Positions 1 to 64,000 of a DNA stretch of 64,000 bases are shown here, in pieces (position 1 is the first letter of the stretch; each line of letters begins with the position of its first letter). A model generated the notes under the pieces. It saw nothing but the letters and a program-made list of their open reading frames with translations. It searched no databases and was not told the origin of the DNA. The translations under genes were made by a program, and so were the position numbers. The stretch covers positions 62,001 to 126,000 of the forward strand of contig NZ_PVEP01000001.1 of NCBI RefSeq assembly GCF_002973535.1, read 5' to 3'. The DNA comes from Albidovulum denitrificans. GTDB taxonomy: Bacteria > Pseudomonadota > Alphaproteobacteria > Rhodobacterales > Rhodobacteraceae.

Positions 1-469
1 AATGCGGCATGACCCGTTCGGCCCCGTAATAGGTCAGCGTCAGCAGCGACCCGCCATCGGGCATCATCGCGGCGGCCCGGCGGCAGACGGCGGTGAAGGA
101 ATAGACCGAGATGTCCATCGTCATGCGGAAATTCTCGGGCGAGGTTTCGACGTAACGGCCGCGCAGTTCGCCCTTGTCGGAAAAACCGATGGCATGGACC
201 AGAAAGTCGATCTTGCCCCACGTTTCCTTCAGCGTCGCGAAAAGCGTGTCGAGCGAGCCTTCGTCGGCCACGTCGCATTCCACGATCAGCGTCGATCCGA
301 TCTCGGCCGCAAGCGGTTCGACGCGCTTTTTCAGCGCCTCACCCTGGTAGGAGAGCGCGATATCGGCCCCCTCGGCGGCCAGCGCCTTGGCGATGCCCCA
401 GGCGATCGACTTGTCGTTCGCCAGTCCCATGATAAGGCCGCGCTTGCCCGCCATCAATTTGGTTGCCAT
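1..469 (-). CDS. fabI: Enoyl-[acyl-carrier-protein] reductase (NADH), C-terminus off the left edge
   Basis: This gene runs off the left edge; only the first 156 codons are in the window. The protein starts [15 protein letters not shown] and continues with [20 protein letters not shown], the short-chain-dehydrogenase-type NAD-binding region typical of FabI, followed by a [17 protein letters not shown] stretch. FabI performs the last reductive step of each fatty acid elongation cycle in the cytoplasm. The window ends at [11 protein letters not shown], just before the expected catalytic Tyr-x6-Lys pair, so the active site itself cannot be checked. The ATG at 469 is preceded by GGGGACAG as a ribosome site. 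It is divergent from pdxH. FabI is distinguished from other SDR proteins by the [12 protein letters not shown] motif. Confidence 0.93.
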
Positions 470-648
470 ATCTGTCCCCGCGTCCGATTTTCCCGAGTGC
501 GGGAAGCATTAGGCGAAGTTCGGGGGAGCATCAAGTGGACCGCGCCCCTCCGGCACCGAGCGATTGGCGGGGAATCGGTTATCGCGACGGGATGGGTGGT
601 CCGGGGTGCGCTCTATCGGGGCGTGTGCAAAAGTCAGGAGGGCCGTTC

Positions 649-1254
649 GTGGCCGAACGCACAGGGATTTTCGCCGGGGACGACCCGTTCAGCATCGCGC
701 GGGCCTGGCTGACAGAGGCGGAAAAGACGGAAATCAACGATCCCAATGCCATCGCACTGGCGACAACTGACCTAAAGGGCATGCCGAATGCGCGCATGGT
801 CCTGCTGAAAGAGATTGAGCAGGACGCTTTTCTCTTTTACACAAATTACGGGTCGGTGAAGGCGCGCGAGATCGAGGCGGCTGGCAAGGCAGCCTTTGTT
901 ATGCATTGGAAGAGTTTGCGTCGTCAGATCCGTGTGCGTGGGGTTACCAGTCGAGAAGACGGGAGCAAGGCGGATGCCTACTTCGCGTCTCGGTCGCTGC
1001 AAAGCAGGCTCGGAGCATGGGCGTCACGTCAATCCGAACCCCTGACGTCGCGTACCAGGTTGATTGCCGAGGTTGCCCGTGTCACCGGGACGCTTGGTCC
1101 GGCGCCGAAGCGCCCCCCCTTCTGGGGAGGGATTCGGCTCAGGCCGCTTGAGATGGAGTTCTGGGCTGACGGCGCGTTCAGATTGCACGACAGGTTCCGC
1201 TGGAGTCGCGAGACGCTGGAGGGGGACTGGTCGATCACACGGCTTAATCCGTGA
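649..1254 (+). CDS. pdxH: Pyridoxamine 5'-phosphate oxidase
   Basis: FMN-dependent oxidase that makes pyridoxal 5'-phosphate from pyridoxamine or pyridoxine phosphate. The 201-residue product has the family landmarks: the FMN-binding segment [23 protein letters not shown] near residues 45-70, [11 protein letters not shown] near 157-168 and RLHDR at 178-182, which contributes to substrate and FMN binding. The reading frame stays open upstream to 463, but I start it at the GTG at 649, because AGGAGGG lies at 637-643 and the first residues ([14 protein letters not shown]) resemble the usual N-terminus of alphaproteobacterial PdxH. Length is close to that of the E. coli enzyme (218). It is divergent from fabI across about 180 bp with no other gene. 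Confidence 0.93.
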
Positions 1255-1360
1255 TGTATGAGTGTGCAGACTGTGGAACGGGGGCTCCACGAGATAGGGA
1301 ATTGAACCACTGGCGGCGACGGTCCTGGCCGGACGCCCTGGCGGATGGGAATACGAGACT

Positions 1361-1894
1361 ATGACGGATACACATCCGAACCAGCACGAGTTGATCGGTC
1401 GCGTGAAATGGTTCGATCCAGCCAAGGGCTTTGGGTTCATCGTCGCCGAGGAAGGCGGGGGTGACATCCTTCTGCACGCCAATGTGCTGCGCAATTTCGG
1501 GCAGGGATCGGTTGCCGACAATGCGCGCATTCGCGTGATCGTGCAGCAGACCCAGCGCGGCGCGCAGGCGGTCGAAGTGCTTGAGATCCTGCCACCCGAC
1601 ACCGAAGAGGCGGCCCCGATCGAGGATCTGGGCGACAGCGACGCGGCCACGATCGCGGCACTTCCGCTGGAACCGGCCCGCGTCAAGTGGTTCGACAAGG
1701 TCAAGGGCTTTGGTTTTGCAAACGTTTACGGCCGCCCCGAGGATGTCTTCATCCATATCGAGGTGCTGCGCCGGTCGGGCTTTGCCGATCTGCAACCCGG
1801 TGAGGCGGTGTGCCTGCGGGTGATCGAGGGCAAGCGCGGCCGCATGGCGGCGCAGGTGACCGCCTGGGACGCCGCCCTGCGGGACGGCAAGTGA
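1361..1894 (+). CDS. Cold-shock protein with two cold-shock domains
   Basis: The 177-residue product contains two cold-shock domains in tandem. The first covers about residues 10-75 and carries GRVKWFDPAKGFGFIV plus GDILLHANVL; the second covers about 105-170 and carries ARVKWFDKVKGFGFANV plus EDVFIHIEVL. Both keep the RNP1 (KGFGF) and RNP2-like (VFIH / ILLH) aromatic patches that bind single-stranded nucleic acid. An acidic linker (DTEEAAPIEDLGDSD) joins them. Single-domain Csp proteins are about 70 residues; the double form is common in Rhodobacterales and rhizobia. Its role is probably RNA chaperoning. The stop codon overlaps the GTG start of the next gene, so the two are probably co-translated. 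Confidence 0.92.
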   Translation: MTDTHPNQHELIGRVKWFDPAKGFGFIVAEEGGGDILLHANVLRNFGQGSVADNARIRVIVQQTQRGAQAVEVLEILPPDTEEAAPIEDLGDSDAATIAALPLEPARVKWFDKVKGFGFANVYGRPEDVFIHIEVLRRSGFADLQPGEAVCLRVIEGKRGRMAAQVTAWDAALRDGK

Positions 1895-2367
1895 CAGGCG
1901 CCCGCGCGGCCCTTGCTGTCGTCGCCTGCCTTGGCGCGACGGCGGCCTTCGGTGCCTGTTCCGAGACGCAGGCCGAGTTCCGCTGGGACGGCGGGGCGGC
2001 GCGATTCGCGGTCGAGGTGGCGGACGATGTGGCGGAACGGGCCGAGGGGCTGATGTTTCGCGAAAAGCTGCCCGCGTCCTCGGGGATGCTCTTCGTCTAC
2101 GACCATCCGCAGCCGGTGGCCTTCTGGATGAAGAACACGCTGATCCCGCTCGACATGATCTTTATCGGCGCGGACGGACGGGTGGGGCGGGTCCATGCCA
2201 AGGCGGTGCCGGGCGACCTGACACCGATTCCCGGCCCCGATGACACGCTGATGGTGCTTGAGATCGGCGGCGGCCTTGCCGCGCGGCTGGGTCTGGGCGA
2301 GGGGGCGGTCCTGCGCCACCCCGCGCTTGACCAATCCGGCGCGCTTTGGCCCTGCACGGCGCCTTAG
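1891..2367 (+). CDS. Secreted DUF192 family protein
   Basis: A 158-residue protein of the DUF192 (UPF0127) family, whose biochemical function is not established. The first ~23 residues ([21 protein letters not shown]) form a signal peptide, so the mature domain is probably periplasmic or, given the Cys after the Gly, possibly lipid-anchored. The family signature is clear: [42 protein letters not shown], and a C-terminal [18 protein letters not shown] take the GTG at 1891 as start because it overlaps the cold-shock stop (GTGA) and places the signal peptide at the very N-terminus; the open frame upstream to 1810 is within the cold-shock gene. Confidence 0.85.
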
Positions 2368-2409
2368 CCCTTTCCCTGCGCCGCGTTCGCCGCTAAGGAC
2401 ATCGCTGAT

Positions 2410-2486
2410 CGGGGCGTAGCGCAGCCTGGTAGCGCGACGGTTTTGGGTACCGTAGGTCGGAAGTTCGAATCTTCTCGCCCCGACCA
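2410..2486 (+). tRNA. tRNA-Pro (anticodon TGG), CCA encoded
   Basis: A 77-nt cloverleaf can be drawn. The acceptor stem pairs CGGGGCG (2410-2416) with CGCCCCG (2476-2482), followed by A and an encoded CCA. The anticodon stem pairs ACGGT with ACCGT around the loop TTTGGGT, giving anticodon TGG, which reads proline CCA/CCG codons. The T arm is GGAAG-TTCGAAT-CTTCT with one G-T wobble. No other gene overlaps it. Confidence 0.96.
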
Positions 2487-2562
2487 CTTCTTTTCAACGT
2501 TCGTAGAAAGCCGGGCCGGCGGACGACCGCGGGGGGCCGCCGCGCGGGGTGTGGGGACACGC

Positions 2563-2678
2563 TTTATGGTGCCGCCCTCATCCGACGTCTGTTCGGCACG
2601 CTGCGTTGCAAAAGCGGCCGCCCGTGCGGGCGGTCGGCCGCTGGCCCGGCGGGGCCAAGGCCCCTTGTTCCGGCCCGG
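2563..2678 (+). repeat. Dispersed GC-rich intergenic repeat, copy I
   Basis: It begins TTTATGGTGCCGCCC and ends CCTTGTTCCGGCCCGG, with an internal GC palindrome (GCCGCCCGTGCGGGCGGTCGG). The same blocks in the same order occur at 7351-7465 and 30091-30202 on the minus strand and at 62284-62414 on the plus strand. All four copies are between genes. No ORF or transposase is associated. Confidence 0.75.
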
Positions 2679-2834
2679 TGAGGCACGCGCGACGCAGGGC
2701 CACGGCGCGGCGATCCGACCTTGCCGCATCACGCTTTATGCCAGCCAGCACCCTCCGACATCGGTGTTTCGCGGGACATCGGCCAAATCGCCGGGCCTGG
2801 GGGTGGCCCGGCGATGCGCGGCGGCGCGGGTCGA

Positions 2835-2915
2835 GGGCATCAGGCGGCCCACGTCCCGGACTCGATCCGGGACCCCCGCCACCGGAAGAAGAGGTCCCGG
2901 ATCAGGTCCGGGACG
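2835..2915 (+). repeat. Double CCCGGA palindrome, copy 1 (81 bp direct repeat)
   Basis: The unit opens with GGGCATCAGGCGGCCCAC, then has two palindromes: CGTCCCGGACTCGATCCGGG and GGTCCCGGATCAGGTCCGGG. It is almost identical to 3002-3082; only a few bases between the palindromes differ. More diverged copies of the two palindromes are at 7551-7615 and 62448-62512. REP/BIME-like in architecture. Confidence 0.85.
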
Positions 2916-3001
2916 CCAAGGCACGGGCCTTCTCGCCCTCCATCTCCACTGCCGTTGAAACGCCGCCACCCGCCCGGCGAGGCGCGGCGAAGGCACGGCA
3001 G

Positions 3002-3082
3002 GGGCATCAGGCGGCCCACGTCCCGGACTCGATCCGGGACCCCCGCCACTGGGCGAAGAGGTCCCGGATCAGGTCCGGGACG
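3002..3082 (+). repeat. Double CCCGGA palindrome, copy 2 (81 bp direct repeat)
   Basis: Near-identical, same-orientation repeat of 2835-2915, starting 167 bp downstream of the first copy. The bases between the two palindromes read CACTGGGCGAAGAG here against CACCGGAAGAAGAG in copy 1. Confidence 0.85.
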
Positions 3083-3393
3083 GCTCCCCGCTTCGCCTTC
3101 GGCATCGCGCGATGGCAGGTGTTGTTGCCATGCCACCCCCTCGCCGCGACCGGCCGTCGCGGCCCTTCCGGCTCCGCCAATTCACCCGGTCGCACAGGTT
3201 TTCGTGCCAACCTCCCGTAGACAAACGCTTTCCCCGCCCGGACAGCCGGACCGCGCCCTGATGGTGAATCACATCCCCCCGCGACGCCCCTGTGGACATG
3301 TCGGGGTCAACCCGAAAAGACCTCTCAAATGTGTGAAAAATCTGTTGACCTGCCCCCTCTGGATACGTCAGTTTGTATGGGCTGACGGAGACG

Positions 3394-3409
3394 CCACAAC
3401 ATTTAGTGG
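3394..3409 (+). promoter_or_regulatory. Candidate NrdR box upstream of nrdJ
   Basis: CCACAACATTTAGTGG agrees at 12 of 16 positions with the NrdR-box pattern aCaCwAtATaTwGtgt as I recall it, and keeps the CAC...GTG arms. A second half-site, ACACAAT, starts at 3424, 30 bp further on; NrdR boxes typically occur in pairs about 31-32 bp apart. A possible -35 (TTGACC) lies at 3345-3350 upstream. NrdR represses ribonucleotide reductase genes in many bacteria. The nrdJ ATG is 170 bp downstream. Confidence 0.5.
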
Positions 3410-3578
3410 ATGGTCCGGCGGCAACACAATCTCATTCAAAGGCCGCGCCCAAAGCGGCCCGGACGTGGCAGGCGCATCTGCCGCGGAGGTGACGTGTTGC
3501 CGCCTGATCCCATCGGCACCACGGCGGCAAGACGCCCCCAAAGGGTGCGCCGCGCAAAACTGGACAAGGATGGGGCAG

Positions 3579-6500
3579 ATGAAGATCGAACGGAAATTCA
3601 CCGAAGCCGGGCAGGACGCCTATGCGGGCATCGCCTTCGGGACCACCACGTCGGAGATCCGCAATCCCGATGGCAAGATCGTCTTCCGCAACGACAGCGT
3701 CGAGGTGCCGGAGGGCTGGAGCCAGGTCGCGTCCGACGTGCTGGCACAGAAGTATTTCCGCAAGGCCGGCGTTCCCGCGCGGCTGAAGAAGGTCAGGGAA
3801 AAGGGCGTCCCGGAATTCCTCTGGCGTTCCGTCGCCGATGACAAGGCGCTGGCCGATCTGCCCGCCGACGAACAGATCGTGGGCGAATCCTCGGCCAAGC
3901 AGGTCTTCGACCGTCTGGCGGGGGCCTGGGCCTATTGGGGCTGGAAAGGTGGCTATTTCACCACCGAGGCCGACGCACAGGCCTATTACGACGAAATGCG
4001 CTTCATGCTGGCCGAACAGATGGCCGCGCCGAACTCCCCCCAGTGGTTCAACACCGGCCTGCACTGGGCCTATGGCATCGACGGCCCCGGTCAGGGTCAT
4101 TTCTATGTCGATCACACCACGGGCAAGCTGACCCGGTCGAACTCCGCCTACGAACACCCACAGCCCCATGCCTGCTTCATCCAGTCGGTCTCGGACGATC
4201 TGGTGAACGAAGGCGGCATCATGGACCTTTGGGTGCGTGAGGCGCGGTTGTTCAAATACGGCTCCGGCACAGGCACCAACTTCTCCTCGCTCCGGGGTGA
4301 GGGGGAGGCGCTGTCGGGCGGCGGCAAGTCCAGCGGATTGATGGGGTTCCTCAAGATCGGCGACCGCGCGGCGGGCGCGATCAAGTCGGGCGGCACCACG
4401 CGCCGCGCGGCGAAGATGGTGATCTGCGACATGGATCACCCCGATATCGAATCCTTCATCAACTGGAAGGTCATCGAGGAGCAGAAGGTCGCAAGCCTCG
4501 TCGCGGGCTCCAAGAGCCACGAAAAGCAGCTCAACGAGATCTTCGCGGCGATCCGTCAGTGGGACGGCTCCACCGAGGATGCGGTCGATCCGGCGAAGAA
4601 CGAGGCGCTGAAAACCGCGATCCGGGGCGCCAAGAAGGCGATGATCCCGGAAACCTACGTCAAGCGCGTGCTGGATTACGCGAAACAAGGCTACGGGAGC
4701 ATCGAATTCCCGACCTATGACACCGATTGGGACAGTGAAGCCTATGCGTCGGTCTCCGGCCAGAACTCGAACAACTCCGTCCGGGTGACCGACGCCTTCC
4801 TCAAGGCCGTGAAGGACGATGCCGACTGGGAACTGGTGCGCCGCACCGACGGCAAGATCGCCAAGACCGTCAAGGCGCGCGATCTGTGGGAACAGGTCGG
4901 CCACGCCGCCTGGGCCTGCGCCGATCCGGGCATCCAGTTCCACGACACCGTGAACGCCTGGCATACCTGCCCGGAAGACGGGCAGATCCGTGGCTCCAAC
5001 CCCTGTTCGGAATACATGTTCCTTGACGACACGGCCTGCAACCTTGCGTCGATGAACCTGCTGACCTTCTACAAGAACGCCCAGTTCGATGCCGAAGGCT
5101 ATGTCCACGCCACCCGGCTCTGGACCGTGACGCTGGAAATCTCGGTCCTGATGGCGCAGTTCCCGTCGAAGGAGATCGCGCAGCGATCCTATGACTACCG
5201 CACGCTGGGCCTTGGCTATGCCAATATCGGCGGCCTCTTGATGAACATGGGGCTGGGTTACGATTCGGACGAAGGCCGGGCGCTTTGCGGCGCGCTGACC
5301 GCCGTGATGACCGGCATTTCCTATGCCACCTCGGCCGAGATGGCCGGTGAACTGGGCGCCTTCCCCGGCTATGCCCGCAACGCCGGTCACATGCTGCGCG
5401 TCATCCGCAACCACCGCGCGGCTGCCCATGGGCAGACGGAGGGGTATGAGGATCTGGCGGTCAAGCCGGTGCCGCTCGATCACGCGAACTGCCCCGACCA
5501 GACCCTTGTTTCCCTTGCGAAATCCGCCTGGGATGAGGCGCTGGCCCTGGGCGAAAAGCACGGCTATCGCAACGCGCAGGCCACCGTCATCGCGCCGACC
5601 GGCACCATCGGTCTGGTGATGGATTGCGACACCACGGGGATCGAGCCGGACTTCGCGCTGGTGAAGTTCAAGAAGCTTGCGGGCGGCGGGTATTTCAAGA
5701 TCATCAACCGCTCGGTTCCCGCCGCGCTGGAAACGCTGGGCTATGGCTCGGCGCAGATCGAGGAAATCATCGCCTATGCCGTCGGTCACGCCAGCCTTGG
5801 CAACTGTGCCGGGATCAACCACACCGCGCTGATCGGGCATGGTTTCGGTCAGGCGGAACTGGACAAGATCGAGGCGGCGCTGCCCTCGGCCTTCGACATC
5901 CGCTTTGTCTTCAACCAGTGGACGCTGGGGGAAAGCTTCTGCCGCGAAACCCTTGGTATCCCGGCCGAAAAGCTTGCCGACCCGACCTTCGACCTGCTGC
6001 GCCACCTGGGCTTCACACGGGCGCAGATCGAGGCCGCGAACGACCATGTCTGCGGGACGATGACGCTGGAAGGCGCGCCGCATCTGGACCCGAAGCACTA
6101 CAACGTCTTCGACTGCGCCAATGCCTGCGGTCGCAAGGGCAAGCGGTTCCTGTCGGTCGACAGCCACATCACCATGATGGCGGCGGCGCAAAGCTTCATC
6201 TCGGGCGCGATCTCCAAGACGATCAACATGCCGAACAACGCCACCATCGAGGAGACGCTGGCGGCCTATGAGTTGTCCTGGAGCCTCGGCATCAAGGCCA
6301 ACGCGCTTTACCGCGACGGGTCCAAGCTCAGCCAGCCGCTCGCGTCCGCGCTGGTCGAGGATGACGAGGAGGCGGAGGAGATCCTCGCCACCGGATCCGC
6401 GCAGGAAAAGGCCGCCGTTCTGGCCGAGAAGATCGTCGAGAAGATCGTCGTCAAGGAACTGGTCCGCAGCCACCGCGAAAAGCTTCCCGAACGCCGCAAG

Positions 6501-7262
6501 GGCTATACCCAGAAGGCGATGGTCGGCGGCCACAAGGTCTATCTGCGCACGGGCGAGTACAAGGACGGCACGCTGGGCGAGATCTTCATCGACATGCACA
6601 AGGAAGGCGCGGGCTTCCGGGCGATGATGAACAACTTCGCCATCGCTGTGAGCGTCGGCCTGCAATACGGTGTTCCGCTTGAGGAATTCGTCGATGCCTT
6701 CACCTTCACCAAGTTCGAGCCGGCCGGCATGGTGCAGGGCAATGACTCGATCAAGCAGGCGACCTCGATCCTTGACTACATCTTCCGGGAACTGGCGGTT
6801 TCCTATCTCGACCGCACCGATCTGGCCCATGTGAAGCCGCAGGGCGCAAGCTTCGATGACCTCGGCGGCGGGTCGGATGAGGGGCAGTCGAATGTGTCCG
6901 AGCCCAGCGAACGGACGGCGTCGAAGTCGCTTGAGGTACTGAAACAGGTCGCCTCGACCGGCTACATGCGCAAGCGTCTGCCGCAGGAGTTGATCGTGCT
7001 TCAGGGCGGGATCGGGGCCACGGCGCTGGCGGGCGATCCGATCGCGGCGCTGAACACGCTGGTCCCGGCCACCGCGCAGGTCGCCGCCGCCAGCGGGGCC
7101 ACGGCGCTGGCCAGCGGCACGGTGACGATGGATGCGCGGACCAAGGCGAAGATGCAGGGCTATGAGGGCGACCCCTGCGGCGAATGCGGCAACTACACGC
7201 TGGTGCGCAACGGTACCTGCATGAAGTGCAACACCTGCGGCGGCACGAGCGGGTGCAGCTGA
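3579..7262 (+). CDS. nrdJ: Adenosylcobalamin-dependent (class II) ribonucleoside-diphosphate reductase
   Basis: Reduces ribonucleotides to deoxyribonucleotides using adenosylcobalamin to generate a thiyl radical, and so works with or without oxygen. The 1227-residue product fits the large alphaproteobacterial NrdJ type. Visible landmarks are the early [17 protein letters not shown] and [11 protein letters not shown] regions with the first redox cysteine, [16 protein letters not shown], the NPCSEY active-site loop with Cys476, and a C-terminal tail rich in cysteine pairs ([10 protein letters not shown] ... [14 protein letters not shown], the last 28 residues), which relays electrons from thioredoxin. 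The frame is open upstream to 2721, but that part is translated repeat. I start at the ATG at 3579 preceded by AAGGA; an in-frame ATG at 3570 is an alternative. A terminator follows at 7297. Confidence 0.96.
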
Positions 7263-7296
7263 GGGCGGCGTAACCCGCCGGGCTGAGAGTACGACG

Positions 7297-7326
7297 AAAA
7301 CCCGGACCGTTGTGTCCGGGTTTTTT
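7297..7326 (+). terminator. Rho-independent terminator of nrdJ
   Basis: CCCGGAC (7301-7307) pairs with GTCCGGG (7314-7320) around a short loop; four A's precede the stem and six T's follow it. It lies 35 bp after the nrdJ stop. Confidence 0.9.
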
Positions 7327-7350
7327 GCTGTGTTGGGGGGGCGGGTCGCC

Positions 7351-7465
7351 CCGCCCGGAACAAGGCGCGGCACGCGCCGCCGGGCAGCGCCCGACCGCAC
7401 CACCGGGCGGGCGCTTTGGCACCGTCCCCGTGATGATCCGGCCTCAGACAAGGCCGCACCATAAA
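7351..7465 (-). repeat. Dispersed GC-rich intergenic repeat, copy II
   Basis: Read on the minus strand it starts TTTATGGTGCGGCC, passes through a GC palindrome (GCCCGCCCGGTGGTGCGGTC) and ends CCTTGTTCCGGGCGG, as in copies I, III and IV. It occupies the gap between nrdJ and the MttB-family gene together with a CCCGGA double palindrome at 7551. I see no gene in 7327-7696. Confidence 0.75.
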
Positions 7466-7550
7466 CTGCCATCCCAAACCGTCGCGACGCCCACCCGCGG
7501 TCGGGCGCCGCCCGGCTTTCGATGGGGGCGCAGGGGGCGGGGGGCTCCAC

Positions 7551-7615
7551 CGCCCCGGACCCGATCCGGGGCCTCCACTGGCCGGAAGAGGAGGTCCCGG
7601 AGCAAGTCCGGGACG
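7551..7615 (+). repeat. Double CCCGGA palindrome, copy 3
   Basis: CGCCCCGGACCCGATCCGGG followed 20 bp later by GGTCCCGGAGCAAGTCCGGG. Same two-palindrome layout as 2835-2915 and 3002-3082 but more diverged between the palindromes. It lies 85 bp from repeat copy II. Confidence 0.75.
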
Positions 7616-7696
7616 CGGCCACTATCCCCCCTCGGATCGCCCCCCGATGTCGCAAACCGGCAAGACGGGCGGGGCGCGGCGGGGGAGGCTTCGCCC

Positions 7697-9238
7697 ATGA
7701 CAGAGCAAACAGACCCTCCCCGCCGCCGCGGCCGTGCCGAACGCAAGGCGGCGGCCCCGGCCCGTATCGTCAACTACCGCCATCTTCGCCACCCCTTCGC
7801 GCCGCAATCGGTGCTGTCCGCCGACGCGGTCGCCGCCATTCACGAGATGGCCCTGAAACTGCTCGAAGACCTCGGCCTCAAGGTCCTGCTGCCCGAGGCG
7901 CGGCAGATCTACGCGGCCGGTGGCGCGCGGGTCGATGAGGCGACCGAAATGGTCCGCATCGGGCGCGACATCGTGGCCGGGGCGCTGACCTCCGCCCCGG
8001 CCTCCATCCGCCTCAACGCCGCGAACCCCGACCGCGCGCTGAGCTATGAGGACGGCGCGCTGATCTTTTCGCCCGGCTCCGGCTGCCCCAACGCGACCGA
8101 CCGTATCCGGGGCCGCCGTCCCGGATCGCTGGAAACCTATGAAGAGGTGCTGAAGCTGCATCAGAGCTTCGACGTGATCCACAAGGTCGGCCCTTCGGCC
8201 GAACCGCAGGACATTCCCGCCCATCTGCGCCATTACGCGATGATGCGGGGCCAGCTGACCCTGACCGACAAGCCGCTTTTCATCTATGCGCGCGGGCGCG
8301 GGCAGGTGGAGGACAGCTTTGCCTTGATCCGCCTTGCCATGGGGCTGTCGGAGGAGGAGTTCCGCAATCAGGTCTGGTCGACCACCGTCATCAACACCAA
8401 CTCTCCGCGCCAGATCGACAAGCCGATGGCGCAAGGGATCATCGACTTTGCCCGCCATGGCCAGATGTCGATCATCACCCCTTTCTGCCTTGCGGGCGCC
8501 ATGGCCCCGGTCACGGTCGAAGGCGCGCTGGTCCTGCAACATGCCGAATGCCTGGCGGGGATTACGCTGGCGCAACTCGCCCGTCCCGGCGCGCCGGTCA
8601 GCTATGGCGGGTTCTCCTCGAACGTCGACATGAAATCCGGCGCCCCCGCCTTCGGCACGCCGACCCATATCCGCATGGCCATCGCCACCGGGCAACTGGC
8701 GCGCCATGTCGGCCTGCCGTGGCGCTCGGCCGCCGGGTCGGCCTCGAACGCCGCCGACATGCAGGGGGCGGGGGAGAATCACATGGGGCTTTGGGCCAAC
8801 CTCATGGCCAACGCGACGCTGGTCGTGCATTCGGCGGGCTGGCTCGAAGGCGGGCTGACCTTCGGCTATGAGAAGTTCATCAACGACGTCGAGGCATTGC
8901 AGATCATCGCCGAGATCTGCCAGCCGCTCGGCTCCACCCCCGACGATCTGGCCTGGGAGGCGCTGGCCGATGTCGCCCCCGGCGGCCATTTCTTCGCCAC
9001 CCCGCACACGATGGAGCGATTTGACCGCGCCTTTTACGCGCCGCTGGTCGCGGACCTCACGAATCACGGCACCTGGGCGGCGGCAGGCGCGAAGGCGGCG
9101 GACGAACGCGCGACGGCAATCTGGCAGCGGGTGCTGGCGGAGTATGTGCCGCCCCCCAGTTCGCAGGAACGCGCCGACCGCATGGCCCGCTTCATCGCCG
9201 ACCGCACCGCCGAAGGCGGGGCGCCGCCGCTTGACTGA
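7697..9238 (+). CDS. MttB-family (trimethylamine/betaine-type) methyltransferase, non-pyrrolysine
   Basis: A 513-residue protein of the MttB superfamily, which transfers methyl groups from quaternary or tertiary amines to a corrinoid protein. Recognisable stretches are the N-terminal SADAVAAIHEMALKLLEDLGLKVLLPEA, the FSPGSGCPN and HKVGPSAEPQDIPAHLRHY regions, TVINTNSPRQIDKPMAQGIIDFARHGQ, and MQGAGENHMGLWANLMANATLVVHSAGWLEGGLTFGYEKFINDVEAL. There is no in-frame amber codon, so this is the pyrrolysine-free branch, which includes glycine betaine methyltransferases. Its substrate cannot be told from sequence. The start is the ATG at 7697 with GGGGGAGG upstream. No corrinoid protein or reactivase gene is adjacent, which is unusual for a catabolic MttB system. 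It is convergent with the desaturase. Confidence 0.85.
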   Translation: MTEQTDPPRRRGRAERKAAAPARIVNYRHLRHPFAPQSVLSADAVAAIHEMALKLLEDLGLKVLLPEARQIYAAGGARVDEATEMVRIGRDIVAGALTSAPASIRLNAANPDRALSYEDGALIFSPGSGCPNATDRIRGRRPGSLETYEEVLKLHQSFDVIHKVGPSAEPQDIPAHLRHYAMMRGQLTLTDKPLFIYARGRGQVEDSFALIRLAMGLSEEEFRNQVWSTTVINTNSPRQIDKPMAQGIIDFARHGQMSIITPFCLAGAMAPVTVEGALVLQHAECLAGITLAQLARPGAPVSYGGFSSNVDMKSGAPAFGTPTHIRMAIATGQLARHVGLPWRSAAGSASNAADMQGAGENHMGLWANLMANATLVVHSAGWLEGGLTFGYEKFINDVEALQIIAEICQPLGSTPDDLAWEALADVAPGGHFFATPHTMERFDRAFYAPLVADLTNHGTWAAAGAKAADERATAIWQRVLAEYVPPPSSQERADRMARFIADRTAEGGAPPLD

Positions 9239-9241
9239 CCG

Positions 9242-10129
9242 TCACCGCCTGCGGGCGAGGTAATCGCGGGTAAAGGCCGCATAGCCCTCGGCCGTGACCC
9301 GCAGGTCATCCCGCATCAGCCGGTGCAGATCGGCCAGCTTGTGTGACGGAACGGTCGGAAAGACATGGTGTTCGACGTGATAGGGCATGTTCCACGCCAG
9401 GAACCGCACGATCCGGTTGGTGAAGGTGGTGCGCGTGTTCTCGAACATGTTCGCGACAAAGGGACAGTCGCCATGTTCGGCCAGAAGGTAAAGGCGCAGA
9501 AAGGGCTGGCCGAGGATCACCGGCACGATCCAGACCCAGAGGAGCAGCGGCGACCAGATCAGCGTCAGGCCCGCGAGCGTATATAGCACCAGCATCGCCC
9601 GCGCCTCACGCACCATCCGGGGCAGGGCGCGGTCGGACAGATAGCGCGCCCGTTCCCGCCCCGTGGCAAGGCGGAACAGCAGCGCCACCCCCTGTCCCCA
9701 GACCGGCAGCCCGCTGACATGGACGATCCATTGCGCCAGCGTCTCGGGCTTGGCGCTGTCAAGCTCCGGGTCCTCGCCGGGGATATTGGTGAAACGGTGA
9801 TGGGCAAGGTGAAAGGCGCGGAACCATTCGAAGGGCAGCAGGATGAGGAACCCGCAAACCCGCCCGACCCAATCGTTCAGCGCGGGGGCGCGGAACGGCG
9901 TGCGATGCGTGCATTCATGTTCCAGCGTGAACAGGAAGATCAGCGCGATCCCCTGCACCGGCAACAGCGCCCACCAGAACGGAACCCGCGCCGCGATCGC
10001 CGCGCCAAGCCCCGCGATCAGCGCGACATGGCCCGCAAGATGGATCAGACCCGCGAGGTTGCTGGTCTCGGTCAGCGCCGCGCGGGTGGCCGGGGACAGG
10101 GCGGACAGGAAGGCCTTGTGATCTCTCAT
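9242..10129 (-). CDS. Membrane fatty acid desaturase family protein
   Basis: A 295-residue membrane di-iron enzyme of the fatty acid desaturase/hydroxylase superfamily. The three histidine boxes that bind iron are present: HECTH at 71-75, HLAHH at 107-111 and HVEHH at 251-255. Hydrophobic segments lie around residues 26-48, 50-69, 88-105 and 185-225. The probable role is introducing a double bond into an acyl chain at the membrane; a hydroxylase or carotenoid-type substrate cannot be excluded. I use the ATG at 10129 (MRDHKAFLSAL); the frame is open a little further upstream but that region overlaps the rplU promoter. It is convergent with the MttB gene with only 3 bp between the stops. Confidence 0.82.
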   Translation of the reverse strand: MRDHKAFLSALSPATRAALTETSNLAGLIHLAGHVALIAGLGAAIAARVPFWWALLPVQGIALIFLFTLEHECTHRTPFRAPALNDWVGRVCGFLILLPFEWFRAFHLAHHRFTNIPGEDPELDSAKPETLAQWIVHVSGLPVWGQGVALLFRLATGRERARYLSDRALPRMVREARAMLVLYTLAGLTLIWSPLLLWVWIVPVILGQPFLRLYLLAEHGDCPFVANMFENTRTTFTNRIVRFLAWNMPYHVEHHVFPTVPSHKLADLHRLMRDDLRVTAEGYAAFTRDYLARRR

Positions 10130-10204
10130 GCCCGCCAGTCTGGGCTGGCACGCGCGCGCGGGCAATGCCATTTGCGACGCACTCGGCCGTCGCCCGCGCC
10201 ACGC

Positions 10205-10233
10205 TTGACTTTCCCCCCCGCCTGACCGATAAG
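10205..10233 (+). promoter_or_regulatory. Candidate sigma-70 promoter of rplU-rpmA
   Basis: TTGACT (10205-10210), a 17-bp spacer and ATAAGC (10228-10233). It would give a leader of roughly 140 nt before rplU. That leader contains a perfect GC hairpin at 10285-10302 (CGCCCCC-ggac-GGGGGCG). Confidence 0.5.
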
Positions 10234-10284
10234 CGCCCATCCCGGCGGGTCCCTGGCCCGGCCGGGATTGTCAATTTCAACGAT

Positions 10285-10302
10285 CGCCCCCGGACGGGGG
10301 CG
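10285..10302 (+). promoter_or_regulatory. Stem-loop in the rplU leader
   Basis: A 7-bp perfect stem, CGCCCCC paired with GGGGGCG, closed by a GGAC loop. It sits about 80 nt before the rplU start. It could be a structural element of L21 autoregulation or simply a stable hairpin; there is no T-run to make it a terminator. Confidence 0.4.
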
Positions 10303-10381
10303 CGCTGTCCGAGGCGGGAAATCCCCGAAACGCCGGTTGAAACCGGGGCCACAGGGCGCGGCAGAGAAGAAGGAAAGACCC

Positions 10382-10894
10382 ATGTTCGCGGTCCTCAAGA
10401 CCGGTGGCAAGCAATACAAGGTTCAGGCGGGCGATGTGCTTCGCGTGGAACTGATCGCCGCCGCCGCTGGTGAAAAAGTCCAGTTCAACGAGATTCTGAT
10501 GATCGGTGGCGACAAACCGGTCCTGGGTGAGCCGCTCGTCAAGGGCGCCGCCGTTCAGGCCGAGGTCATCGACGACATCAAGGCCGACAAGGTCATCACC
10601 TTCTGGAAGCGCCGCCGCAAGCATTCCTCGCAGCGCACCCGTGGCCACCGCCAGAAGCTGACCCTGCTGCGCGTCACCGACATCCTCGCCTCGGGCGCGG
10701 AAAAGTCGGGCGTGAAAGAGGCGATCGGCACCGCCGCCGCCCGCGTCGCCGCGCATAGCACCGCGACCGCCCCGGCCGAGAAGAAAGCCGAAAAGGCCGA
10801 GAAGAAGGCCGCACCGGCGAAAAAGCCCGCGGCCAAGGCCGCCCCGGCAAAGAAAGCTCCGGCCAAGACCGCCGAAGCCAAGACGAAGGAGTAA
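10382..10894 (+). CDS. rplU: 50S ribosomal protein L21
   Basis: L21 of the large ribosomal subunit. Residues 1-105 are the conserved domain (MFAVLKTGGKQYKVQAGDVLRVE at the start, ITFWKRRRKHSSQRTRGHRQKLTLLRV at the end), which binds 23S rRNA. The remaining ~65 residues form a low-complexity Ala/Lys/Pro tail (EKKAEKAEKKAAPAKKPAAK and similar), which makes this protein 170 residues against about 103 in E. coli. Such basic tails are common on L21 in Rhodobacterales and probably contact rRNA. GAAGGAAAG precedes the ATG. rpmA follows after 6 bp in the usual rplU-rpmA order. Confidence 0.97.
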   Translation: MFAVLKTGGKQYKVQAGDVLRVELIAAAAGEKVQFNEILMIGGDKPVLGEPLVKGAAVQAEVIDDIKADKVITFWKRRRKHSSQRTRGHRQKLTLLRVTDILASGAEKSGVKEAIGTAAARVAAHSTATAPAEKKAEKAEKKAAPAKKPAAKAAPAKKAPAKTAEAKTKE

Positions 10895-10900
10895 CGACCC

Positions 10901-11170
10901 ATGGCACATAAAAAAGCAGGCGGTTCGTCCCGCAACGGCCGCGACAGCGCGGGCCGTCGTCTCGGCGTGAAACTCTTCGGCGGGCAGGCTGCCCAGCCGG
11001 GCGCGATCATCGTGCGCCAGCGTGGCACCACCTGGTGGCCGGGCGAAGGCGTCGGCATGGGCCGTGACCACACGATCTTTGCGACGACCGAGGGCCGCGT
11101 GACCTTCCGCAAGGGTCTCAAGGGCCGCACCTTCATTTCGGTACTCCCGGTCGCGGAGGCAGCCGAGTAA
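10901..11170 (+). CDS. rpmA: 50S ribosomal protein L27
   Basis: L27, 89 residues, starting [24 protein letters not shown]. Its flexible N-terminus reaches the peptidyl-transferase centre and helps tRNA positioning. The family core [28 protein letters not shown] is complete. GGAG lies in the 6-bp gap after rplU, so the two genes are one transcript. A terminator follows at 11201. Confidence 0.97.
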
Positions 11171-11200
11171 GCCGAACCTTTACAATTCGATTGTAAGCGG

Positions 11201-11234
11201 GGACCGGCTGAAAGGCCGGTCCTCTTGCTTTTTC
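11201..11234 (+). terminator. Terminator after rpmA
   Basis: GGACCGGC (11201-11208) pairs with GCCGGTCC (11215-11222), followed by TCTTGCTTTTTC. It lies 30 bp downstream of the rpmA stop. The remaining ~235 bp before the GNAT gene hold no gene I can support. Confidence 0.8.
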
Positions 11235-11469
11235 AGGGATGGAGATATCGGACCATGGGGTCCATCGCACAATCAGACGTGATCCGCATTTCGGCGGGTC
11301 CGGGCGTCAGGGGATTGATCCGGCCATCGTGCCGCCCCATTTCAGACGCAGGAGGAGCGTATGACGGCGGCGTCCAAAGGGGCCCCGGCGGACATGCAGT
11401 CAAGATTTCCCGATCCCCTGCCGGTAGGGCGGCAGCGGGCCGGGCCATGCGTTTCGGAGGAGGGAAGGC

Positions 11470-12009
11470 ATGATACAGGAAGCCATTCTGGCCCAGCCGG
11501 TGATCGAGGCGGAGCGCTTCACGCTGCGCCCGCTGCGCCGCTCGGACGCGGGGCTGATGAGCCTTTATACCGCCGACAAGCGCCTTGCCGAAGGCACGCG
11601 CACGATCCCGCACCCCTTGCCCCCCGGCGCGACCGAGGCCTATATCGCCCGTTCGCTGACCGAAAAGCGGCCCGAGGATGTCTGGGTCATGGACGGCTCT
11701 GCCCATGGTCTGGCCGAGGTGCTGGGCGTGGTCAGCCTGTCGCATATGGAACGCGCGCAGAGCGAGATCAAATACTGGGTCGCGCCCGCCTTCTGGAACA
11801 CCGGCCTTGCCTCCGAGGCGGTCGCGGCCATGGTCGCGGCCAACCCGCACAAGGCCCGCACGCTTTTCGCCGAGGTCTTTCAGGACAATACCGGCTCGGC
11901 CCGTGTGCTGACCAATTGCGGCTTCGACTATCTCGGCGATGCCGAGGCCTTTTCCGTCGCGCGCAACACCATGGTCCCGACCTGGACCTATGTGAAGAAG
12001 ATCGCCTGA
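11470..12009 (+). CDS. GNAT family N-acetyltransferase (RimJ/RimL-like)
   Basis: A 179-residue acetyltransferase of the GNAT_3 type that moves an acetyl group from acetyl-CoA to an amine. The N-terminal strand IEAERFTLRPLRRSDAGLMSLY is the standard start of RimJ-like proteins; GVVSLSHMERAQSEIKYWVAPAFWNTGLASEAVAAMV is the strand-loop-helix that binds acetyl-CoA, and VFQDNTGSARVLTNCGFDYLGDAEAFS is the C-terminal family block. AGGAGGGAAGGC precedes the ATG. It lies between rpmA and obgE, an arrangement I recall from related genomes, which fits a link to ribosomal-protein modification, but the acceptor is unknown. Confidence 0.85.
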   Translation: MIQEAILAQPVIEAERFTLRPLRRSDAGLMSLYTADKRLAEGTRTIPHPLPPGATEAYIARSLTEKRPEDVWVMDGSAHGLAEVLGVVSLSHMERAQSEIKYWVAPAFWNTGLASEAVAAMVAANPHKARTLFAEVFQDNTGSARVLTNCGFDYLGDAEAFSVARNTMVPTWTYVKKIA

Positions 12010-12035
12010 GGCGGCGGCCGGACCCCGGCCGCTCC

Positions 12036-12070
12036 CCTTTCTTTTCATTGTGGCGCAAATACTCCGGGGG
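12036..12070 (-). repeat. GGAGTATTT...CACAATGAAAG dispersed motif, copy 1
   Basis: On the minus strand CCCCCGGAGTATTTGCGCC runs into ACAATGAAAAGAAAGGGG. Copies at 14491-14523, 45060-45089 and 59246-59273 share the GGAGTATTT block and the CACAATGAAAG block at the same spacing. It lies just after the GNAT stop codon. Confidence 0.7.
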
Positions 12071-12111
12071 TCGTCCATCGGTGCGCCATCGGTTCGAGAA
12101 CCGATGGACGA
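12071..12111. repeat. Long hairpin downstream of the GNAT gene
   Basis: TCGTCCATCGGT (12071-12082) is the reverse complement of ACCGATGGACGA (12100-12111). A 12-bp perfect stem with an 17-nt loop; no T-run follows. It could end the GNAT transcript or be part of a repeat. Confidence 0.55.
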
Positions 12112-12191
12112 CGGGGCTGGCCCCCCGCGCTGTCCGGTGCCGCGTCGCCTCTCCCTTGCGAAAATCCGCGCCAGCGACTATCGCGGGGGCT

Positions 12192-12297
12192 TGGAGCATG
12201 TTGCACAAAAGTGGGAACCGGTTTTGTGCGCCTCGAACATGCTAAATCAAAGGATTGGAGCGTGTCGCGTGAATGGGAATGAACGCGACGGGCTCTA
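12192..12297 (+). repeat. Alphaproteobacterial-type palindromic repeat upstream of obgE
   Basis: Two nested hairpins: AGCATGTT/AACATGCT enclosing GCACAAAA/TTTTGTGC, then GTCGCGT/ACGCGAC. The order and wording (GGAGCATGTTGCACAAAAGTG, then GGAGCGTGTCGCGTGAATG) closely resemble a dispersed repeat I remember from rhizobial genomes. Together with the two preceding features it fills the 307 bp between the GNAT gene and obgE. Confidence 0.65.
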
Positions 12298-12298
12298 G

Positions 12299-14463
<2,165 letters not shown>

Positions 14464-14490
14464 CCGGACCGGCCTTGCGGCCGGGGCCTC

Positions 14491-14523
14491 CGGCGGGGAG
14501 TATTTGGACCACAATGAAAGGGG
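14491..14523 (+). repeat. GGAGTATTT...CACAATGAAAG dispersed motif, copy 2
   Basis: CGGGGAGTATTTGGACC followed by ACAATGAAAGGGG. Its right end (GAAAGGGG) lies 5 nt before the GTG used as the proA start and is the only good ribosome site there, so the repeat appears to supply it. Confidence 0.7.
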
Positions 14524-14528
14524 CCGGC

Positions 14529-15794
14529 GTGAAGGATCTTGACGATATTGCGGGCCTGATGCGGGCGATCGGGGAAAAGGCGCGCGCGGCGGCGGCCGAG
14601 CTGGGCTTTGCCCCTGCCGAGCGCAAGGAGGCCGCGCTTCTGGTGGCCGCCAAGGCGGTCTGGGCGCGGCGGGCGGAGATCATCGCCGCCAATGCCGAGG
14701 ATCTGGCCTATGGAAGGGAAAAAGGGCTGAGCCCGGCGATGATGGACCGCCTGACACTGGATGAGGCGCGGCTGCGGGGCATCGTCGATGGCCTTCGCGC
14801 GGTGGCCGGGCAGGCCGATCCGGTGGGACAGGTCATCGCCGAATGGGACCGGCCCTCGGGCCTGCATATCCGCCGGGTGCGCACGCCCCTTGGCGTCATC
14901 GGCGTGATCTATGAAAGCCGCCCCAACGTGACCGCCGATGCCGGGGCGCTGTGCCTGAAATCGGGCAATGCGGTGATCCTGCGCGGCGGGTCGGAGAGTT
15001 TCCATTCCGCCCGCGCGATCCATGCCTGTCTGGTCGAAGGGCTCAGCGGCGCCGGGCTGCCCGAGGATGCGATCCAGCTTGTGCCGACCCGCGACCGTGC
15101 GGCGGTGAGCGAGATGCTGAAGGCGGTGGAGTTCATCGACGTGATCGTGCCGCGCGGCGGCAAGGGCCTTGTCGGACTGGTGCAGGCCGAGGCGCGCGTG
15201 CCGGTCTTTGCCCATCTCGAAGGGATCTGCCACGTCTATGCCGATGGCGATGCCGACCTTGAGAAGGCGCGCGCCGTGGTCCTGAACGCCAAGACCCGGC
15301 GGCCCGGTATCTGCGGCGCGGCCGAATGCCTGCTGATCGACCGTGCGTTTCTGGAGAAGCACGGGGCCGTGCTGATCGAGGATCTGGTGAAGGCCGGGGT
15401 CGAGGTGCGGGCCGAGGGGGTGCTCTCGGGCGTGCCGGGGACGGTCGCGGCGGCGCCGGAGGATTTCGGGCGTGAGTTCCTGGACATGATCATCGCGGCG
15501 AAGGTGGTCGAGGGCGTGGACGGCGCCATCGCCCATATCCGCCGCTACGGCTCGCAGCATACCGAGGCGATCCTGACCGAGAACGACGCCACCGCCGCAC
15601 GATTCTTCGAACGGCTCGATTCGGCGATCCTGATGCGCAACGCCTCCACCCAGTTCGCCGACGGGGGGGAGTTCGGCATGGGCGCCGAGATCGGCATCGC
15701 GACCGGCAAGCTGCATGCACGCGGCCCGGTGGGCGCCGAGCAGTTGACAAGCTTCAAGTATCTCGTGACAGGCGACGGGACGGTGCGGGGTTAG
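14529..15794 (+). CDS. proA: Glutamate-5-semialdehyde dehydrogenase (gamma-glutamyl phosphate reductase)
   Basis: Second step of proline synthesis: reduces gamma-glutamyl phosphate to glutamate 5-semialdehyde with NADPH. The 421-residue product shows the aldehyde-dehydrogenase fold: [51 protein letters not shown], and [19 protein letters not shown] with the catalytic Cys in the CGAAE segment; it ends in the typical [23 protein letters not shown]. The frame is open from 14475, but I prefer the GTG at 14529 ([11 protein letters not shown]), which has AAAGGGG just upstream and matches the expected N-terminus; ATG 14514 is the alternative. A strong hairpin follows at 15803. Confidence 0.95.
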
Positions 15795-15802
15795 ACGCGG
15801 CC

Positions 15803-15835
15803 GCGGCGCCGGACGGGCTTTGCCCGGGGCGCCGC
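15803..15835 (+). terminator. GC-rich hairpin after proA, possible terminator
   Basis: GCGGCGCC (15803-15810) pairs with GGCGCCGC (15828-15835), with an inner GGGC/GCCC stem. No T-run follows directly; the first T's are in GGGGCTTTTATC about 20 nt later. It is the most stable structure between proA and tRNA-Asn. Confidence 0.45.
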
Positions 15836-15882
15836 GACGCCCGAGGGGCTTTTATCGCGCGCTCAGTACCTTGGGGGATTTT

Positions 15883-15957
15883 TGGCTCCGGCGGTAGGGA
15901 TCGAACCTACGACCAATTGATTAACAGTCAACTGCTCTACCGCTGAGCTACGCCGGA
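15883..15957 (-). tRNA. tRNA-Asn (anticodon GTT), CCA encoded
   Basis: On the minus strand the acceptor TCCGGCG pairs with CGCCGGA, followed by G and an encoded CCA. The D arm is GCTCAGCGGTAGAGC, the anticodon loop CTGTTAA gives GTT, and the T arm is GTAGGTTCGATCCCTAC. 75 nt in all. It lies between proA and the metallo-hydrolase gene. Confidence 0.96.
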
Positions 15958-16005
15958 ACACGGGGCGCGTATAGCAAGCGGTTTCGGGGGCGTCCAGTGG
16001 GGTGG

Positions 16006-16944
16006 TCAGAAAATTTTCGCGGCCTCCGCCAGGCGGAATTCGGTGGCCGGGGCGATGGGGCCGGGGTGGGTCACACGGCCCTGTTCCGTCAGGTCGATAA
16101 GATGGGCAAGCACGTTGCGTTCGGCGGCGGGTAGGAGCGCGGGCGGGGTCTCGACATAGATGCTCCGCGCCAGCGTCGCGGCATTGGCGGGGCCGGGGGC
16201 AAGGGTGGCCAGGATCTGCGCCTCGCGCATCTTGCGGTGGGCGCGAAGCTCCGCGATCCGTGCCGCCGGGTCATGGATTGCGTCGCCATGGCCGGGGTAG
16301 AAGCGCCGCGCCGGTTCCCCGACCAGCCGGTCGAGGCTGCGGAAATAGGCGCCCATGTCGCCGTCGGGCGGCGAGACGAGCGAGGAGGCCCAGCCCATGA
16401 CGTGGTCGCCGGTAAAGATCACCGGCCCGCCGGGCAGGGTGGCCGCGAAGCTGAGGTGGTTGGCGAAATGCCCCGGCGTGTGGATCGCGCGAAGCGCCCA
16501 GTCGCCGCCCCGGACGGTGTCGCCCTCGGCCAGCGTCATGTCCGGTGCAAAGCCGGTATCGACGCCCTCGCCGCCGCACAGATGCCCCGCATCCGCCAGC
16601 GCCGCCATGGTGGCGGAACGTCCGGCCCCGGCCGCGCCAAAGGCCAGCACCGGGGCGCCGGTCCGGCCCGACAAGGCGCGCGACAGCGGCGAATGATCGA
16701 GATGGGCATGGGTCACAAGGATATGGCTGATCCGCTCCGCCGGCTGCAACGCGGCCAGAATCGCCGCCATGTGGCGCGCATCGTCAGGGCCGGGGTCGAT
16801 CACGGCGACGGCGCCGGAGCCGACGATATAGGTATTCGTCCCGCGATAGGTCATGGGTGAGGGGTTGTCCGCCAGCACCATCCGCAGCCCGTCCTCAGGC
16901 CGTTGCACCTTGCCCGCCGCGCCCCCTGTGTCAGACCTGTCCAT
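16006..16944 (-). CDS. MBL-fold metallo-hydrolase (LACTB2-like)
   Basis: A 312-residue metallo-beta-lactamase-fold hydrolase. The zinc motif is complete: THAHLDHS with His79, His81, Asp83 and His84, a third ligand region IHTPGHFANHLSF, the bridging Asp in ITGDHVMG-type FTGDHVMGWASSLVSPPDGDMGAYFRSLDRL, and YPGHGDAIHDP. The C-terminal ~80 residues resemble the winged-helix tail of the LACTB2/BLACT group (LLPAAERNVLAHLIDLTEQGRV). Substrate unknown; relatives act on RNA or thioesters. The frame stays open far upstream, to 18318, antisense to the histidine kinase, so I start at the ATG at 16944, which leaves 42 bp to the divergent kinase gene. Confidence 0.85.
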   Translation of the reverse strand: MDRSDTGGAAGKVQRPEDGLRMVLADNPSPMTYRGTNTYIVGSGAVAVIDPGPDDARHMAAILAALQPAERISHILVTHAHLDHSPLSRALSGRTGAPVLAFGAAGAGRSATMAALADAGHLCGGEGVDTGFAPDMTLAEGDTVRGGDWALRAIHTPGHFANHLSFAATLPGGPVIFTGDHVMGWASSLVSPPDGDMGAYFRSLDRLVGEPARRFYPGHGDAIHDPAARIAELRAHRKMREAQILATLAPGPANAATLARSIYVETPPALLPAAERNVLAHLIDLTEQGRVTHPGPIAPATEFRLAEAAKIF

Positions 16945-16986
16945 CTTGCGCTTCCGCTTGCCCCCTGCGGCGGCTAGTCTGCCGCC

Positions 16987-18306
16987 ATGCTGTCCCGCTG
17001 GATCAAGAATGTCATGCCGCGCGGCCTTTACGGCCGGGCCGCGCTTATCCTGATCCTGCCTATCGTGACGATCCAGCTTGTCGTGTCCATAGCCTTCATC
17101 CAGCGCCATTTCGAGGATGTGACGCGGCAGATGACGGAAAACGTCGTGCAGGACGTGGCGCTGATCCTCGACCGGGTGAACCGCGCGCCCGACCTTGCGG
17201 CGGCAGAGGCGCAGGCGGCGGAATTCGCAGGCCCCTTGTCGCTTGCCGTGACGCTGCCCGCGCCCGTGGCCGAAGGCGACAGCCGGGTCTTTTACGACCT
17301 CAGCGGCCGGGTGGTGATCGCGACGCTGCGCGGCACCTTCCCGACGATCGGTGCCATCGACCTTTACGACCTGAAAACCGTGCGCATCACGCTTGGCACC
17401 GAATATGGACCCATGCAGGTGGAATTGCCGCGCAGGCGGGTTTCGGCCTCGAACCCGCATCAATTGCTGGTCCTGATGCTGGTCACGGGGCTTTTGATGA
17501 CGACCATCGCGTTTATCTTCCTGCGCAACCAGATCCGGCCGATCCGGCGGCTGGCCGTGGCGGCGGAGGCCTTTGGCAAGGGCAGGGTGGTCGCCTACCG
17601 CCCGACCGGCGCGACCGAGGTGCGCGCGGCGGGGAACGCCTTCCTTGACATGCGGGCGCGGATCGAACGCCAGATCGAACAGCGCACGCTGCTTCTGTCG
17701 GGGGTCAGCCATGACCTGCGCACCCCGCTGACGCGGCTGAAGCTTGGCCTTTCCATGCTTGACCCCGATGAGGAGGTAGAGGCCTTGCGGCGTGACACGG
17801 CGGAGATGGAGGGGCTGCTTGACAGCTTCCTCAGCTTCGTGCGCGACGAGGCCCAGGATGAGGCGCCGGTGACGACCGATCCCGTGGCGCTGCTGCGCAC
17901 GGTGGTTGAGGATGCGCGGCGCGGCGGGCAGAACGTGTCGCTGCATGCGGTCGAGGGGGCAGGCACGGCGCCCCTGCGGGAAATCGCGGTGCGCCGGGCG
18001 CTGGCGAACCTGATCGGCAATGCGGTGCGCTACGGCACGCGGGCCGAGGTTTCGGTCGCCATCAGCGATCGTGCGCTGCGCTTCTCGGTCGAGGATGACG
18101 GGCCGGGTATTCCCAAGGAGCGGCGGGAAGAGGCGATGCGCCCCTTCACCCGGCTCGACCGGGCGCGCAACCAAAACCTTGGCACCGGGGTCGGCCTTGG
18201 CCTGGCCATCACCGCCGACATCGCGCGCGGCCATGGCGGAACGCTGCGGCTGACCGAAAGTGAACGGCTGGGCGGCCTGCGCGCCGATCTGGTGCTGGCG
18301 CGCTGA
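16987..18306 (+). CDS. Sensor histidine kinase, EnvZ-like
   Basis: A 439-residue membrane sensor kinase of the EnvZ/OmpR class. Transmembrane segments lie near residues 15-38 and 158-180 around a periplasmic domain of about 120 residues. A HAMP linker follows (NQIRPIRRLAVAAEAFGKGR), then the dimerisation/phosphorylation helix GVSHDLRTPLTRLKLGLSML with His242, and an HATPase domain with ANLIGNAVRYG (N box), VEDDGPGIP (G1) and GTGVGLGLAITADIARGHGG (G2). It would autophosphorylate and pass phosphate to a response regulator, but no regulator gene is adjacent on either side, so its partner is elsewhere in the genome. It is divergent from the metallo-hydrolase with 42 bp between them. Confidence 0.9.
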   Translation: MLSRWIKNVMPRGLYGRAALILILPIVTIQLVVSIAFIQRHFEDVTRQMTENVVQDVALILDRVNRAPDLAAAEAQAAEFAGPLSLAVTLPAPVAEGDSRVFYDLSGRVVIATLRGTFPTIGAIDLYDLKTVRITLGTEYGPMQVELPRRRVSASNPHQLLVLMLVTGLLMTTIAFIFLRNQIRPIRRLAVAAEAFGKGRVVAYRPTGATEVRAAGNAFLDMRARIERQIEQRTLLLSGVSHDLRTPLTRLKLGLSMLDPDEEVEALRRDTAEMEGLLDSFLSFVRDEAQDEAPVTTDPVALLRTVVEDARRGGQNVSLHAVEGAGTAPLREIAVRRALANLIGNAVRYGTRAEVSVAISDRALRFSVEDDGPGIPKERREEAMRPFTRLDRARNQNLGTGVGLGLAITADIARGHGGTLRLTESERLGGLRADLVLAR

Positions 18307-18313
18307 CGCCTCT

Positions 18314-18403
18314 GGCATTTCGGGTTTGCGCTGATTCAGAACTCGAACTTGTTTCGTTCGAACTCTGATACTTCCTGTCTTAGCGAAAACCCGAAACGCT
18401 TCA
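18314..18403 (-). repeat. Stop-codon palindromic element, copy D
   Basis: Read on the minus strand it is TGAAGCGTTTCGGGTTTTCG ... CAGAGTTCGAAC, a short loop, GTTCGAGTTCTG ... AAACCCGAAATGCC. The first three bases are the stop codon of the 74-residue membrane protein gene. Outer arms AGCGTTTCGGGTTT and AAACCCGAAATGC pair with one G-T wobble. It fills the gap between two convergent genes and could terminate both. Confidence 0.85.
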
Positions 18404-18625
18404 GGTCACGGCCATCCAGATGATGACCCCCCAAAGCGCCAGCGACAGCACGATCGCGGGCAATATCCACCAGCCCGGCGGAAAGGGCCGCTGATCTTCG
18501 AATTCATTCTCGCATTCCGGCGGCGGCAGAGGCTCACGCTCCTGCTTATACCAGCGGTCAAGCGCCTCGCTCCACAGCCCCTCGGCCGCTTGGGCGGCCT
18601 TGCGATCATTCCGGTGATCCACCAT
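18401..18625 (-). CDS. Small single-pass membrane protein, function unknown
   Basis: A 74-residue protein that I do not recognise. The first ~45 residues are polar and charged (VDHRNDRKAAQAAEGLWSEALDRWYKQEREP) with a Pro-rich patch, and residues ~50-72 (WWILPAIVLSLALWGVIIWMAV) form one transmembrane helix at the C-terminus, so the soluble part is probably cytoplasmic. The ATG at 18625 has GGGGAA 8 nt upstream; an in-frame TTG 15 bp earlier is less likely. The gene is convergent with the histidine kinase, and its stop codon is the first triplet of the palindromic element D. Confidence 0.65.
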   Translation of the reverse strand: MVDHRNDRKAAQAAEGLWSEALDRWYKQEREPLPPPECENEFEDQRPFPPGWWILPAIVLSLALWGVIIWMAVT

Positions 18626-18783
18626 CTCAGTTTTCCCCAACTACCCGTCCCCAGCACTAGCGCGGAAGGTTTGAGGGAAGCTTAATGGCCGGACGATCCC
18701 CGGCCCGGCCCGCGCATGCGGCCTTTATTTCACCCCGCGGGCTTGGTACGAGCGCGCATCGCCCCAACAGGCAAGCGAACCGA

Positions 18784-20607
18784 ATGGCCGATCACAACGA
18801 CACTTCTTCCCGCGACGCCGCGCCCGCCCGCACCGGCAGACCGGCCGACAATCTGGTCTGGCGGCTGATGAAGGACGGCCTGCGCTCGCAGGGTTGGGTC
18901 TATGCCATCGGCATCGCCGCCATGGTCGCCGTCGCCGCCACCTCGGCGCTGACCGCCTGGGTGATGGAGGTGATCATCGACGCCCTGACCGACAGCGGCA
19001 ACCGGGCGCGGGTCGCGGGGGTTGCGGTGCTGGTCATGGCGATCTTCGCGGGCAAGGGCATCGCGACCTATATCCAGACCGTCGCGATGGCGCGGGCCGG
19101 GAACCGCATCGTCGCGGCGAACCAGTCGCGGCTTTACCGCAAGCTGATCCAGCAGGGCGTGTCCTTCTTCACCGTCACCGACAGTTCCGACATCCTTCTG
19201 CGCGTGACCCAAAGCGCGCAGCGGGCGCGGGCGCTCATCGACCTATTGGTGACCTCGCTGGTGCGCGATCTTCTGACGCTCGTCGGGCTGATCGTGGTGA
19301 TGGTCTATCAGCAGCCGGTGCTGTCGATGGTTTCCCTCATCGTCGGGCCACTGGCGATGATCGGCATCCGCGCGATCCTGAAGCGGGTGCGCGGCATCGT
19401 CGCCAAGGAACTGATGTCGCTGGGCGAAATCATGAAGGTGATGCAGGAAACCGCGAAGGGCATCCGCGTCATCAAGATCTTTTCCATGGAACCGACGATG
19501 ACCGACCGGATGGAGGATGCCATCGTCGCGGTCGAACGTCGGTCGAACGCCGTGGTGCGGCTTCAGGCGATCACCAGCCCGCTGATGGAAACGCTGTCGG
19601 GCTTTGCCATCGCGCTTGTGGTCTGGGTCAGCGCCCTTGGCCTTTTCGGGGGGGAGCCGACATCGCCCGGTCAGCTCATGTCCTTCGTCACCGCGCTTCT
19701 GATGGCCTATGAACCGGCCAAGCGGCTGATGCGGATGCGCGTCGCGGTCGAAAGCAACCTGGTCGGCGTGCGCATGATGTATGAGCTGATGGACCAGGAC
19801 GATACGCTGACCGAGGCGCCGCACGCCGTCGATCTGGTCCCCGGACCGGGCGCGGTGGAATTGCGCGATGTCAGCTTTTCCTATGGCGCGGGGCAGCCGG
19901 TCCTCAGCGATGTGTCGATCACCTTCCAGGCCGGTGTCACCACCGCGCTCGTCGGCCCCTCGGGCAGCGGCAAGTCGACGCTTCTGAACCTTGTCATGCG
20001 GCTTTACGATCCGACCGGGGGCGCGGTTCTGATCGACGGGCAGGATATCTCCGGTCTCACCTTCGACAGCCTGCGCCATCGCATGTCCTTCGTCGGGCAG
20101 GACACGTTCCTTTTCTCGGCCTCGGTGGGCGAGAACATCCGCGTCAGCCGCCCCGATGCCACGGATGAAGAGGTCTTCGCTGCCGCCCGCGCCGCCAACG
20201 CGCATGAGTTCATCCTGGCGCTGCCGCAGGGCTATGACACGCCGGTGGGCGAAAACGGCGCCTTCCTGTCGGGCGGGCAGCGCCAGCGGCTTTCCATCGC
20301 CCGCGCCATTCTGCGCCGGGGGGAGATCCTGCTTCTGGATGAGGCGACAAGCGCGCTCGACGCGACGTCCGAGGCGGCGGTGAAAGAGGCGCTGCGCCAT
20401 CTGACCGCGGGCGTGACCTCAATCGTCATCGCCCACCGCCTGTCCACGATCCTCGAAGCCGACCGCATCGTCGTGCTGGATCAGGGCCGGATCGTCGAAA
20501 CCGGGACGGCGGCGGAGCTGCTTCAGCAGGACGGCGTCTTCCGCGACCTTTTCGAAAAGCAGTTCGGCGGGACCGAGCTTCTGGGGATCGAGACCCCGCA
20601 GGGCTGA
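18784..20607 (+). CDS. ABC transporter, fused permease/ATPase (MsbA/BmrA-type exporter)
   Basis: A 607-residue half-transporter with an N-terminal ABC-type exporter membrane domain (about six helices, residues 30-320) and a C-terminal ATPase. The nucleotide domain has Walker A GPSGSGKST, the Q loop GQDTFLFS, the signature [15 protein letters not shown], Walker B ILLLDEATSALD and the switch His in IVIAHRLSTI. It would work as a homodimer exporting lipids, drugs or peptides; the substrate cannot be told. I start at ATG 18784 (MADHNDTSSRD), ignoring an open extension to 18685 that lacks a ribosome site. It is convergent with the following gene with 26 bp between stops. Confidence 0.9.
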   Translation: MADHNDTSSRDAAPARTGRPADNLVWRLMKDGLRSQGWVYAIGIAAMVAVAATSALTAWVMEVIIDALTDSGNRARVAGVAVLVMAIFAGKGIATYIQTVAMARAGNRIVAANQSRLYRKLIQQGVSFFTVTDSSDILLRVTQSAQRARALIDLLVTSLVRDLLTLVGLIVVMVYQQPVLSMVSLIVGPLAMIGIRAILKRVRGIVAKELMSLGEIMKVMQETAKGIRVIKIFSMEPTMTDRMEDAIVAVERRSNAVVRLQAITSPLMETLSGFAIALVVWVSALGLFGGEPTSPGQLMSFVTALLMAYEPAKRLMRMRVAVESNLVGVRMMYELMDQDDTLTEAPHAVDLVPGPGAVELRDVSFSYGAGQPVLSDVSITFQAGVTTALVGPSGSGKSTLLNLVMRLYDPTGGAVLIDGQDISGLTFDSLRHRMSFVGQDTFLFSASVGENIRVSRPDATDEEVFAAARAANAHEFILALPQGYDTPVGENGAFLSGGQRQRLSIARAILRRGEILLLDEATSALDATSEAAVKEALRHLTAGVTSIVIAHRLSTILEADRIVVLDQGRIVETGTAAELLQQDGVFRDLFEKQFGGTELLGIETPQG

Positions 20608-20633
20608 TCCGCCCCACCTGACACCGCCGCCCC

Positions 20634-22247
20634 TTAAACGCCGCCGTCGAAGGGTTCGAAGCTTTTCGAACTCGACCGCCGCCAGCGCTTGAGATAGCCG
20701 AAGCGGTCGTCATCCTCACGCAAGAGGAACCCTTCGGGCATGTAGGGATAGACATCCTCGCCCGTGACCATGTCGCGGTCCTTTTCGCGCATCAGAAGGT
20801 GGTGGGGCAGGAAATCGCTGGGATGGGTCAGACCCGCCGCGCCGGTCATGTCGCCAAGCGCCTTCATCGTGTTCTTGTGGAAGTTGTAGACCCGTTCCGC
20901 CTTGTCCGGCACCACCAGCGCGCGGTAGCGGTCGGGGTCCTGCGTCGTGACCCCGGTCGGGCAGTGGTTGGTGTGGCAGGCCTGCGCCTGGATGCAGCCG
21001 ATGGCGAACATGAAACCGCGCGCCGAATTGGCCCAGTCGGCGCCAAGGGCCAGCGCCTTGGCGATGTCGAAGGAATGGATCAGCTTGCCCGAGGCGCCGA
21101 TCTTCACCCGGTCGCGCAAGCCCACGCCGCGCAGCGCGTTATGGGCGAAGGTCAGCCCCTCGACCAGCGGCATCCCCATGTGGTTGGCAAATTCCAGCGG
21201 CGCCGCCCCGGTGCCGCCTTCCTTGCCGTCCACGACGATGAAATCCGGCGTGATCCCGGTTTCCAGCATCGCGCGCAGGATGCACATGAATTCGCGCCGG
21301 TGGCCGATACAAAGCTTGAAGCCCACCGGCTTGCCCTTGGCCAGCTCCCGCATGTGCTGGATGAATTCCATCATCTCGATCGGGGTCGAGAAGGCGGAAT
21401 GCGACGCGGGGGAGATGCAGTCCTTGCCCATCGGCACATCGCGCGCCTCGGCGATCTCGGGCGTGATCTTGGCGGCGGGCAGCATGCCGCCCTGACCGGG
21501 CTTGGCGCCCTGGCTCAGCTTCAGCTCCACCATCTTCACCTGATCCTCGGCGGCGACGGCGGCGAATTTGTCGGCGTTGAAGCTGCCGTCATGGTTGCGG
21601 CAGCCGAAATAGCCTGATCCCAGCTCGAACACGATGTCGCCGCCGCCCTCGCGGTGATAGCGGCTGATCCCGCCTTCGCCGCTGTCATGGTAGAAATTGC
21701 CCCGCTTCGCGCCCTTGTTCAGCGCCAGGATCGCATTGGCCGACAGCGCCCCGAAGCTCATCGCCGAGATGTTGTAGATCGAGGCGCTGTAGGGCTGGGT
21801 GCAATCCGGCCCGCCGATGGTCAGGCGAAAGTCGTTATCCTTGATCTTGCGCGGCCGGATCGAATGGGTCAGCCATTGGTAGCCGCTGTCATAGACCCGT
21901 TTCTTGGTGCCGAAGGGGCGCTTGTCCTCGACGTTCTTGGCGCGCTGGTAGACGATGGCGCGCGCCTCGCGCGAAAACGGCACCTCTTCCTCGTCGCCCT
22001 CGATCAGGTATTGGCGAATCTCCGGCCGGATCAGTTCGAAGAAATAGCGCACATGGCCAAGGACCGGATAGTTGCGCAGCACCGCATGATTGGTCTGCGC
22101 CATGTCGCGAAACCCGACAAGCGACAGAAAGACGAAAAGAATCGCGGGGATCAGCGTCCAGTCGGTCCAGAAGAGCGCCACCACCGAGACCAGCGCCAGA
22201 ACGATGCAGATTATGAGCGGTGAGAACCGCAAATAGGCTGAATGCAT
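20634..22247 (-). CDS. FMN-binding glutamate synthase family protein, membrane-anchored
   Basis: A 537-residue protein matching the central/FMN domain of glutamate synthase but lacking the N-terminal glutaminase and C-terminal domains of GltB. Two hydrophobic stretches in residues 8-45 suggest a membrane hairpin. The flavin barrel is visible from about 150 on: ISAMSFGALSANAILALNKGAKRGNFYHDSGEGGIS, GAKPGQGGMLPAAKIT, FIVVDGKEGGTGAAPLEFANHMGMP, KIGASGKLIHSFDIAKALALGAD. CIQAQACHTNHCPTGV carries the three cysteines that bind a 3Fe-4S cluster in glutamate synthases. The physiological reaction of this subfamily is not established. It is divergent from marR. Confidence 0.85.
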   Translation of the reverse strand: MHSAYLRFSPLIICIVLALVSVVALFWTDWTLIPAILFVFLSLVGFRDMAQTNHAVLRNYPVLGHVRYFFELIRPEIRQYLIEGDEEEVPFSREARAIVYQRAKNVEDKRPFGTKKRVYDSGYQWLTHSIRPRKIKDNDFRLTIGGPDCTQPYSASIYNISAMSFGALSANAILALNKGAKRGNFYHDSGEGGISRYHREGGGDIVFELGSGYFGCRNHDGSFNADKFAAVAAEDQVKMVELKLSQGAKPGQGGMLPAAKITPEIAEARDVPMGKDCISPASHSAFSTPIEMMEFIQHMRELAKGKPVGFKLCIGHRREFMCILRAMLETGITPDFIVVDGKEGGTGAAPLEFANHMGMPLVEGLTFAHNALRGVGLRDRVKIGASGKLIHSFDIAKALALGADWANSARGFMFAIGCIQAQACHTNHCPTGVTTQDPDRYRALVVPDKAERVYNFHKNTMKALGDMTGAAGLTHPSDFLPHHLLMREKDRDMVTGEDVYPYMPEGFLLREDDDRFGYLKRWRRSSSKSFEPFDGGV

Positions 22248-22387
22248 GACTGTCTCCCTGTCGCGGCCGTTTCACGGCCCTTGATCGTGGTTTCCCCAGC
22301 TTCGCCCGAAATTCGGGCAGGCCGCAACCCGCCGCGACCATGCGCCCGAAATATAAACGCTTCGTGTCCGGCTTCGCCCTTGATTGG

Positions 22388-22399
22388 TAAGCATGCTTA
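22388..22399. promoter_or_regulatory. MarR-type operator upstream of marR-emrAB
   Basis: TAAGCATGCTTA is a perfect 12-bp palindrome ending 15 bp before the marR ATG. Its position and type fit autorepression by the adjacent MarR protein. There is no other palindrome of this quality in the intergenic region. Confidence 0.7.
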
Positions 22400-22414
22400 T
22401 ATTATGTGGCGCTT

Positions 22415-22894
22415 ATGAAAACGATCAAGACAAACACGCTCGGCTTTCTTCTCCACGACGCATCGCGCCTTCTGCGGCGGCGGTTCGAGGCGCGGGGGCA
22501 GCGGCACGGCCTGTCCTCCGCCCAGTGGCGGCTTCTGGTTCACCTGATCCGGGAAGAGACGGCCTCGCAGGCGCGGATCGCGGAACTGCTTGAGATTGAG
22601 CCGATCTCCGTCTCGCGCCTTGTTGACCGGATGGAGCAGGCAGGCTGGGTGGAACGCGGCAGCGACCCGACCGACCGCCGGGTGCGGCTTCTCCACCCGA
22701 GCCAGAAGGCGCTCGATGCCTTTGCCGAGGTTCGCGACATCGCGGGCGAGGTCTATGACTGCGCGCTTCACGGGCTGGACGCGGCGGAACGCGCGCTTCT
22801 GATGCGCGGGCTTGAGACGGTGGTGGCCAATCTGGGCCAGATGGAATTGGACGATGCCGCCGAGGCGGCGGCACGAAAAGGGGCGGCGGAATGA
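22415..22894 (+). CDS. MarR family transcriptional regulator of the efflux operon
   Basis: A 159-residue winged-helix MarR repressor. The DNA-binding core is AQWRLLVHLIREETASQARIAELLEIEPISVSRLVDRMEQAGWVERGSDPTDRRVRLLHPSQKA (residues ~35-98), with the recognition helix EPISVSRLVDRM and the wing DPTDRRVR. It probably represses its own operon with emrA and emrB through the palindrome at 22388-22399 and is released by small phenolic or drug-like ligands, as in the EmrR/MprA system. I use ATG 22415; there is no clear ribosome site, so the message may be nearly leaderless. GTG at 22406 is an alternative. The stop overlaps the emrA start (ATGA). Confidence 0.9.
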   Translation: MKTIKTNTLGFLLHDASRLLRRRFEARGQRHGLSSAQWRLLVHLIREETASQARIAELLEIEPISVSRLVDRMEQAGWVERGSDPTDRRVRLLHPSQKALDAFAEVRDIAGEVYDCALHGLDAAERALLMRGLETVVANLGQMELDDAAEAAARKGAAE

Positions 22895-24006
22895 ACGCGG
22901 TGACGAAGAAAAGCGATGTGACAAGTGGCGCCCAACCCGCCGACGCGGCCCCTGAGCCGAAGAAGAAACGCGCCCGCCGTTTCGCGCTGATGCTGGCGCT
23001 GCCGGTGATGCTGGCGCTTGGCGGCGGCTATGTCTGGTTCACCGGCGGGCGTTATGAGACGACGGAAAACGCCAACCTCCAGCAGGCGCGCGTCTCGATC
23101 AGCGCCGCGGTTTCGGGCCGCGTCACCGCTGTCATGGTCCATGACGACAGCGTCGTGAAGGCGGGCGATCCGCTGTTTCAGGTCGATCGCGAACCCTACC
23201 GGATCGCACTGGAACAGGCCAGTGCGGCGCTGGCGGCGGCGCGGCTGAACGTGCAGCAGATGCAGGCCGCCTATGCCAAGGCCGTGGCGCAGGACGACGC
23301 GGCGGCAAGCGACCTGAGCTATTATCAGACCGACTACGACCGCCAGAAGGCACTTTCGGACAAGGGCGTCATCACCGCCTCGGGCCTCGACGCCGCCGAA
23401 CGCGCCCTTCTGAGCGCGCGTGAGGGCAAGGCGGCCGCCGATCAGGCGGTGCAGGCCGCGCTCGCTGCCCTTGGCGGCAAGGCCGACATCGACATCGAAA
23501 CCCATCCCGCCGTCCTCGCCGCGCTGGCCGCGCGCGATCAGGCGGCCTATAACCTCGACCGGACGCTGGTGACCGCGCCCGCCGACGGGATCGTGGCACA
23601 GGCGGCCTCCTTCCGGGTCGGCGAATACGTCACCCCCGGCAGCGGCCTTTTCGCGCTGGTCGAGACCGGGGAAACCTGGGTCGACGCGAATTTCAAGGAA
23701 ACCCAGCTTGGCCAGATGCAGGTCGGGCAGGCGACGACGGTCGAATTCGACACCTATCCCGGCCGCGACTTCAAGGCCCGTGTCACCGCCATCGGCGCCG
23801 GGACGGGGGCGGAGTTCTCGCTGATCCCGGCGCAGAACGCGACCGGCAACTGGGTGAAGGTCACGCAGCGCATCCCGGTCCGCATCACGCTTGACGCGGG
23901 CGAGGAACTTCCGCTTTTGCGCACGGGGATGAGCGCGAGCGTCACCGTCGATACCCAGTCCGAACCCGGCACCGCGATGGCCGGCACGGTCCCCGCCGCC
24001 GAATAG
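22891..24006 (+). CDS. emrA: HlyD/EmrA-type membrane fusion protein
   Basis: The periplasmic adaptor of a tripartite drug-efflux pump, 371 residues. One transmembrane helix lies at about residues 27-50 (FALMLALPVMLALGGGYVWF) after a charged cytoplasmic start. The lipoyl/biotinyl-like half-motifs flank a coiled-coil hairpin: AAVSGRVTAVMVHDDSVVKAGDPLFQVD before it, and TLVTAPADGIVAQAASFRVGEYVTPGSGLFALV after it. The hairpin (residues ~100-205) is long and Ala-rich. It would join the MFS pump to an outer-membrane channel, which is not encoded here. The gene overlaps marR by 4 bp and is followed by emrB after 12 bp. Confidence 0.92.
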   Translation: MNAVTKKSDVTSGAQPADAAPEPKKKRARRFALMLALPVMLALGGGYVWFTGGRYETTENANLQQARVSISAAVSGRVTAVMVHDDSVVKAGDPLFQVDREPYRIALEQASAALAAARLNVQQMQAAYAKAVAQDDAAASDLSYYQTDYDRQKALSDKGVITASGLDAAERALLSAREGKAAADQAVQAALAALGGKADIDIETHPAVLAALAARDQAAYNLDRTLVTAPADGIVAQAASFRVGEYVTPGSGLFALVETGETWVDANFKETQLGQMQVGQATTVEFDTYPGRDFKARVTAIGAGTGAEFSLIPAQNATGNWVKVTQRIPVRITLDAGEELPLLRTGMSASVTVDTQSEPGTAMAGTVPAAE

Positions 24007-24018
24007 GACCGCCCGCCG

Positions 24019-25560
24019 ATGTCCGCCGACCATCACGAGATCGACCACACCAAGATCCCGCACAAGGGCCTCATCACGATCTCGATCATGCTCGGGACCG
24101 TGATGCAGGTGCTGGACACCACCATCGCCAACGTCGCGCTGCCCTCGATGACGGGCGATCTTGGCGCCTCGCCCGACACGATCAACTGGGTGCTGACCTC
24201 CTATATCGTCGCGGCGGCGATCATGACGCCGCTGACCGGCTGGATTTCCGACCGCATCGGGCGGAAGGAATTTTTCCTGATCTCCATCGCGGGCTTCGTC
24301 GCCGCCTCTGTCGCCTGCGCAGGGGCGTGGAGCCTGTCGTCGATGGTCTTCTTCCGCCTCATGCAGGGCGTCTTCGGCGCCGCCATCGTGCCGCTGTCGC
24401 AGACCTTCCTTCTCGACATCAACCCGCGCGAACGGCACGGGCAGGCGATGGCGATGTGGGGCGCGGGGATCATGGTCGGCCCGATCATCGGCCCGACGCT
24501 GGGCGGCTGGCTGACCGAAAGCTTCAACTGGCGCTGGGTCTTCCTCATCAACCTGCCGGTGGGTATCCTCGCCCTTCTGGGCTGCATGGCCTATCTGCCG
24601 GGCCTGCCCAAACGCCGCCGCAGCTTCGATTTCTTCGGTTTCGCCATGCTCGCGCTTGGTATCGGGGCGCTGCAACTGATGCTGGACCGGGGCGGAGAGG
24701 TGGACTGGTTCGCCTCATGGGAGGTGTGGATCGAACTGGCCGTGGCGCTGTCGGGCTTCTGGGTCTTTGTCGTCCATATCCTGTCCTCGAAGGCCCCCTT
24801 CGTCGATCCGCGCATGTTCGCCGACCAGAACTTTGCCGCGGCCCTTGTCTTCATCTTCATCATCGGCGTGATCCTTCTGGCAAGCCTCGCGCTGCTGCCG
24901 CCGATGCTGGCGCATATCTTCGGCTATCCGACCATCACCACCGGCTTCGTCATGGCCCCGCGCGGGGTCGGGACGATGATTTCCATGATCGCCGTCGGGC
25001 GGCTGGTCCACCGGGTCGATGCGCGCATTCTGGTGATGACCGGCCTCAGCCTGACCTCGGTCTCGCTTTACATGATGATGGGCTTCACCCCCGACATGAA
25101 CGAATGGCCGATCGTCTGGAGCGGGGTGGTCCAGGGCCTTGGCCTCGGCCTTGTCTTCGTGCCGCTGACCACGCTGGCCTATGCGACGCTTGAGCCGAAG
25201 TTCCGCGCCGACGCGGCGGCCTTCTTCAGCCTCGTGCGCAACATCGGGTCGTCCATCGGCATTTCCATCGTCTCGGCGCTTCTGGTCCATAACACGCAAG
25301 TCAACCATGCCGAGTTGTCGGCGGGGATGACGCCCTACAACCCGGTGCTGCGCCATGCCCTGCCGGGCGCGGTGATGGGCGATCCAACGTCCCTGTCCGC
25401 GCTTGACGGGCTGGTGACGAAACAGGCGCTGATGGTGGCCTATGTGGACGACTTCAAGTTCATGTTCATCGTCACGCTGATCGCGATGGGGCTGGCGCTG
25501 TTCCTGCGCCCGCCGGCAAAGAGGCCGACCGGGATCGACGCCGCCGCGATGGCGGAGTGA
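24019..25560 (+). CDS. emrB: DHA2-family MFS multidrug efflux permease (EmrB-type)
   Basis: A 513-residue inner-membrane drug:proton antiporter with about 14 transmembrane helices. Typical DHA2 motifs are LDTTIANVALPSMTGDLGAS in the first helix, WVLTSYIVAAAIMTPLTGWISDRIGRKEFF (motif A), QGVFGAAIVPLSQTFLLDINPRERHGQAMAMWGAGIMVGPIIGPTLGGWLTE (motif C) and FFSLVRNIGSSIGISI near the end. It partners EmrA encoded just upstream. The stop codon directly abuts the stop of ugpC on the other strand, so the two operons converge with no intergenic space. Confidence 0.93.
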   Translation: MSADHHEIDHTKIPHKGLITISIMLGTVMQVLDTTIANVALPSMTGDLGASPDTINWVLTSYIVAAAIMTPLTGWISDRIGRKEFFLISIAGFVAASVACAGAWSLSSMVFFRLMQGVFGAAIVPLSQTFLLDINPRERHGQAMAMWGAGIMVGPIIGPTLGGWLTESFNWRWVFLINLPVGILALLGCMAYLPGLPKRRRSFDFFGFAMLALGIGALQLMLDRGGEVDWFASWEVWIELAVALSGFWVFVVHILSSKAPFVDPRMFADQNFAAALVFIFIIGVILLASLALLPPMLAHIFGYPTITTGFVMAPRGVGTMISMIAVGRLVHRVDARILVMTGLSLTSVSLYMMMGFTPDMNEWPIVWSGVVQGLGLGLVFVPLTTLAYATLEPKFRADAAAFFSLVRNIGSSIGISIVSALLVHNTQVNHAELSAGMTPYNPVLRHALPGAVMGDPTSLSALDGLVTKQALMVAYVDDFKFMFIVTLIAMGLALFLRPPAKRPTGIDAAAMAE

Positions 25561-26646
25561 TCAAAGCCGCTTGCCGGTTTCCGGCTCGAACAGGTGCAGC
25601 ATGTCGCGGTTCGGGACGACATGGATCGGCCGGCCGGGATGCAGGTCCAGATGCCCTGGCACCCGCACCACAAGGCTGTCGGGCGCGACCGCCGTCAGCC
25701 GCCCATGCGCATAGGCATCCGCGCCCAGCGTTTCGACCGCGTGAACCACGACCGGGAAACTGCCCGCCATGCCGTCACGGCTGAGCGTGAAGTGTTCCGG
25801 CCGGATGCCCAGCAGCACCGTCTTGCCCGGCCCGACTGATGCGGGCAGCCGGTCCGGCAGCCCGATCTCCGGCCCGCCGTCAAGGATCACGCCATTGCCC
25901 GCCGCATTGATCCGCGCGGGCAGGATGTTCATCGCGGGCGACCCGATAAAGCCCGCGACGAAGGTGTTCGCGGGCCGGTCGTAGATCGCCATCGGCGTGT
26001 CGATCTGTTCGGCGACGCCCGCATTCATCACGATCAGCCGGTCGGCCAGTGTCATCGCCTCGACCTGATCATGCGTGACGTAAAGCGAGGTGATGCCGAC
26101 GGTGCGCTGCAACTCCTTGATCTGAAGCCGCATCTGGACGCGCAGCTTGGCGTCGAGGTTCGACAGGGGTTCGTCGAACAGGAACGCCGCCGGATCGCGG
26201 ACCAGCGCGCGGCCCATCGCCACCCGCTGCCGCTGTCCGCCCGACAGCGCGCGGGGCTTGCGGTCCAGATAGGGCAGAAGGTCCAGCATCTCTGCCGCGC
26301 GGCGCACTTTTTCGGCGCGCTCCGCCTTGGGCAGCCCCGCGATCTTCAGCCCATAGCCCATGTTGTCCGCGACCGTCATATGCGGGTAAAGCGCGTAGTT
26401 CTGGAACACCATGGCGATGTCACGCGCGCGCGGTTCCAGATCGTTCACGACCGTGCCGCCGATCTCGATCACGCCGCTGCTGATCGCCTCAAGCCCCGCC
26501 ACCATGCGCAAAAGCGTGGACTTGCCGCAGCCCGACGGGCCGACGATCACCACGAATTCCCCGTCCTCCACGTCGATGGAGACGCCATGGATCACCTCGG
26601 TCTTGCCATAGCTCTTGCGGACATCTTTCAGCGATAGGGTGGCCAT
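25561..26646 (-). CDS. ugpC: sn-Glycerol-3-phosphate ABC transporter ATP-binding protein
   Basis: The ATPase of the Ugp importer, 361 residues. The nucleotide domain has Walker [10 protein letters not shown], the Q loop [13 protein letters not shown], the signature [20 protein letters not shown], Walker [16 protein letters not shown] and the switch His in THDQVEAM. The C-terminal ~120 residues form the TOBE-type regulatory domain ([23 protein letters not shown]) found in the UgpC/MalK group. On sequence alone it could serve other sugars; the UgpB-like partner argues for glycerol-3-phosphate or its diesters. Its ATG overlaps the ugpE stop by one base, making it the last gene of ugpBAEC. Confidence 0.92.
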
Positions 26647-27509
26647 TACTTCTCGGTCTCCACAAGTCCCTTGACGAACCAGCGCTGCATCAGGACGACG
26701 ATCAGCACCGGCGGCAGGATCGCCAGCACCGCCGTGACCATCACCAGATGCCAGGGCGTATCGGCATCGGCGAAGGAAATCATCTTCCGAAGCGCGATGA
26801 CGATGGTGTTCATCTCATTCGAATTCGTGACCAGAAGCGGCCAAAGGTACTGCGTCCAGCCATAGATGAAGAGGATCACGAACAAGGCCGCGATATTGGT
26901 CGCCGAGAGCGGCAGCAGAATGTCGCGGAAGAACCGCCACGGCCCCGCACCATCGACCCGCGCGGCCTCCAGCAGCTCATTCGGGATGGTCATGAAGAAC
27001 TGGCGAAACAGCAGCGTGGCGGTGGCCGAGGCGATCAGCGGCAGGATCAGCCCGGCATAGGTGTCGATCAGGTGAAGTTGCACCATGACCTTGTAGGTCG
27101 GCAGGATGCGCACCTCGACCGGCAGCATAAGCGTGATGAAGATCAGCCAGAACATCGCCATGCGCAGCGGAAAGCGGAAGAAGACGATGGCATAGGCGGA
27201 GGCCATGGAGATGATGATCTTGCCGACCGCGATCCCCAGCGCCACGATGGTGGTGTTCAGCAACAGCCGGTCCACGCTGACCCCGCCGATGCGCCCGATG
27301 CCGCCTGCCAGCGCCTCATGATAGTTCTGATAGGCCTCTGGTCCGGGGATCAGGGGCAGGGGCGGGCGCAGGATGGTTTGCAGCGAATGGGTCGATGCGA
27401 CCGCGACATAGTAGATCGGAAAGGCCACCACGACCGCGCCGAGGATCAGGAACAGATGCGCCGCGATCCGCCCCGACCGCGATGCGCCGACCATGTCATG
27501 TTCAGCCAT
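26646..27509 (-). CDS. ugpE: sn-Glycerol-3-phosphate ABC transporter permease UgpE
   Basis: A 287-residue inner-membrane permease with six predicted helices. The EAA loop that docks on the ATPase reads [21 protein letters not shown]. The [45 protein letters not shown] stretch is characteristic of UgpE. It pairs with UgpA to form the channel. Its start overlaps the ugpA stop by 8 bp, and its stop overlaps the ugpC start. Confidence 0.92.
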
Positions 27510-28383
27510 AATGCACCCTCCGTTCGATAAACCGGAACTGGAAGGCGGTCAGGCCGATGACGATCGCCATCAGGATCACCGATTGCGCGGCCGAGGAGCC
27601 AAGCTGAAGGTTCACGAAACCGTCGTTATAGACCTTGTAGACCAACGTTTCGGTCGCCTTGCCGGGGCCGCCGCCGGTCACCGCATGGATGATGCCGAAG
27701 GTATCAAAGAGGGCATAGACGCCGTTGACCACCAAGAGGAAAAAGCTCGTCGGTGCCAGAAGCGGGAAGACGATGGTCCAGAACCGCCGCCGACTGCCCG
27801 CCCCGTCGATGGCCGCCGCCTCGATCAGCGATTTCGGGATCGCCTGAAGGCCTGCCACGAAGAAGAGGAAATTGTAGCTGATCTGCTTCCAGCTTGCCGC
27901 CGCGATCACAAGCCCCATCGCCTGCTTGCCGTTCAGAAGCGGGTCCCAGTCGATGCCCATCTGCTTCAAGGGCCAGGCGAGCGAGCCGAAAGACGGGTTG
28001 AACATGAAAAGCCACAGCATCCCCGCGATGGCGGGCGCGACCGCATAGGGCCAGATCAGGACGGTGCGGTAAAACCCCTTGCCACGCACGACCTTTTCCG
28101 CCTGCACGGCAAGGAAAAGCGCCACCGCCATGGAGAAAAACGCGGTCAGGATCGAAAACACCACCGTCACCTGAATCGCGTTCAGATAGGCCGGATCGGC
28201 CAGAACCTTGCGGAAATTGGCAAGGCCCACGAAGGTGGTTTTCAGGCCAAAGGCATCCTCGCGCAGCGTCGATTGCCAAAGCGCCTGAACTGCGGGCCAG
28301 TAGAAGAAGACAAGCGAGATCAGAAGCTGCGGCGCGATCAGCAGCCAGGGCAGGACACGATGGGGGAAGGTGGCGCGGTTCAT
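27502..28383 (-). CDS. ugpA: sn-Glycerol-3-phosphate ABC transporter permease UgpA
   Basis: A 293-residue MalF-type permease with six helices. The EAA loop is [24 protein letters not shown]. Other recognisable stretches are [24 protein letters not shown] near the N-terminus and [35 protein letters not shown] near the C-terminus, both typical of UgpA. I start at the ATG at 28383 ([23 protein letters not shown]); the open frame upstream to 28479 covers the intergenic gap and the end of ugpB. It lies 46 bp after ugpB. Confidence 0.93.
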
Positions 28384-28429
28384 GTCAGGAAAGGCCGCGC
28401 CCGAACGGGGCCGGGCGCGGCCATGGACC

Positions 28430-29737
28430 TTACTGGCCCATCGCTTCCTTGATCGCGGCATTGCCGCGCGAGACGGCATTGTCCAGCGCCTCTTGCGCGC
28501 TCTGGTCGCCCGCCAGCATCTTCTCGAACTCCTCGTTCTCGATGTCGCGGATCTGCGGCAGGTTGATCAGGCGCACGCCCTTGGAATTGGCGGTCGGCGC
28601 CTTGCCCATCATCTGGGTGATCGGCGTTTCACGCCCCGGATTCTGGTCGTAGAATCCGCTGGCCTTGGTCGCCTCATAGGCCGCCATCGTCACCGGCAGA
28701 TAGCCCGAGGTCTGGTGCAGGTATTCCTGCACATCGGTCTGCGAGATGTAGGAGAAGAAGGCGGCGATGCCCTTGTAGGTCTCGTCCGACTTGCCGCCCA
28801 TGACCCAAAGGCTCGCGCCGCCGGGGATGGTGTTCTGCGGCGCGCCGGGCGCGTCGCTGTCATAGGGCAGCTGGCCGATGCCGTAATTCATGCCCGACTT
28901 GACGATATCGCCCAGACCGCCGGAGCTTTCCGTCATGATACCGCATTCGCCCGCCAGGAAGATCTGCTTGGCCTCGGACGTGCGGCCGCCATATTTGAAC
29001 GTCCCGTCCTTGGCGAGATCGGCCATCGCCTGGAAATGGTTGACGTAAAGCGGCGCGTTGATCTGAAGCTCGGGCACGCCGCCCGGCGCGAGACCGTTTT
29101 CCTGCGTCGCATAGGCCGCATCGTTCCAGGCCGCGAAGTTTTCCAGGTGAATCCAGGTCAGCCAGGTGGAGGTATAGCCGCAAGGCGCGGCACCCGAGGC
29201 CTTGATGGTTTTCGCCATGTCCCAGACCTCGTTCCAGGTCTTGGGCGGCGTGTTCGGGTCAAGCCCGGCCTTCTCGAAGATGTCCTTGTTGATATAGGTG
29301 ATGGGCGAGGACGAGTTGTAGGGGAAGGACAGCATCGTCCCGTCGGGCTTGGAATAATAGGCCACGATGCCGGGCAGGTATTGCGACTTGTCAAAGGTCA
29401 TGCCCGCGTCTTGCAACACCTCGGCCACCGGCTTTACCGCGCCTTCGGCTGCCATCATCACGCCGGTGCCGACGTCGAAGACCTGAATGATGTCGGGCGC
29501 CTGCCCGGCGCGGAAGGCGGCGATGCCCGCGTTCAGCGTTTCGGGATAGGTGCCCTTGAAGGCCGGGACGACCTTGTAGTCGGACTGGCTGGCGTTGAAA
29601 TCGTCGGCGATCTTCTGGACCACCTCGGCATTGGCGCCGGTCATGGCGTGCCACCAGCTGATCTCGGTCTGGGCAAAGGCGGGCAGGGCAAAGGCGCCCG
29701 CCGCGACGGCACCGGCGAAAAGGCTTGCATGTTTCAT
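28430..29737 (-). CDS. ugpB: sn-Glycerol-3-phosphate-binding periplasmic protein
   Basis: A 435-residue periplasmic binding protein, first gene of the ugp operon. Residues 1-22 are a Sec signal peptide ending AFA. The mature part begins [27 protein letters not shown]. Features typical of UgpB are [35 protein letters not shown], the [24 protein letters not shown] block and [21 protein letters not shown]. It binds glycerol-3-phosphate or glycerophosphodiesters for import. I use ATG 29737, preceded by CAGGGAGCAG on the minus strand. A perfect palindrome lies 56 bp upstream. Confidence 0.93.
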
Positions 29738-29792
29738 GGTCTGCTCCCTGTGTTCAGCATCCCCCGGAGGTTCCGGGGCCGCCGCCCTTCTA

Positions 29793-29811
29793 GCTGTCAA
29801 AACATGACAGC
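29793..29811. promoter_or_regulatory. Palindromic operator candidate upstream of ugpB
   Basis: GCTGTCA-AAACA-TGACAGC is a perfect 7-bp inverted repeat with a 5-bp spacer. CTGTCA is also the half-site of PhoB boxes, but PhoB sites are direct repeats with an 11-bp period, and here the second half is inverted, so this is either a divergent Pho box or a different dimeric regulator. It is 56 bp before the ugpB start. Confidence 0.5.
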
Positions 29812-30090
29812 CCGATGACGCGCGGCCGGGAAACGCGGGCAGATGGATCGGCACGGGGACCTCTCCGCCCCCGGCACCGTCCGGTCAGGTTAGGGATTCC
29901 GGTGCGATGTGCAAGTGCGGGGATGCAAGTGTGGGGCGACACATCGTCATGCCATTCAACTGCGCCCCGGACATTGGCATCTTGCATCGGCGCCCCGAGG
30001 GTCGACTGTCACGCCCTGACCACAAAGCGGCCATCGGGGTCCGGCGCGGCGAGTGGCGGGTTTGAGGCCTTCGCAGTCATTCCCCCTTGC

Positions 30091-30202
30091 CCGGAACCAA
30101 GGCGCGTCCCGCGCCGCCGGGCATCGCCCGACCGCCCCACCGGGCGGGCGATACGGCACCGTCTTGCCCCGAACAGCCGTTGGATGTGGGCCTCACCATA
30201 AA
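30091..30202 (-). repeat. Dispersed GC-rich intergenic repeat, copy III
   Basis: On the minus strand it begins TTTATGGTGAGGCCC, carries GCCCGCCCGGTGGGGCGGTC and ends GCCTTGGTTCCGG, matching copies I, II and IV. Unlike those, it has no CCCGGA double palindrome beside it. Confidence 0.72.
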
Positions 30203-30277
30203 GCGCTGCCGAACAACCCGCCCTACGCCCACCCGCGGCCGGGCGATGCCCGCCTTCCAACCGTCGGCAATACCCCC

Positions 30278-31861
30278 TCAGGGCAGGCGAATCTCGATCA
30301 GCCCCGCCCCCCCGGCGGCCTCGGCCCGCGCCAGCGCCCCGGCCAGATCGCCGGTACCCTCGATTGCCTCTGCCGCCATCCCGTAGGCCCGCGCCACCGC
30401 GACGAAATCGGGGGCAGAGGGGGTGACGCCCACCGGCGTGATGCCCTGATCGACCATATAGCCTTCGATCTCCCCATAACCCCGGTTGTTCCAGACGACG
30501 AAGATCACCCGCGCGGCTTCGTCCATGGCCGAGCCGATTTCCGACAGGCAGAACTGAAACCCGCCATCGCCAACAAGGCAGACCACCGGGCGCCCCTCGG
30601 GATCGGCCAGCGCCGCGCCGATGGCGGCAGGCGGCCCGTATCCCAGCGCGCCGAACCCGGTCGCGGCGTTGAACCATGCGCCGGGGCGGGGAATCTCGGC
30701 GTAAAGGTTCCCGGCATAGATGAGTTGGGTGGAATCGCCGACGATGGCGGCATCGGGAAGCGTCGCGGTGATGGTCCGCAGCACCTCAACCTCGCCCTGC
30801 ATCTTCGCGCCAAGGCCCTGATAGGCCGCCTCGCGCGCCGCCTTTGCACGCTCAGCCCCGCCATCGGGCAGACGCGCCGGGCCGATCCGCCTGTACAGCG
30901 CCGCCAGCGCGCAGGCCGCATCGCCCACGATCACCGCCTCGGCCACCGCCCCGCGCGTGGCCTGCAAGGGACCGGCGTCGATGCGGACCAGCCGCGTCAT
31001 CGCCGGGAATTCGCCATCCACATACATGTCGTAATCCGTCGGCCCGATCTGCGTGCCGACCGCGATCACCGCATCCGCCGCCCCGATCAATGCGCGCACC
31101 GCCCCAAGGCTGGGCGAGGCCGGAACCTCAAGCGGATGGCCCGCCATCAACCCGCGCCCGTTCGTGGTGGTCACCACCGGCGCGTCGAGATGGGCGGCCA
31201 GCGCGCGCAGCTCCGCATCCGCCCCCTTCGCACCACCCCCGGCCAGGATCACCGGCTGGCGCGCGGCGGCGATCAGCGCGGCCGCCCCGGTCAGCGCCTC
31301 CTCCGCTGGGACCGGCAGGCCGGGCAGTGGGGCGATCCGGTCGGGTGCCTCGATCCGTTCGGACATCACGTCGATGGGGATCTCGATATGCACCGGCCCC
31401 GGACGGCCCGTCAGCATGGCGGCATAGGCGCGGTCGAGGACGGCGGGCAGGTCGGCGCCGTTCAGAAGCGTATGGGTGTAAAGCGCGACGGTCCGCATCA
31501 TCCCCGCCTGATCGGGCAGTTCGTGCAGATGCCCCCCCTCATGCCCCAGCGTCGCGCGCCGGTTCACGCCGGAAATGACCAGCATCGGCACCGAATCCGC
31601 GCGCGCCTGCGCCATGGCGGTGATCGCGTTGGTCAGGCCCGGCCCGGTGATGAGGAAACAGACCCCCGGCTTGCCCGAGACCCGCGCATAGCCATCGGCC
31701 ATGAACCCTGCCGATTGTTCATGCCTTGGCGTGACATGGCGGATACCGGACGCGGCAAGGCCCCGGTAAAGCTCCACCGTATGCACGCCGGGAATGCCAA
31801 AGACGGTATCGACACCGCGCGCCTGCAAGAGATCGACAAGAACCTCGCCAACCGTTTTCAT
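30278..31861 (-). CDS. aruI: Thiamine-diphosphate decarboxylase, probable 5-guanidino-2-oxopentanoate decarboxylase
   Basis: A 527-residue enzyme of the acetolactate-synthase fold. The ThDP catalytic Glu is Glu48 in PRHEQSAGFMADGYARVSG; the GPGLTNAITAMAQARADSVPMLVISG stretch follows; and the ThDP/Mg motif is GDGGFQFCLSEIGSAMDEAARVIFVVWNN near residue 430-460. HLHELPDQAGMM and the adjacent aminotransferase point to AruI, which decarboxylates the 2-oxo acid made from arginine to 4-guanidinobutyraldehyde. An unrelated acetolactate-synthase-like role cannot be excluded by motifs alone. The start overlaps the aruH stop (ATGA), so the two are translationally coupled. Confidence 0.75.
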   Translation of the reverse strand: MKTVGEVLVDLLQARGVDTVFGIPGVHTVELYRGLAASGIRHVTPRHEQSAGFMADGYARVSGKPGVCFLITGPGLTNAITAMAQARADSVPMLVISGVNRRATLGHEGGHLHELPDQAGMMRTVALYTHTLLNGADLPAVLDRAYAAMLTGRPGPVHIEIPIDVMSERIEAPDRIAPLPGLPVPAEEALTGAAALIAAARQPVILAGGGAKGADAELRALAAHLDAPVVTTTNGRGLMAGHPLEVPASPSLGAVRALIGAADAVIAVGTQIGPTDYDMYVDGEFPAMTRLVRIDAGPLQATRGAVAEAVIVGDAACALAALYRRIGPARLPDGGAERAKAAREAAYQGLGAKMQGEVEVLRTITATLPDAAIVGDSTQLIYAGNLYAEIPRPGAWFNAATGFGALGYGPPAAIGAALADPEGRPVVCLVGDGGFQFCLSEIGSAMDEAARVIFVVWNNRGYGEIEGYMVDQGITPVGVTPSAPDFVAVARAYGMAAEAIEGTGDLAGALARAEAAGGAGLIEIRLP

Positions 31862-33045
31862 TCCACACCCTCCCTGATGCCCTGCTTTGCCGCGAACCGC
31901 GCGATGCGGGCGCAGGCCTCCGCCAATATCCCGTCCGGCACCGTCAGGCTGAGGCGGATGAACCCCTCCGCCTGCGCCCCGAAGGACGATCCCGGCATGG
32001 TGGCGACGTCCTCGGTTTCCAGCAACCGCTTGGCGAAGGCGTCCCCCGACAGCCCCGTCGCCCGCACGTCGATCAGCAGGAACATCCCCGCCTCGGGCGA
32101 CAGCGGCTTCAACCGGGTTCCCTCCAGCGCCTTGCAGACCAGCGCCGCGCGCTGGGCATAGGCGGCGCGCATCGTCGCGGCGGTGGGGATATCGTGGGTC
32201 AGCGCATGGGCGGTCATGTCGGCGATGAAGGGCTGGCCACCGAAGAGCATGATCTCTGACACCGGCAGCACCTTTGCGCAGAACGCCACCGGCCCCACGG
32301 CCCAGCCCGACCGGAACCCCGGCGCCGCGTGGGATTTGGAGATCGACGAACAGACGACGGTCCTCTCGGCCAGATCGGCCCGGTCGAAGGGCGAGGCGAA
32401 GCTGCCCCGAAGGATCAGGTCCTCATACACCTCATCCGCCACGATCCACAGATCATGCTTGCGGCAGACCGCGCCGATTTCGTCAATCTCGTCGGCGCTC
32501 AGCACCGCGCCGGTGGGGTTGTGCGGCGTGTTCAGCAGCAGCACCTTCGTCGCCGGCGTGATCGCGGCCTCAAGATCCGCCGCTTGCAGGTGGAAACGGT
32601 GCCGGTCCCATGTCGGCACCGGCACGACCGTGGCCCCGGTTGCGCGCACGACGCCTTCATAGGTCGCGTAATAGGGATCGGGGATCAGGACCGCATCGCC
32701 GCCCTCGACCAGCCCCGCCATCACCGTGTAAAGCGCGGTCTGCGTGCCGGGGAAACAAAGGACCTGATCGGTGGTGATGGTCCGCCCCGTCCGGCGGCTG
32801 TATTTCGCGGCGATCGCGTCCAGCAGCGCCTCTTCCCCCTGACCGTTGGAATAGCGCGTCCGCCCGGCGCGCATCGCCTCGGTGCAGATGTCCAGCAGGG
32901 CGGGGTCGGGGGGGATATCCGGTTCCCCGATGGTCAGTTCGATGACGTCATGGCCCGCCGCCTTCCTGCGGCGCCCGGCGAAATGGACCTCCCACTTGCC
33001 AGAGCCAAGCCCCGCGAGGCGGTCGGTGATCGAGGCGAAAGTCAT
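31858..33045 (-). CDS. aruH: Class I/II aminotransferase, probable arginine--pyruvate transaminase
   Basis: A 395-residue PLP-dependent fold-type I aminotransferase. Visible motifs are LTIGEPDIPPDPALLD, RYSNGQGEEALLDAIAAKYSRRTG, LLLNTPHNPTGAVLS, the YEDLIL region and the PLP lysine in SSISKSHAAPGFRSGWAVG. Because the next gene looks like aruI, the likely reaction is arginine + pyruvate to 5-guanidino-2-oxopentanoate + alanine, the first step of the arginine transaminase pathway. It overlaps the regulator gene upstream and aruI downstream by 4 bp each. Assignment depends on the gene pair; alone it could be an aspartate-type transaminase. Confidence 0.72.
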   Translation of the reverse strand: MTFASITDRLAGLGSGKWEVHFAGRRRKAAGHDVIELTIGEPDIPPDPALLDICTEAMRAGRTRYSNGQGEEALLDAIAAKYSRRTGRTITTDQVLCFPGTQTALYTVMAGLVEGGDAVLIPDPYYATYEGVVRATGATVVPVPTWDRHRFHLQAADLEAAITPATKVLLLNTPHNPTGAVLSADEIDEIGAVCRKHDLWIVADEVYEDLILRGSFASPFDRADLAERTVVCSSISKSHAAPGFRSGWAVGPVAFCAKVLPVSEIMLFGGQPFIADMTAHALTHDIPTAATMRAAYAQRAALVCKALEGTRLKPLSPEAGMFLLIDVRATGLSGDAFAKRLLETEDVATMPGSSFGAQAEGFIRLSLTVPDGILAEACARIARFAAKQGIREGVE

Positions 33046-33689
33046 GCGTCTGTCTCCGGTTCGGTCAGGGTCAGTCCAAGGATGCGGCCGCCCGCGTCCA
33101 GCGCGAGGCGGGCGAGCGTGTCACCGTCAAAGAGGTCGGGCGCAAGGCAGCCCTCCAGCCACAGCCCGTCGATCAGCGCCGCGATCTGGCGAGCGTGGTC
33201 GGGAACGGCGGCGGTCGCGCGCCCTTCGGTCAGGAAGACCCGCGCGATCATCGGCTCCAGCAGCCCGCAAAAGCGCAGGTAGCCCGCCTTGTGGATCGCC
33301 GCCATCTCCGGGTCGGTCCGCACCGGCCCGATAAAGCCCGCCCAGGCCGACAGCTTGCGCCCGTCAAGGACCGGCGGGCGGCAGTTCGCGGCGATGAACC
33401 GGGCGAGCCGGTCGGCCGGGGGAACGTCCCCGGCGGCGTCCTCCGCCGTGCCGGTCATGTCGTCCATCAACGCCCGGTAGGCCGCCTGCACCAGCGCCTC
33501 CTTGCTGTCGAAATGATGCCGGATCAACCCGTTCGACACACCCGCCCGCGCCGCCACCTCACGCACCGTCGCCGCCGCCACGCCGCCATCTGCGACGCAG
33601 TCGATGGTCGCCCGGATCAGATCGGCGCGCCGCTCCTCCTCGGGCGCGCGCCGCCAGGCGCGGTCGGTATCGGGGGCGGAATCGGGCAA
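33042..33689 (-). CDS. TetR/BetI-type regulator of the aruHI operon
   Basis: A 215-residue TetR-family repressor. The helix-turn-helix is TVREVAARAGVSNGLIRHHFDSKEALVQAAYRAL (residues ~40-73), close to BetI. The C-terminal ligand domain has KLSAWAGFIGPVRTDPEMAAIH and ALIDGLWLEGCLAPDLF, again BetI-like. The start is a TTG at 33689 with a strong GGAGGAGA ribosome site; no ATG in frame sits well. It is the first gene of an operon with aruH and aruI, and an 18-bp palindrome lies just upstream, so it probably represses its own operon. The inducer is unknown: arginine or its 2-oxo acid is a guess from context. Confidence 0.85.
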   Translation of the reverse strand: MPDSAPDTDRAWRRAPEEERRADLIRATIDCVADGGVAAATVREVAARAGVSNGLIRHHFDSKEALVQAAYRALMDDMTGTAEDAAGDVPPADRLARFIAANCRPPVLDGRKLSAWAGFIGPVRTDPEMAAIHKAGYLRFCGLLEPMIARVFLTEGRATAAVPDHARQIAALIDGLWLEGCLAPDLFDGDTLARLALDAGGRILGLTLTEPETDA

Positions 33690-33712
33690 GGTCTCCTCCG
33701 GGTTGTGGGGTT

Positions 33713-33730
33713 ATTATGCGGGTGCATAAT
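33713..33730. promoter_or_regulatory. TetR-type operator upstream of tetR-aruH-aruI
   Basis: ATTATGC-gggt-GCATAAT: two perfect 7-bp arms with a 4-bp spacer, starting 24 bp upstream of the TTG start. Size and spacing suit a TetR dimer. It is markedly more AT-rich than its surroundings. Confidence 0.7.
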
Positions 33731-33796
33731 TGTGGGCGCAAGGGGTCATCGGCAGTCCCCTGCCGTTTCGGTCGCAGCGGCCGCCAGGGCCAATCT

Positions 33797-33826
33797 TTGA
33801 CTTCCAAAGCGCTTGCAGAAATGATA
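33797..33826 (+). promoter_or_regulatory. Candidate glgP promoter with LacI-type palindrome in its spacer
   Basis: TTGACT (33797-33802) and ATGATA (33821-33826) form a possible promoter with an 18-bp spacer. Inside the spacer the palindrome AAGCGCTT (33807-33814) lies in CCAAAGCGCTTGCAG, the core recognised by many LacI-family regulators of sugar genes. It is about 90 bp before the glgP GTG. Confidence 0.5.
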
Positions 33827-33917
33827 GCGGAAACATGAAGCGCGCCGGACAGCCGCTGCCCGCCTGTTACCGGGGCAGTCGGGATACGCACGATCCGGCC
33901 CCGGACGGAGCCATGAC

Positions 33918-36320
33918 GTGAAAGACATATCCGCCCAACGGCCCGGCAAGGAGGCGTTTCGCGCCGATATCCTGCGCCATCTGACCTATACGCTTGGCAA
34001 GGATGCGGGCCATGCCTCGGATTACGACTGGCGCATGGCGCTGTCGTTTGCGATCCGCGACCGGATCGTGGGGCCGTGGTTCGCCTCCACCCGCCGCACC
34101 TGGGCCGAAAACCGCAAGCGGGTCTATTACCTGTCGATGGAATTCCTGATCGGCCGCATCCTTGAGGATGCCGCGATCAACCTCGGCCTGCGCGATCTTG
34201 CCGCCGAGGTGCTGGCCGATCTGGGGCAGGACTTCGCGACGCTGGCGGGGGAGGAGCCGGACGCGGCGCTGGGCAATGGCGGGCTGGGCCGTCTTGCCGC
34301 CTGCTACATGGAAAGCATGGCGACGGTGGGCTGCCCGTCCTACGGCTATGGCATCCGCTACGAACACGGGCTGTTCCGCCAGCGTTTCGAAGGCGGGCAA
34401 CAGGTGGAGACGGCGGAGGACTGGCTGAAGACCCGCAACCCGTGGGAATTCGAACGGCCCGAAAGCGCCTATACGATCGGCTTCAAGGGTGAGGTCGCGG
34501 AAAAGGACGGCCGTGCGCTCTGGACGCCGGACGAAACCGTGATCGCCTCGGCCTATGACACGCCGGTGGTGGGCTGGCAGGGGCGTTGGGCCAATACGCT
34601 GCGGCTGTGGAGCGCGAAACCCACGCAGGCCTTCGATCTTGAGCGCTTCAACCGGGGCGACTACGCCGCGGCGGCAGAGCCGGAGACGCTGGCCCGCACC
34701 ATCAGCCGGGTGCTTTACCCCGAGGATACGACCTATCAGGGCAAGGAACTGCGCCTGAAGCAGGAATTCTTCCTGACCTCCGCCGCGATCCAGGACATTC
34801 TGCGCCGCTATCTGGAAACGCATACCGACCTGACGGCGCTGCCGACCCATGTCGCGATCCAGATGAACGACACCCACCCGGCGCTGGCCGGGCCGGAACT
34901 GATCCGGCTTCTGACCGACGCCCACGGGATCGGGTTCGAAGAGGCGTTCGACATCGCGCAGGCCTGCCTTGGCTATACCAACCACACCCTTCTGCCCGAG
35001 GCGCTGGAACGCTGGTCCACCTGGCTGGTCGGCAACATCCTGCCGCGCCACATGCAGATCATCGAACGCATCGACAGCCTGCACCGCCGCCGCTTCCCCA
35101 ACCGCCCCCATTACGTCGGCATCGTGAAGCATCATGAGGTGCGGATGGGCGAACTGGCCTTCATCTCCGCCCACCGGGTCAACGGCGTCTCCGCTCTGCA
35201 TACCGAACTGGTCAAGGAACGGCTGTTCCCCGAACTGAACAAGCTCCACCCCGGCCGGATCGTGAATGAGACGAACGGCGTCACCCCGCGCCGCTGGCTG
35301 CGCATGGCGAACCCGGCGCTGTCGGGGCTGATCACCGAAACGATCGGGGAGGGGTGGGAAGATCACCTCGACCGGCTGACGGGGCTTGAGCCGCATGTGG
35401 AGGACAAGGGCTTTCGCGATGCCTTCGCCGGCGCCAAGCGCGCCAACAAGGTGGCGACGGCCAACTGGATCGCCCGGACAACCGGCATCAGCGTCAGCCC
35501 GGACGCGCTTTTCGACGTGCAGGTCAAGCGCCTGCACGAATACAAGCGCCAGTTGCTCAACATCCTCCAGACCGTCGCGCAATGGCATTTCATCCGTGAA
35601 AACCCGAACCTGCCGCATGTGCCGCGGGTGAAGATCTTCGGCGGCAAGGCCGCGCCCGGCTATGTCGTGGCCAAGGAAATCATTCACCTCATCAATGACG
35701 TGGCCGCCGTCATCAACAACGACCCCAGGACGGGCGACCTGCTGAAGGTGGTCTATCCAGCGAATTACAACGTCTCGATGGCCGAACACCTGATCCCGGC
35801 CGCCGACCTGTCGGAACAGATCTCCACCGCCGGGAAAGAGGCGTCGGGCACCGGCAATATGAAACTGTCGCTGAACGGCGCGCTGACCATCGGGACGCTG
35901 GACGGCGCCAATGTGGAGATCCGCGAAAAGGTCGGGGCGGAAAACTTCTTCCTCTTCGGCCTGACGGCGGATGAGGTTGAGGAACGGCGCAAGGACGTCG
36001 AACACGCCCGCCACGCGATCCTCGCGAACCAGCCCTTGCAGGATGTCCTTCAGATGATCGCCGAGGGCCGTTTCAGCCCCGGCCAGCGCGACCGTTATCA
36101 CGGCATCGTCGACCGGATGTGGCATCACGACTATTTCCTCGTCGCCTCGGACTTCGGCGCCTACCATGCCGAACAGGGTGAGGTGGACCGCAGCTATCGC
36201 GAGGCGGACGACTGGACGCGGAAGGCCGCGCTGAACACCGCGCGGATGGGCTTTTTCTCATCCGACCGGGCGATCCGTGGTTACATGGAAGACATCTGGG
36301 GCGTCGACTCGGCTCTGTAG
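33918..36320 (+). CDS. glgP: Glycogen/starch phosphorylase
   Basis: Releases glucose-1-phosphate from glycogen ends. The 800-residue product is full length for the family. Family blocks include RVYYLSMEFLIGR near 75, AALGNGGLGRLAACYMESMAT near 115-135, the CLGYTNHTLLPEALE region, LFDVQVKRLHEYKRQLLNIL and the PLP site EASGTGNMKLSLNGALTIGTLDGANVEI with Lys649. It starts at GTG 33918, with GGACGGAG 7 nt upstream. It is the first gene of the glycogen operon and reads divergently from the tetR-aruHI operon. It is followed by glgB after 12 bp. Confidence 0.96.
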   Translation: MKDISAQRPGKEAFRADILRHLTYTLGKDAGHASDYDWRMALSFAIRDRIVGPWFASTRRTWAENRKRVYYLSMEFLIGRILEDAAINLGLRDLAAEVLADLGQDFATLAGEEPDAALGNGGLGRLAACYMESMATVGCPSYGYGIRYEHGLFRQRFEGGQQVETAEDWLKTRNPWEFERPESAYTIGFKGEVAEKDGRALWTPDETVIASAYDTPVVGWQGRWANTLRLWSAKPTQAFDLERFNRGDYAAAAEPETLARTISRVLYPEDTTYQGKELRLKQEFFLTSAAIQDILRRYLETHTDLTALPTHVAIQMNDTHPALAGPELIRLLTDAHGIGFEEAFDIAQACLGYTNHTLLPEALERWSTWLVGNILPRHMQIIERIDSLHRRRFPNRPHYVGIVKHHEVRMGELAFISAHRVNGVSALHTELVKERLFPELNKLHPGRIVNETNGVTPRRWLRMANPALSGLITETIGEGWEDHLDRLTGLEPHVEDKGFRDAFAGAKRANKVATANWIARTTGISVSPDALFDVQVKRLHEYKRQLLNILQTVAQWHFIRENPNLPHVPRVKIFGGKAAPGYVVAKEIIHLINDVAAVINNDPRTGDLLKVVYPANYNVSMAEHLIPAADLSEQISTAGKEASGTGNMKLSLNGALTIGTLDGANVEIREKVGAENFFLFGLTADEVEERRKDVEHARHAILANQPLQDVLQMIAEGRFSPGQRDRYHGIVDRMWHHDYFLVASDFGAYHAEQGEVDRSYREADDWTRKAALNTARMGFFSSDRAIRGYMEDIWGVDSAL

Positions 36321-36332
36321 AGAGGAGAGGCT

Positions 36333-38516
36333 ATGGCGAAGCGGACCAAGGCAGGGCTGGCGGATGCCGATGCGCGGGCGCTGGCCGAGGGGCGGCATGG
36401 CGACCCTTTCGCGGTGCTGGGTCCGCAGGGTGACGCCCTGCGCGTGATCCTGCCGCAGGTGGCGCGGCTCTGGCTGATGCAGGGCCGGGCAAAGCCGGTC
36501 GAGATGGCCCGCCACCCGGCGGCGGGTGAGGTCTTCGAAGCGCCCCTGAAGGCGGACAAACCCTATACGCTCAGGGCCAAGGCCGAGGATGGCACCGTCT
36601 GGGACTTTGACGATCCCTATCGGTTCGGCCCCGTTCTGGGCGAGATGGACGAATACCTGATCGGCGAGGGCAATCACCGCCGGTTGTGGACGAAGCTTGG
36701 CGCGCATCCGATGACGCATGAGGGGGCCGGGGGCGTGCATTTCGCCGTCTGGGCGCCGAATGCCGAACGGGTGTCGGTGGTCGGCGATTTCAACGCCTGG
36801 GATGGCCGCCGCCACCCGATGCGGCGGCGCGGCGCGACGGGGGTGTGGGAGATTTTCCTGCCCGGCGTGACCGAAGGCGCGGTCTACAAGTATGAGATAC
36901 GCGGGCCGGGCGGTGCCGTCGGCCCGTTGAAAGCGGACCCGGTCGGCTTTGGATCGGAACACCCGCCGCGCACCGGATCGGTCGTGCGGCAGGCGGGCGG
37001 GCAGGGCTGGACCGATGGCGACTGGATGGCGACCCGCGCGCAGACCCATGCCACCGACGCGCCGATTTCGATCTACGAGGTCCATCTGGGAAGCTGGCGG
37101 CGGAGCGAGGGCGGCCAGCGCCCGCTCTCCTACCGCGAACTGGCGGTGGAGCTTGTCGAATACGCGCTCTGGATGGGGTTTACCCATATCGAATTGCTCC
37201 CCGTCTCGGAATTCCCCTTCGACGGGTCCTGGGGCTATCAGCCGGTCGGCATGTATGCGCCCACGATCCGTTTCGGCACACCAGAGGAATTCGCGGGCCT
37301 GATCGACGCGGCCCATGCCAAGGGCTTGGGCGTTCTCTTCGACTGGGTGCCGGGGCATTTCCCGACCGACCCGCACGGTCTTGGCCGCTTTGACGGCACC
37401 GCGCTTTACGAACATGCCGACCCGAAGGAAGGCTTCCACATCGACTGGAACACGCTGATCTACAATTACGGGCGGGCCGAGGTGTCGAACTACCTGATGG
37501 CCAATGCGCTTTACTGGCTTGAGGAATACCACCTCGACGGGCTGCGGGTGGATGCCGTGGCCTCGATGCTTTACCGCGACTATTCGCGCAAGGAAGGCGA
37601 GTGGGTGCCGAACATCCATGGCGGGCGCGAGAACCTTGAAGCGATCGCCTTCCTGCAAAAGGTCAATACGATCAGCTACGGCGAATGCCCCGGCATCATG
37701 ACGGTGGCGGAGGAATCCACCTCCTTCCCCGGCGTGTCGCGGCCCGTCGATACCGGCGGGCTGGGGTTCGGCTACAAGTGGAACATGGGCTGGATGAACG
37801 ACACGCTGACCTATATCCAGAAGGAACCCGTCCACCGCAAATACCACCACAACCAGATGACATTCGGCCTGGCTTATGCCTGGTCGGAAAACTTCATCCT
37901 GCCGATCAGCCATGACGAGGTGGTGCATGGCAAAGGCTCCATGCTGGGCAAGATGCCGGGCGACGCCTGGGAGAAGTTCGCCAACCTGCGCGCCTATTAC
38001 GGGTTCATGTGGGCGCATCCGGGGAAAAAGCTTCTCTTCATGGGGCAGGAATTCGCGCAAGGGGCGGAGTGGAACCATAATCAGAGCCTTGACTGGCATC
38101 AGGCGGACGATCCCGCGCATCGGGGCGTGCAAACCCTGATCCGCGACCTGAACCTGCTTTACCGGCTGAATCCGGCGCTGCATGTCCGCGACGCCAGCCC
38201 CGAAGGCTTTGAGTGGCTTGAGGTGGACGACGCCGAAAATTCCGTCTTCGCCTTCATCCGCAAGGGCGCGCCGGACGACCCGATGATCGTCATCGCCGCG
38301 AATTTCACGCCCGTTGAGCGGCACGGCTACCGTGTCGGCTTTCCCGCGCCGGGGGTGTGGGAAGAGATCATGAATACCGATGCCTCGGTCTATGGCGGCG
38401 GCAACCGGGGCAACCTCGGCGCCGTCCTGACCGAACCGAAGGAATGGCACAGCCAGGCGCAGTCGGCATCCGTCGTGCTGCCGCCCCTGTCCGTGGTGAT
38501 GTTCCGCCAGCCCTGA
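36333..38516 (+). CDS. glgB: 1,4-alpha-glucan branching enzyme
   Basis: Introduces alpha-1,6 branches into glycogen. The 727-residue protein has two N-terminal beta-sandwich modules, the second a CBM48 ([26 protein letters not shown], residues ~130-165), then the GH13 barrel. Catalytic residues are visible: nucleophile Asp407 in [16 protein letters not shown] and acid/base Glu460 in [28 protein letters not shown] holds the third conserved Asp. It ends with the standard all-beta domain. AGAGGAGAGG precedes the ATG. It lies 12 bp after glgP and 24 bp before glgC. Confidence 0.97.
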
Positions 38517-38540
38517 CTGGCGCCGAGTGGGGGGAAAGGA

Positions 38541-39812
38541 ATGCAGCCAAGACCGAACCAGCGCCTGTCATCGCAGGCCATGGCCTTTGTCCTTGCCGGG
38601 GGGCGCGGCTCGCGCCTGAAGGAACTGACCGACAAGCGCGCCAAACCGGCCGTCTATTTCGGCGGCAAGACGCGGATCATCGACTTCGCGCTGTCGAACG
38701 CGCTGAATTCCGGCATCCGCAAGATGGCCATCGCGACCCAGTACAAGGCGCATAGCCTCATCCGCCACATGCAGCGCGGCTGGGGCTTTTTCCGGGCCGA
38801 ACGGAACGAATACCTCGACATCCTGCCCGCCTCGCAGCGCGTCGATGAAACGAAATGGTATCTCGGCACCGCCGATGCGGTGACGCAGAACATCGACATC
38901 GTCGACAGCTATGACGTGAAGTATGTGATCATCCTTGCCGGGGACCACATCTACAAGATGGATTACGAGATCATGCTGCGCCAGCATGCCGAGAGCGGCG
39001 CGGACGTGACCATCGGCTGCCTGACGGTGCCGCGCAAGGAGGCAAGCGCCTTCGGCGTCATGGACATCGACGCGACGGGCCGCGTCACCGCCTTTCTTGA
39101 AAAGCCGAAGGACCCGCCGGGGATGCCGGGCGATCCCGATAGCACGCTGGCCTCCATGGGGATCTATGTCTTCGACTGGGCCTTCCTGCGCGATCTGCTG
39201 ATCCGCGATGCGGAGGATGCCAATTCCAGCCATGATTTCGGCCATGACCTGATCCCCGACATCGTCAGGAACGGCAAGGCCATGGCGCATCGCTTTTCCG
39301 AAAGCTGCGTGCGTTCGGGGCTTGAGGAAGAACCCTACTGGCGCGATGTCGGCACCATCGACGCCTTCTGGCAGGCCAATATCGACCTGACCGACTTCAT
39401 CCCCAAGCTCGACCTTTACGACAACACCTGGCCGATCTGGACCTATGCGGAGATCGTCCCGCCCGCGAAGTTCATCCATGATGAGGACGGGCGGCGCGGC
39501 TCGGCCATATCCTCGCTCGTCTCGGGCGATTGCATCGTCTCGGGGTCCGAGGTGCGCAATTCGCTCCTGTTCACCGGGGTCCGGGCGCATTCCTGGTCCG
39601 CGCTCGAATATGCCGTCGTTCTGCCTTATGTGCAGGTCAACAGGAAGGCGGAGTTGAAAAACTGCGTCATCGACCGCGGCGTCATCATCCCCGAGGGGCT
39701 GGTGGTCGGCGAAGACCCGGCCGAGGACGCGAAGTGGTTCCGCCGGACGGAAGGCGGCGTGGTCCTTATCACGCAAGAGATGCTTGACCGGCGCGCGGCG
39801 GCGCTGGGCTAG
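38541..39812 (+). CDS. glgC: Glucose-1-phosphate adenylyltransferase
   Basis: Makes ADP-glucose from glucose-1-phosphate and ATP, the committed and allosterically controlled step of bacterial glycogen synthesis. The 423-residue protein has the nucleotidyl-transferase motif [46 protein letters not shown], the [14 protein letters not shown] block with the catalytic Asp, the glucose-1-P site [10 protein letters not shown], and the C-terminal left-handed beta-helix repeats ([39 protein letters not shown]). GGGGGAAAGGA precedes the ATG. glgA follows after 11 bp. Confidence 0.97.
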
Positions 39813-39823
39813 GAGGGACGGAC

Positions 39824-41262
39824 ATGGCAGGCGCTGCGCGGGTTCTTTCGGTCGCGTCCGAGGCGGTGCCGCTGGTCAAGACCGGCGGGCTGGCCGATGT
39901 CGCGGGCGCCTTGCCCGCCGCGCTGGCCGGGCAGGGCTGGGACATGCGCGTGCTGCTGCCCGCCTATCGCGGTCTGGCCGACCGGCTGACGGGGCCGCAG
40001 ACGATCTGGCGCGACGCGGACCTGTTCGGCGGCAAGGCGCGGGTGCTGAAGGGGACGCTCGGCGGGGTGATGTTCCTGCTGCTTGACGCCGCGCACCTTT
40101 TCGACCGCGCGGGCGGGCCATATTCCGACGCTGGCCGGGATCACCCCGACAATGCCGAACGCTTCGCGGCGCTCTCCTGGGCCGCGGCAGAGCTGGCGCG
40201 GGGGCAGGGGACGGATGGCTGGTCGCCCGCGATCCTGCATGCCCATGACTGGCAGGCGGGCCTTGCGCCCGCCTATCTGCGCTATGGGCCGGAGGTGCCG
40301 GTCAGGACGGTGATGACGGTCCATAACATCGCCTTTCAGGGCATCGCACCGGCCGACAAGCTGGCCGGTCTGCGCCTGCCGGGGTGGACCTACAGCGCCG
40401 ACCGGGTGGAATATTTCGGCAACATCTCCACCCTCAAGGCGGGGCTGGTGACGGCGGACGCGATCACCACCGTGTCGCCCACCTATGCCGAAGAGCTGAG
40501 GCGCCCGGATTACGGGCTGGGCCTTGAAGGGGTGATCGCGTCCCGCGCCCGCGACCTGCACGGCATCCTGAACGGGGTGGACCTTGCGGTCTGGTCGCCG
40601 GAACGCGATCCGGCGATCATCCCATATTCCGCCAAGTCCCTGAAGGGAAAGGCGGAAAACCGCGCAGCACTGGCGGCGGAATTCGGTCTGAGCCCCGCCG
40701 ACGGGCCGCTTGCCATCGTCGTCAGCCGCCTGACCGACCAGAAGGGGATCGACCTGCTGGCCGAGGTTCTGCCCGAGTTCATTTCGGCGGGCGGCAGCCT
40801 TGCCGTCCTTGGCGCGGGCGACCCGGCGCTTGAAGCCGCGATGCGGCAGGCGGCGGAGCGTTGGCCCGGCCGCGTCGGCGTTCGCATCGGCTATGATGAG
40901 GCGCTGGCGCACCGGATGTTCGGCGGCGGCGACGCGGTCTTGGTACCCTCGCGGTTCGAGCCCTGCGGGCTGACGCAGATGTACGGGCTGCGCTACGGCA
41001 CGATCCCCGTGGTGGCGGCGACGGGGGGCCTGAACGACACCGTGATCGGCGCCACGCCCGCCAGCCTGTCGGCCAGGGCCGCGACCGGCGTCAGTTTCCA
41101 TCCCGTCGACAAAACCGCCTTCGCGGGCGCATTACGTCAGGTTTCGCGGCTCTATGCCGACCGCTCCGGCTGGACCTCTTTGATGAAGCGCGCGATGAAG
41201 GCAGAGGTGGGATGGGAGGCGCCCGCCGCCCGCTATGCCGACCTTTACCGGAGCCTTCTGCC

Positions 41263-41266
<4 letters not shown>
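39824..41266 (+). CDS. glgA: Glycogen synthase (ADP-glucose type)
   Basis: GT5 glycosyltransferase that adds glucose from ADP-glucose to the growing alpha-1,4 chain. The 480-residue product begins RVLSVASEAVPLVKTGGLADVAGALPAAL, with the KTGGL motif that binds ADP-glucose, and continues with AILHAHDWQAGLAPAYLRYG, TVMTVHNIAFQGI and a C-terminal GT-B half with VSRLTDQKGIDLL and the catalytic-loop block VPSRFEPCGLTQMYGLRYGTIPVVAATGGL. Its stop codon overlaps the GTG start of glgX. Confidence 0.97.
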
Positions 41267-45028
<3,762 letters not shown>

Positions 45029-45059
45029 GGCGAGGCCGGGGGGCGCTGCCCCCCGGACC

Positions 45060-45089
45060 CCCCGGAGTATTTCAGCCACGATGAAAGGG
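45060..45089 (+). repeat. GGAGTATTT...CACAATGAAAG dispersed motif, copy 3
   Basis: CCCGGAGTATTTCAGCC followed by ACGATGAAAGGG, in the 80-bp gap between pgm and the GH13 gene. One base differs from the CACAATGAAAG form of the other copies. Confidence 0.7.
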
Positions 45090-45108
45090 TAGATGGGAAA
45101 GGGTGAGG

Positions 45109-46698
45109 ATGGGCGAGGAGTGGTGGCGCGGTGCGGTGACCTATCAGATCTATCCGCGCAGTTTTCAGGACGATGACGGCGACGGGGTGGGTGATCTGAA
45201 GGGGATTACCCGGCGGCTGGACCATGTCGCCGGGCTGGGTGTCGATGCGATCTGGCTGTCGCCGGTCTTCACCTCGCCTATGAAGGACATGGGCTATGAC
45301 GTCGCGGATTATCGCGGCATCGACCCGGTCTTTGGCACGCTGGCGGATTTCGACGCGCTGCTGGCGCGGGCGCATGATCTTGGCCTGAAGGTGGTGATCG
45401 ACCAGGTGTTGTCGCATTCCTCGGACCGCCATCCGTGCTTTGTCGACAGCCGGGCTGGCCGCACCGGGCGCCATGCCGACTGGTATGTCTGGGCCGATCC
45501 GAAGCCTGATGGATCGCCGCCGAACAACTGGCTGGCGATCTTCGGCGGCGGCGCCTGGACATGGGAGGCGCGGCGGCATCAGTATTATTTCCACAACTTC
45601 CTGGCCGAACAGCCGGATTTCAACTTTCACAACCCCGAGGTGCAGGAATTCCACCTCGCCAACATGCGGTTCTGGCTGGAGCGCGGGGTGGATGGGTTCC
45701 GGCTTGATACGCTGAACTACTATTTCCACGATGCGCTTCTGCGCGACGACGCGGCGGATTATCGGGTGAAGGCGCGGCCCGAGGCCAATCCCTATAACAT
45801 GCAGTATCATCTCTTCTCGAAGAACCAGCCGGAGAACATTGGTTTCCTTGAGAAAATGCGGGCGCTGACCGATGACTTCGGCGCGAGGATGATGGTGGGT
45901 GAGGTGGGCGACAGCCATCATGCGATTGCGTTGATGGGGGACTATACATCCGGGCGCCGGGTGCATCAGTGCTATTCCTTCGAGATGCTGGGGCCGGAGT
46001 TTTCCGCCGCCCATTTCCGCCGCAAGATCGAGGGCTTCTTTGCCGGTGCGCCGCAGGGCTGGCCGGCCTGGGCGTTCTCCAACCATGATGTGAACCGCCA
46101 TGTGACCCGCTGGGCCGCGCATGGGATCAGCCGCGAGGCGCTGGCGAAGCAGGCGGCGGCGATGCTTCTGTCCTTTCAGGGGTCGATCTACCTTTATCAG
46201 GGGGAGGAGTTGGGGCAGACGGAGACGGTGCTGGACTTCGAGGAACTGACCGACCCGGCGGGCATCAACTTCTGGCCCGAAGAGCGGGGCCGCGACGGCT
46301 GCCGCACGCCCATGGTGTGGGAGGCGGCGGCGCCGAATGCGGGGTTTTCCGCTGCCAATCGCTGCTGGCTGCCGGTGAAGGCGCCGCAGGCCGCCGTGGC
46401 GGCCGATACCCAAGGACCGGGGTCGGTGATGGCGTTTTACCGCGAGATGATCGCGTTTCGGAAGGGCAATGCCGACCTGCGGACCGGCGGGACGGTCTTC
46501 TTCGACCTGCCCGAACCTGTGCTGGGCTTTAGACGCGGGGAGGGGACGCTGTGCCTGTTCAACCTGTCGCCCGCGCCGGTGAAGGTGCCGGTCACGGGCG
46601 GGCGGATGCTGCTGTCGCAGGCGGCGGAGGCGGGGGCCAGGGAGCTGTCCCTCGGCCCCAACGGTTTTGCGATCCTTGAGGGCGGCGCGGTCGGGTGA
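45109..46698 (+). CDS. GH13 alpha-glucosidase (AglA-type)
   Basis: A 529-residue cytoplasmic-looking GH13 enzyme without a signal peptide. It begins WWRGAVTYQIYPRSFQDDDGDGVGDLKGITRRLDHVAGLGVDAIWLSP, the standard alpha-glucosidase opening. Catalytic residues are visible: nucleophile Asp200 in DGFRLDTLNYYF, acid/base Glu265 in MVGEVGDSH and Asp327 in FSNHDVNRH. It probably cleaves glucose from malto-oligosaccharides, which would complete the glycogen-breakdown set. Trehalose, sucrose or isomalto-oligosaccharide specificity is also possible. I use ATG 45109 with GAAAGGG just before it, not the GTG at 45103. Its stop abuts the convergent betC stop. Confidence 0.88.
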   Translation: MGEEWWRGAVTYQIYPRSFQDDDGDGVGDLKGITRRLDHVAGLGVDAIWLSPVFTSPMKDMGYDVADYRGIDPVFGTLADFDALLARAHDLGLKVVIDQVLSHSSDRHPCFVDSRAGRTGRHADWYVWADPKPDGSPPNNWLAIFGGGAWTWEARRHQYYFHNFLAEQPDFNFHNPEVQEFHLANMRFWLERGVDGFRLDTLNYYFHDALLRDDAADYRVKARPEANPYNMQYHLFSKNQPENIGFLEKMRALTDDFGARMMVGEVGDSHHAIALMGDYTSGRRVHQCYSFEMLGPEFSAAHFRRKIEGFFAGAPQGWPAWAFSNHDVNRHVTRWAAHGISREALAKQAAAMLLSFQGSIYLYQGEELGQTETVLDFEELTDPAGINFWPEERGRDGCRTPMVWEAAAPNAGFSAANRCWLPVKAPQAAVAADTQGPGSVMAFYREMIAFRKGNADLRTGGTVFFDLPEPVLGFRRGEGTLCLFNLSPAPVKVPVTGGRMLLSQAAEAGARELSLGPNGFAILEGGAVG

Positions 46699-48210
46699 TC
46701 ACTCGCCGCGGGGGAAGCGCTTGAACTCCTCCAGCACGTTCAGGTCCATGTGGTTGCGCATGTAGCGCTCCGAGGCGGCGCGGAGCGGCTGGAAATCCCA
46801 GGGGAAGTAGTTGCCGTTGCGAAGCGCCTCATAGACCACCCAGCGGCGGGCCTGGCTTTGGCGCACCTCGGCGTCGTAGGCGCCAAGATCCCAGCGCGCA
46901 TCGGCCATGGTGCGGAACTGCGCCAGCGTCCCGGCATGGGCCGGGTCGGAGGCGAGGTTGATGCGTTCGGAGGGGTCGGCGGCAAGGTCGAAAAGCTGTT
47001 CGGGATCAAGGGCGCAGCGGGTGTACTTGAAGTTATCCTGCCGCAGGCAGACCAGGGGCGCCCAGCTTCCCTCGGCGGCATATTCGATGGCGACGGGGCT
47101 TTGGCGGGGGGTGCCTTTCGCCAGCGGGACAAGGCTTTCGCCATCGGTCCAGTCCATGATCTCATCCATGGAAATCCCGGCAAGGTCACACAGCGTCGGC
47201 AGCACGTCGATGGAGGAGACAGGCGTTTCCTCAAGATGCGGGTCCAGCCCCGGCGCGGCGACCATCAAGGGCACGCGGGTGGAGCCTTCGAAGAAGTTCA
47301 TCTTGAACCAGAGCCCACGTTCCCCCAGCATGTCGCCATGGTCGGAGACGAAGAGGATGATCGCCTCTTGGCGCGTCGCCTCAAGCACCGAAAGGATCTC
47401 TCCGATCTTGTCGTCGATGTAAGAGATATTGGCGAAATATCCGTGCCTTGCGCGACGAACCTGATCTTCGGTGATGTCGAACTGGCGCCAGTCGCAGCTG
47501 TCCATCAACCGCTTCGAATGCGGGTCCTGATCGTCATAGGGGATCGCCTCGCCCGCAGGCAGGAGATGGGCGCAATCCTCGTAAAGGTCCCAGTATTTGC
47601 GCCGCGCGACGTAGGGGTCATGCGGATGGGTGAAGCTGACCGTCAGGCACCAGGGCCGTTCTTCGGCGCCGCGCGACAGGTCGTAAAGCTTCTGCACCGC
47701 CTGATGGGCGACGTCGTCGTCATATTCAAGCTGGTTGGTGATCTCCGCCACGCCCGCGCCGGTGACGGAGCCAAGGTTGTGGTACCACCAGTCGATCCGC
47801 TCGCCCGGCTTGCGGTAATCCGGCGTCCAGCCGAAATCGGCGGGGTAGATGTCGGTCGTCAGGCGTTCCTCGAACCCGTGCAACTGATCGGGGCCGACGA
47901 AATGCATCTTGCCCGAAAGGGTCGTGGCATAGCCCGCCCGGCGCAGGTGGTGGGCATAGGTCGGGATGTCGGAACAGAATTCGGCCGCGTTGTCATAGAC
48001 GCGGGTGCGGCGGGGCAGTTGCCCGGACATGAAGCTCGCCCGCCCCGGCGCGCAGAGGGGGGAGCCGGTATAGGCATTGGCAAACCGGACCGAGCGCGCG
48101 GCAAGCGCCTTCAGGTTCGGCGCGTGCAGCCAGTCGGCGGGGCCGTCGGGGAACAGCGTTCCATTCAACTGATCGACCATCAGGATCAGGATGTTCGGCT
48201 TCTTGGTCAT
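46699..48210 (-). CDS. betC: Choline-sulfatase
   Basis: A 503-residue sulfatase that frees choline from choline-O-sulfate, giving choline for betaine synthesis or carbon use. The formylglycine site is Cys53 in GSPLCAPGRASFMSGQLP, followed by the long metal-binding N-terminus NILILMVDQLNG. Strings such as DIYPADFGWTPDYRKPGERIDWWYHNLGSVTGAGVAEITNQLEYDDDVA and THPHDPYVARRKYWDLY are specific to BetC among sulfatases. LFVSDHGDMLGERG carries further metal ligands, and the C-terminus has the BetC-type tail. The ATG at 48210 has GGGGGAAG upstream. No betABI or choline-sulfate transporter genes are next to it; the divergent neighbour is an S15 hydrolase operon. Confidence 0.92.
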   Translation of the reverse strand: MTKKPNILILMVDQLNGTLFPDGPADWLHAPNLKALAARSVRFANAYTGSPLCAPGRASFMSGQLPRRTRVYDNAAEFCSDIPTYAHHLRRAGYATTLSGKMHFVGPDQLHGFEERLTTDIYPADFGWTPDYRKPGERIDWWYHNLGSVTGAGVAEITNQLEYDDDVAHQAVQKLYDLSRGAEERPWCLTVSFTHPHDPYVARRKYWDLYEDCAHLLPAGEAIPYDDQDPHSKRLMDSCDWRQFDITEDQVRRARHGYFANISYIDDKIGEILSVLEATRQEAIILFVSDHGDMLGERGLWFKMNFFEGSTRVPLMVAAPGLDPHLEETPVSSIDVLPTLCDLAGISMDEIMDWTDGESLVPLAKGTPRQSPVAIEYAAEGSWAPLVCLRQDNFKYTRCALDPEQLFDLAADPSERINLASDPAHAGTLAQFRTMADARWDLGAYDAEVRQSQARRWVVYEALRNGNYFPWDFQPLRAASERYMRNHMDLNVLEEFKRFPRGE

Positions 48211-48273
48211 GGCTTCCCCCGGATTGATTTTCTGCCCCTCTAACCTGCGCAAAAGCGCCGCGCCAGACCGGAG

Positions 48274-48304
48274 GATTGCGACGCTGTGTCCCGGCGATTG
48301 CGAC
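48274..48304. promoter_or_regulatory. Direct repeats between betC and the S15 hydrolase gene
   Basis: GATTGCGAC occurs at 48274-48282 and again at 48296-48304, 22 bp apart, which is two helical turns. They lie in the 184-bp divergent intergenic region, so they could serve a regulator of either operon. Confidence 0.4.
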
Positions 48305-48394
48305 ATGATCGGTGCAGCCTCGCGACCAATCGGCTTGCGATCCGGCGGCTTTGCGGCCTTGATGCGGGAAAAGACCCGAGTCAGGGAGGGGACC

Positions 48395-50386
48395 GTGACC
48401 GATCTTCCGCGCGAAATTGTCGAAGACCCGGATATGGGGATCGTGCTGTCCGACGGCTGCCGCCTGTCGGCGCGGGTCTGGATGCCGAAGGATGCGGGCG
48501 CGCATCCGGTTCCGGCGGTGCTGGAATACATCCCCTACCGCAAGCGCGACGGCACGCTGCCGCGCGATGAGCTGATGCACCCGTATTTCGCCACTCACGG
48601 CTATGCCGCCGTGCGCGTCGACATGCGCGGCAATGGCGACAGCGACGGGCTGATGGCGGATGAGTACACACAGCAGGAGATGGACGACGCCGTCGAGGTC
48701 ATCGCCTGGCTTGCGAAACAGTCCTGGTGTTCCGGCACGGTGGGGATGATGGGAAAAAGCTGGGGTGGCTTCAACTGCCTGCAAACGGCGGCACTGCGCC
48801 CGCCCGCGTTGAAGGCTGTAATCTCTGTCTGCTCCACCACCGACCGTTTCGCCGATGACATCCATTTCAAGGGCGGCTGCCTGTTGGGGGAGAATTTCGG
48901 CTGGGGCGCGGTGATGCTGGCCTATTCCTCGCGCCCGCCCGATCCGGCGCTGCGCGACGACTGGCGGGAGGAGTGGACGCGGCGGCTTGAGGCCGAGCCG
49001 TTCCTGGCGCCGGTCTGGGCCGCAAAGCAGGCGCGCGGGGCCTATTGGAAACATGGCTCGGTCGGCGAGGATTACGGCGCAATCCGCGCGGCGGTGATGT
49101 CGATCGGCGGCTGGGCCGACAATTACATGAACACGGTCGCGCATCTTGTTGAAAACATTCAGGCCCCGGTGAAAGGCATCGTCGGGCCATGGGTGCATCA
49201 ATATCCCCATACCGCGGTGCCGGGGCCAAGGATCGGTTTCCTGCAAGAGGCGCTGCGCTGGTGGGACCGCTGGCTGAAGGATGCGCCGAACGGGGCGGAG
49301 GATGACCCCGCCTATCGCGCCTATATGATCCATTCCGAACCGCCCGATGCCTCGCCCGCGCACCGCAAGGGGCATTGGGTGGCCGAGGCCGACTGGCCGC
49401 CCTCGCGCGCGCGGCAGGAGGTCTGGGCGCTTGGGCCCGAGGGGCGGCTTGGCGGGCGGCAGGAGGCGCTGCATGAGGTGATCGCCACCCCGCAGCACCT
49501 TGGCCTGAACGCGGGTGAGTATTTCCCGATGGGTCTGAATGCCGAAATGCCGGGCGATCAGGCGGGCGATGACGCGCTGTCGGTATCCTTCGACAGCGCG
49601 CCCCTGGGTGGCGGGATGGACCTTCTGGGCGCGCCGGCCCTGCGTGTCACGCTGTCCTCTGACCGCCCCCGCGCGATGCTGGTCGCGCGGCTTTGCGACG
49701 TGGCGCCGGACGGGACGTCGGTGCGCATCTGCCACGGGATTCTGAACCTCTGCCACCGCGACAGCCGCGAACACCCCGCGCCCCTGCGGCCGGGGGAAGA
49801 GGTCACCGTCGACCTCGTCCTGGATCAATGCGCCTACCGGCTGGCCCCCGGCCACCGCCTGCGCATCGCGCTGTCGAACAGCTATTTCCCCTTTGTCTGG
49901 CCCTCGCCCGAGCCCGTGCGCCTGCACCTGACGGCGGGCGAGCTGCACCTGCCGGTGCATGAGGGCAGCCACGGCGACGAATGGACCTTTCCCGCGCCGG
50001 AAATGGCCGCCCCCTGGCGCCACCGCGTCCTGACCCCAGACCATGCCGCGCGGCGGATCGAGCAGGACCTGCTGACCGGCGAATGGCGGCTGATCGTGGA
50101 AGAGGTCGGGCCGGAATGCGAAAACCTCGATCATGGCCTCGTCACCCGCGAATCCTCGCATGAGACATGGGCGATCCATCCCGATGATCCGACCTCGGCC
50201 CGGTCGGAGATTCGCAGGCGGCAGGAATTGTCGCGCGGCGATTGGCGGGTGGAGACGGAGGTCACGGCGGTGATGCGCGGCGACGCCCAAGCCCTTTATT
50301 TCGAAGCCGAACTGATCGCGCGGGCCAACGGGGAAGAGGTCGCCCGCCGCCGCTGGGAGGATCGGGTTGCGCGTCAATTCGTGTGA
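48395..50386 (+). CDS. CocE/NonD family hydrolase (peptidase S15 fold)
   Basis: A 663-residue alpha/beta hydrolase of the X-Pro dipeptidyl-peptidase/cocaine-esterase group. The N-terminal domain reads DGCRLSARVWMPKDAGAHPVPAVLEYIPYRKRDGT, then VRVDMRGNGDSDG and the nucleophile elbow GMMGKSWGGF with Ser122. A helical cap follows, and the C-terminal third is the jelly-roll XPD domain (APALRVTLSSDRPRAMLVARLCDVAPDG, GHRLRIALSNSYFPFVWPSPEPV). No signal peptide is visible, so it acts inside the cell. GTG 48395 has AGGGAGG before it; the open frame upstream lacks a ribosome site. It heads an operon with a Dpp-type transporter, so it probably cleaves the imported amide or ester. Substrate unknown. Confidence 0.85.
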   Translation: MTDLPREIVEDPDMGIVLSDGCRLSARVWMPKDAGAHPVPAVLEYIPYRKRDGTLPRDELMHPYFATHGYAAVRVDMRGNGDSDGLMADEYTQQEMDDAVEVIAWLAKQSWCSGTVGMMGKSWGGFNCLQTAALRPPALKAVISVCSTTDRFADDIHFKGGCLLGENFGWGAVMLAYSSRPPDPALRDDWREEWTRRLEAEPFLAPVWAAKQARGAYWKHGSVGEDYGAIRAAVMSIGGWADNYMNTVAHLVENIQAPVKGIVGPWVHQYPHTAVPGPRIGFLQEALRWWDRWLKDAPNGAEDDPAYRAYMIHSEPPDASPAHRKGHWVAEADWPPSRARQEVWALGPEGRLGGRQEALHEVIATPQHLGLNAGEYFPMGLNAEMPGDQAGDDALSVSFDSAPLGGGMDLLGAPALRVTLSSDRPRAMLVARLCDVAPDGTSVRICHGILNLCHRDSREHPAPLRPGEEVTVDLVLDQCAYRLAPGHRLRIALSNSYFPFVWPSPEPVRLHLTAGELHLPVHEGSHGDEWTFPAPEMAAPWRHRVLTPDHAARRIEQDLLTGEWRLIVEEVGPECENLDHGLVTRESSHETWAIHPDDPTSARSEIRRRQELSRGDWRVETEVTAVMRGDAQALYFEAELIARANGEEVARRRWEDRVARQFV

Positions 50387-50477
50387 TTGACTCCGCAATC
50401 AAGAAAAAACGTTGCCGTCCACGCCAAAGCGACGTTATCAATAGGTAAAGACAAAAAGAAAATTCAGGGAGATCACC

Positions 50478-52064
50478 ATGTCACAAGAACTCAAATACCT
50501 GCTCATGCAGGCCGCGAAGGGCCGCATCAGCCGCCGCACCTTCCTTGGCAAGGCCGCCGCCGCAGGTGTCACCGGCGCGATGGCCAACACGCTTCTGGCG
50601 CGCGCGGCGCGGGCCGAGGGGCCGAAGAAGGGCGGGATCATCCGCGCCGGGATGCAGGGCGGGGAAAGCACCAACTCTCTTGATCCCGCGCTCGCGGCCT
50701 CCGAGGCGCCGTTCATGACCAACATGACCTGGGGCGAGATGCTGGTGAACGTGACCCCGACGGGTGAACTCGATTACCGCATCGCGGAAGAGGCGTCTTC
50801 GTCCGCCGACGCGACCGAATGGACCTTCAAGATCCGCAAGGGCGTCGAATATCACGACGGCAGCACCGTGACGGCCGAGGACGTCGTCGCCACGCTGAAG
50901 CGCCACACCGATGAAAAGTCGCAATCCGGCGCGCTTGGCATCGTGCAGGGTATTTCGGACATGAAGGCCGAGGGCGACATGGTCAAGCTGACGCTCGCCA
51001 GCGCCAATGCCGACCTTCCCTATCTGATGGCGGATTATCACCTTGTCATCCAGCCGGGCGGCGGCGTCGACAAGCCCGACGCGGGCATCGGTGCCGGTGC
51101 CTACAAGGTCGAGGTGTTCGAACCGGGCGTGCGCGTGGGCTTTACCAAGCACGCCAACTATTTCGACAGCAACGCGGGCCACGCCGATCAGGTGGAGATC
51201 CTTGTCATCAATGACAACACCGCGCGGACGGCGGCGCTTCAATCCGGTCAGGTCCATATGATGAACCGGGTCGATCCGAAGATCGCGGCGCTGCTGAAGG
51301 GCGCCACCGGCGTTCGGATCGAGGCGGCTGCGGGCAAGGGCCACTACGTCTTCATCATGCGCTGCGATGAACCGCCGTTCGACAACAACGACATGCGGAT
51401 GGCGCTGAAATACGCGATCAACCGCGAGGAGATGGTCGCGAAGATCCTCGGCGGGCTGGGCTCGGTCGGGAACGATTTCCCGATCAACTCCTCCTATCCG
51501 CTTTTCGACGACACGATCGAGCAGCGCGCCTACGATCCGGCCAAGGCCAAGGAATATTACGACAAGTCCGGCCATGACGGCAGCCCGATCATCCTGCGGA
51601 CCGGCAACGCGGCCTTCCCCGGCGCGGTCGATGCGGCGAACCTCTTTGCCGCCTCGGCGCAGGCCGCGGGTATCCCGCTTGAGGTCAAGCTGGAACCCGA
51701 TGACGGCTACTGGTCGAACGTCTGGAACGTCGCGCCCTTCTGCGCGTCCTATTGGGGTGGGCGTCCGGTGCAGGACCAGATGTATTCCACCGCCTATCTG
51801 TCCACGGCGGACTGGAACGATACGGCCTTCAAGAATGCGGCCTTCGACGAACTTCTCCTTGCGGCGCGCGGCGAACTCGATGAGGCCAAGCGCAAGGAGG
51901 AATATTCCAAGATGGCCCATATCCTGCGCGATGAGGGCGGTCTGATCCTGCCGATGTTCAACGACTGGGTCGAAGGCGTGCGGGACGAGATCGCGGGCTG
52001 GGTCAACGACCCGAACCAGGAGATGATGAACGGCCTCGCGCTGTCGCGCTGCTGGCTGGCCTGA
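50478..52064 (+). CDS. ABC transporter family 5 substrate-binding protein, Tat-exported (copy 1)
   Basis: A 528-residue periplasmic binding protein of the DppA/OppA family (SBP_bac_5). The N-terminus carries a twin-arginine signal (GRISRRTFLGKAAAAG, then a hydrophobic stretch to about residue 46), so it is exported folded. The mature start is GPKKGGIIRAGMQGGESTNSLDPALAAS. Family blocks include WTFKIRKGVEYHDGSTVTAEDVVATLKRH and PPFDNNDMRMALKYAINREEMV. It lies 91 bp after the S15 hydrolase gene, and the gap is AT-rich. The next gene is a close paralogue of the same length. Confidence 0.9.
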   Translation: MSQELKYLLMQAAKGRISRRTFLGKAAAAGVTGAMANTLLARAARAEGPKKGGIIRAGMQGGESTNSLDPALAASEAPFMTNMTWGEMLVNVTPTGELDYRIAEEASSSADATEWTFKIRKGVEYHDGSTVTAEDVVATLKRHTDEKSQSGALGIVQGISDMKAEGDMVKLTLASANADLPYLMADYHLVIQPGGGVDKPDAGIGAGAYKVEVFEPGVRVGFTKHANYFDSNAGHADQVEILVINDNTARTAALQSGQVHMMNRVDPKIAALLKGATGVRIEAAAGKGHYVFIMRCDEPPFDNNDMRMALKYAINREEMVAKILGGLGSVGNDFPINSSYPLFDDTIEQRAYDPAKAKEYYDKSGHDGSPIILRTGNAAFPGAVDAANLFAASAQAAGIPLEVKLEPDDGYWSNVWNVAPFCASYWGGRPVQDQMYSTAYLSTADWNDTAFKNAAFDELLLAARGELDEAKRKEEYSKMAHILRDEGGLILPMFNDWVEGVRDEIAGWVNDPNQEMMNGLALSRCWLA

Positions 52065-52070
52065 GGAATA

Positions 52071-52103
52071 CCGACGGCGGCGTCGGGGGGCAGGGGATGC
52101 CCC
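52071..52103 (+). repeat. Tandem hairpins between the two binding-protein genes
   Basis: CCGACG-gcgg-CGTCGG (52071-52086) is followed at once by GGGGCA-gggga-TGCCCC (52087-52103). They start a few bases after the first stop codon. Such structures often protect an upstream mRNA segment or attenuate read-through, which would give more binding protein than permease. Confidence 0.5.
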
Positions 52104-52173
52104 TCGGGGTCGCGTCGGGGGCGGAACAATCATACGGACGTGGAGAGGCACGGCCGGAACAGGGAGAGACAGA

Positions 52174-53760
52174 ATGAAAGATCAGCTCGACCGCGTCATC
52201 GACGCTGCACGAAAGGGCAGGATGTCCCGGCGTGAGTTTCTGGGCCGCACGACGGCGATGGGGGTGTCCGCCGGTCTTGCCGTAGCACTTTACGGCAAGG
52301 TCGCCCGCGCGGATGAGGCGAAGAAGGGCGGCGTGATCCGCGCCGGGATCTATGGTGGCGAAAGCACCAACTCTCTCGATCCCGCGCTGGCCGCCTCGCC
52401 GGTGCCGGTCATCACCTGCTCCACCTGGGGGGAGATGCTGTGCGACGTGACCTCGGACGGCGGGCTGAACATGCGCCTCGCGGAAGAGGCGACATCCTCG
52501 CCCGACGCGAAGGTCTGGACCTTCAAGGTCCGGCAGGGGGTGGAGTTCCACAACGGCAAGACGGTGACCGCCGAGGACATCGTCGCGACGTTGAAGCGCC
52601 ATACGGATGAAAAGTCGCAATCGGGTGCCTTGGGCATCGTGCAGGGCATTTCCGACATGAAGGCCGAGGGCGACAAGGTCGTGCTGACGCTGGCCTCGGC
52701 CAACAGTGACCTTCCCTACCTGCTGGCCGACTATCACCTTGCAATCCAGCCGGGTGGCGGCATGGACGACCCGACCGCCGGTATCGGCGCAGGCCCCTAC
52801 AAGGTCGAAAGCTTCGAACCCGGCGTGCGCACGGTCTTTACCAAGCATGCCAACTATTTCGACGACACGGTCGGCCATGCCGATCAGGTCGAGATCCTCG
52901 TCATCAATGACAATACCGCGCGCACCGCGGCGCTTCAGTCCGGTCAGGTCCACATGATCAACCGGGTGGACCCGAAAATCTCCGAACTGCTGAAAGGCAC
53001 GCCCTCGGTCACCGTGAAGCAGACGCCGGGGCGCGGGCATTTCGTCTTCGTCATGCATTGCGACACACCGCCCTTCGACAACAACGACATGCGGATGGCG
53101 CTGAAACTGGCGATCAAGCGTGGCGAACTGGTCGAGAAGGTGCTGGGCGGGCTTGGCTCGGCCGGGAACGACTTCCCGATCAACGCCGCCTATCCGCTCT
53201 TTGACGAGACGATCCCGCAGCGCGAATACGACGCCGCCAAGGCCAAGGAATATTACGACAAGACCGGCCATGACGGCAGCCCGATCATCCTGCGCGCGGC
53301 GCCGGGCGCCTTCCCCGGCGCGGTGGACGCGGCCAACCTCTTTGCCGCCTCGGCGCAGGCCGCCGGCATCCCGCTTCAGGTGAAGCTGGAACCCGATGAC
53401 GGCTACTGGACCAACGTCTGGAACGTGGAACCCTTCTGCGCCTCTTACTGGGGCGGGCGCGCGGTGCAGGACCAGATGTACACCACGGCCTATCTCTCGA
53501 CCGCCGACTGGAACGACACGAAGTTCAAGAACAAGGAATTCGATGAGCTTCTGATCGCCGCGCGCGGCGAACTGGACGAGGCCAAGAAGAAGGCCGACTA
53601 TTCGCGCATGGCCAATATCCTGCGCGATGAAGGCGGCCTGATCCTGCCGATGTTCAACGACTTCGTCGAAGGCGTGCGCGACGAGATCGGCGGCTGGTAC
53701 GACGATCCGAACGGTGAACTGATGAACGGCCGGGCGCTGTCGCGCTGCTGGCTGGGCTGA
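52174..53760 (+). CDS. ABC transporter family 5 substrate-binding protein, Tat-exported (copy 2)
   Basis: A 528-residue paralogue of the preceding gene and the same length. It too has a twin-arginine signal (GRMSRREFLGRTTAMG). Long stretches are identical between the two proteins, for example KRHTDEKSQSGALGIVQGISDMKAEGD, HADQVEILVINDNTARTAALQSGQVHM and LEPDDGYW, while differences spread through the pocket-forming regions. This points to a tandem duplication with later divergence, perhaps to widen the range of ligands. AGGGAGAG precedes the ATG. The permease genes follow after 10 bp. Confidence 0.9.
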   Translation: MKDQLDRVIDAARKGRMSRREFLGRTTAMGVSAGLAVALYGKVARADEAKKGGVIRAGIYGGESTNSLDPALAASPVPVITCSTWGEMLCDVTSDGGLNMRLAEEATSSPDAKVWTFKVRQGVEFHNGKTVTAEDIVATLKRHTDEKSQSGALGIVQGISDMKAEGDKVVLTLASANSDLPYLLADYHLAIQPGGGMDDPTAGIGAGPYKVESFEPGVRTVFTKHANYFDDTVGHADQVEILVINDNTARTAALQSGQVHMINRVDPKISELLKGTPSVTVKQTPGRGHFVFVMHCDTPPFDNNDMRMALKLAIKRGELVEKVLGGLGSAGNDFPINAAYPLFDETIPQREYDAAKAKEYYDKTGHDGSPIILRAAPGAFPGAVDAANLFAASAQAAGIPLQVKLEPDDGYWTNVWNVEPFCASYWGGRAVQDQMYTTAYLSTADWNDTKFKNKEFDELLIAARGELDEAKKKADYSRMANILRDEGGLILPMFNDFVEGVRDEIGGWYDDPNGELMNGRALSRCWLG

Positions 53761-53770
53761 GGCCGGGGCG

Positions 53771-54727
53771 GTGCATCCGATCCTGAAACTGGTGATCCAG
53801 CGCCTTGCGCTGGGTCTCCTCCTCCTCCTCGCCATTTCGGCGGTGATCTTCCTGGGCGTCGAGGCGCTGCCGGGCGACACCGCGCAGGCGATCCTGGGGC
53901 AGTCGGCAACGCCGCAGGCGCTGGCCAACCTGCGTGAGCAGATGGGCCTGAACGACCCGGCGCTGACGCGGTATTTCCACTGGCTCGGCGGGGTTGTGAC
54001 CGGCGATCTGGGCAAATCGCTGACCAATGGCACCGACATCGCCACGGCGATCGGCCAGCGGCTTGGCAATACGCTGTTCCTGGCCGGATGCGCCGCCGTG
54101 ATCGCGGTGCCGCTGGCGCTGACGCTGGGCCTGATCGCGGCGCGCTATGCGGGCAAGTGGCCCGACAAGCTGATCTCTGCCGTCACGCTGACCACGATCA
54201 GCCTGCCGGAATTCGTCGCGGCCTATTTCGTCATCTACCTTCTGACCCAGGTCTTCCCGATCTTTCAGCCCGTCGCCATGGTCTTTCCCGGCATGGGCTT
54301 CTGGGCGAAGCTGAACGCCGTCGCGCTGCCGGTGATCGTGCTGGTGATGGTGGTGCTGGCCCATATGATGCGGATGACGCGGGCGGCGATCCTGAACGTC
54401 ATGCAATCGGCCTATATCGAGACGGCCGAGCTGAAGGGCGTTCCGCCGATGCAGGTCATCTGGCGTCACGCCTTCCCCAACGCCATCGCGCCCATCGTGC
54501 AGGTGGTGGTGCTGAACCTCGCCTATCTGGTCGTGGGTGTCGTCGTGGTCGAGGTCGTCTTCGGCTATAACGCGCTTGGCCAGTATCTTGTCGATCACGT
54601 CACCAAACGCGACCTGCCTGTGGTGCAGGCCGTGGGGCTGGTCTTCGCCGCGGTCTATATCGGTCTGAACATCTTTGCCGATGTGGTCGCGATCATCGCC
54701 AACCCGCGTCTGAGGCACCCCAAATGA
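53771..54727 (+). CDS. Dpp/Opp-type ABC permease (DppB-like)
   Basis: A 318-residue inner-membrane permease with six predicted helices. It opens ILKLVIQRLALGLLLLLAISAVIFLGVEALPGDTAQAILG, the typical DppB first helix and periplasmic loop, and has the EAA-type loop YIETAELKGVPPMQVIWRHAFPNAIAPIVQ. It forms the channel with the next gene product. The start is the GTG at 53771, 10 bp after the second binding-protein gene; the only ribosome-site-like sequence is GAGG, so translation may depend on coupling. The stop overlaps the next start (ATGA). Confidence 0.92.
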   Translation: MHPILKLVIQRLALGLLLLLAISAVIFLGVEALPGDTAQAILGQSATPQALANLREQMGLNDPALTRYFHWLGGVVTGDLGKSLTNGTDIATAIGQRLGNTLFLAGCAAVIAVPLALTLGLIAARYAGKWPDKLISAVTLTTISLPEFVAAYFVIYLLTQVFPIFQPVAMVFPGMGFWAKLNAVALPVIVLVMVVLAHMMRMTRAAILNVMQSAYIETAELKGVPPMQVIWRHAFPNAIAPIVQVVVLNLAYLVVGVVVVEVVFGYNALGQYLVDHVTKRDLPVVQAVGLVFAAVYIGLNIFADVVAIIANPRLRHPK

Positions 54728-55539
54728 AGCTGACCCTTGCAGCCACCATCGGGATCTGCCTGACCGCCGCCTTCGTGCTGTCGGCGATCTTCGCCCCCTG
54801 GATCGCGCCCTATCCGCTGGATGCGGCAGTGGGCGGGGTCTGGGAACAACCCTCCGCGCAATACTGGCTGGGAACCGACACCATCGGGCGGGATATCCTG
54901 TCGCGCCTGATCTATGGCGGACGGATCACCATCTTCGTGGCGCTGGCCGCCTCGGTCCTGGCCTTTTCGCTCGGCTCCTTCTTCGGCTTCCTCGCCGCCG
55001 TGCGGGGCGGTATGGTCGACAGCATCCTCAGCCGGATCGTCGACCTGATGATGGCGATCCCCTCGCTGATCGTGGCGCTTGTCGTCCTGTCGGTGTTGCC
55101 GCTGAACCTGACGGTCCTGATCCTGGTGATGGGGGTGCTGGACAGCACCCGCGTCTTCCGCCTGTCGCGCGCGGTCGCGATGGACATCGCGGTGATGGAC
55201 TATGTCGAGGCCGCGAAACTGCGGGGCGAAGGGCAGGCTTGGGTGATCTTCCGCGAGATCCTGCCAAACGCGCTGTCGCCGCTGGTCGCGGAATTCGGCC
55301 TGCGCTTCATCTTCGCGGTTCTCTTCATCTCCACGCTCTCCTTCCTTGGCCTTGGCGTTCAGCCGCCGCTGGCCGACTGGGGCGGCATGGTGAAGGAAAA
55401 CAAGGACGGCCTGATCTACGGCCGCTCTGCCGCGCTGATGCCGGCCGCCGCCATCGCGGCGCTGGCGATCTCTGTCAATCTCGTCGCGGACTGGGTGCTG
55501 AGCCGCACGACCAGCCTGAAAGGGGGGCGTGGTGGCTGA
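54724..55539 (+). CDS. Dpp/Opp-type ABC permease (DppC-like)
   Basis: A 271-residue permease that partners the DppB-like protein. It has the DppC landmarks PYPLDAAVGGVWEQPSAQYWLGTDTIGRDILSRLIYGGRITIFVALAAS, the EAA-type loop DYVEAAKLRGEGQAWVIFREILPNALSPLV and the C-terminal FLGLGVQPPLADWGGMVKENKDGLIYG. It overlaps the upstream permease by 4 bp and the ATPase gene by 11 bp. Confidence 0.93.
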   Translation: MKLTLAATIGICLTAAFVLSAIFAPWIAPYPLDAAVGGVWEQPSAQYWLGTDTIGRDILSRLIYGGRITIFVALAASVLAFSLGSFFGFLAAVRGGMVDSILSRIVDLMMAIPSLIVALVVLSVLPLNLTVLILVMGVLDSTRVFRLSRAVAMDIAVMDYVEAAKLRGEGQAWVIFREILPNALSPLVAEFGLRFIFAVLFISTLSFLGLGVQPPLADWGGMVKENKDGLIYGRSAALMPAAAIAALAISVNLVADWVLSRTTSLKGGRGG

Positions 55540-57169
55540 TCCTCTGCTCGACATCCGCAACCTCAAGATCGAGGCGACCGTCTATCCGCCGGGCGAGAAG
55601 CCGCAGGACATCACCATCGTCCACGGCGTCTCTGTCTCGGTCGAGAAGGGCAAGGTCCTTGGCCTGATCGGCGAAAGCGGCGCCGGGAAATCCACCATCG
55701 GCCTGTCTGCCATGGCCTATGGGCGCGGCGGGGTGCGCATCACCGGGGGCGAGGTCATGGTCAATGGCCGCGATATCCTCAAGATCGGCGCCGGGGGCCT
55801 GCGCAAGCTGCGCGGGCATGAGGTGACCTATGTCGCCCAATCCGCCGCCGCGTCCTTCAATCCGGCCAAGAAGCTGATGGAGCAGGTGATCGAAACCACC
55901 CTGCGCCACGGTCTTGCCAGCCGGGATGAGGCGGAAAAGCGCGCCGTGATGCTCTTTGGCAAGCTGGGCCTGCCGAACCCGGAAACCTTCGGCGACCGCT
56001 ATCCCCACCAGGTCTCCGGCGGGCAGTTGCAGCGCGCGATGACCGCGATGGCGCTGTGTCCCAAGCCCGATCTGGTGATCTTCGACGAACCCACGACCGC
56101 GCTGGACGTCACGACGCAGATCGACGTGCTGGCCGCGATCAAGGAGGCGATCCAGGATACCGGGGTGGCCGCACTTTACATCACCCATGACCTTGCCGTC
56201 GTGGCGCAGGTCGCGGATCACATCATGGTGCTGCGCCATGGCAAGAAGGTGGAATACGGCGATACGCGCCAGATCATCGAGGCGCCGCGTCAGGATTATA
56301 CCAGGGCGCTGGTCTCTGTCCGCTCTATCGAGCATGAGGAAAAGCAGCCCACCGCCGACCCGGTGCTACGGGTCGAAAACGTCACCGCCCGCTATCGCGG
56401 CACCGCGTTCGACGTGCTGAAGAACATCTCGGTCGAGCTGCATCCAGGCCAGACGCTGGCCGTGGTGGGCGAAAGCGGGTCGGGCAAGTCGACGCTGGCG
56501 CGCGCGATCACCGGGCTTTTGCCGCCCTCGCGCGGGCGGATCACCTTCGCCGGGCGCGAACTGTCGGCCGAGCAGACCGCACGTTCGCGCGACGACCTGC
56601 GCGAATTGCAGATGATCTATCAGATGGCCGACACGGCGATGAACCCGCGCCACACCGTCGGCACGATCATCGGCCGGCCGCTTGAGTTCTATTTCGGCCT
56701 GAAGGGCGAGGAAAAGCGCAAGCGCGTGCAGGAGCTTCTGGACGAGATCGAGATGGGCAAGGGCTTTCTCGACCGCTATCCGGCGGAACTGTCGGGCGGG
56801 CAGAAGCAGCGGGTCTGCATCGCGCGGTCGCTGGCGGCCAAGCCGAAGATGATCATCTGCGATGAGGTGACATCGGCGCTGGACCCCCTGGTCGCGGATG
56901 GCATCCTGAAGCTGCTCCTCGACCTCCAGAAGATCGAGAACGTGGCCTATCTCTTCATCACCCATGACCTGGCCACGGTCCGCGCCATCGCGGATTCCAT
57001 CGCCGTGATGTATCGCGGCGAGGTGGTGCGCTATGGGCCGAAGTCCGACGTGCTGGCGCCGCCCTTCGACGCCTATACCGATCTGCTTCTGTCTTCCGTG
57101 CCGGAAATGAAACTCGGCTGGCTGGAAGAGGTGATCGCGGGGCGGCGGATGGAGAGTGCGGGCAACTGA
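55529..57169 (+). CDS. Fused double ATPase of a Dpp/Opp-type ABC importer (DppD-DppF)
   Basis: A 546-residue protein with two complete ABC ATPase domains in one chain, replacing the separate DppD and DppF subunits. Domain 1 has Walker A GESGAGKST, signature VSGGQLQRAMTAMAL and Walker B LVIFDEPTTALD. Domain 2, starting near residue 280, has Walker A GESGSGKST, signature LSGGQKQRVCIARSLA and Walker B MIICDEVTSALD (Glu to Val-Thr context is still a DE pair). The oligopeptide-type tail after each domain is short. It starts at one of two adjacent GTG codons (55529 or 55532) after AAAGGGGGG. It energises the two permeases encoded upstream. Confidence 0.92.
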   Translation: MVADPLLDIRNLKIEATVYPPGEKPQDITIVHGVSVSVEKGKVLGLIGESGAGKSTIGLSAMAYGRGGVRITGGEVMVNGRDILKIGAGGLRKLRGHEVTYVAQSAAASFNPAKKLMEQVIETTLRHGLASRDEAEKRAVMLFGKLGLPNPETFGDRYPHQVSGGQLQRAMTAMALCPKPDLVIFDEPTTALDVTTQIDVLAAIKEAIQDTGVAALYITHDLAVVAQVADHIMVLRHGKKVEYGDTRQIIEAPRQDYTRALVSVRSIEHEEKQPTADPVLRVENVTARYRGTAFDVLKNISVELHPGQTLAVVGESGSGKSTLARAITGLLPPSRGRITFAGRELSAEQTARSRDDLRELQMIYQMADTAMNPRHTVGTIIGRPLEFYFGLKGEEKRKRVQELLDEIEMGKGFLDRYPAELSGGQKQRVCIARSLAAKPKMIICDEVTSALDPLVADGILKLLLDLQKIENVAYLFITHDLATVRAIADSIAVMYRGEVVRYGPKSDVLAPPFDAYTDLLLSSVPEMKLGWLEEVIAGRRMESAGN

Positions 57170-57199
57170 CGCCCGGGGCGCGATCTTTCGGGGCAAGGC

Positions 57200-58033
57200 A
57201 TGGACGGGAAGCTGCTTCTCATCATTCTCGACGGTGTGCCGTGGCGCAACTGGCGGCGGCTCTTCGGCAATCTCGAAGGCTGGGTCGTCTCGGGCGAGGC
57301 GCAGTTGTGGCGGATGCGGTCGGTGCTGCCCTCCACCTCCGCCTCCTGCTATGCCTCGATCCATACCGGGGTGACGCCGCAGGTTCATGGCTGTACCGGC
57401 AATGCGAACGTCTTCCGCCTGTCGCAGCCCGACATCTTCTCGCAGGTGCGCGCGGCGGGTGGCGTGACCGGCGCGGTGGCGCATTCCTTCTGGTCGGAGT
57501 TCTTCAACCGCCACCCGTTCGATATGGTCCGCGACATCGAATATGACGAACCGGAAAGCGCCACCATCAACCATGGCCGGTTCCACACCATGTCGGGCTA
57601 TGGTCATATCAACCAGATGACACCCTCGGACGTGGACCTTTTCGCCACGCTGACCTCGCTTTGCGGGCGCTTCGGGCTGAATTACGGGATGCTGCATACC
57701 TGCACGCTCGACAGCATGGGGCATCGTTTCTACCACGACTGCGAAGAGATGGATCACGCCTGTTTCGTGATGGACGAGATGCTGGCCCCCTTCATCCCGC
57801 GCTGGCGGAAGATGGGCTATGAGGTGATCGTGACCGCCGATCACGGACAGGATGCGCGCGGCCATCACGGCGGCACGGGCGAGGATCAGCAGGACTTCGC
57901 GCTTTACTATTTCGGTGACGGGCAGGGGCCGGAGAAGGGCGCGGTACTGGACCAGTTGCAGCTTGCGCCGACGATCCTGAAACGCCTTGGCGCGGCGGTG
58001 CCGGGGACGATGAAGGCGAAGCCGTTCCTTTAA
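57200..58033 (+). CDS. Alkaline-phosphatase-superfamily hydrolase (type I phosphodiesterase/nucleotide pyrophosphatase-like)
   Basis: A 277-residue metal-dependent hydrolase without a signal peptide. Metal-ligand and active-site regions of the superfamily can be seen: LLIILDGVP (first Asp), the nucleophile region PSTSASCYASIHTGVTPQVHG, CTLDSMGHRFY (Asp and His), VTADHGQD and HGGTGEDQ. Relatives cleave phosphodiesters, phosphonates or sulfate esters; which of these applies cannot be told. It is the last gene of the operon that begins with the S15 hydrolase, 30 bp after the ATPase. Its stop codon TAA is the first triplet of palindromic element A. Confidence 0.83.
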   Translation: MDGKLLLIILDGVPWRNWRRLFGNLEGWVVSGEAQLWRMRSVLPSTSASCYASIHTGVTPQVHGCTGNANVFRLSQPDIFSQVRAAGGVTGAVAHSFWSEFFNRHPFDMVRDIEYDEPESATINHGRFHTMSGYGHINQMTPSDVDLFATLTSLCGRFGLNYGMLHTCTLDSMGHRFYHDCEEMDHACFVMDEMLAPFIPRWRKMGYEVIVTADHGQDARGHHGGTGEDQQDFALYYFGDGQGPEKGAVLDQLQLAPTILKRLGAAVPGTMKAKPFL

Positions 58034-58125
58034 AGCGTTTCGGGTTTTCGTTGAGAAAGCAAGTATCAGAATTTGAACGTAATAAGTTCGAATTCTGAGT
58101 CAGTGTAAACCCGAAATGCTATAGG
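58031..58125 (+). repeat. Stop-codon palindromic element, copy A
   Basis: TAAAGCGTTTCGGGTTTTCG at the left end, inner arms CAGAATTTGAAC and GTTCGAATTCTG, and AAACCCGAAATGCTATAGG at the right end. The first TAA is the stop codon of the phosphodiesterase-like gene. It lies between convergent genes. The ~140 bp that follow (58126-58268) are GC-rich with no gene. Confidence 0.88.
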
Positions 58126-58268
58126 TCCGGGGCGCCGGGGATTGCCCCCTTTCGCCGGGCCGCGTGTGGCCCGGCATGCGCCCGCCCGCCCCAAGGCGGG
58201 CGCATCCGCGCCCACCCGTGCGGGCGCATGCCTCGGTCTGGAGCGAGCCATGCAGGGAAATGCCGGCC

Positions 58269-58712
58269 TCAGGCCGCCGCTTCGGCCTCGGCCATCGCCT
58301 CGGCCGTGGCCTCAAGCACCAAGAGGATCGAGGCGTGGCGGTTCTTGTAGTCGCGCGCGGGTTCAAGCACGTCATAGCCGGTGAAGGGGGCCTGCGGCGG
58401 GGGGGCGCCCTCTTTCAGCATCGCGCGCAATTCGTCGCGCGCCCGCTCAACCTCGGCCCGCGTGCGGCCGATCATGTGGCCCCCGGCGATGGCGGCCGAG
58501 GCCTGACCCAGCGCGCAGGCCTTCACGTCCTGCCCGAAATCGTCGATCCGCCCCTCCGTCACCACGACATCGACCGTGACGGTCGAACCGCAAAGGGGGG
58601 AGCGTTTGCGGACCGTCGCGGTGGGGTGGTCCAGCCGCCGCGCATGGGGAATATCCGCCGCCAGCGCGAGGATGCGCTGCGAATAAAGCTTGATGAGATC
58701 GGTTTCGCCCAT
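58269..58712 (-). CDS. IscU/NifU-like iron-sulfur scaffold homologue lacking key residues
   Basis: A 147-residue protein of the IscU/SufU fold. The first two scaffold cysteines are present, Cys41 in [13 protein letters not shown] and Cys66 in [13 protein letters not shown]. The third is missing: where IscU has LHCSIL this protein has RHASIL (Ala127 in place of Cys, with His126 kept), and the conserved Asp after the first Cys (CGD) is Ser. It therefore may not assemble clusters like classical IscU and could act in transfer or regulation. I start at ATG 58712 ([14 protein letters not shown]). The gene is divergent from hisI with 64 bp between the starts. Confidence 0.78.
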
Positions 58713-58776
58713 GGCTTTCCCCGCGCGGCCTTTCCCCCTAGATAGGACGCCTGAGCAGGAATGGAAAGGTGCCGCC

Positions 58777-59136
58777 ATGGCCTTCGACCCTTCGACATTG
58801 GTCTATGACAGCCGGGGCCTGATCCCCGCCATCGCGCAGGATGCGGCCTCGGGTCAGGTTCTGATGATGGCCTGGATGAATGCCGAAGCCGTGGCCCGGA
58901 CGCTGGAAACAGGCCGCGTGACCTATTGGTCGCGCTCGCGCGCGGCGTTCTGGGTGAAGGGGGAGTCCTCGGGCCATGTCCAGCGGTTGGTGGAGATGCG
59001 CGTCGATTGCGACCGCGACTGCCTGCTGGTCACGGTCGACCAGACCGGCCCCGCCTGCCACACCAACCGGCGGTCGTGTTTCTACACGGCTGTTCGGGGC
59101 GGCGAGGAGGTCGAGATATTGCGGCCCGAGGCATAA
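58777..59136 (+). CDS. hisI: Phosphoribosyl-AMP cyclohydrolase
   Basis: Third step of histidine synthesis: opens the adenine ring of phosphoribosyl-AMP. The 119-residue product has the family motifs [28 protein letters not shown], the metal site [32 protein letters not shown] and the usual stand-alone length with no HisE fusion. GGAAAGG lies 8 nt before the ATG. It is separate from other his genes here. The stop codon is the first triplet of palindromic element B. Confidence 0.95.
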
Positions 59137-59228
59137 AGCGTTTCGGGTTTTCGTTGGGCAAGCAAGGATCAGAATTCGAACGAAATAAGGTCGAATTCTG
59201 AGTCAGGGTAAACCCGAAATGCTATAGG
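59134..59228 (+). repeat. Stop-codon palindromic element, copy B
   Basis: TAAAGCGTTTCGGGTTTTCG at the left, inner arms CAGAATTCGAAC and GGTCGAATTCTG, and AAACCCGAAATGCTATAGG at the right. The first TAA is the hisI stop. It lies between hisI and the convergent gluQ gene. Confidence 0.88.
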
Positions 59229-59245
59229 CGGCGGGAGCGCTCCGC

Positions 59246-59273
59246 GCGGGAGTATTTTTGCCACAATGAAAGC
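59246..59273 (+). repeat. GGAGTATTT...CACAATGAAAG dispersed motif, copy 4
   Basis: CGGGAGTATTTTTGCC followed by ACAATGAAAGCC. It lies 7 bp before the gluQ stop, next to palindromic element B. Confidence 0.7.
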
Positions 59274-59279
59274 CCGGGG

Positions 59280-60116
59280 TCAGAGAAGACCCACCATGCG
59301 GCGGATGTCGGCGGGGCTGGCGCCCTCGGCGCGGTATTTCGCGATGGCGCGGGCGTCGTCACGTTTGGCGAGGCGCTTGCCGGCCTCGTCCCGGATCAGG
59401 CGGTGGTGGTGGTAGATCGGCGTCGGCAGGCCGAAGAGATGTTGCAGGATCACCTGAATGGGCGTGAAATCAAAAAGGTCCTCGCCCCGGATCACATGGG
59501 TGATGCCCTGATCCGCGTCGTCGAAGGCGGAGGCGAGAAAATAGGCGACGATGCCTTCGCCCTTTCGGCCCAGCACGATGTCGCCGATGGTGGTCCTCGC
59601 CGTGGCGGGATCGACGCGATGCGTCCCTGCATCGGCCGGGCCGGTTTCGGTGAAGGTGAGTGTGGCCGGGTCGAGGAGGGCAAGCGCCCTGCCAAGGTTC
59701 AGGCGCAGCGCGTCGCCGGGCTGGCGGTCGGCCATCGGGCGGGCGCGGCAGGTGCCGGGGTAGACGGCATGCGCGACACCTTCCTGCGGGGCGGCAAGGG
59801 CCGCGCGAATGTCGCCGCGGGTGCAGGCGCAGGGGTAGAGAAGGCCGCGGTCGGCCAGCGTTTCCAGCCGCGCGTTATAGCTCTCGATATGGTCGGACTG
59901 GCGGTGGACGGGGCCGTCCCATGTCAGGCCGAGCCAGGTGAGGTCTTCAACGATCAGCGCCGCCCATTCCGGTTTCGACCGTTCGAGATCGGTATCCTCC
60001 ATCCGCAGCAGGAACGCCCCCCCGGCGGCGCGGGCCATGTCATGGGCGAGGATCGCGGAATAGGCGTGGCCAAGATGCAGCGGGCCGGTGGGCGAGGGCG
60101 CGAAACGGGTGCGCAT
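59280..60116 (-). CDS. gluQ: Glutamyl-Q tRNA(Asp) synthetase
   Basis: A 278-residue truncated glutamyl-tRNA synthetase that attaches glutamate to queuosine in tRNA-Asp. It has the catalytic core only: the HIGH-like motif FAPSPTGPLHLGHAYSAI, the RMEDTDLERSKPEWAALI block, zinc-type cysteines in YPCACTRGDI and YPGTCRARP, and a KMSKS-like KRLAKRDDARAIAKYRAEG near the end. There is no anticodon-binding domain, which separates it from GltX (about 470 residues). Its start overlaps the trmFO stop (TGATG), so the two tRNA-modification genes are co-translated. Confidence 0.92.
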   Translation of the reverse strand: MRTRFAPSPTGPLHLGHAYSAILAHDMARAAGGAFLLRMEDTDLERSKPEWAALIVEDLTWLGLTWDGPVHRQSDHIESYNARLETLADRGLLYPCACTRGDIRAALAAPQEGVAHAVYPGTCRARPMADRQPGDALRLNLGRALALLDPATLTFTETGPADAGTHRVDPATARTTIGDIVLGRKGEGIVAYFLASAFDDADQGITHVIRGEDLFDFTPIQVILQHLFGLPTPIYHHHRLIRDEAGKRLAKRDDARAIAKYRAEGASPADIRRMVGLL

Positions 60117-61456
60117 CAGCTTTGCGTCGAGAGCCAGCCGGTGAAGGCGTCCTTGGCGCGGTCGGTATAGGCCTTGTAACGGTCCTTGCGGCCCTTGCGC
60201 CCGCCCTTGGCGTCGATGGGCGGGAAGAGGCCGAAATTCACGTTCATCGGCTGGAAGGTTTTCGCCTCTGCCCCGCCGGTGATGTGGGTGACAAGCGCGC
60301 CCATCGCGGTATCGGGCGGCGGCGGGGGCAGGTCGCGGCCAAGGATCGCCTGCGCGGCCATGCGGCCCGCCAGAAGCCCCATCGCGGCGCTTTCGACATA
60401 GCCCTCAACCCCGGTGATCTGGCCCGCGAAGCGGATATGGGGACGGGTGCGCAGCCGCATCCGGTCGTCAAGCAGGGTCGGCGCGTTGATGAAGGTGTTG
60501 CGGTGGATGCCGCCGAGGCGGGCGAAGCCTGCCTTTTCCAGACCGGGGATCAGGCGGAAGACATCGGTCTGGGCGCCGTATTTCATCTTGGTCTGGAAGC
60601 CGACGATGTTGAAGAGCGTGCCAAGCTTGTTGTCGCGGCGCAGCTGGACGACGGCATAGGGTTTCACGTCGGGACGGTGCGCGTTGGTCAGCCCCACGGG
60701 CTTCATCGGGCCGAAGCGCAGCGTGTCGCGGCCGCGCTCGGCCATCACCTCGATCGGCAGGCAGCCGTCGAAGTATTTCGCCGTCTCGCCGTCGCGGAAT
60801 TCAGTCTTGTCGGCGGCGAGAAGCGCGTCGATGAAGGCCTCATACTGCGCCTTGTCCATCGGGCAGTTGAGATAGGCGGTGCGTTCCTCTTCCGTCTCGC
60901 CCTTGTCATAGCGCGACTGCATCCAGGCGACGGTCATATCCACGCTTTCGGCATAGACGATGGGCGCGATGGCGTCGAAGAAGGCGAGGGCCTCGGCCCC
61001 GGTTTCGGCCCGGATCGCCTCGGCCAGCGTGCCGGAGGTGAGGGGGCCGGTGGCGACGATCCAGTGACCACGCTCGGGCAGGGCGGTGATCTCGCCCGTT
61101 TCCACCTCGATCAGCGGATGGGCGCAGAGGTGGCGGGTGACGGCCTCGGAAAACGGATCGCGGTCGACGGCCAGCGCGCCACCGGCGGGCAGGCGGTGGC
61201 GGTCGGCCATGTCCATGACCAGACCGTCGGCCGCGCGCATTTCCCAGTGCAGCAGCCCCACGGCGTTCTGTTCGTCATCGTCCGAACGGAAGGAGTTCGA
61301 ACACACCATCTCCGCCAGGTTGCCGGTGCGGTGGGCGAAGGTGGCGACCTTTGGCCGCATCTCGTGAATCGTCACGGGGACGCCAAGCTGGGCCGCCTGC
61401 CAGGCCGCCTCGGACCCGGCCATGCCGCCGCCGATGATGTGAAGTCGCGTGTCCAT
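60116..61456 (-). CDS. trmFO: Methylenetetrahydrofolate--tRNA-(uracil-5-)-methyltransferase
   Basis: Folate- and FAD-dependent enzyme that makes ribothymidine at position 54 of tRNAs. The 446-residue product begins with the FAD-binding [31 protein letters not shown] and shows the family strings [35 protein letters not shown] with conserved Cys, [29 protein letters not shown] and [25 protein letters not shown] start at ATG 61456 ([11 protein letters not shown]), ignoring 16 residues of open frame upstream. It is co-transcribed with gluQ. Confidence 0.96.
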
Positions 61457-61526
61457 GGGCGCGGGTTTAGGCGGTTTGGCGGGAAAGAGGAAGGGGCGGC
61501 GCATGGCCGCCCCGGTGTCGCTGGCA

Positions 61527-61621
61527 CCTATAGCATTTCGGGTTTGTACTGAATCAGAATTCGAACCTGTTTCGTTCGAATTCTGATACTTACTTTCTCA
61601 ACGCAAACCCGAAACGCTTTA
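61527..61621 (-). repeat. Stop-codon palindromic element, copy C
   Basis: On the minus strand it is TAAAGCGTTTCGGGTTTGCG ... CAGAATTCGAAC, loop, GTTCGAATTCTG ... AAACCCGAAATGCTATAGG. The inner stem is a perfect 12 bp. The first TAA is the doxX stop codon. Unlike the other copies it sits between two genes on the same strand, doxX and trmFO. Confidence 0.88.
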
Positions 61622-62023
61622 GCCGAAGGCGGGCGCCTTGCGGGTGAAAAGCGCATCGGCGGACCAGCCCCCGGCGCCATGGGCGGCGAGCAGCAGGAAG
61701 CCCCCGGCAAGGCCGAGGTTCTTCATGAAGGCGGTCATCTGCATCTGGTCGGCGGGGACGAAATGGAAAAGGAGCGCGGAGAGGAGGGAGAACCCCGCAA
61801 GCGCCAGCGCGGCCGGGCGGGTGAAGGCGCCGAGAAGGATCGCGAGCCCGCCGAGGAGTTCAAGCGCGATGGTGGGCCAGGCGAAGATGGCAGGCACGCC
61901 GCCCGAGGTCATGTAGGCGGTAAAGCCCGCCACGTCCTGAAGCTTGCCATAGCCCGCGACGATGAAAAGGATGCTGAGAAAGAGGCGCGCCAGAAGGGTG
62001 GCGATGGGGGGGAGGTGGGTCAT
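61619..62023 (-). CDS. DoxX family membrane protein
   Basis: A 134-residue integral membrane protein with four predicted helices: LLARLFLSILFIVAGYGKL, FAWPTIALELLGGLAILLG, ALALAGFSLLSALLFHF and LGLAGGFLLLAAHGAG. The opening ARLFLSILFIVAGYGKLQDVAGFTAYMTSGGVP is characteristic of DoxX/YphA proteins, whose function is mostly unknown; some subunits associate with quinone-linked oxidoreductases. I start at ATG 62023 (MTHLPPIATLLARLF), with GGAGATCCCG before it. The open frame further upstream is in intergenic sequence. Confidence 0.87.
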   Translation of the reverse strand: MTHLPPIATLLARLFLSILFIVAGYGKLQDVAGFTAYMTSGGVPAIFAWPTIALELLGGLAILLGAFTRPAALALAGFSLLSALLFHFVPADQMQMTAFMKNLGLAGGFLLLAAHGAGGWSADALFTRKAPAFG

Positions 62024-62283
62024 CGGGATCTCCGTTTTCGGCGCCGGGTCTGGCGCGGCGGCGGAGGTAGCCGGGATGGGCGGGGCCATACAGGCCGATT
62101 TCCAAACAGGAGCTGTGCGGCGTTGCGCAGGGGGGGCGGTTGGCTGTGCGTTGATCGGTGCAGGCCGCGAGAGAGCCATGTTCGGCGCTGGTTGGAGTTG
62201 AGGCCAAGGGGACGGCGGTCACGAGAGTTTGATCCGGGACGGCAGGCGACCGTGGGCGCCGCCGGGACGGCTTCGGGAGGGGG

Positions 62284-62414
62284 TATGGTGCCGCCCCATC
62301 GAACCCCGGTCGGGGTCTTGCCACCGCGAAAGCAGCCGCCCATGGGGGCGGCTGGCTGCCGGCCCAACGGGGCCAGGGGGCCTTCATTCACGGCCGCTTC
62401 ATTGCGGGTCGGTG
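62284..62414 (+). repeat. Dispersed GC-rich intergenic repeat, copy IV
   Basis: It starts TATGGTGCCGCCCCATC, carries the palindrome CAGCCGCCCATGGGGGCGGCTG and continues CCGGCCCAACGGGGCCAG ... CCTTCATTCACGG. Same block order as copies I-III. The CCCGGA double palindrome follows 34 bp later. Confidence 0.7.
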
Positions 62415-62447
62415 AGGGGCGCGCAATGCAGGAGGGGATGGCGGCCG

Positions 62448-62512
62448 CGTCCCGGACGTGATCCGGGACCTCTATCTTCGGGGGCGGAGGTCCCGGATCA
62501 AGTCCGGGACGG
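62448..62512 (+). repeat. Double CCCGGA palindrome, copy 4
   Basis: CGTCCCGGACGTGATCCGGG followed 20 bp later by GGTCCCGGATCAAGTCCGGG. Same layout and orientation as the copies at 2835, 3002 and 7551. Confidence 0.78.
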
Positions 62513-62549
62513 CACCGCCTGCGCCATCGTGACGGCTGAGAGCCTCAGC

Positions 62550-62759
62550 TCAGAAATTCACGCTCATGTCGATGTCGCGAAGATAGTCGGCGTCGATCTC
62601 TTTCGGCGCGGACATCAGCGAACGCTCTTCCTGCGGGGCGTAGCGGAGGCTGATGAAGGCCGCGTGCAGCTTGTCGCCCAGGCCCATCAGGCCGGACACG
62701 AGCCAGGGTGCGGTCGCGGCGCCTTCGCCATGCGAAACGGTGAAATCGGATTGCGCCAT
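62550..62759 (-). CDS. Small hypothetical protein, 69 residues
   Basis: I do not recognise a family. The product reads MAQSDFTVSHGEGAATAPWL and continues with a moderately hydrophobic middle and an acidic C-terminal part (KEIDADYLRDIDMSVNF). There is no signal peptide or transmembrane helix. It is supported by a clear ribosome site (GGGGAGA, 8 nt before the ATG) and by normal codon use for this genome. It follows gyrA on the same strand, 323 bp downstream, and probably has its own promoter in that AT-richer gap. Confidence 0.6.
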   Translation of the reverse strand: MAQSDFTVSHGEGAATAPWLVSGLMGLGDKLHAAFISLRYAPQEERSLMSAPKEIDADYLRDIDMSVNF

Positions 62760-63082
62760 CTTCAGTCTCCCCTTTGGTGGCCTGGTCCCGAACGTGCCGT
62801 CCGTGGTGGGGTCCGGTCCGTCCGCTCTTTCCAGCAGCCTTCACTGCATTCCTTTAGACACCGTTAAAGGATGGCGAAATTGGGGCGACAATCACACCTT
62901 TGGCGGGTAATTTCGTGAGAGTTTTAGACAGCGCTGTAATCGTTGGCCTTTTTTGGACCATCATTCAGCGGGCGCTTGGCCAAATTCCGCTGAAAAATCA
63001 ATGGCCCGGCGTGTTTCCCCCGGAAATCGGAGAAAACGCCACCGCAACCATAGGTTGATTCGACAAAATCGCGCCGGGCCGA
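62760..63082. other. Intergenic region between gyrA and the 69-residue gene
   Basis: About 320 bp that are more AT-rich than the rest of the window. It contains a short inverted repeat CCTTTA-gacaccgt-TAAAGG (62851-62870) and the candidate gyrA terminator at 62990-63080. No gene is visible on either strand. Confidence 0.6.
62990..63080 (-). terminator. Candidate gyrA terminator with long stem-loop
   Basis: GGCCCGGCG (63003-63011) is the exact reverse complement of CGCCGGGCC (63072-63080). On the minus strand the stem starts right after the gyrA stop and is followed by ATTGATTTTTCAGC. The 60-nt loop holds a smaller TTTCC-ccc-GGAAA stem. The loop is long for a classical terminator. Confidence 0.5.
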
Positions 63083-64000
63083 TCACTCGGCCTCGGCCCC
63101 CTCATCTTCCCCCTGATCGGCGATCCGCGCGACCGAGACGACCTCTTCCCCCGCGGCGGTGTCAAAGACCCGCACCCCGCCGGCAGAGCGCGAGCGGAAG
63201 CTGATCCCCGCGACGGGGCAGCGGATCGACTGGCCGGTGGAGGTGGCCAGCATGATCTGATCGTCATGCGCGACCGGGAAGGAGGCGACCAGCGCGCCGC
63301 CGCGCATCGCCTTGTCCATGGCCATGACGCCCTGACCGCCGCGCCCGCGCACCGGATAGCCGTGCGAGGAGGAAATCTTGCCCGCGCCCTTGGCGGTGAT
63401 GGTCAGGATCAGGTCCTCGGCCGCCGACATTTCGGCATAGCGGTCCTGCGACAGGGCGACATCGGCGGTGGCCTCTTCGTCCTCATCGCTTTCGGCGCCG
63501 TCGTCAAGCGCGCCTTCGACCGCGCGGCGCATCTTCAGATAGGCGGCGCGTTCGTCGGCCGTGGCCTCGAAATGGCGGATGACGGACATCGACACGACCG
63601 TATCGCCCGAAGCCAGCCGGACCCCGCGCACGCCGGTGGAATCGCGGCCCTTGAAGACGCGCACCTCGGTCGTCGGGAAGCGGATCGCGCGGCCAAGCGC
63701 GGTCACCAGCATCACGTCGTCATTTTCATCGCAGATGCGCGCATTCACAAGGCTGACCCCTTCGGGCAGCTTCATCGCGATCTTGCCGTTGCGCATGACA
63801 TTGGTGAAATCCGACAGCGCGTTGCGCCGCACGTCGCCCTGCGAGGTGGCGAAGAAGATCTGAAGGTTCTCCCACTCCTCCTCCGGCACGTCCACGGGCA
63901 TGATGGCGGCGATCGACACACCTTGCGGGATCGGCAGGATATTGATGATCGCCTTGCCCTTCGAGGTGCGCCCGCCAAGCGGCAGCCGCCAGGTCTTGAG
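63083..64000 (-). CDS. gyrA: DNA gyrase subunit A, C-terminal part (N-terminus off the right edge)
   Basis: The last 305 residues of GyrA. The sequence entering from the right edge (LKTWRLPLGGRTSKGKAIINILPIPQGVSIAAIMPV) and later blocks such as IRFPTTEVRVFKGRDSTGVRGVRLASGDTVVSM, GKISSSHGYPVRGRGGQGVMAMD and VAHDDQIMLATSTGQSIRCPVAGISFRSRSAGGVRVF are blades of the six-bladed beta-pinwheel that wraps DNA and lets gyrase introduce negative supercoils. An acidic insert (DDGAESDEDEEATAD) and an acidic tail (DQGEDEGAEAE) are present. The breakage-reunion domain with the catalytic Tyr lies outside the window. Confidence 0.95.
   Translation of the reverse strand, partial: LKTWRLPLGGRTSKGKAIINILPIPQGVSIAAIMPVDVPEEEWENLQIFFATSQGDVRRNALSDFTNVMRNGKIAMKLPEGVSLVNARICDENDDVMLVTALGRAIRFPTTEVRVFKGRDSTGVRGVRLASGDTVVSMSVIRHFEATADERAAYLKMRRAVEGALDDGAESDEDEEATADVALSQDRYAEMSAAEDLILTITAKGAGKISSSHGYPVRGRGGQGVMAMDKAMRGGALVASFPVAHDDQIMLATSTGQSIRCPVAGISFRSRSAGGVRVFDTAAGEEVVSVARIADQGEDEGAEAE

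Follow-up and report, generated by a model that had tools for sequence, protein, structure and literature searches.

Why should one and the same palindrome begin, copy after copy, exactly at the stop codon of unrelated genes? The question arises in the window, a stretch of 64,000 nucleotides from Albidovulum denitrificans, where a palindrome of about 90 bases, without coding capacity and bounded by the terminal inverted repeats AAGCGTTTCGGGTTT and AAACCCGAAAYGCT, forms a 96-bp unit that is present four times (Table 1). The copies lie where the preliminary description had placed them and align end to end, with a mean identity of 92% over 96 columns. It was also correct that in all four the preceding gene stops at the first triplet, and that three of them (A, B and D) are found between convergent genes. 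Copy D has TG and GA at its ends in place of TA; its covariance match extends to 18308, and the convergent gene ends 1 nt past this position. For each copy a single long hairpin is predicted, with energies from -38.2 to -44.8 kcal/mol and z from -6.8 to -8.6 relative to shuffled sequences. In the reading that we prefer, and to which we give a probability of roughly 0.82, the element is a non-autonomous transposon (a MITE) of the TA-duplicating IS630/Tc1-mariner type that is silent at the stop codons it regenerates. It resembles a familiar class of genomic parasite, well disguised.

Table 1. Copies of the palindromic element and a neighbouring hairpin, in window coordinates.
Feature	Position	Strand	Parts	First triplet	Context
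Copy A	58031..58126	+	TA 58031-58032, core 58033-58121, second TA 58122-58123, then G	TAA, stop of ORF 57200-58033	convergent gene downstream
Copy B	59134..59229	+	TA 59134-59135, core 59136-59224, TA 59225-59226, then G	TAA, stop of hisI-like gene	between convergent genes
Copy C	61526..61621	-	TA 61621-61620, core 61619-61531, TA 61530-61529	TAA, stop of doxX-like gene	next gene codirectional
Copy D	18313..18403	-		TGA, stop of small ORF 18401-18640 (79 aa from TTG)	
Separate intrinsic-terminator-like hairpin with T run	59231..59260	+			directly after copy B, outside the element

The covariance-model search proposed in the preliminary description was carried out on this genome and on related ones. 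It found at least 109 copies in the 4.1 Mb host assembly, whose nearest named relatives are Defluviimonas. Of 21 other genomes of the same genus 10 have a match, and the number of matches per genome ranges from 0 to 102. The figure of 109 counts distinct places: where both strands of a place had matched, the weaker match was removed by hand; such duplicates were also removed from the searches of the relatives, and 5 partial matches in G020 were dropped. The 15-base arm AAGCGTTTCGGGTTT by itself occurs 107 times in the genome with at most one mismatch (100 places are listed for these occurrences), against 0 for the reversed control. An internally deleted copy of about 50 bp was left out of the 109, and there is a lone arm match at C3:84261. 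With genes called by our own codon-usage script, trained on this genome and used in place of a standard annotator, the first triplet is the in-frame stop of the preceding gene in 75 of the 109 copies (77 when scored more simply). The constant site and orientation at stop codons are confirmed for the genome at large. At stops 57 copies are in sense and 3 in reverse orientation, a bias that is weaker in two relatives (16:3 and 8:5). The stop triplet is lost in none of the 75 in-register copies as opposed to 10 of the 34 others (p 3e-6), a contrast that is partly true by the definition of in-register. The target TA is common to two convergent genes in 18 copies, and mutations that give the second gene its stop back are concentrated at in-register sites. 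Of 21 far ends that a convergent gene enters in register, 11 have T or C in column 91, which restores the stop of that gene, versus 5 of 88 others (p 2e-6).

The flanks of the copies fit a Y-TA-R target. TA is found on both sides in most copies; the preceding base is C in 62, T in 36, A in 8 and G in 3 (Y in 98 of 109), and the second TA is followed by R in 107 of 109. The two relatives behave similarly, with Y in 42/47 and 27/31 copies and R in 46/47 and 29/31. Y precedes the TA at 68 of 77 occupied stops versus 53 of 146 unoccupied TA stops drawn from 657 kb of fetched sequence (p 1e-14), and YTAR makes up 118 of 6254 coding TAs. Orthologous places without the element were sought with 185 joined-flank queries. 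Eighteen matched across the junction. Ten of these had no more than 5 gap letters close to it and were usable; the other 8 exceeded that limit and were left uncounted. A single TA stands at the junction in 6 of the 10 usable sites, which compare species and not strains, and three of the six are gap-free CTAG with matching flanks. The four without TA comprise two TGA (one at the place of copy D, which in G008 reads CCTGAGGC, without TA), one TCAG and one poor alignment. The site of copy B is TAG without the element in G009 and G008, while G013 has its own diverged element there. At 12 mapped junctions in G008 we find TAG at the place in six (a clear match on either side is seen only for the two intergenic ones, while two are weak downstream and two have no downstream match); the other six end in TGA, some of them a few codons away.

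G000, G013 and G020 each have their own subfamily, with consensus sequences 11-14% apart. The genes that carry the element mostly differ between species and few sites are common to both: among 101 upstream genes, set against 47 of the 49 listed G013 copies, hisI and a second clear orthologue, 82% identical, carry a G013 copy at the stop, and a third homologue at 49% perhaps does so too. Of the listed copies of the relatives, 30 of 108 were left out, and the contexts of the G020 copies are less certain because that assembly consists of 310 contigs, several copies being near contig ends. Among the roles offered in the preliminary description it is thus the MITE inserting at TA that agrees with the Y-TA-R flanks, with the single TA at most usable empty sites and with lineage-specific subfamilies at mostly different genes. 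The sequences themselves show which target is used, that several empty sites are clean, that the stop is regenerated and that the subfamilies are lineage-specific; an insertion without duplication, by an element bearing TA at a single end, would give the same picture.

We propose that a TA-duplicating transposase of the IS630/Tc1-mariner type, now lost or undetected, would have moved the short protein-free palindrome in trans to Y-TA-R targets, CTAG being the best; IS630 reportedly prefers the TA in CTAG, to go by the title of a 1991 paper by Tenzen and Ohtsubo. In the GC-rich host genome such targets are seldom found within genes and cluster at stop codons and at promoter-like intergenic spots. 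A TAG or TAA stop would be split by the insertion into TA-A...TA-TAR and, since the duplicated TA and the first base of the element, A, together give TAA, an insertion into a stop codon would be silent: the gene would now close with the TAA of the element and encode the same protein as before, while its former stop would be kept at the far end. The TATAGG that had been noted behind the element is best read as the second TA followed by what is left of the target, in most cases the former stop codon; the ends of Correia elements also read TATAG. Copies that interrupted genes, extended proteins or came between a promoter and its gene were probably lost to selection, and such selection would leave mostly sense-oriented copies at tight convergent 3' ends.

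The distribution of the copies over gene contexts deserves a closer discussion. Copies lie between convergent genes in 71 of 109 cases, compared with 55 of 508 background gene pairs. Y-TA-R stops divide between convergent and codirectional pairs as 63:15 when occupied and as 17:32 when unoccupied in the sample (p 2e-7), and the gene ends were at most 10 nt apart before the split in 46 of 71 convergent copies versus 23 of 55 background pairs (p 0.012). These three contrasts, together with the very stable hairpin, would also suit an element that now serves the host as an insulator in both directions or as a protector of 3' ends, where the hairpin, formed in one transcript or the other, stops readthrough or exonucleases and positive selection keeps the copies at convergent junctions. 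We consider this unlikely, given that no T run follows the stem and no G-U excess is seen on the sense strand (both detailed below), that few sites are common to different species, and that a similar enrichment of RUP, BOX, SPRITE and IS elements between convergent genes is taken as tolerance in the available text of Croucher et al. (PMC3049150). By extrapolation from the 508 gene pairs, which lie near copies and are not a random sample, an estimated 29% of target stops and 23% of non-stop target sites between convergent genes are occupied; the estimates are 5% for codirectional stops and 0.5% between divergent genes. A preference for the stop codon itself was considered and rejected: in convergent gaps the stop:non-stop ratio is 63:8 for occupied and 17:3 for unoccupied sites (p 0.70, the sample holding only 3 unoccupied non-stop sites). 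Since stop and non-stop convergent targets are occupied alike, the stop itself is not what the element seeks.

The preliminary description also held that base changes in the inner stem tend to keep pairing through G-T wobbles, and took this as a hint that the folded RNA matters; this is not borne out. In copies exactly 96 long (99/109 here, 32/47 and 28/31 in the two relatives), the stem changes give 53 G-U pairs against 88 A-C mismatches in this genome and 45:49 and 25:24 in the relatives, i.e. no clear G-U excess. Pairing-preserving double changes are few, and their excess is modest and confined to two of three genomes (11 versus a shuffled mean of 5.1, 15 versus 7.1 and 0 versus 1.1). Selection on the folded RNA is supported by neither measure. 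A conserved 3'-UTR RNA element of the host, vertically inherited and tied to stops for translation-coupled regulation, could claim this modest excess as well as the stable fold and the constant place and orientation; however, the element is patchy in the genus, sits mostly at different genes in different species, has some copies in 5' regions and divergent gaps, shows no G-U bias and is missing from empty orthologous sites, and Rfam at gathering thresholds matched two tRNAs only in the window and not the element. We regard such an origin as highly improbable. The suggested role as a two-way terminator is, for an intrinsic terminator, not supported in the gene-sense direction, with TTTT within 17 nt after the stem in 0 of 109 copies, and on the opposite strand is left with 3 of 109. 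In copy C the inner stem was picked out as terminator-like by a pattern scan on the + strand, which is antisense to the element there, and 57900-61800 holds 5 terminator-like sites versus 3.0 (sd 1.7) in shuffles. The element may nevertheless act in Rho-type termination, protect RNA ends or form a roadblock.

The transposase itself was searched for with several models. DDE_3 had no match in the host genome; an IS630 model gave one match over the cut-off in six genomes, in G001 and without the element's ends, and only matches below the cut-off in the host. Two of the latter, at contig edges, were considered as IS630 partners and discarded, as they share one sequence that reads by eye as an IS3-type OrfA. 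Because no autonomous partner with the same ends was found (it may be lost or unassembled), the IS630 type is probable and not proven. High copy number, extragenic position and palindromic structure also recall palindromes of the REP/REPIN type, which a Y1 (RAYT) transposase mobilises, but this seems barely credible, as Y1_Tnp had no match in four genomes including the host's (the control search was positive in E. coli and Caulobacter) and TA flanks the element at both ends. Plasmids and phages gave no DNA match to the element, and viral contigs none by a strict pattern, in a collection where records very near this genome may be absent.

It is instructive to compare the element with known systems. 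No published description of it was recognised in a literature search outside of which most subscription papers lie; the closest analogues are RUP and Correia elements. The available text of PMC2229807 and PMC3049150 describes RUP, the repeat unit of pneumococcus, as tightly folded, ~107 bp long and present in ~110 copies, with inverted ends, a TA target and over-representation between convergent genes. By these descriptions the IS630-Spn1-linked RUP is similar to our element in all these respects, the differences being that here the host is a GC-rich alphaproteobacterium, most copies are in a stop codon and regenerate it, and no IS partner was found. Correia elements of Neisseria (CREE, NEMIS), as far as they are described in the text available from PMC2649163, are mostly 104-108 or 153-157 bp long, with inverted repeats, often a TA target, an mRNA hairpin and possible promoters at their ends, and roles of IHF and RNase III are also described. 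The likeness is again by description, and in one strain 76 CREE are located 5' of genes whereas the present element is mostly 3' of genes. CIR, the CcrM-associated intergenic repeat of Caulobacter, of ~110 bp, is alphaproteobacterial and intergenic and has a conserved GANTC according to the accessible part of PMC2229807. In our element 83 of 109 copies carry GANTC at columns 67-71; however, CIR is described as two linked arms with GANTC at the terminal loop, and the present element, judged by the four window copies, is one long hairpin with GANTC at the inner junction of two helices. That we are dealing with a MITE specialised on stop codons, acting both as a two-way transcription barrier and as a GANTC methylation mark, appears doubtful. 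Finally, the duplicated TA, described for IS630/Tc1-mariner in the available text of PMC2170065, and the CTAG/YTAR target preference are shared with that group, but the element is without coding capacity and no IS630 transposase with matching ends was detected.

If the transposon reading holds, a transposon with a very short target can mimic a regulatory element glued to stop codons, its insertion being silent in the protein because the duplicated TA and one element base rebuild the stop, and RNA-motif searches could mistake it for a 3'-UTR motif. The 63 occupied and an estimated ~150 empty convergent target stops in one genome amount to a natural experiment; comparing the two sets could tell mere tolerance of repeats between convergent genes from a function as barriers.

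Two smaller observations should be added. In this genome non-stop copies between codirectional genes face the next gene in 16 cases and face away in 2 (p 0.001), a bias that is absent in two relatives (7:6 and 6:4), where the consensus end is CGCTATAR as against TGCTATAR here. Judged by its letters, the far end TGCTATAR may be an extended -10 promoter in this genome; no sigma-70-like promoter was found in 57900-61800. The hairpin that follows copy B (Table 1) contains stretches that match 11 places in the relative G004.

The preliminary description reported four copies (A-D) of a palindromic element in the window, each beginning with the stop codon of the preceding gene, and this observation proved accurate: all four are present, have 92% of columns in common over 96 positions, and fold into long hairpins. 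The covariance search it had proposed, with a model trained on these copies, gave at least 109 distinct places in the genome of the window (G000; 4,107,985 bases, 23 contigs). The arm AAGCGTTTCGGGTTT occurs there 107 times with at most one mismatch, as opposed to no occurrence of the reversed arm used as control. All 109 listed copies were retrieved with their flanks; they are almost uniform in length, and the 99 that are exactly 96 bases long diverge from the consensus by 6.9% on average. The first triplet is an in-frame stop in 77 of the 109 by a codon-usage scan and in 75 by a dynamic-programming gene call (TAA 63, TGA 7, TAG 5). The site, described as constant, is exact for 75 listed copies and not for the other 34: 26 of these begin 1 to 238 nt beyond a sense gene's stop, and in 8 the gene in front points away. 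Among copies in the relatives G013 and G020, the start falls on an in-frame stop in 22 of 47 and 9 of 31, respectively.

Locations of individual element copies and neighbouring features
Feature	Location	Strand	Remark
Copy B	window 59134-59229	+	at hisI stop
Copy C	window 61526-61621	-	at doxX-like gene
Copy D	window 18313-18403	-	ends TG and GA, not TA; empty site in G008 CCTGAGGC, with TGA
GC-rich hairpin	window 59231-59260		immediately 3' of copy B; with TATTTTTG, intrinsic-terminator-like unit
Copy	G000:C1:284516-284611		intergenic, between codirectional genes; gap-free CTAG empty site in G008
Copy	C1:333403		intergenic; gap-free CTAG empty site in G008
Copy	C2:365059		empty site with TGA
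Copy	G020:C10:7939		gap-free CTAG empty site in G014
Copy	G020:C10:8432		empty site with TCAG
Short copy	G000:C1 near 250416		~50 bp, interior deleted, both arms kept
Variant	G013:C22:346090-346207		118 bases, inner part different

The flanks of the 109 listed copies are strongly biased. The base preceding the first TA is C in 62, T in 36, A in 8 and G in 3, and the base following the second TA is G in 82, A in 25, and T and C in one each. This pyrimidine/purine (Y/R) preference persists in the 32 copies that the codon-usage scan did not score at stops (Y 30, R 30) and is also present in G013 and G020. A pyrimidine stands ahead of TA at 68 of 77 occupied stops vs 53 of 146 unoccupied TA stops (p = 1e-14). 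As read from the sequence, most copies fit Y-TA-[AAGCG...GCTA]-TA-R, i.e. a TA duplication. Insertion at Y-TA-R would place TA on both sides of the element; in this reading the A after the first TA belongs to the element and completes a new stop, and TA plus R at the far end is the old one. IS630 reportedly prefers CTAG, to go by the title of Tenzen and Ohtsubo 1991 as listed among the references of PMC2170065.

Empty sites were sought with queries in which the two flanks of a copy meet at a single TA; 185 such queries, one per copy, were run against the retrieved sequence of the study genomes. Eighteen had a match spanning the junction, in ten cases with no more than five gap letters nearby, and TA stands at the junction in six of these ten. 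Besides the gap-free cases in the table, two G013 copies have empty sites CTAG and GTAG with small gaps, and the hisI stop is TAG in the empty relative G009 and carries the element in G013. The four without TA are copy D, two others in the table and one poor alignment; copy D may have inserted where there was no TA, or may have decayed. In a separate protein-guided mapping, 12 junctions could be located within 400 kb of G008. Six of them carry TAG, with flanks matching clearly on both sides in two, weakly in two and not downstream in two; TGA ends the remaining six, in some cases a few codons off. Of the roles proposed at the outset (two-way terminator, 3' mRNA stabiliser, MITE), the MITE agrees best with the TA flanks, the Y-TA-R target and the single-TA empty sites. 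We consider the element very probably (about 0.82) a MITE, a new family within a known kind, with a stop-rebuilding end; the estimate was lowered because clean single-TA empty sites are few and some empty sites lack TA.

No DDE_3 transposase was found in G000 and no Y1 transposase in the four genomes searched, and the IS630 model gave matches below cut-off, except for one gene in G001 that lacks the element's ends; a mobiliser is something we infer and have not seen. The ends of contigs C16 and C14 share the start of an apparent IS3-type transposase OrfA, pointing to a repeated IS as the cause of these assembly breaks.

Target supply and occupancy differ between regions. Of 6254 coding TAs in the 657 kb retrieved, 118 lie in YTAR, as do 53 of 146 stop TAs; intergenic YTAR sites number about 240. 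Scaled to the genome by a factor of 8.9 from 508 element-free gene pairs, estimated YTAR occupancy is 63/214 at stops and 8/35 at non-stops in convergent gaps, 15/300 and 18/685 between codirectional genes, and 5/1001 in divergent gaps. Counted sites show a difference in occupancy between stops in convergent and in codirectional gaps (p = 2e-7); in convergent gaps, stops and non-stops are occupied alike (p = 0.70, with only three unoccupied non-stop sites counted). The stop codon is therefore where the target sits, and the convergent 3' end would be where copies survive. For 46 of the 71 convergent copies the two genes had ended within 10 nt of each other before insertion, vs 23 of 55 background pairs (p = 0.012).

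Both convergent genes enter the element in register in 18 copies, and three more are so entered from the far side only. Far-side entry reads TAT, lengthening the gene by about seven codons; a neighbouring T or C that restores a stop is found in 11 of these 21 copies vs 5 of 88 elsewhere (p = 2e-6), good evidence of selection acting on protein ends. Such selection can explain the sense:antisense orientation at single stops in G000 (57:3); it is 16:3 in G013 and 8:5 in G020.

It had been suggested that stem changes keep pairing through G-U wobbles and that the folded RNA matters. A functional sense RNA should show more G-U than A-C among stem changes, and no clear excess is found in three genomes (53:88, 45:49, 25:24), which leaves this reading unsupported. 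Pairing-preserving double changes number 11 vs a shuffled mean of 5.1, 15 vs 7.1 and 0 vs 1.1, excesses that relatedness among copies can produce. Three pairs of the G000 consensus are G-U; the G020 consensus has two different ones, the G013 consensus none. None of the 109 listed copies has TTTT within 17 nt past the stem in the gene-sense direction. With no T run and no clear G-U excess, the data support neither an intrinsic terminator in that direction nor conservation of the RNA fold. On the opposite strand, TTTT follows the stem in 3 of 109, and a pattern scan for terminators flags the antisense of the copy C inner stem. The element might still act as a barrier, through Rho, by shielding RNA from RNases or as a hairpin roadblock.

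Stretches of the hairpin next to copy B match 11 places in the relative G004. Among G000 non-stop copies between codirectional genes, 16 face the next gene and 2 face away, with no bias in two relatives; 11 of the 16 end 26-45 nt ahead of the start codon, where a -10 box is expected.

GANTC occupies columns 67-71, a helix junction, in 83 of the 109 listed copies, which hold 97 in total vs 34.8 expected from letter shuffling; density in the whole window is only 0.78 per kb. Its N is the variable column (T 57, G 40 in 99 copies). The motif is a CcrM-type site.

Nearest in kind is the RUP of pneumococcus, which is about 107 bp long, targets TA, is tied to IS630-Spn1 and is enriched between convergent genes, an enrichment interpreted by those who studied it as tolerance of a parasite (PMC2229807, PMC3049150). 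Correia elements are similar in size and TA target and have promoter-bearing ends (PMC2649163). Alphaproteobacterial CIR repeats are of like size and also carry a conserved GANTC, but their fold is different (PMC2229807).

The exact element pattern has 18 matching stretches in a named collection, under titles of Defluviimonas or Rhodobacteraceae/Alphaproteobacteria MAGs, and a strict pattern run on 295 family genomes, all but two from other genera, matched only G000 and one congener. The looser covariance model matched 13 of 41 genomes, i.e. G000, 10 of 21 others of the genus and two of other genera, these others with 1 to 97 matches each (both strands counted). G013 (49 copies listed, 47 analysed) and G020 (59 listed, 31 analysed) each have a subfamily of their own that shares its arms with G000; the consensus sequences of the three genomes lie 11-14% apart. 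When 101 upstream genes of G000 were compared with the 78 G013 and G020 copies, hisI, one more clear orthologue and perhaps a third, distant homologue had a G013 copy at the stop, and hisI and one further gene lay near G020 copies.
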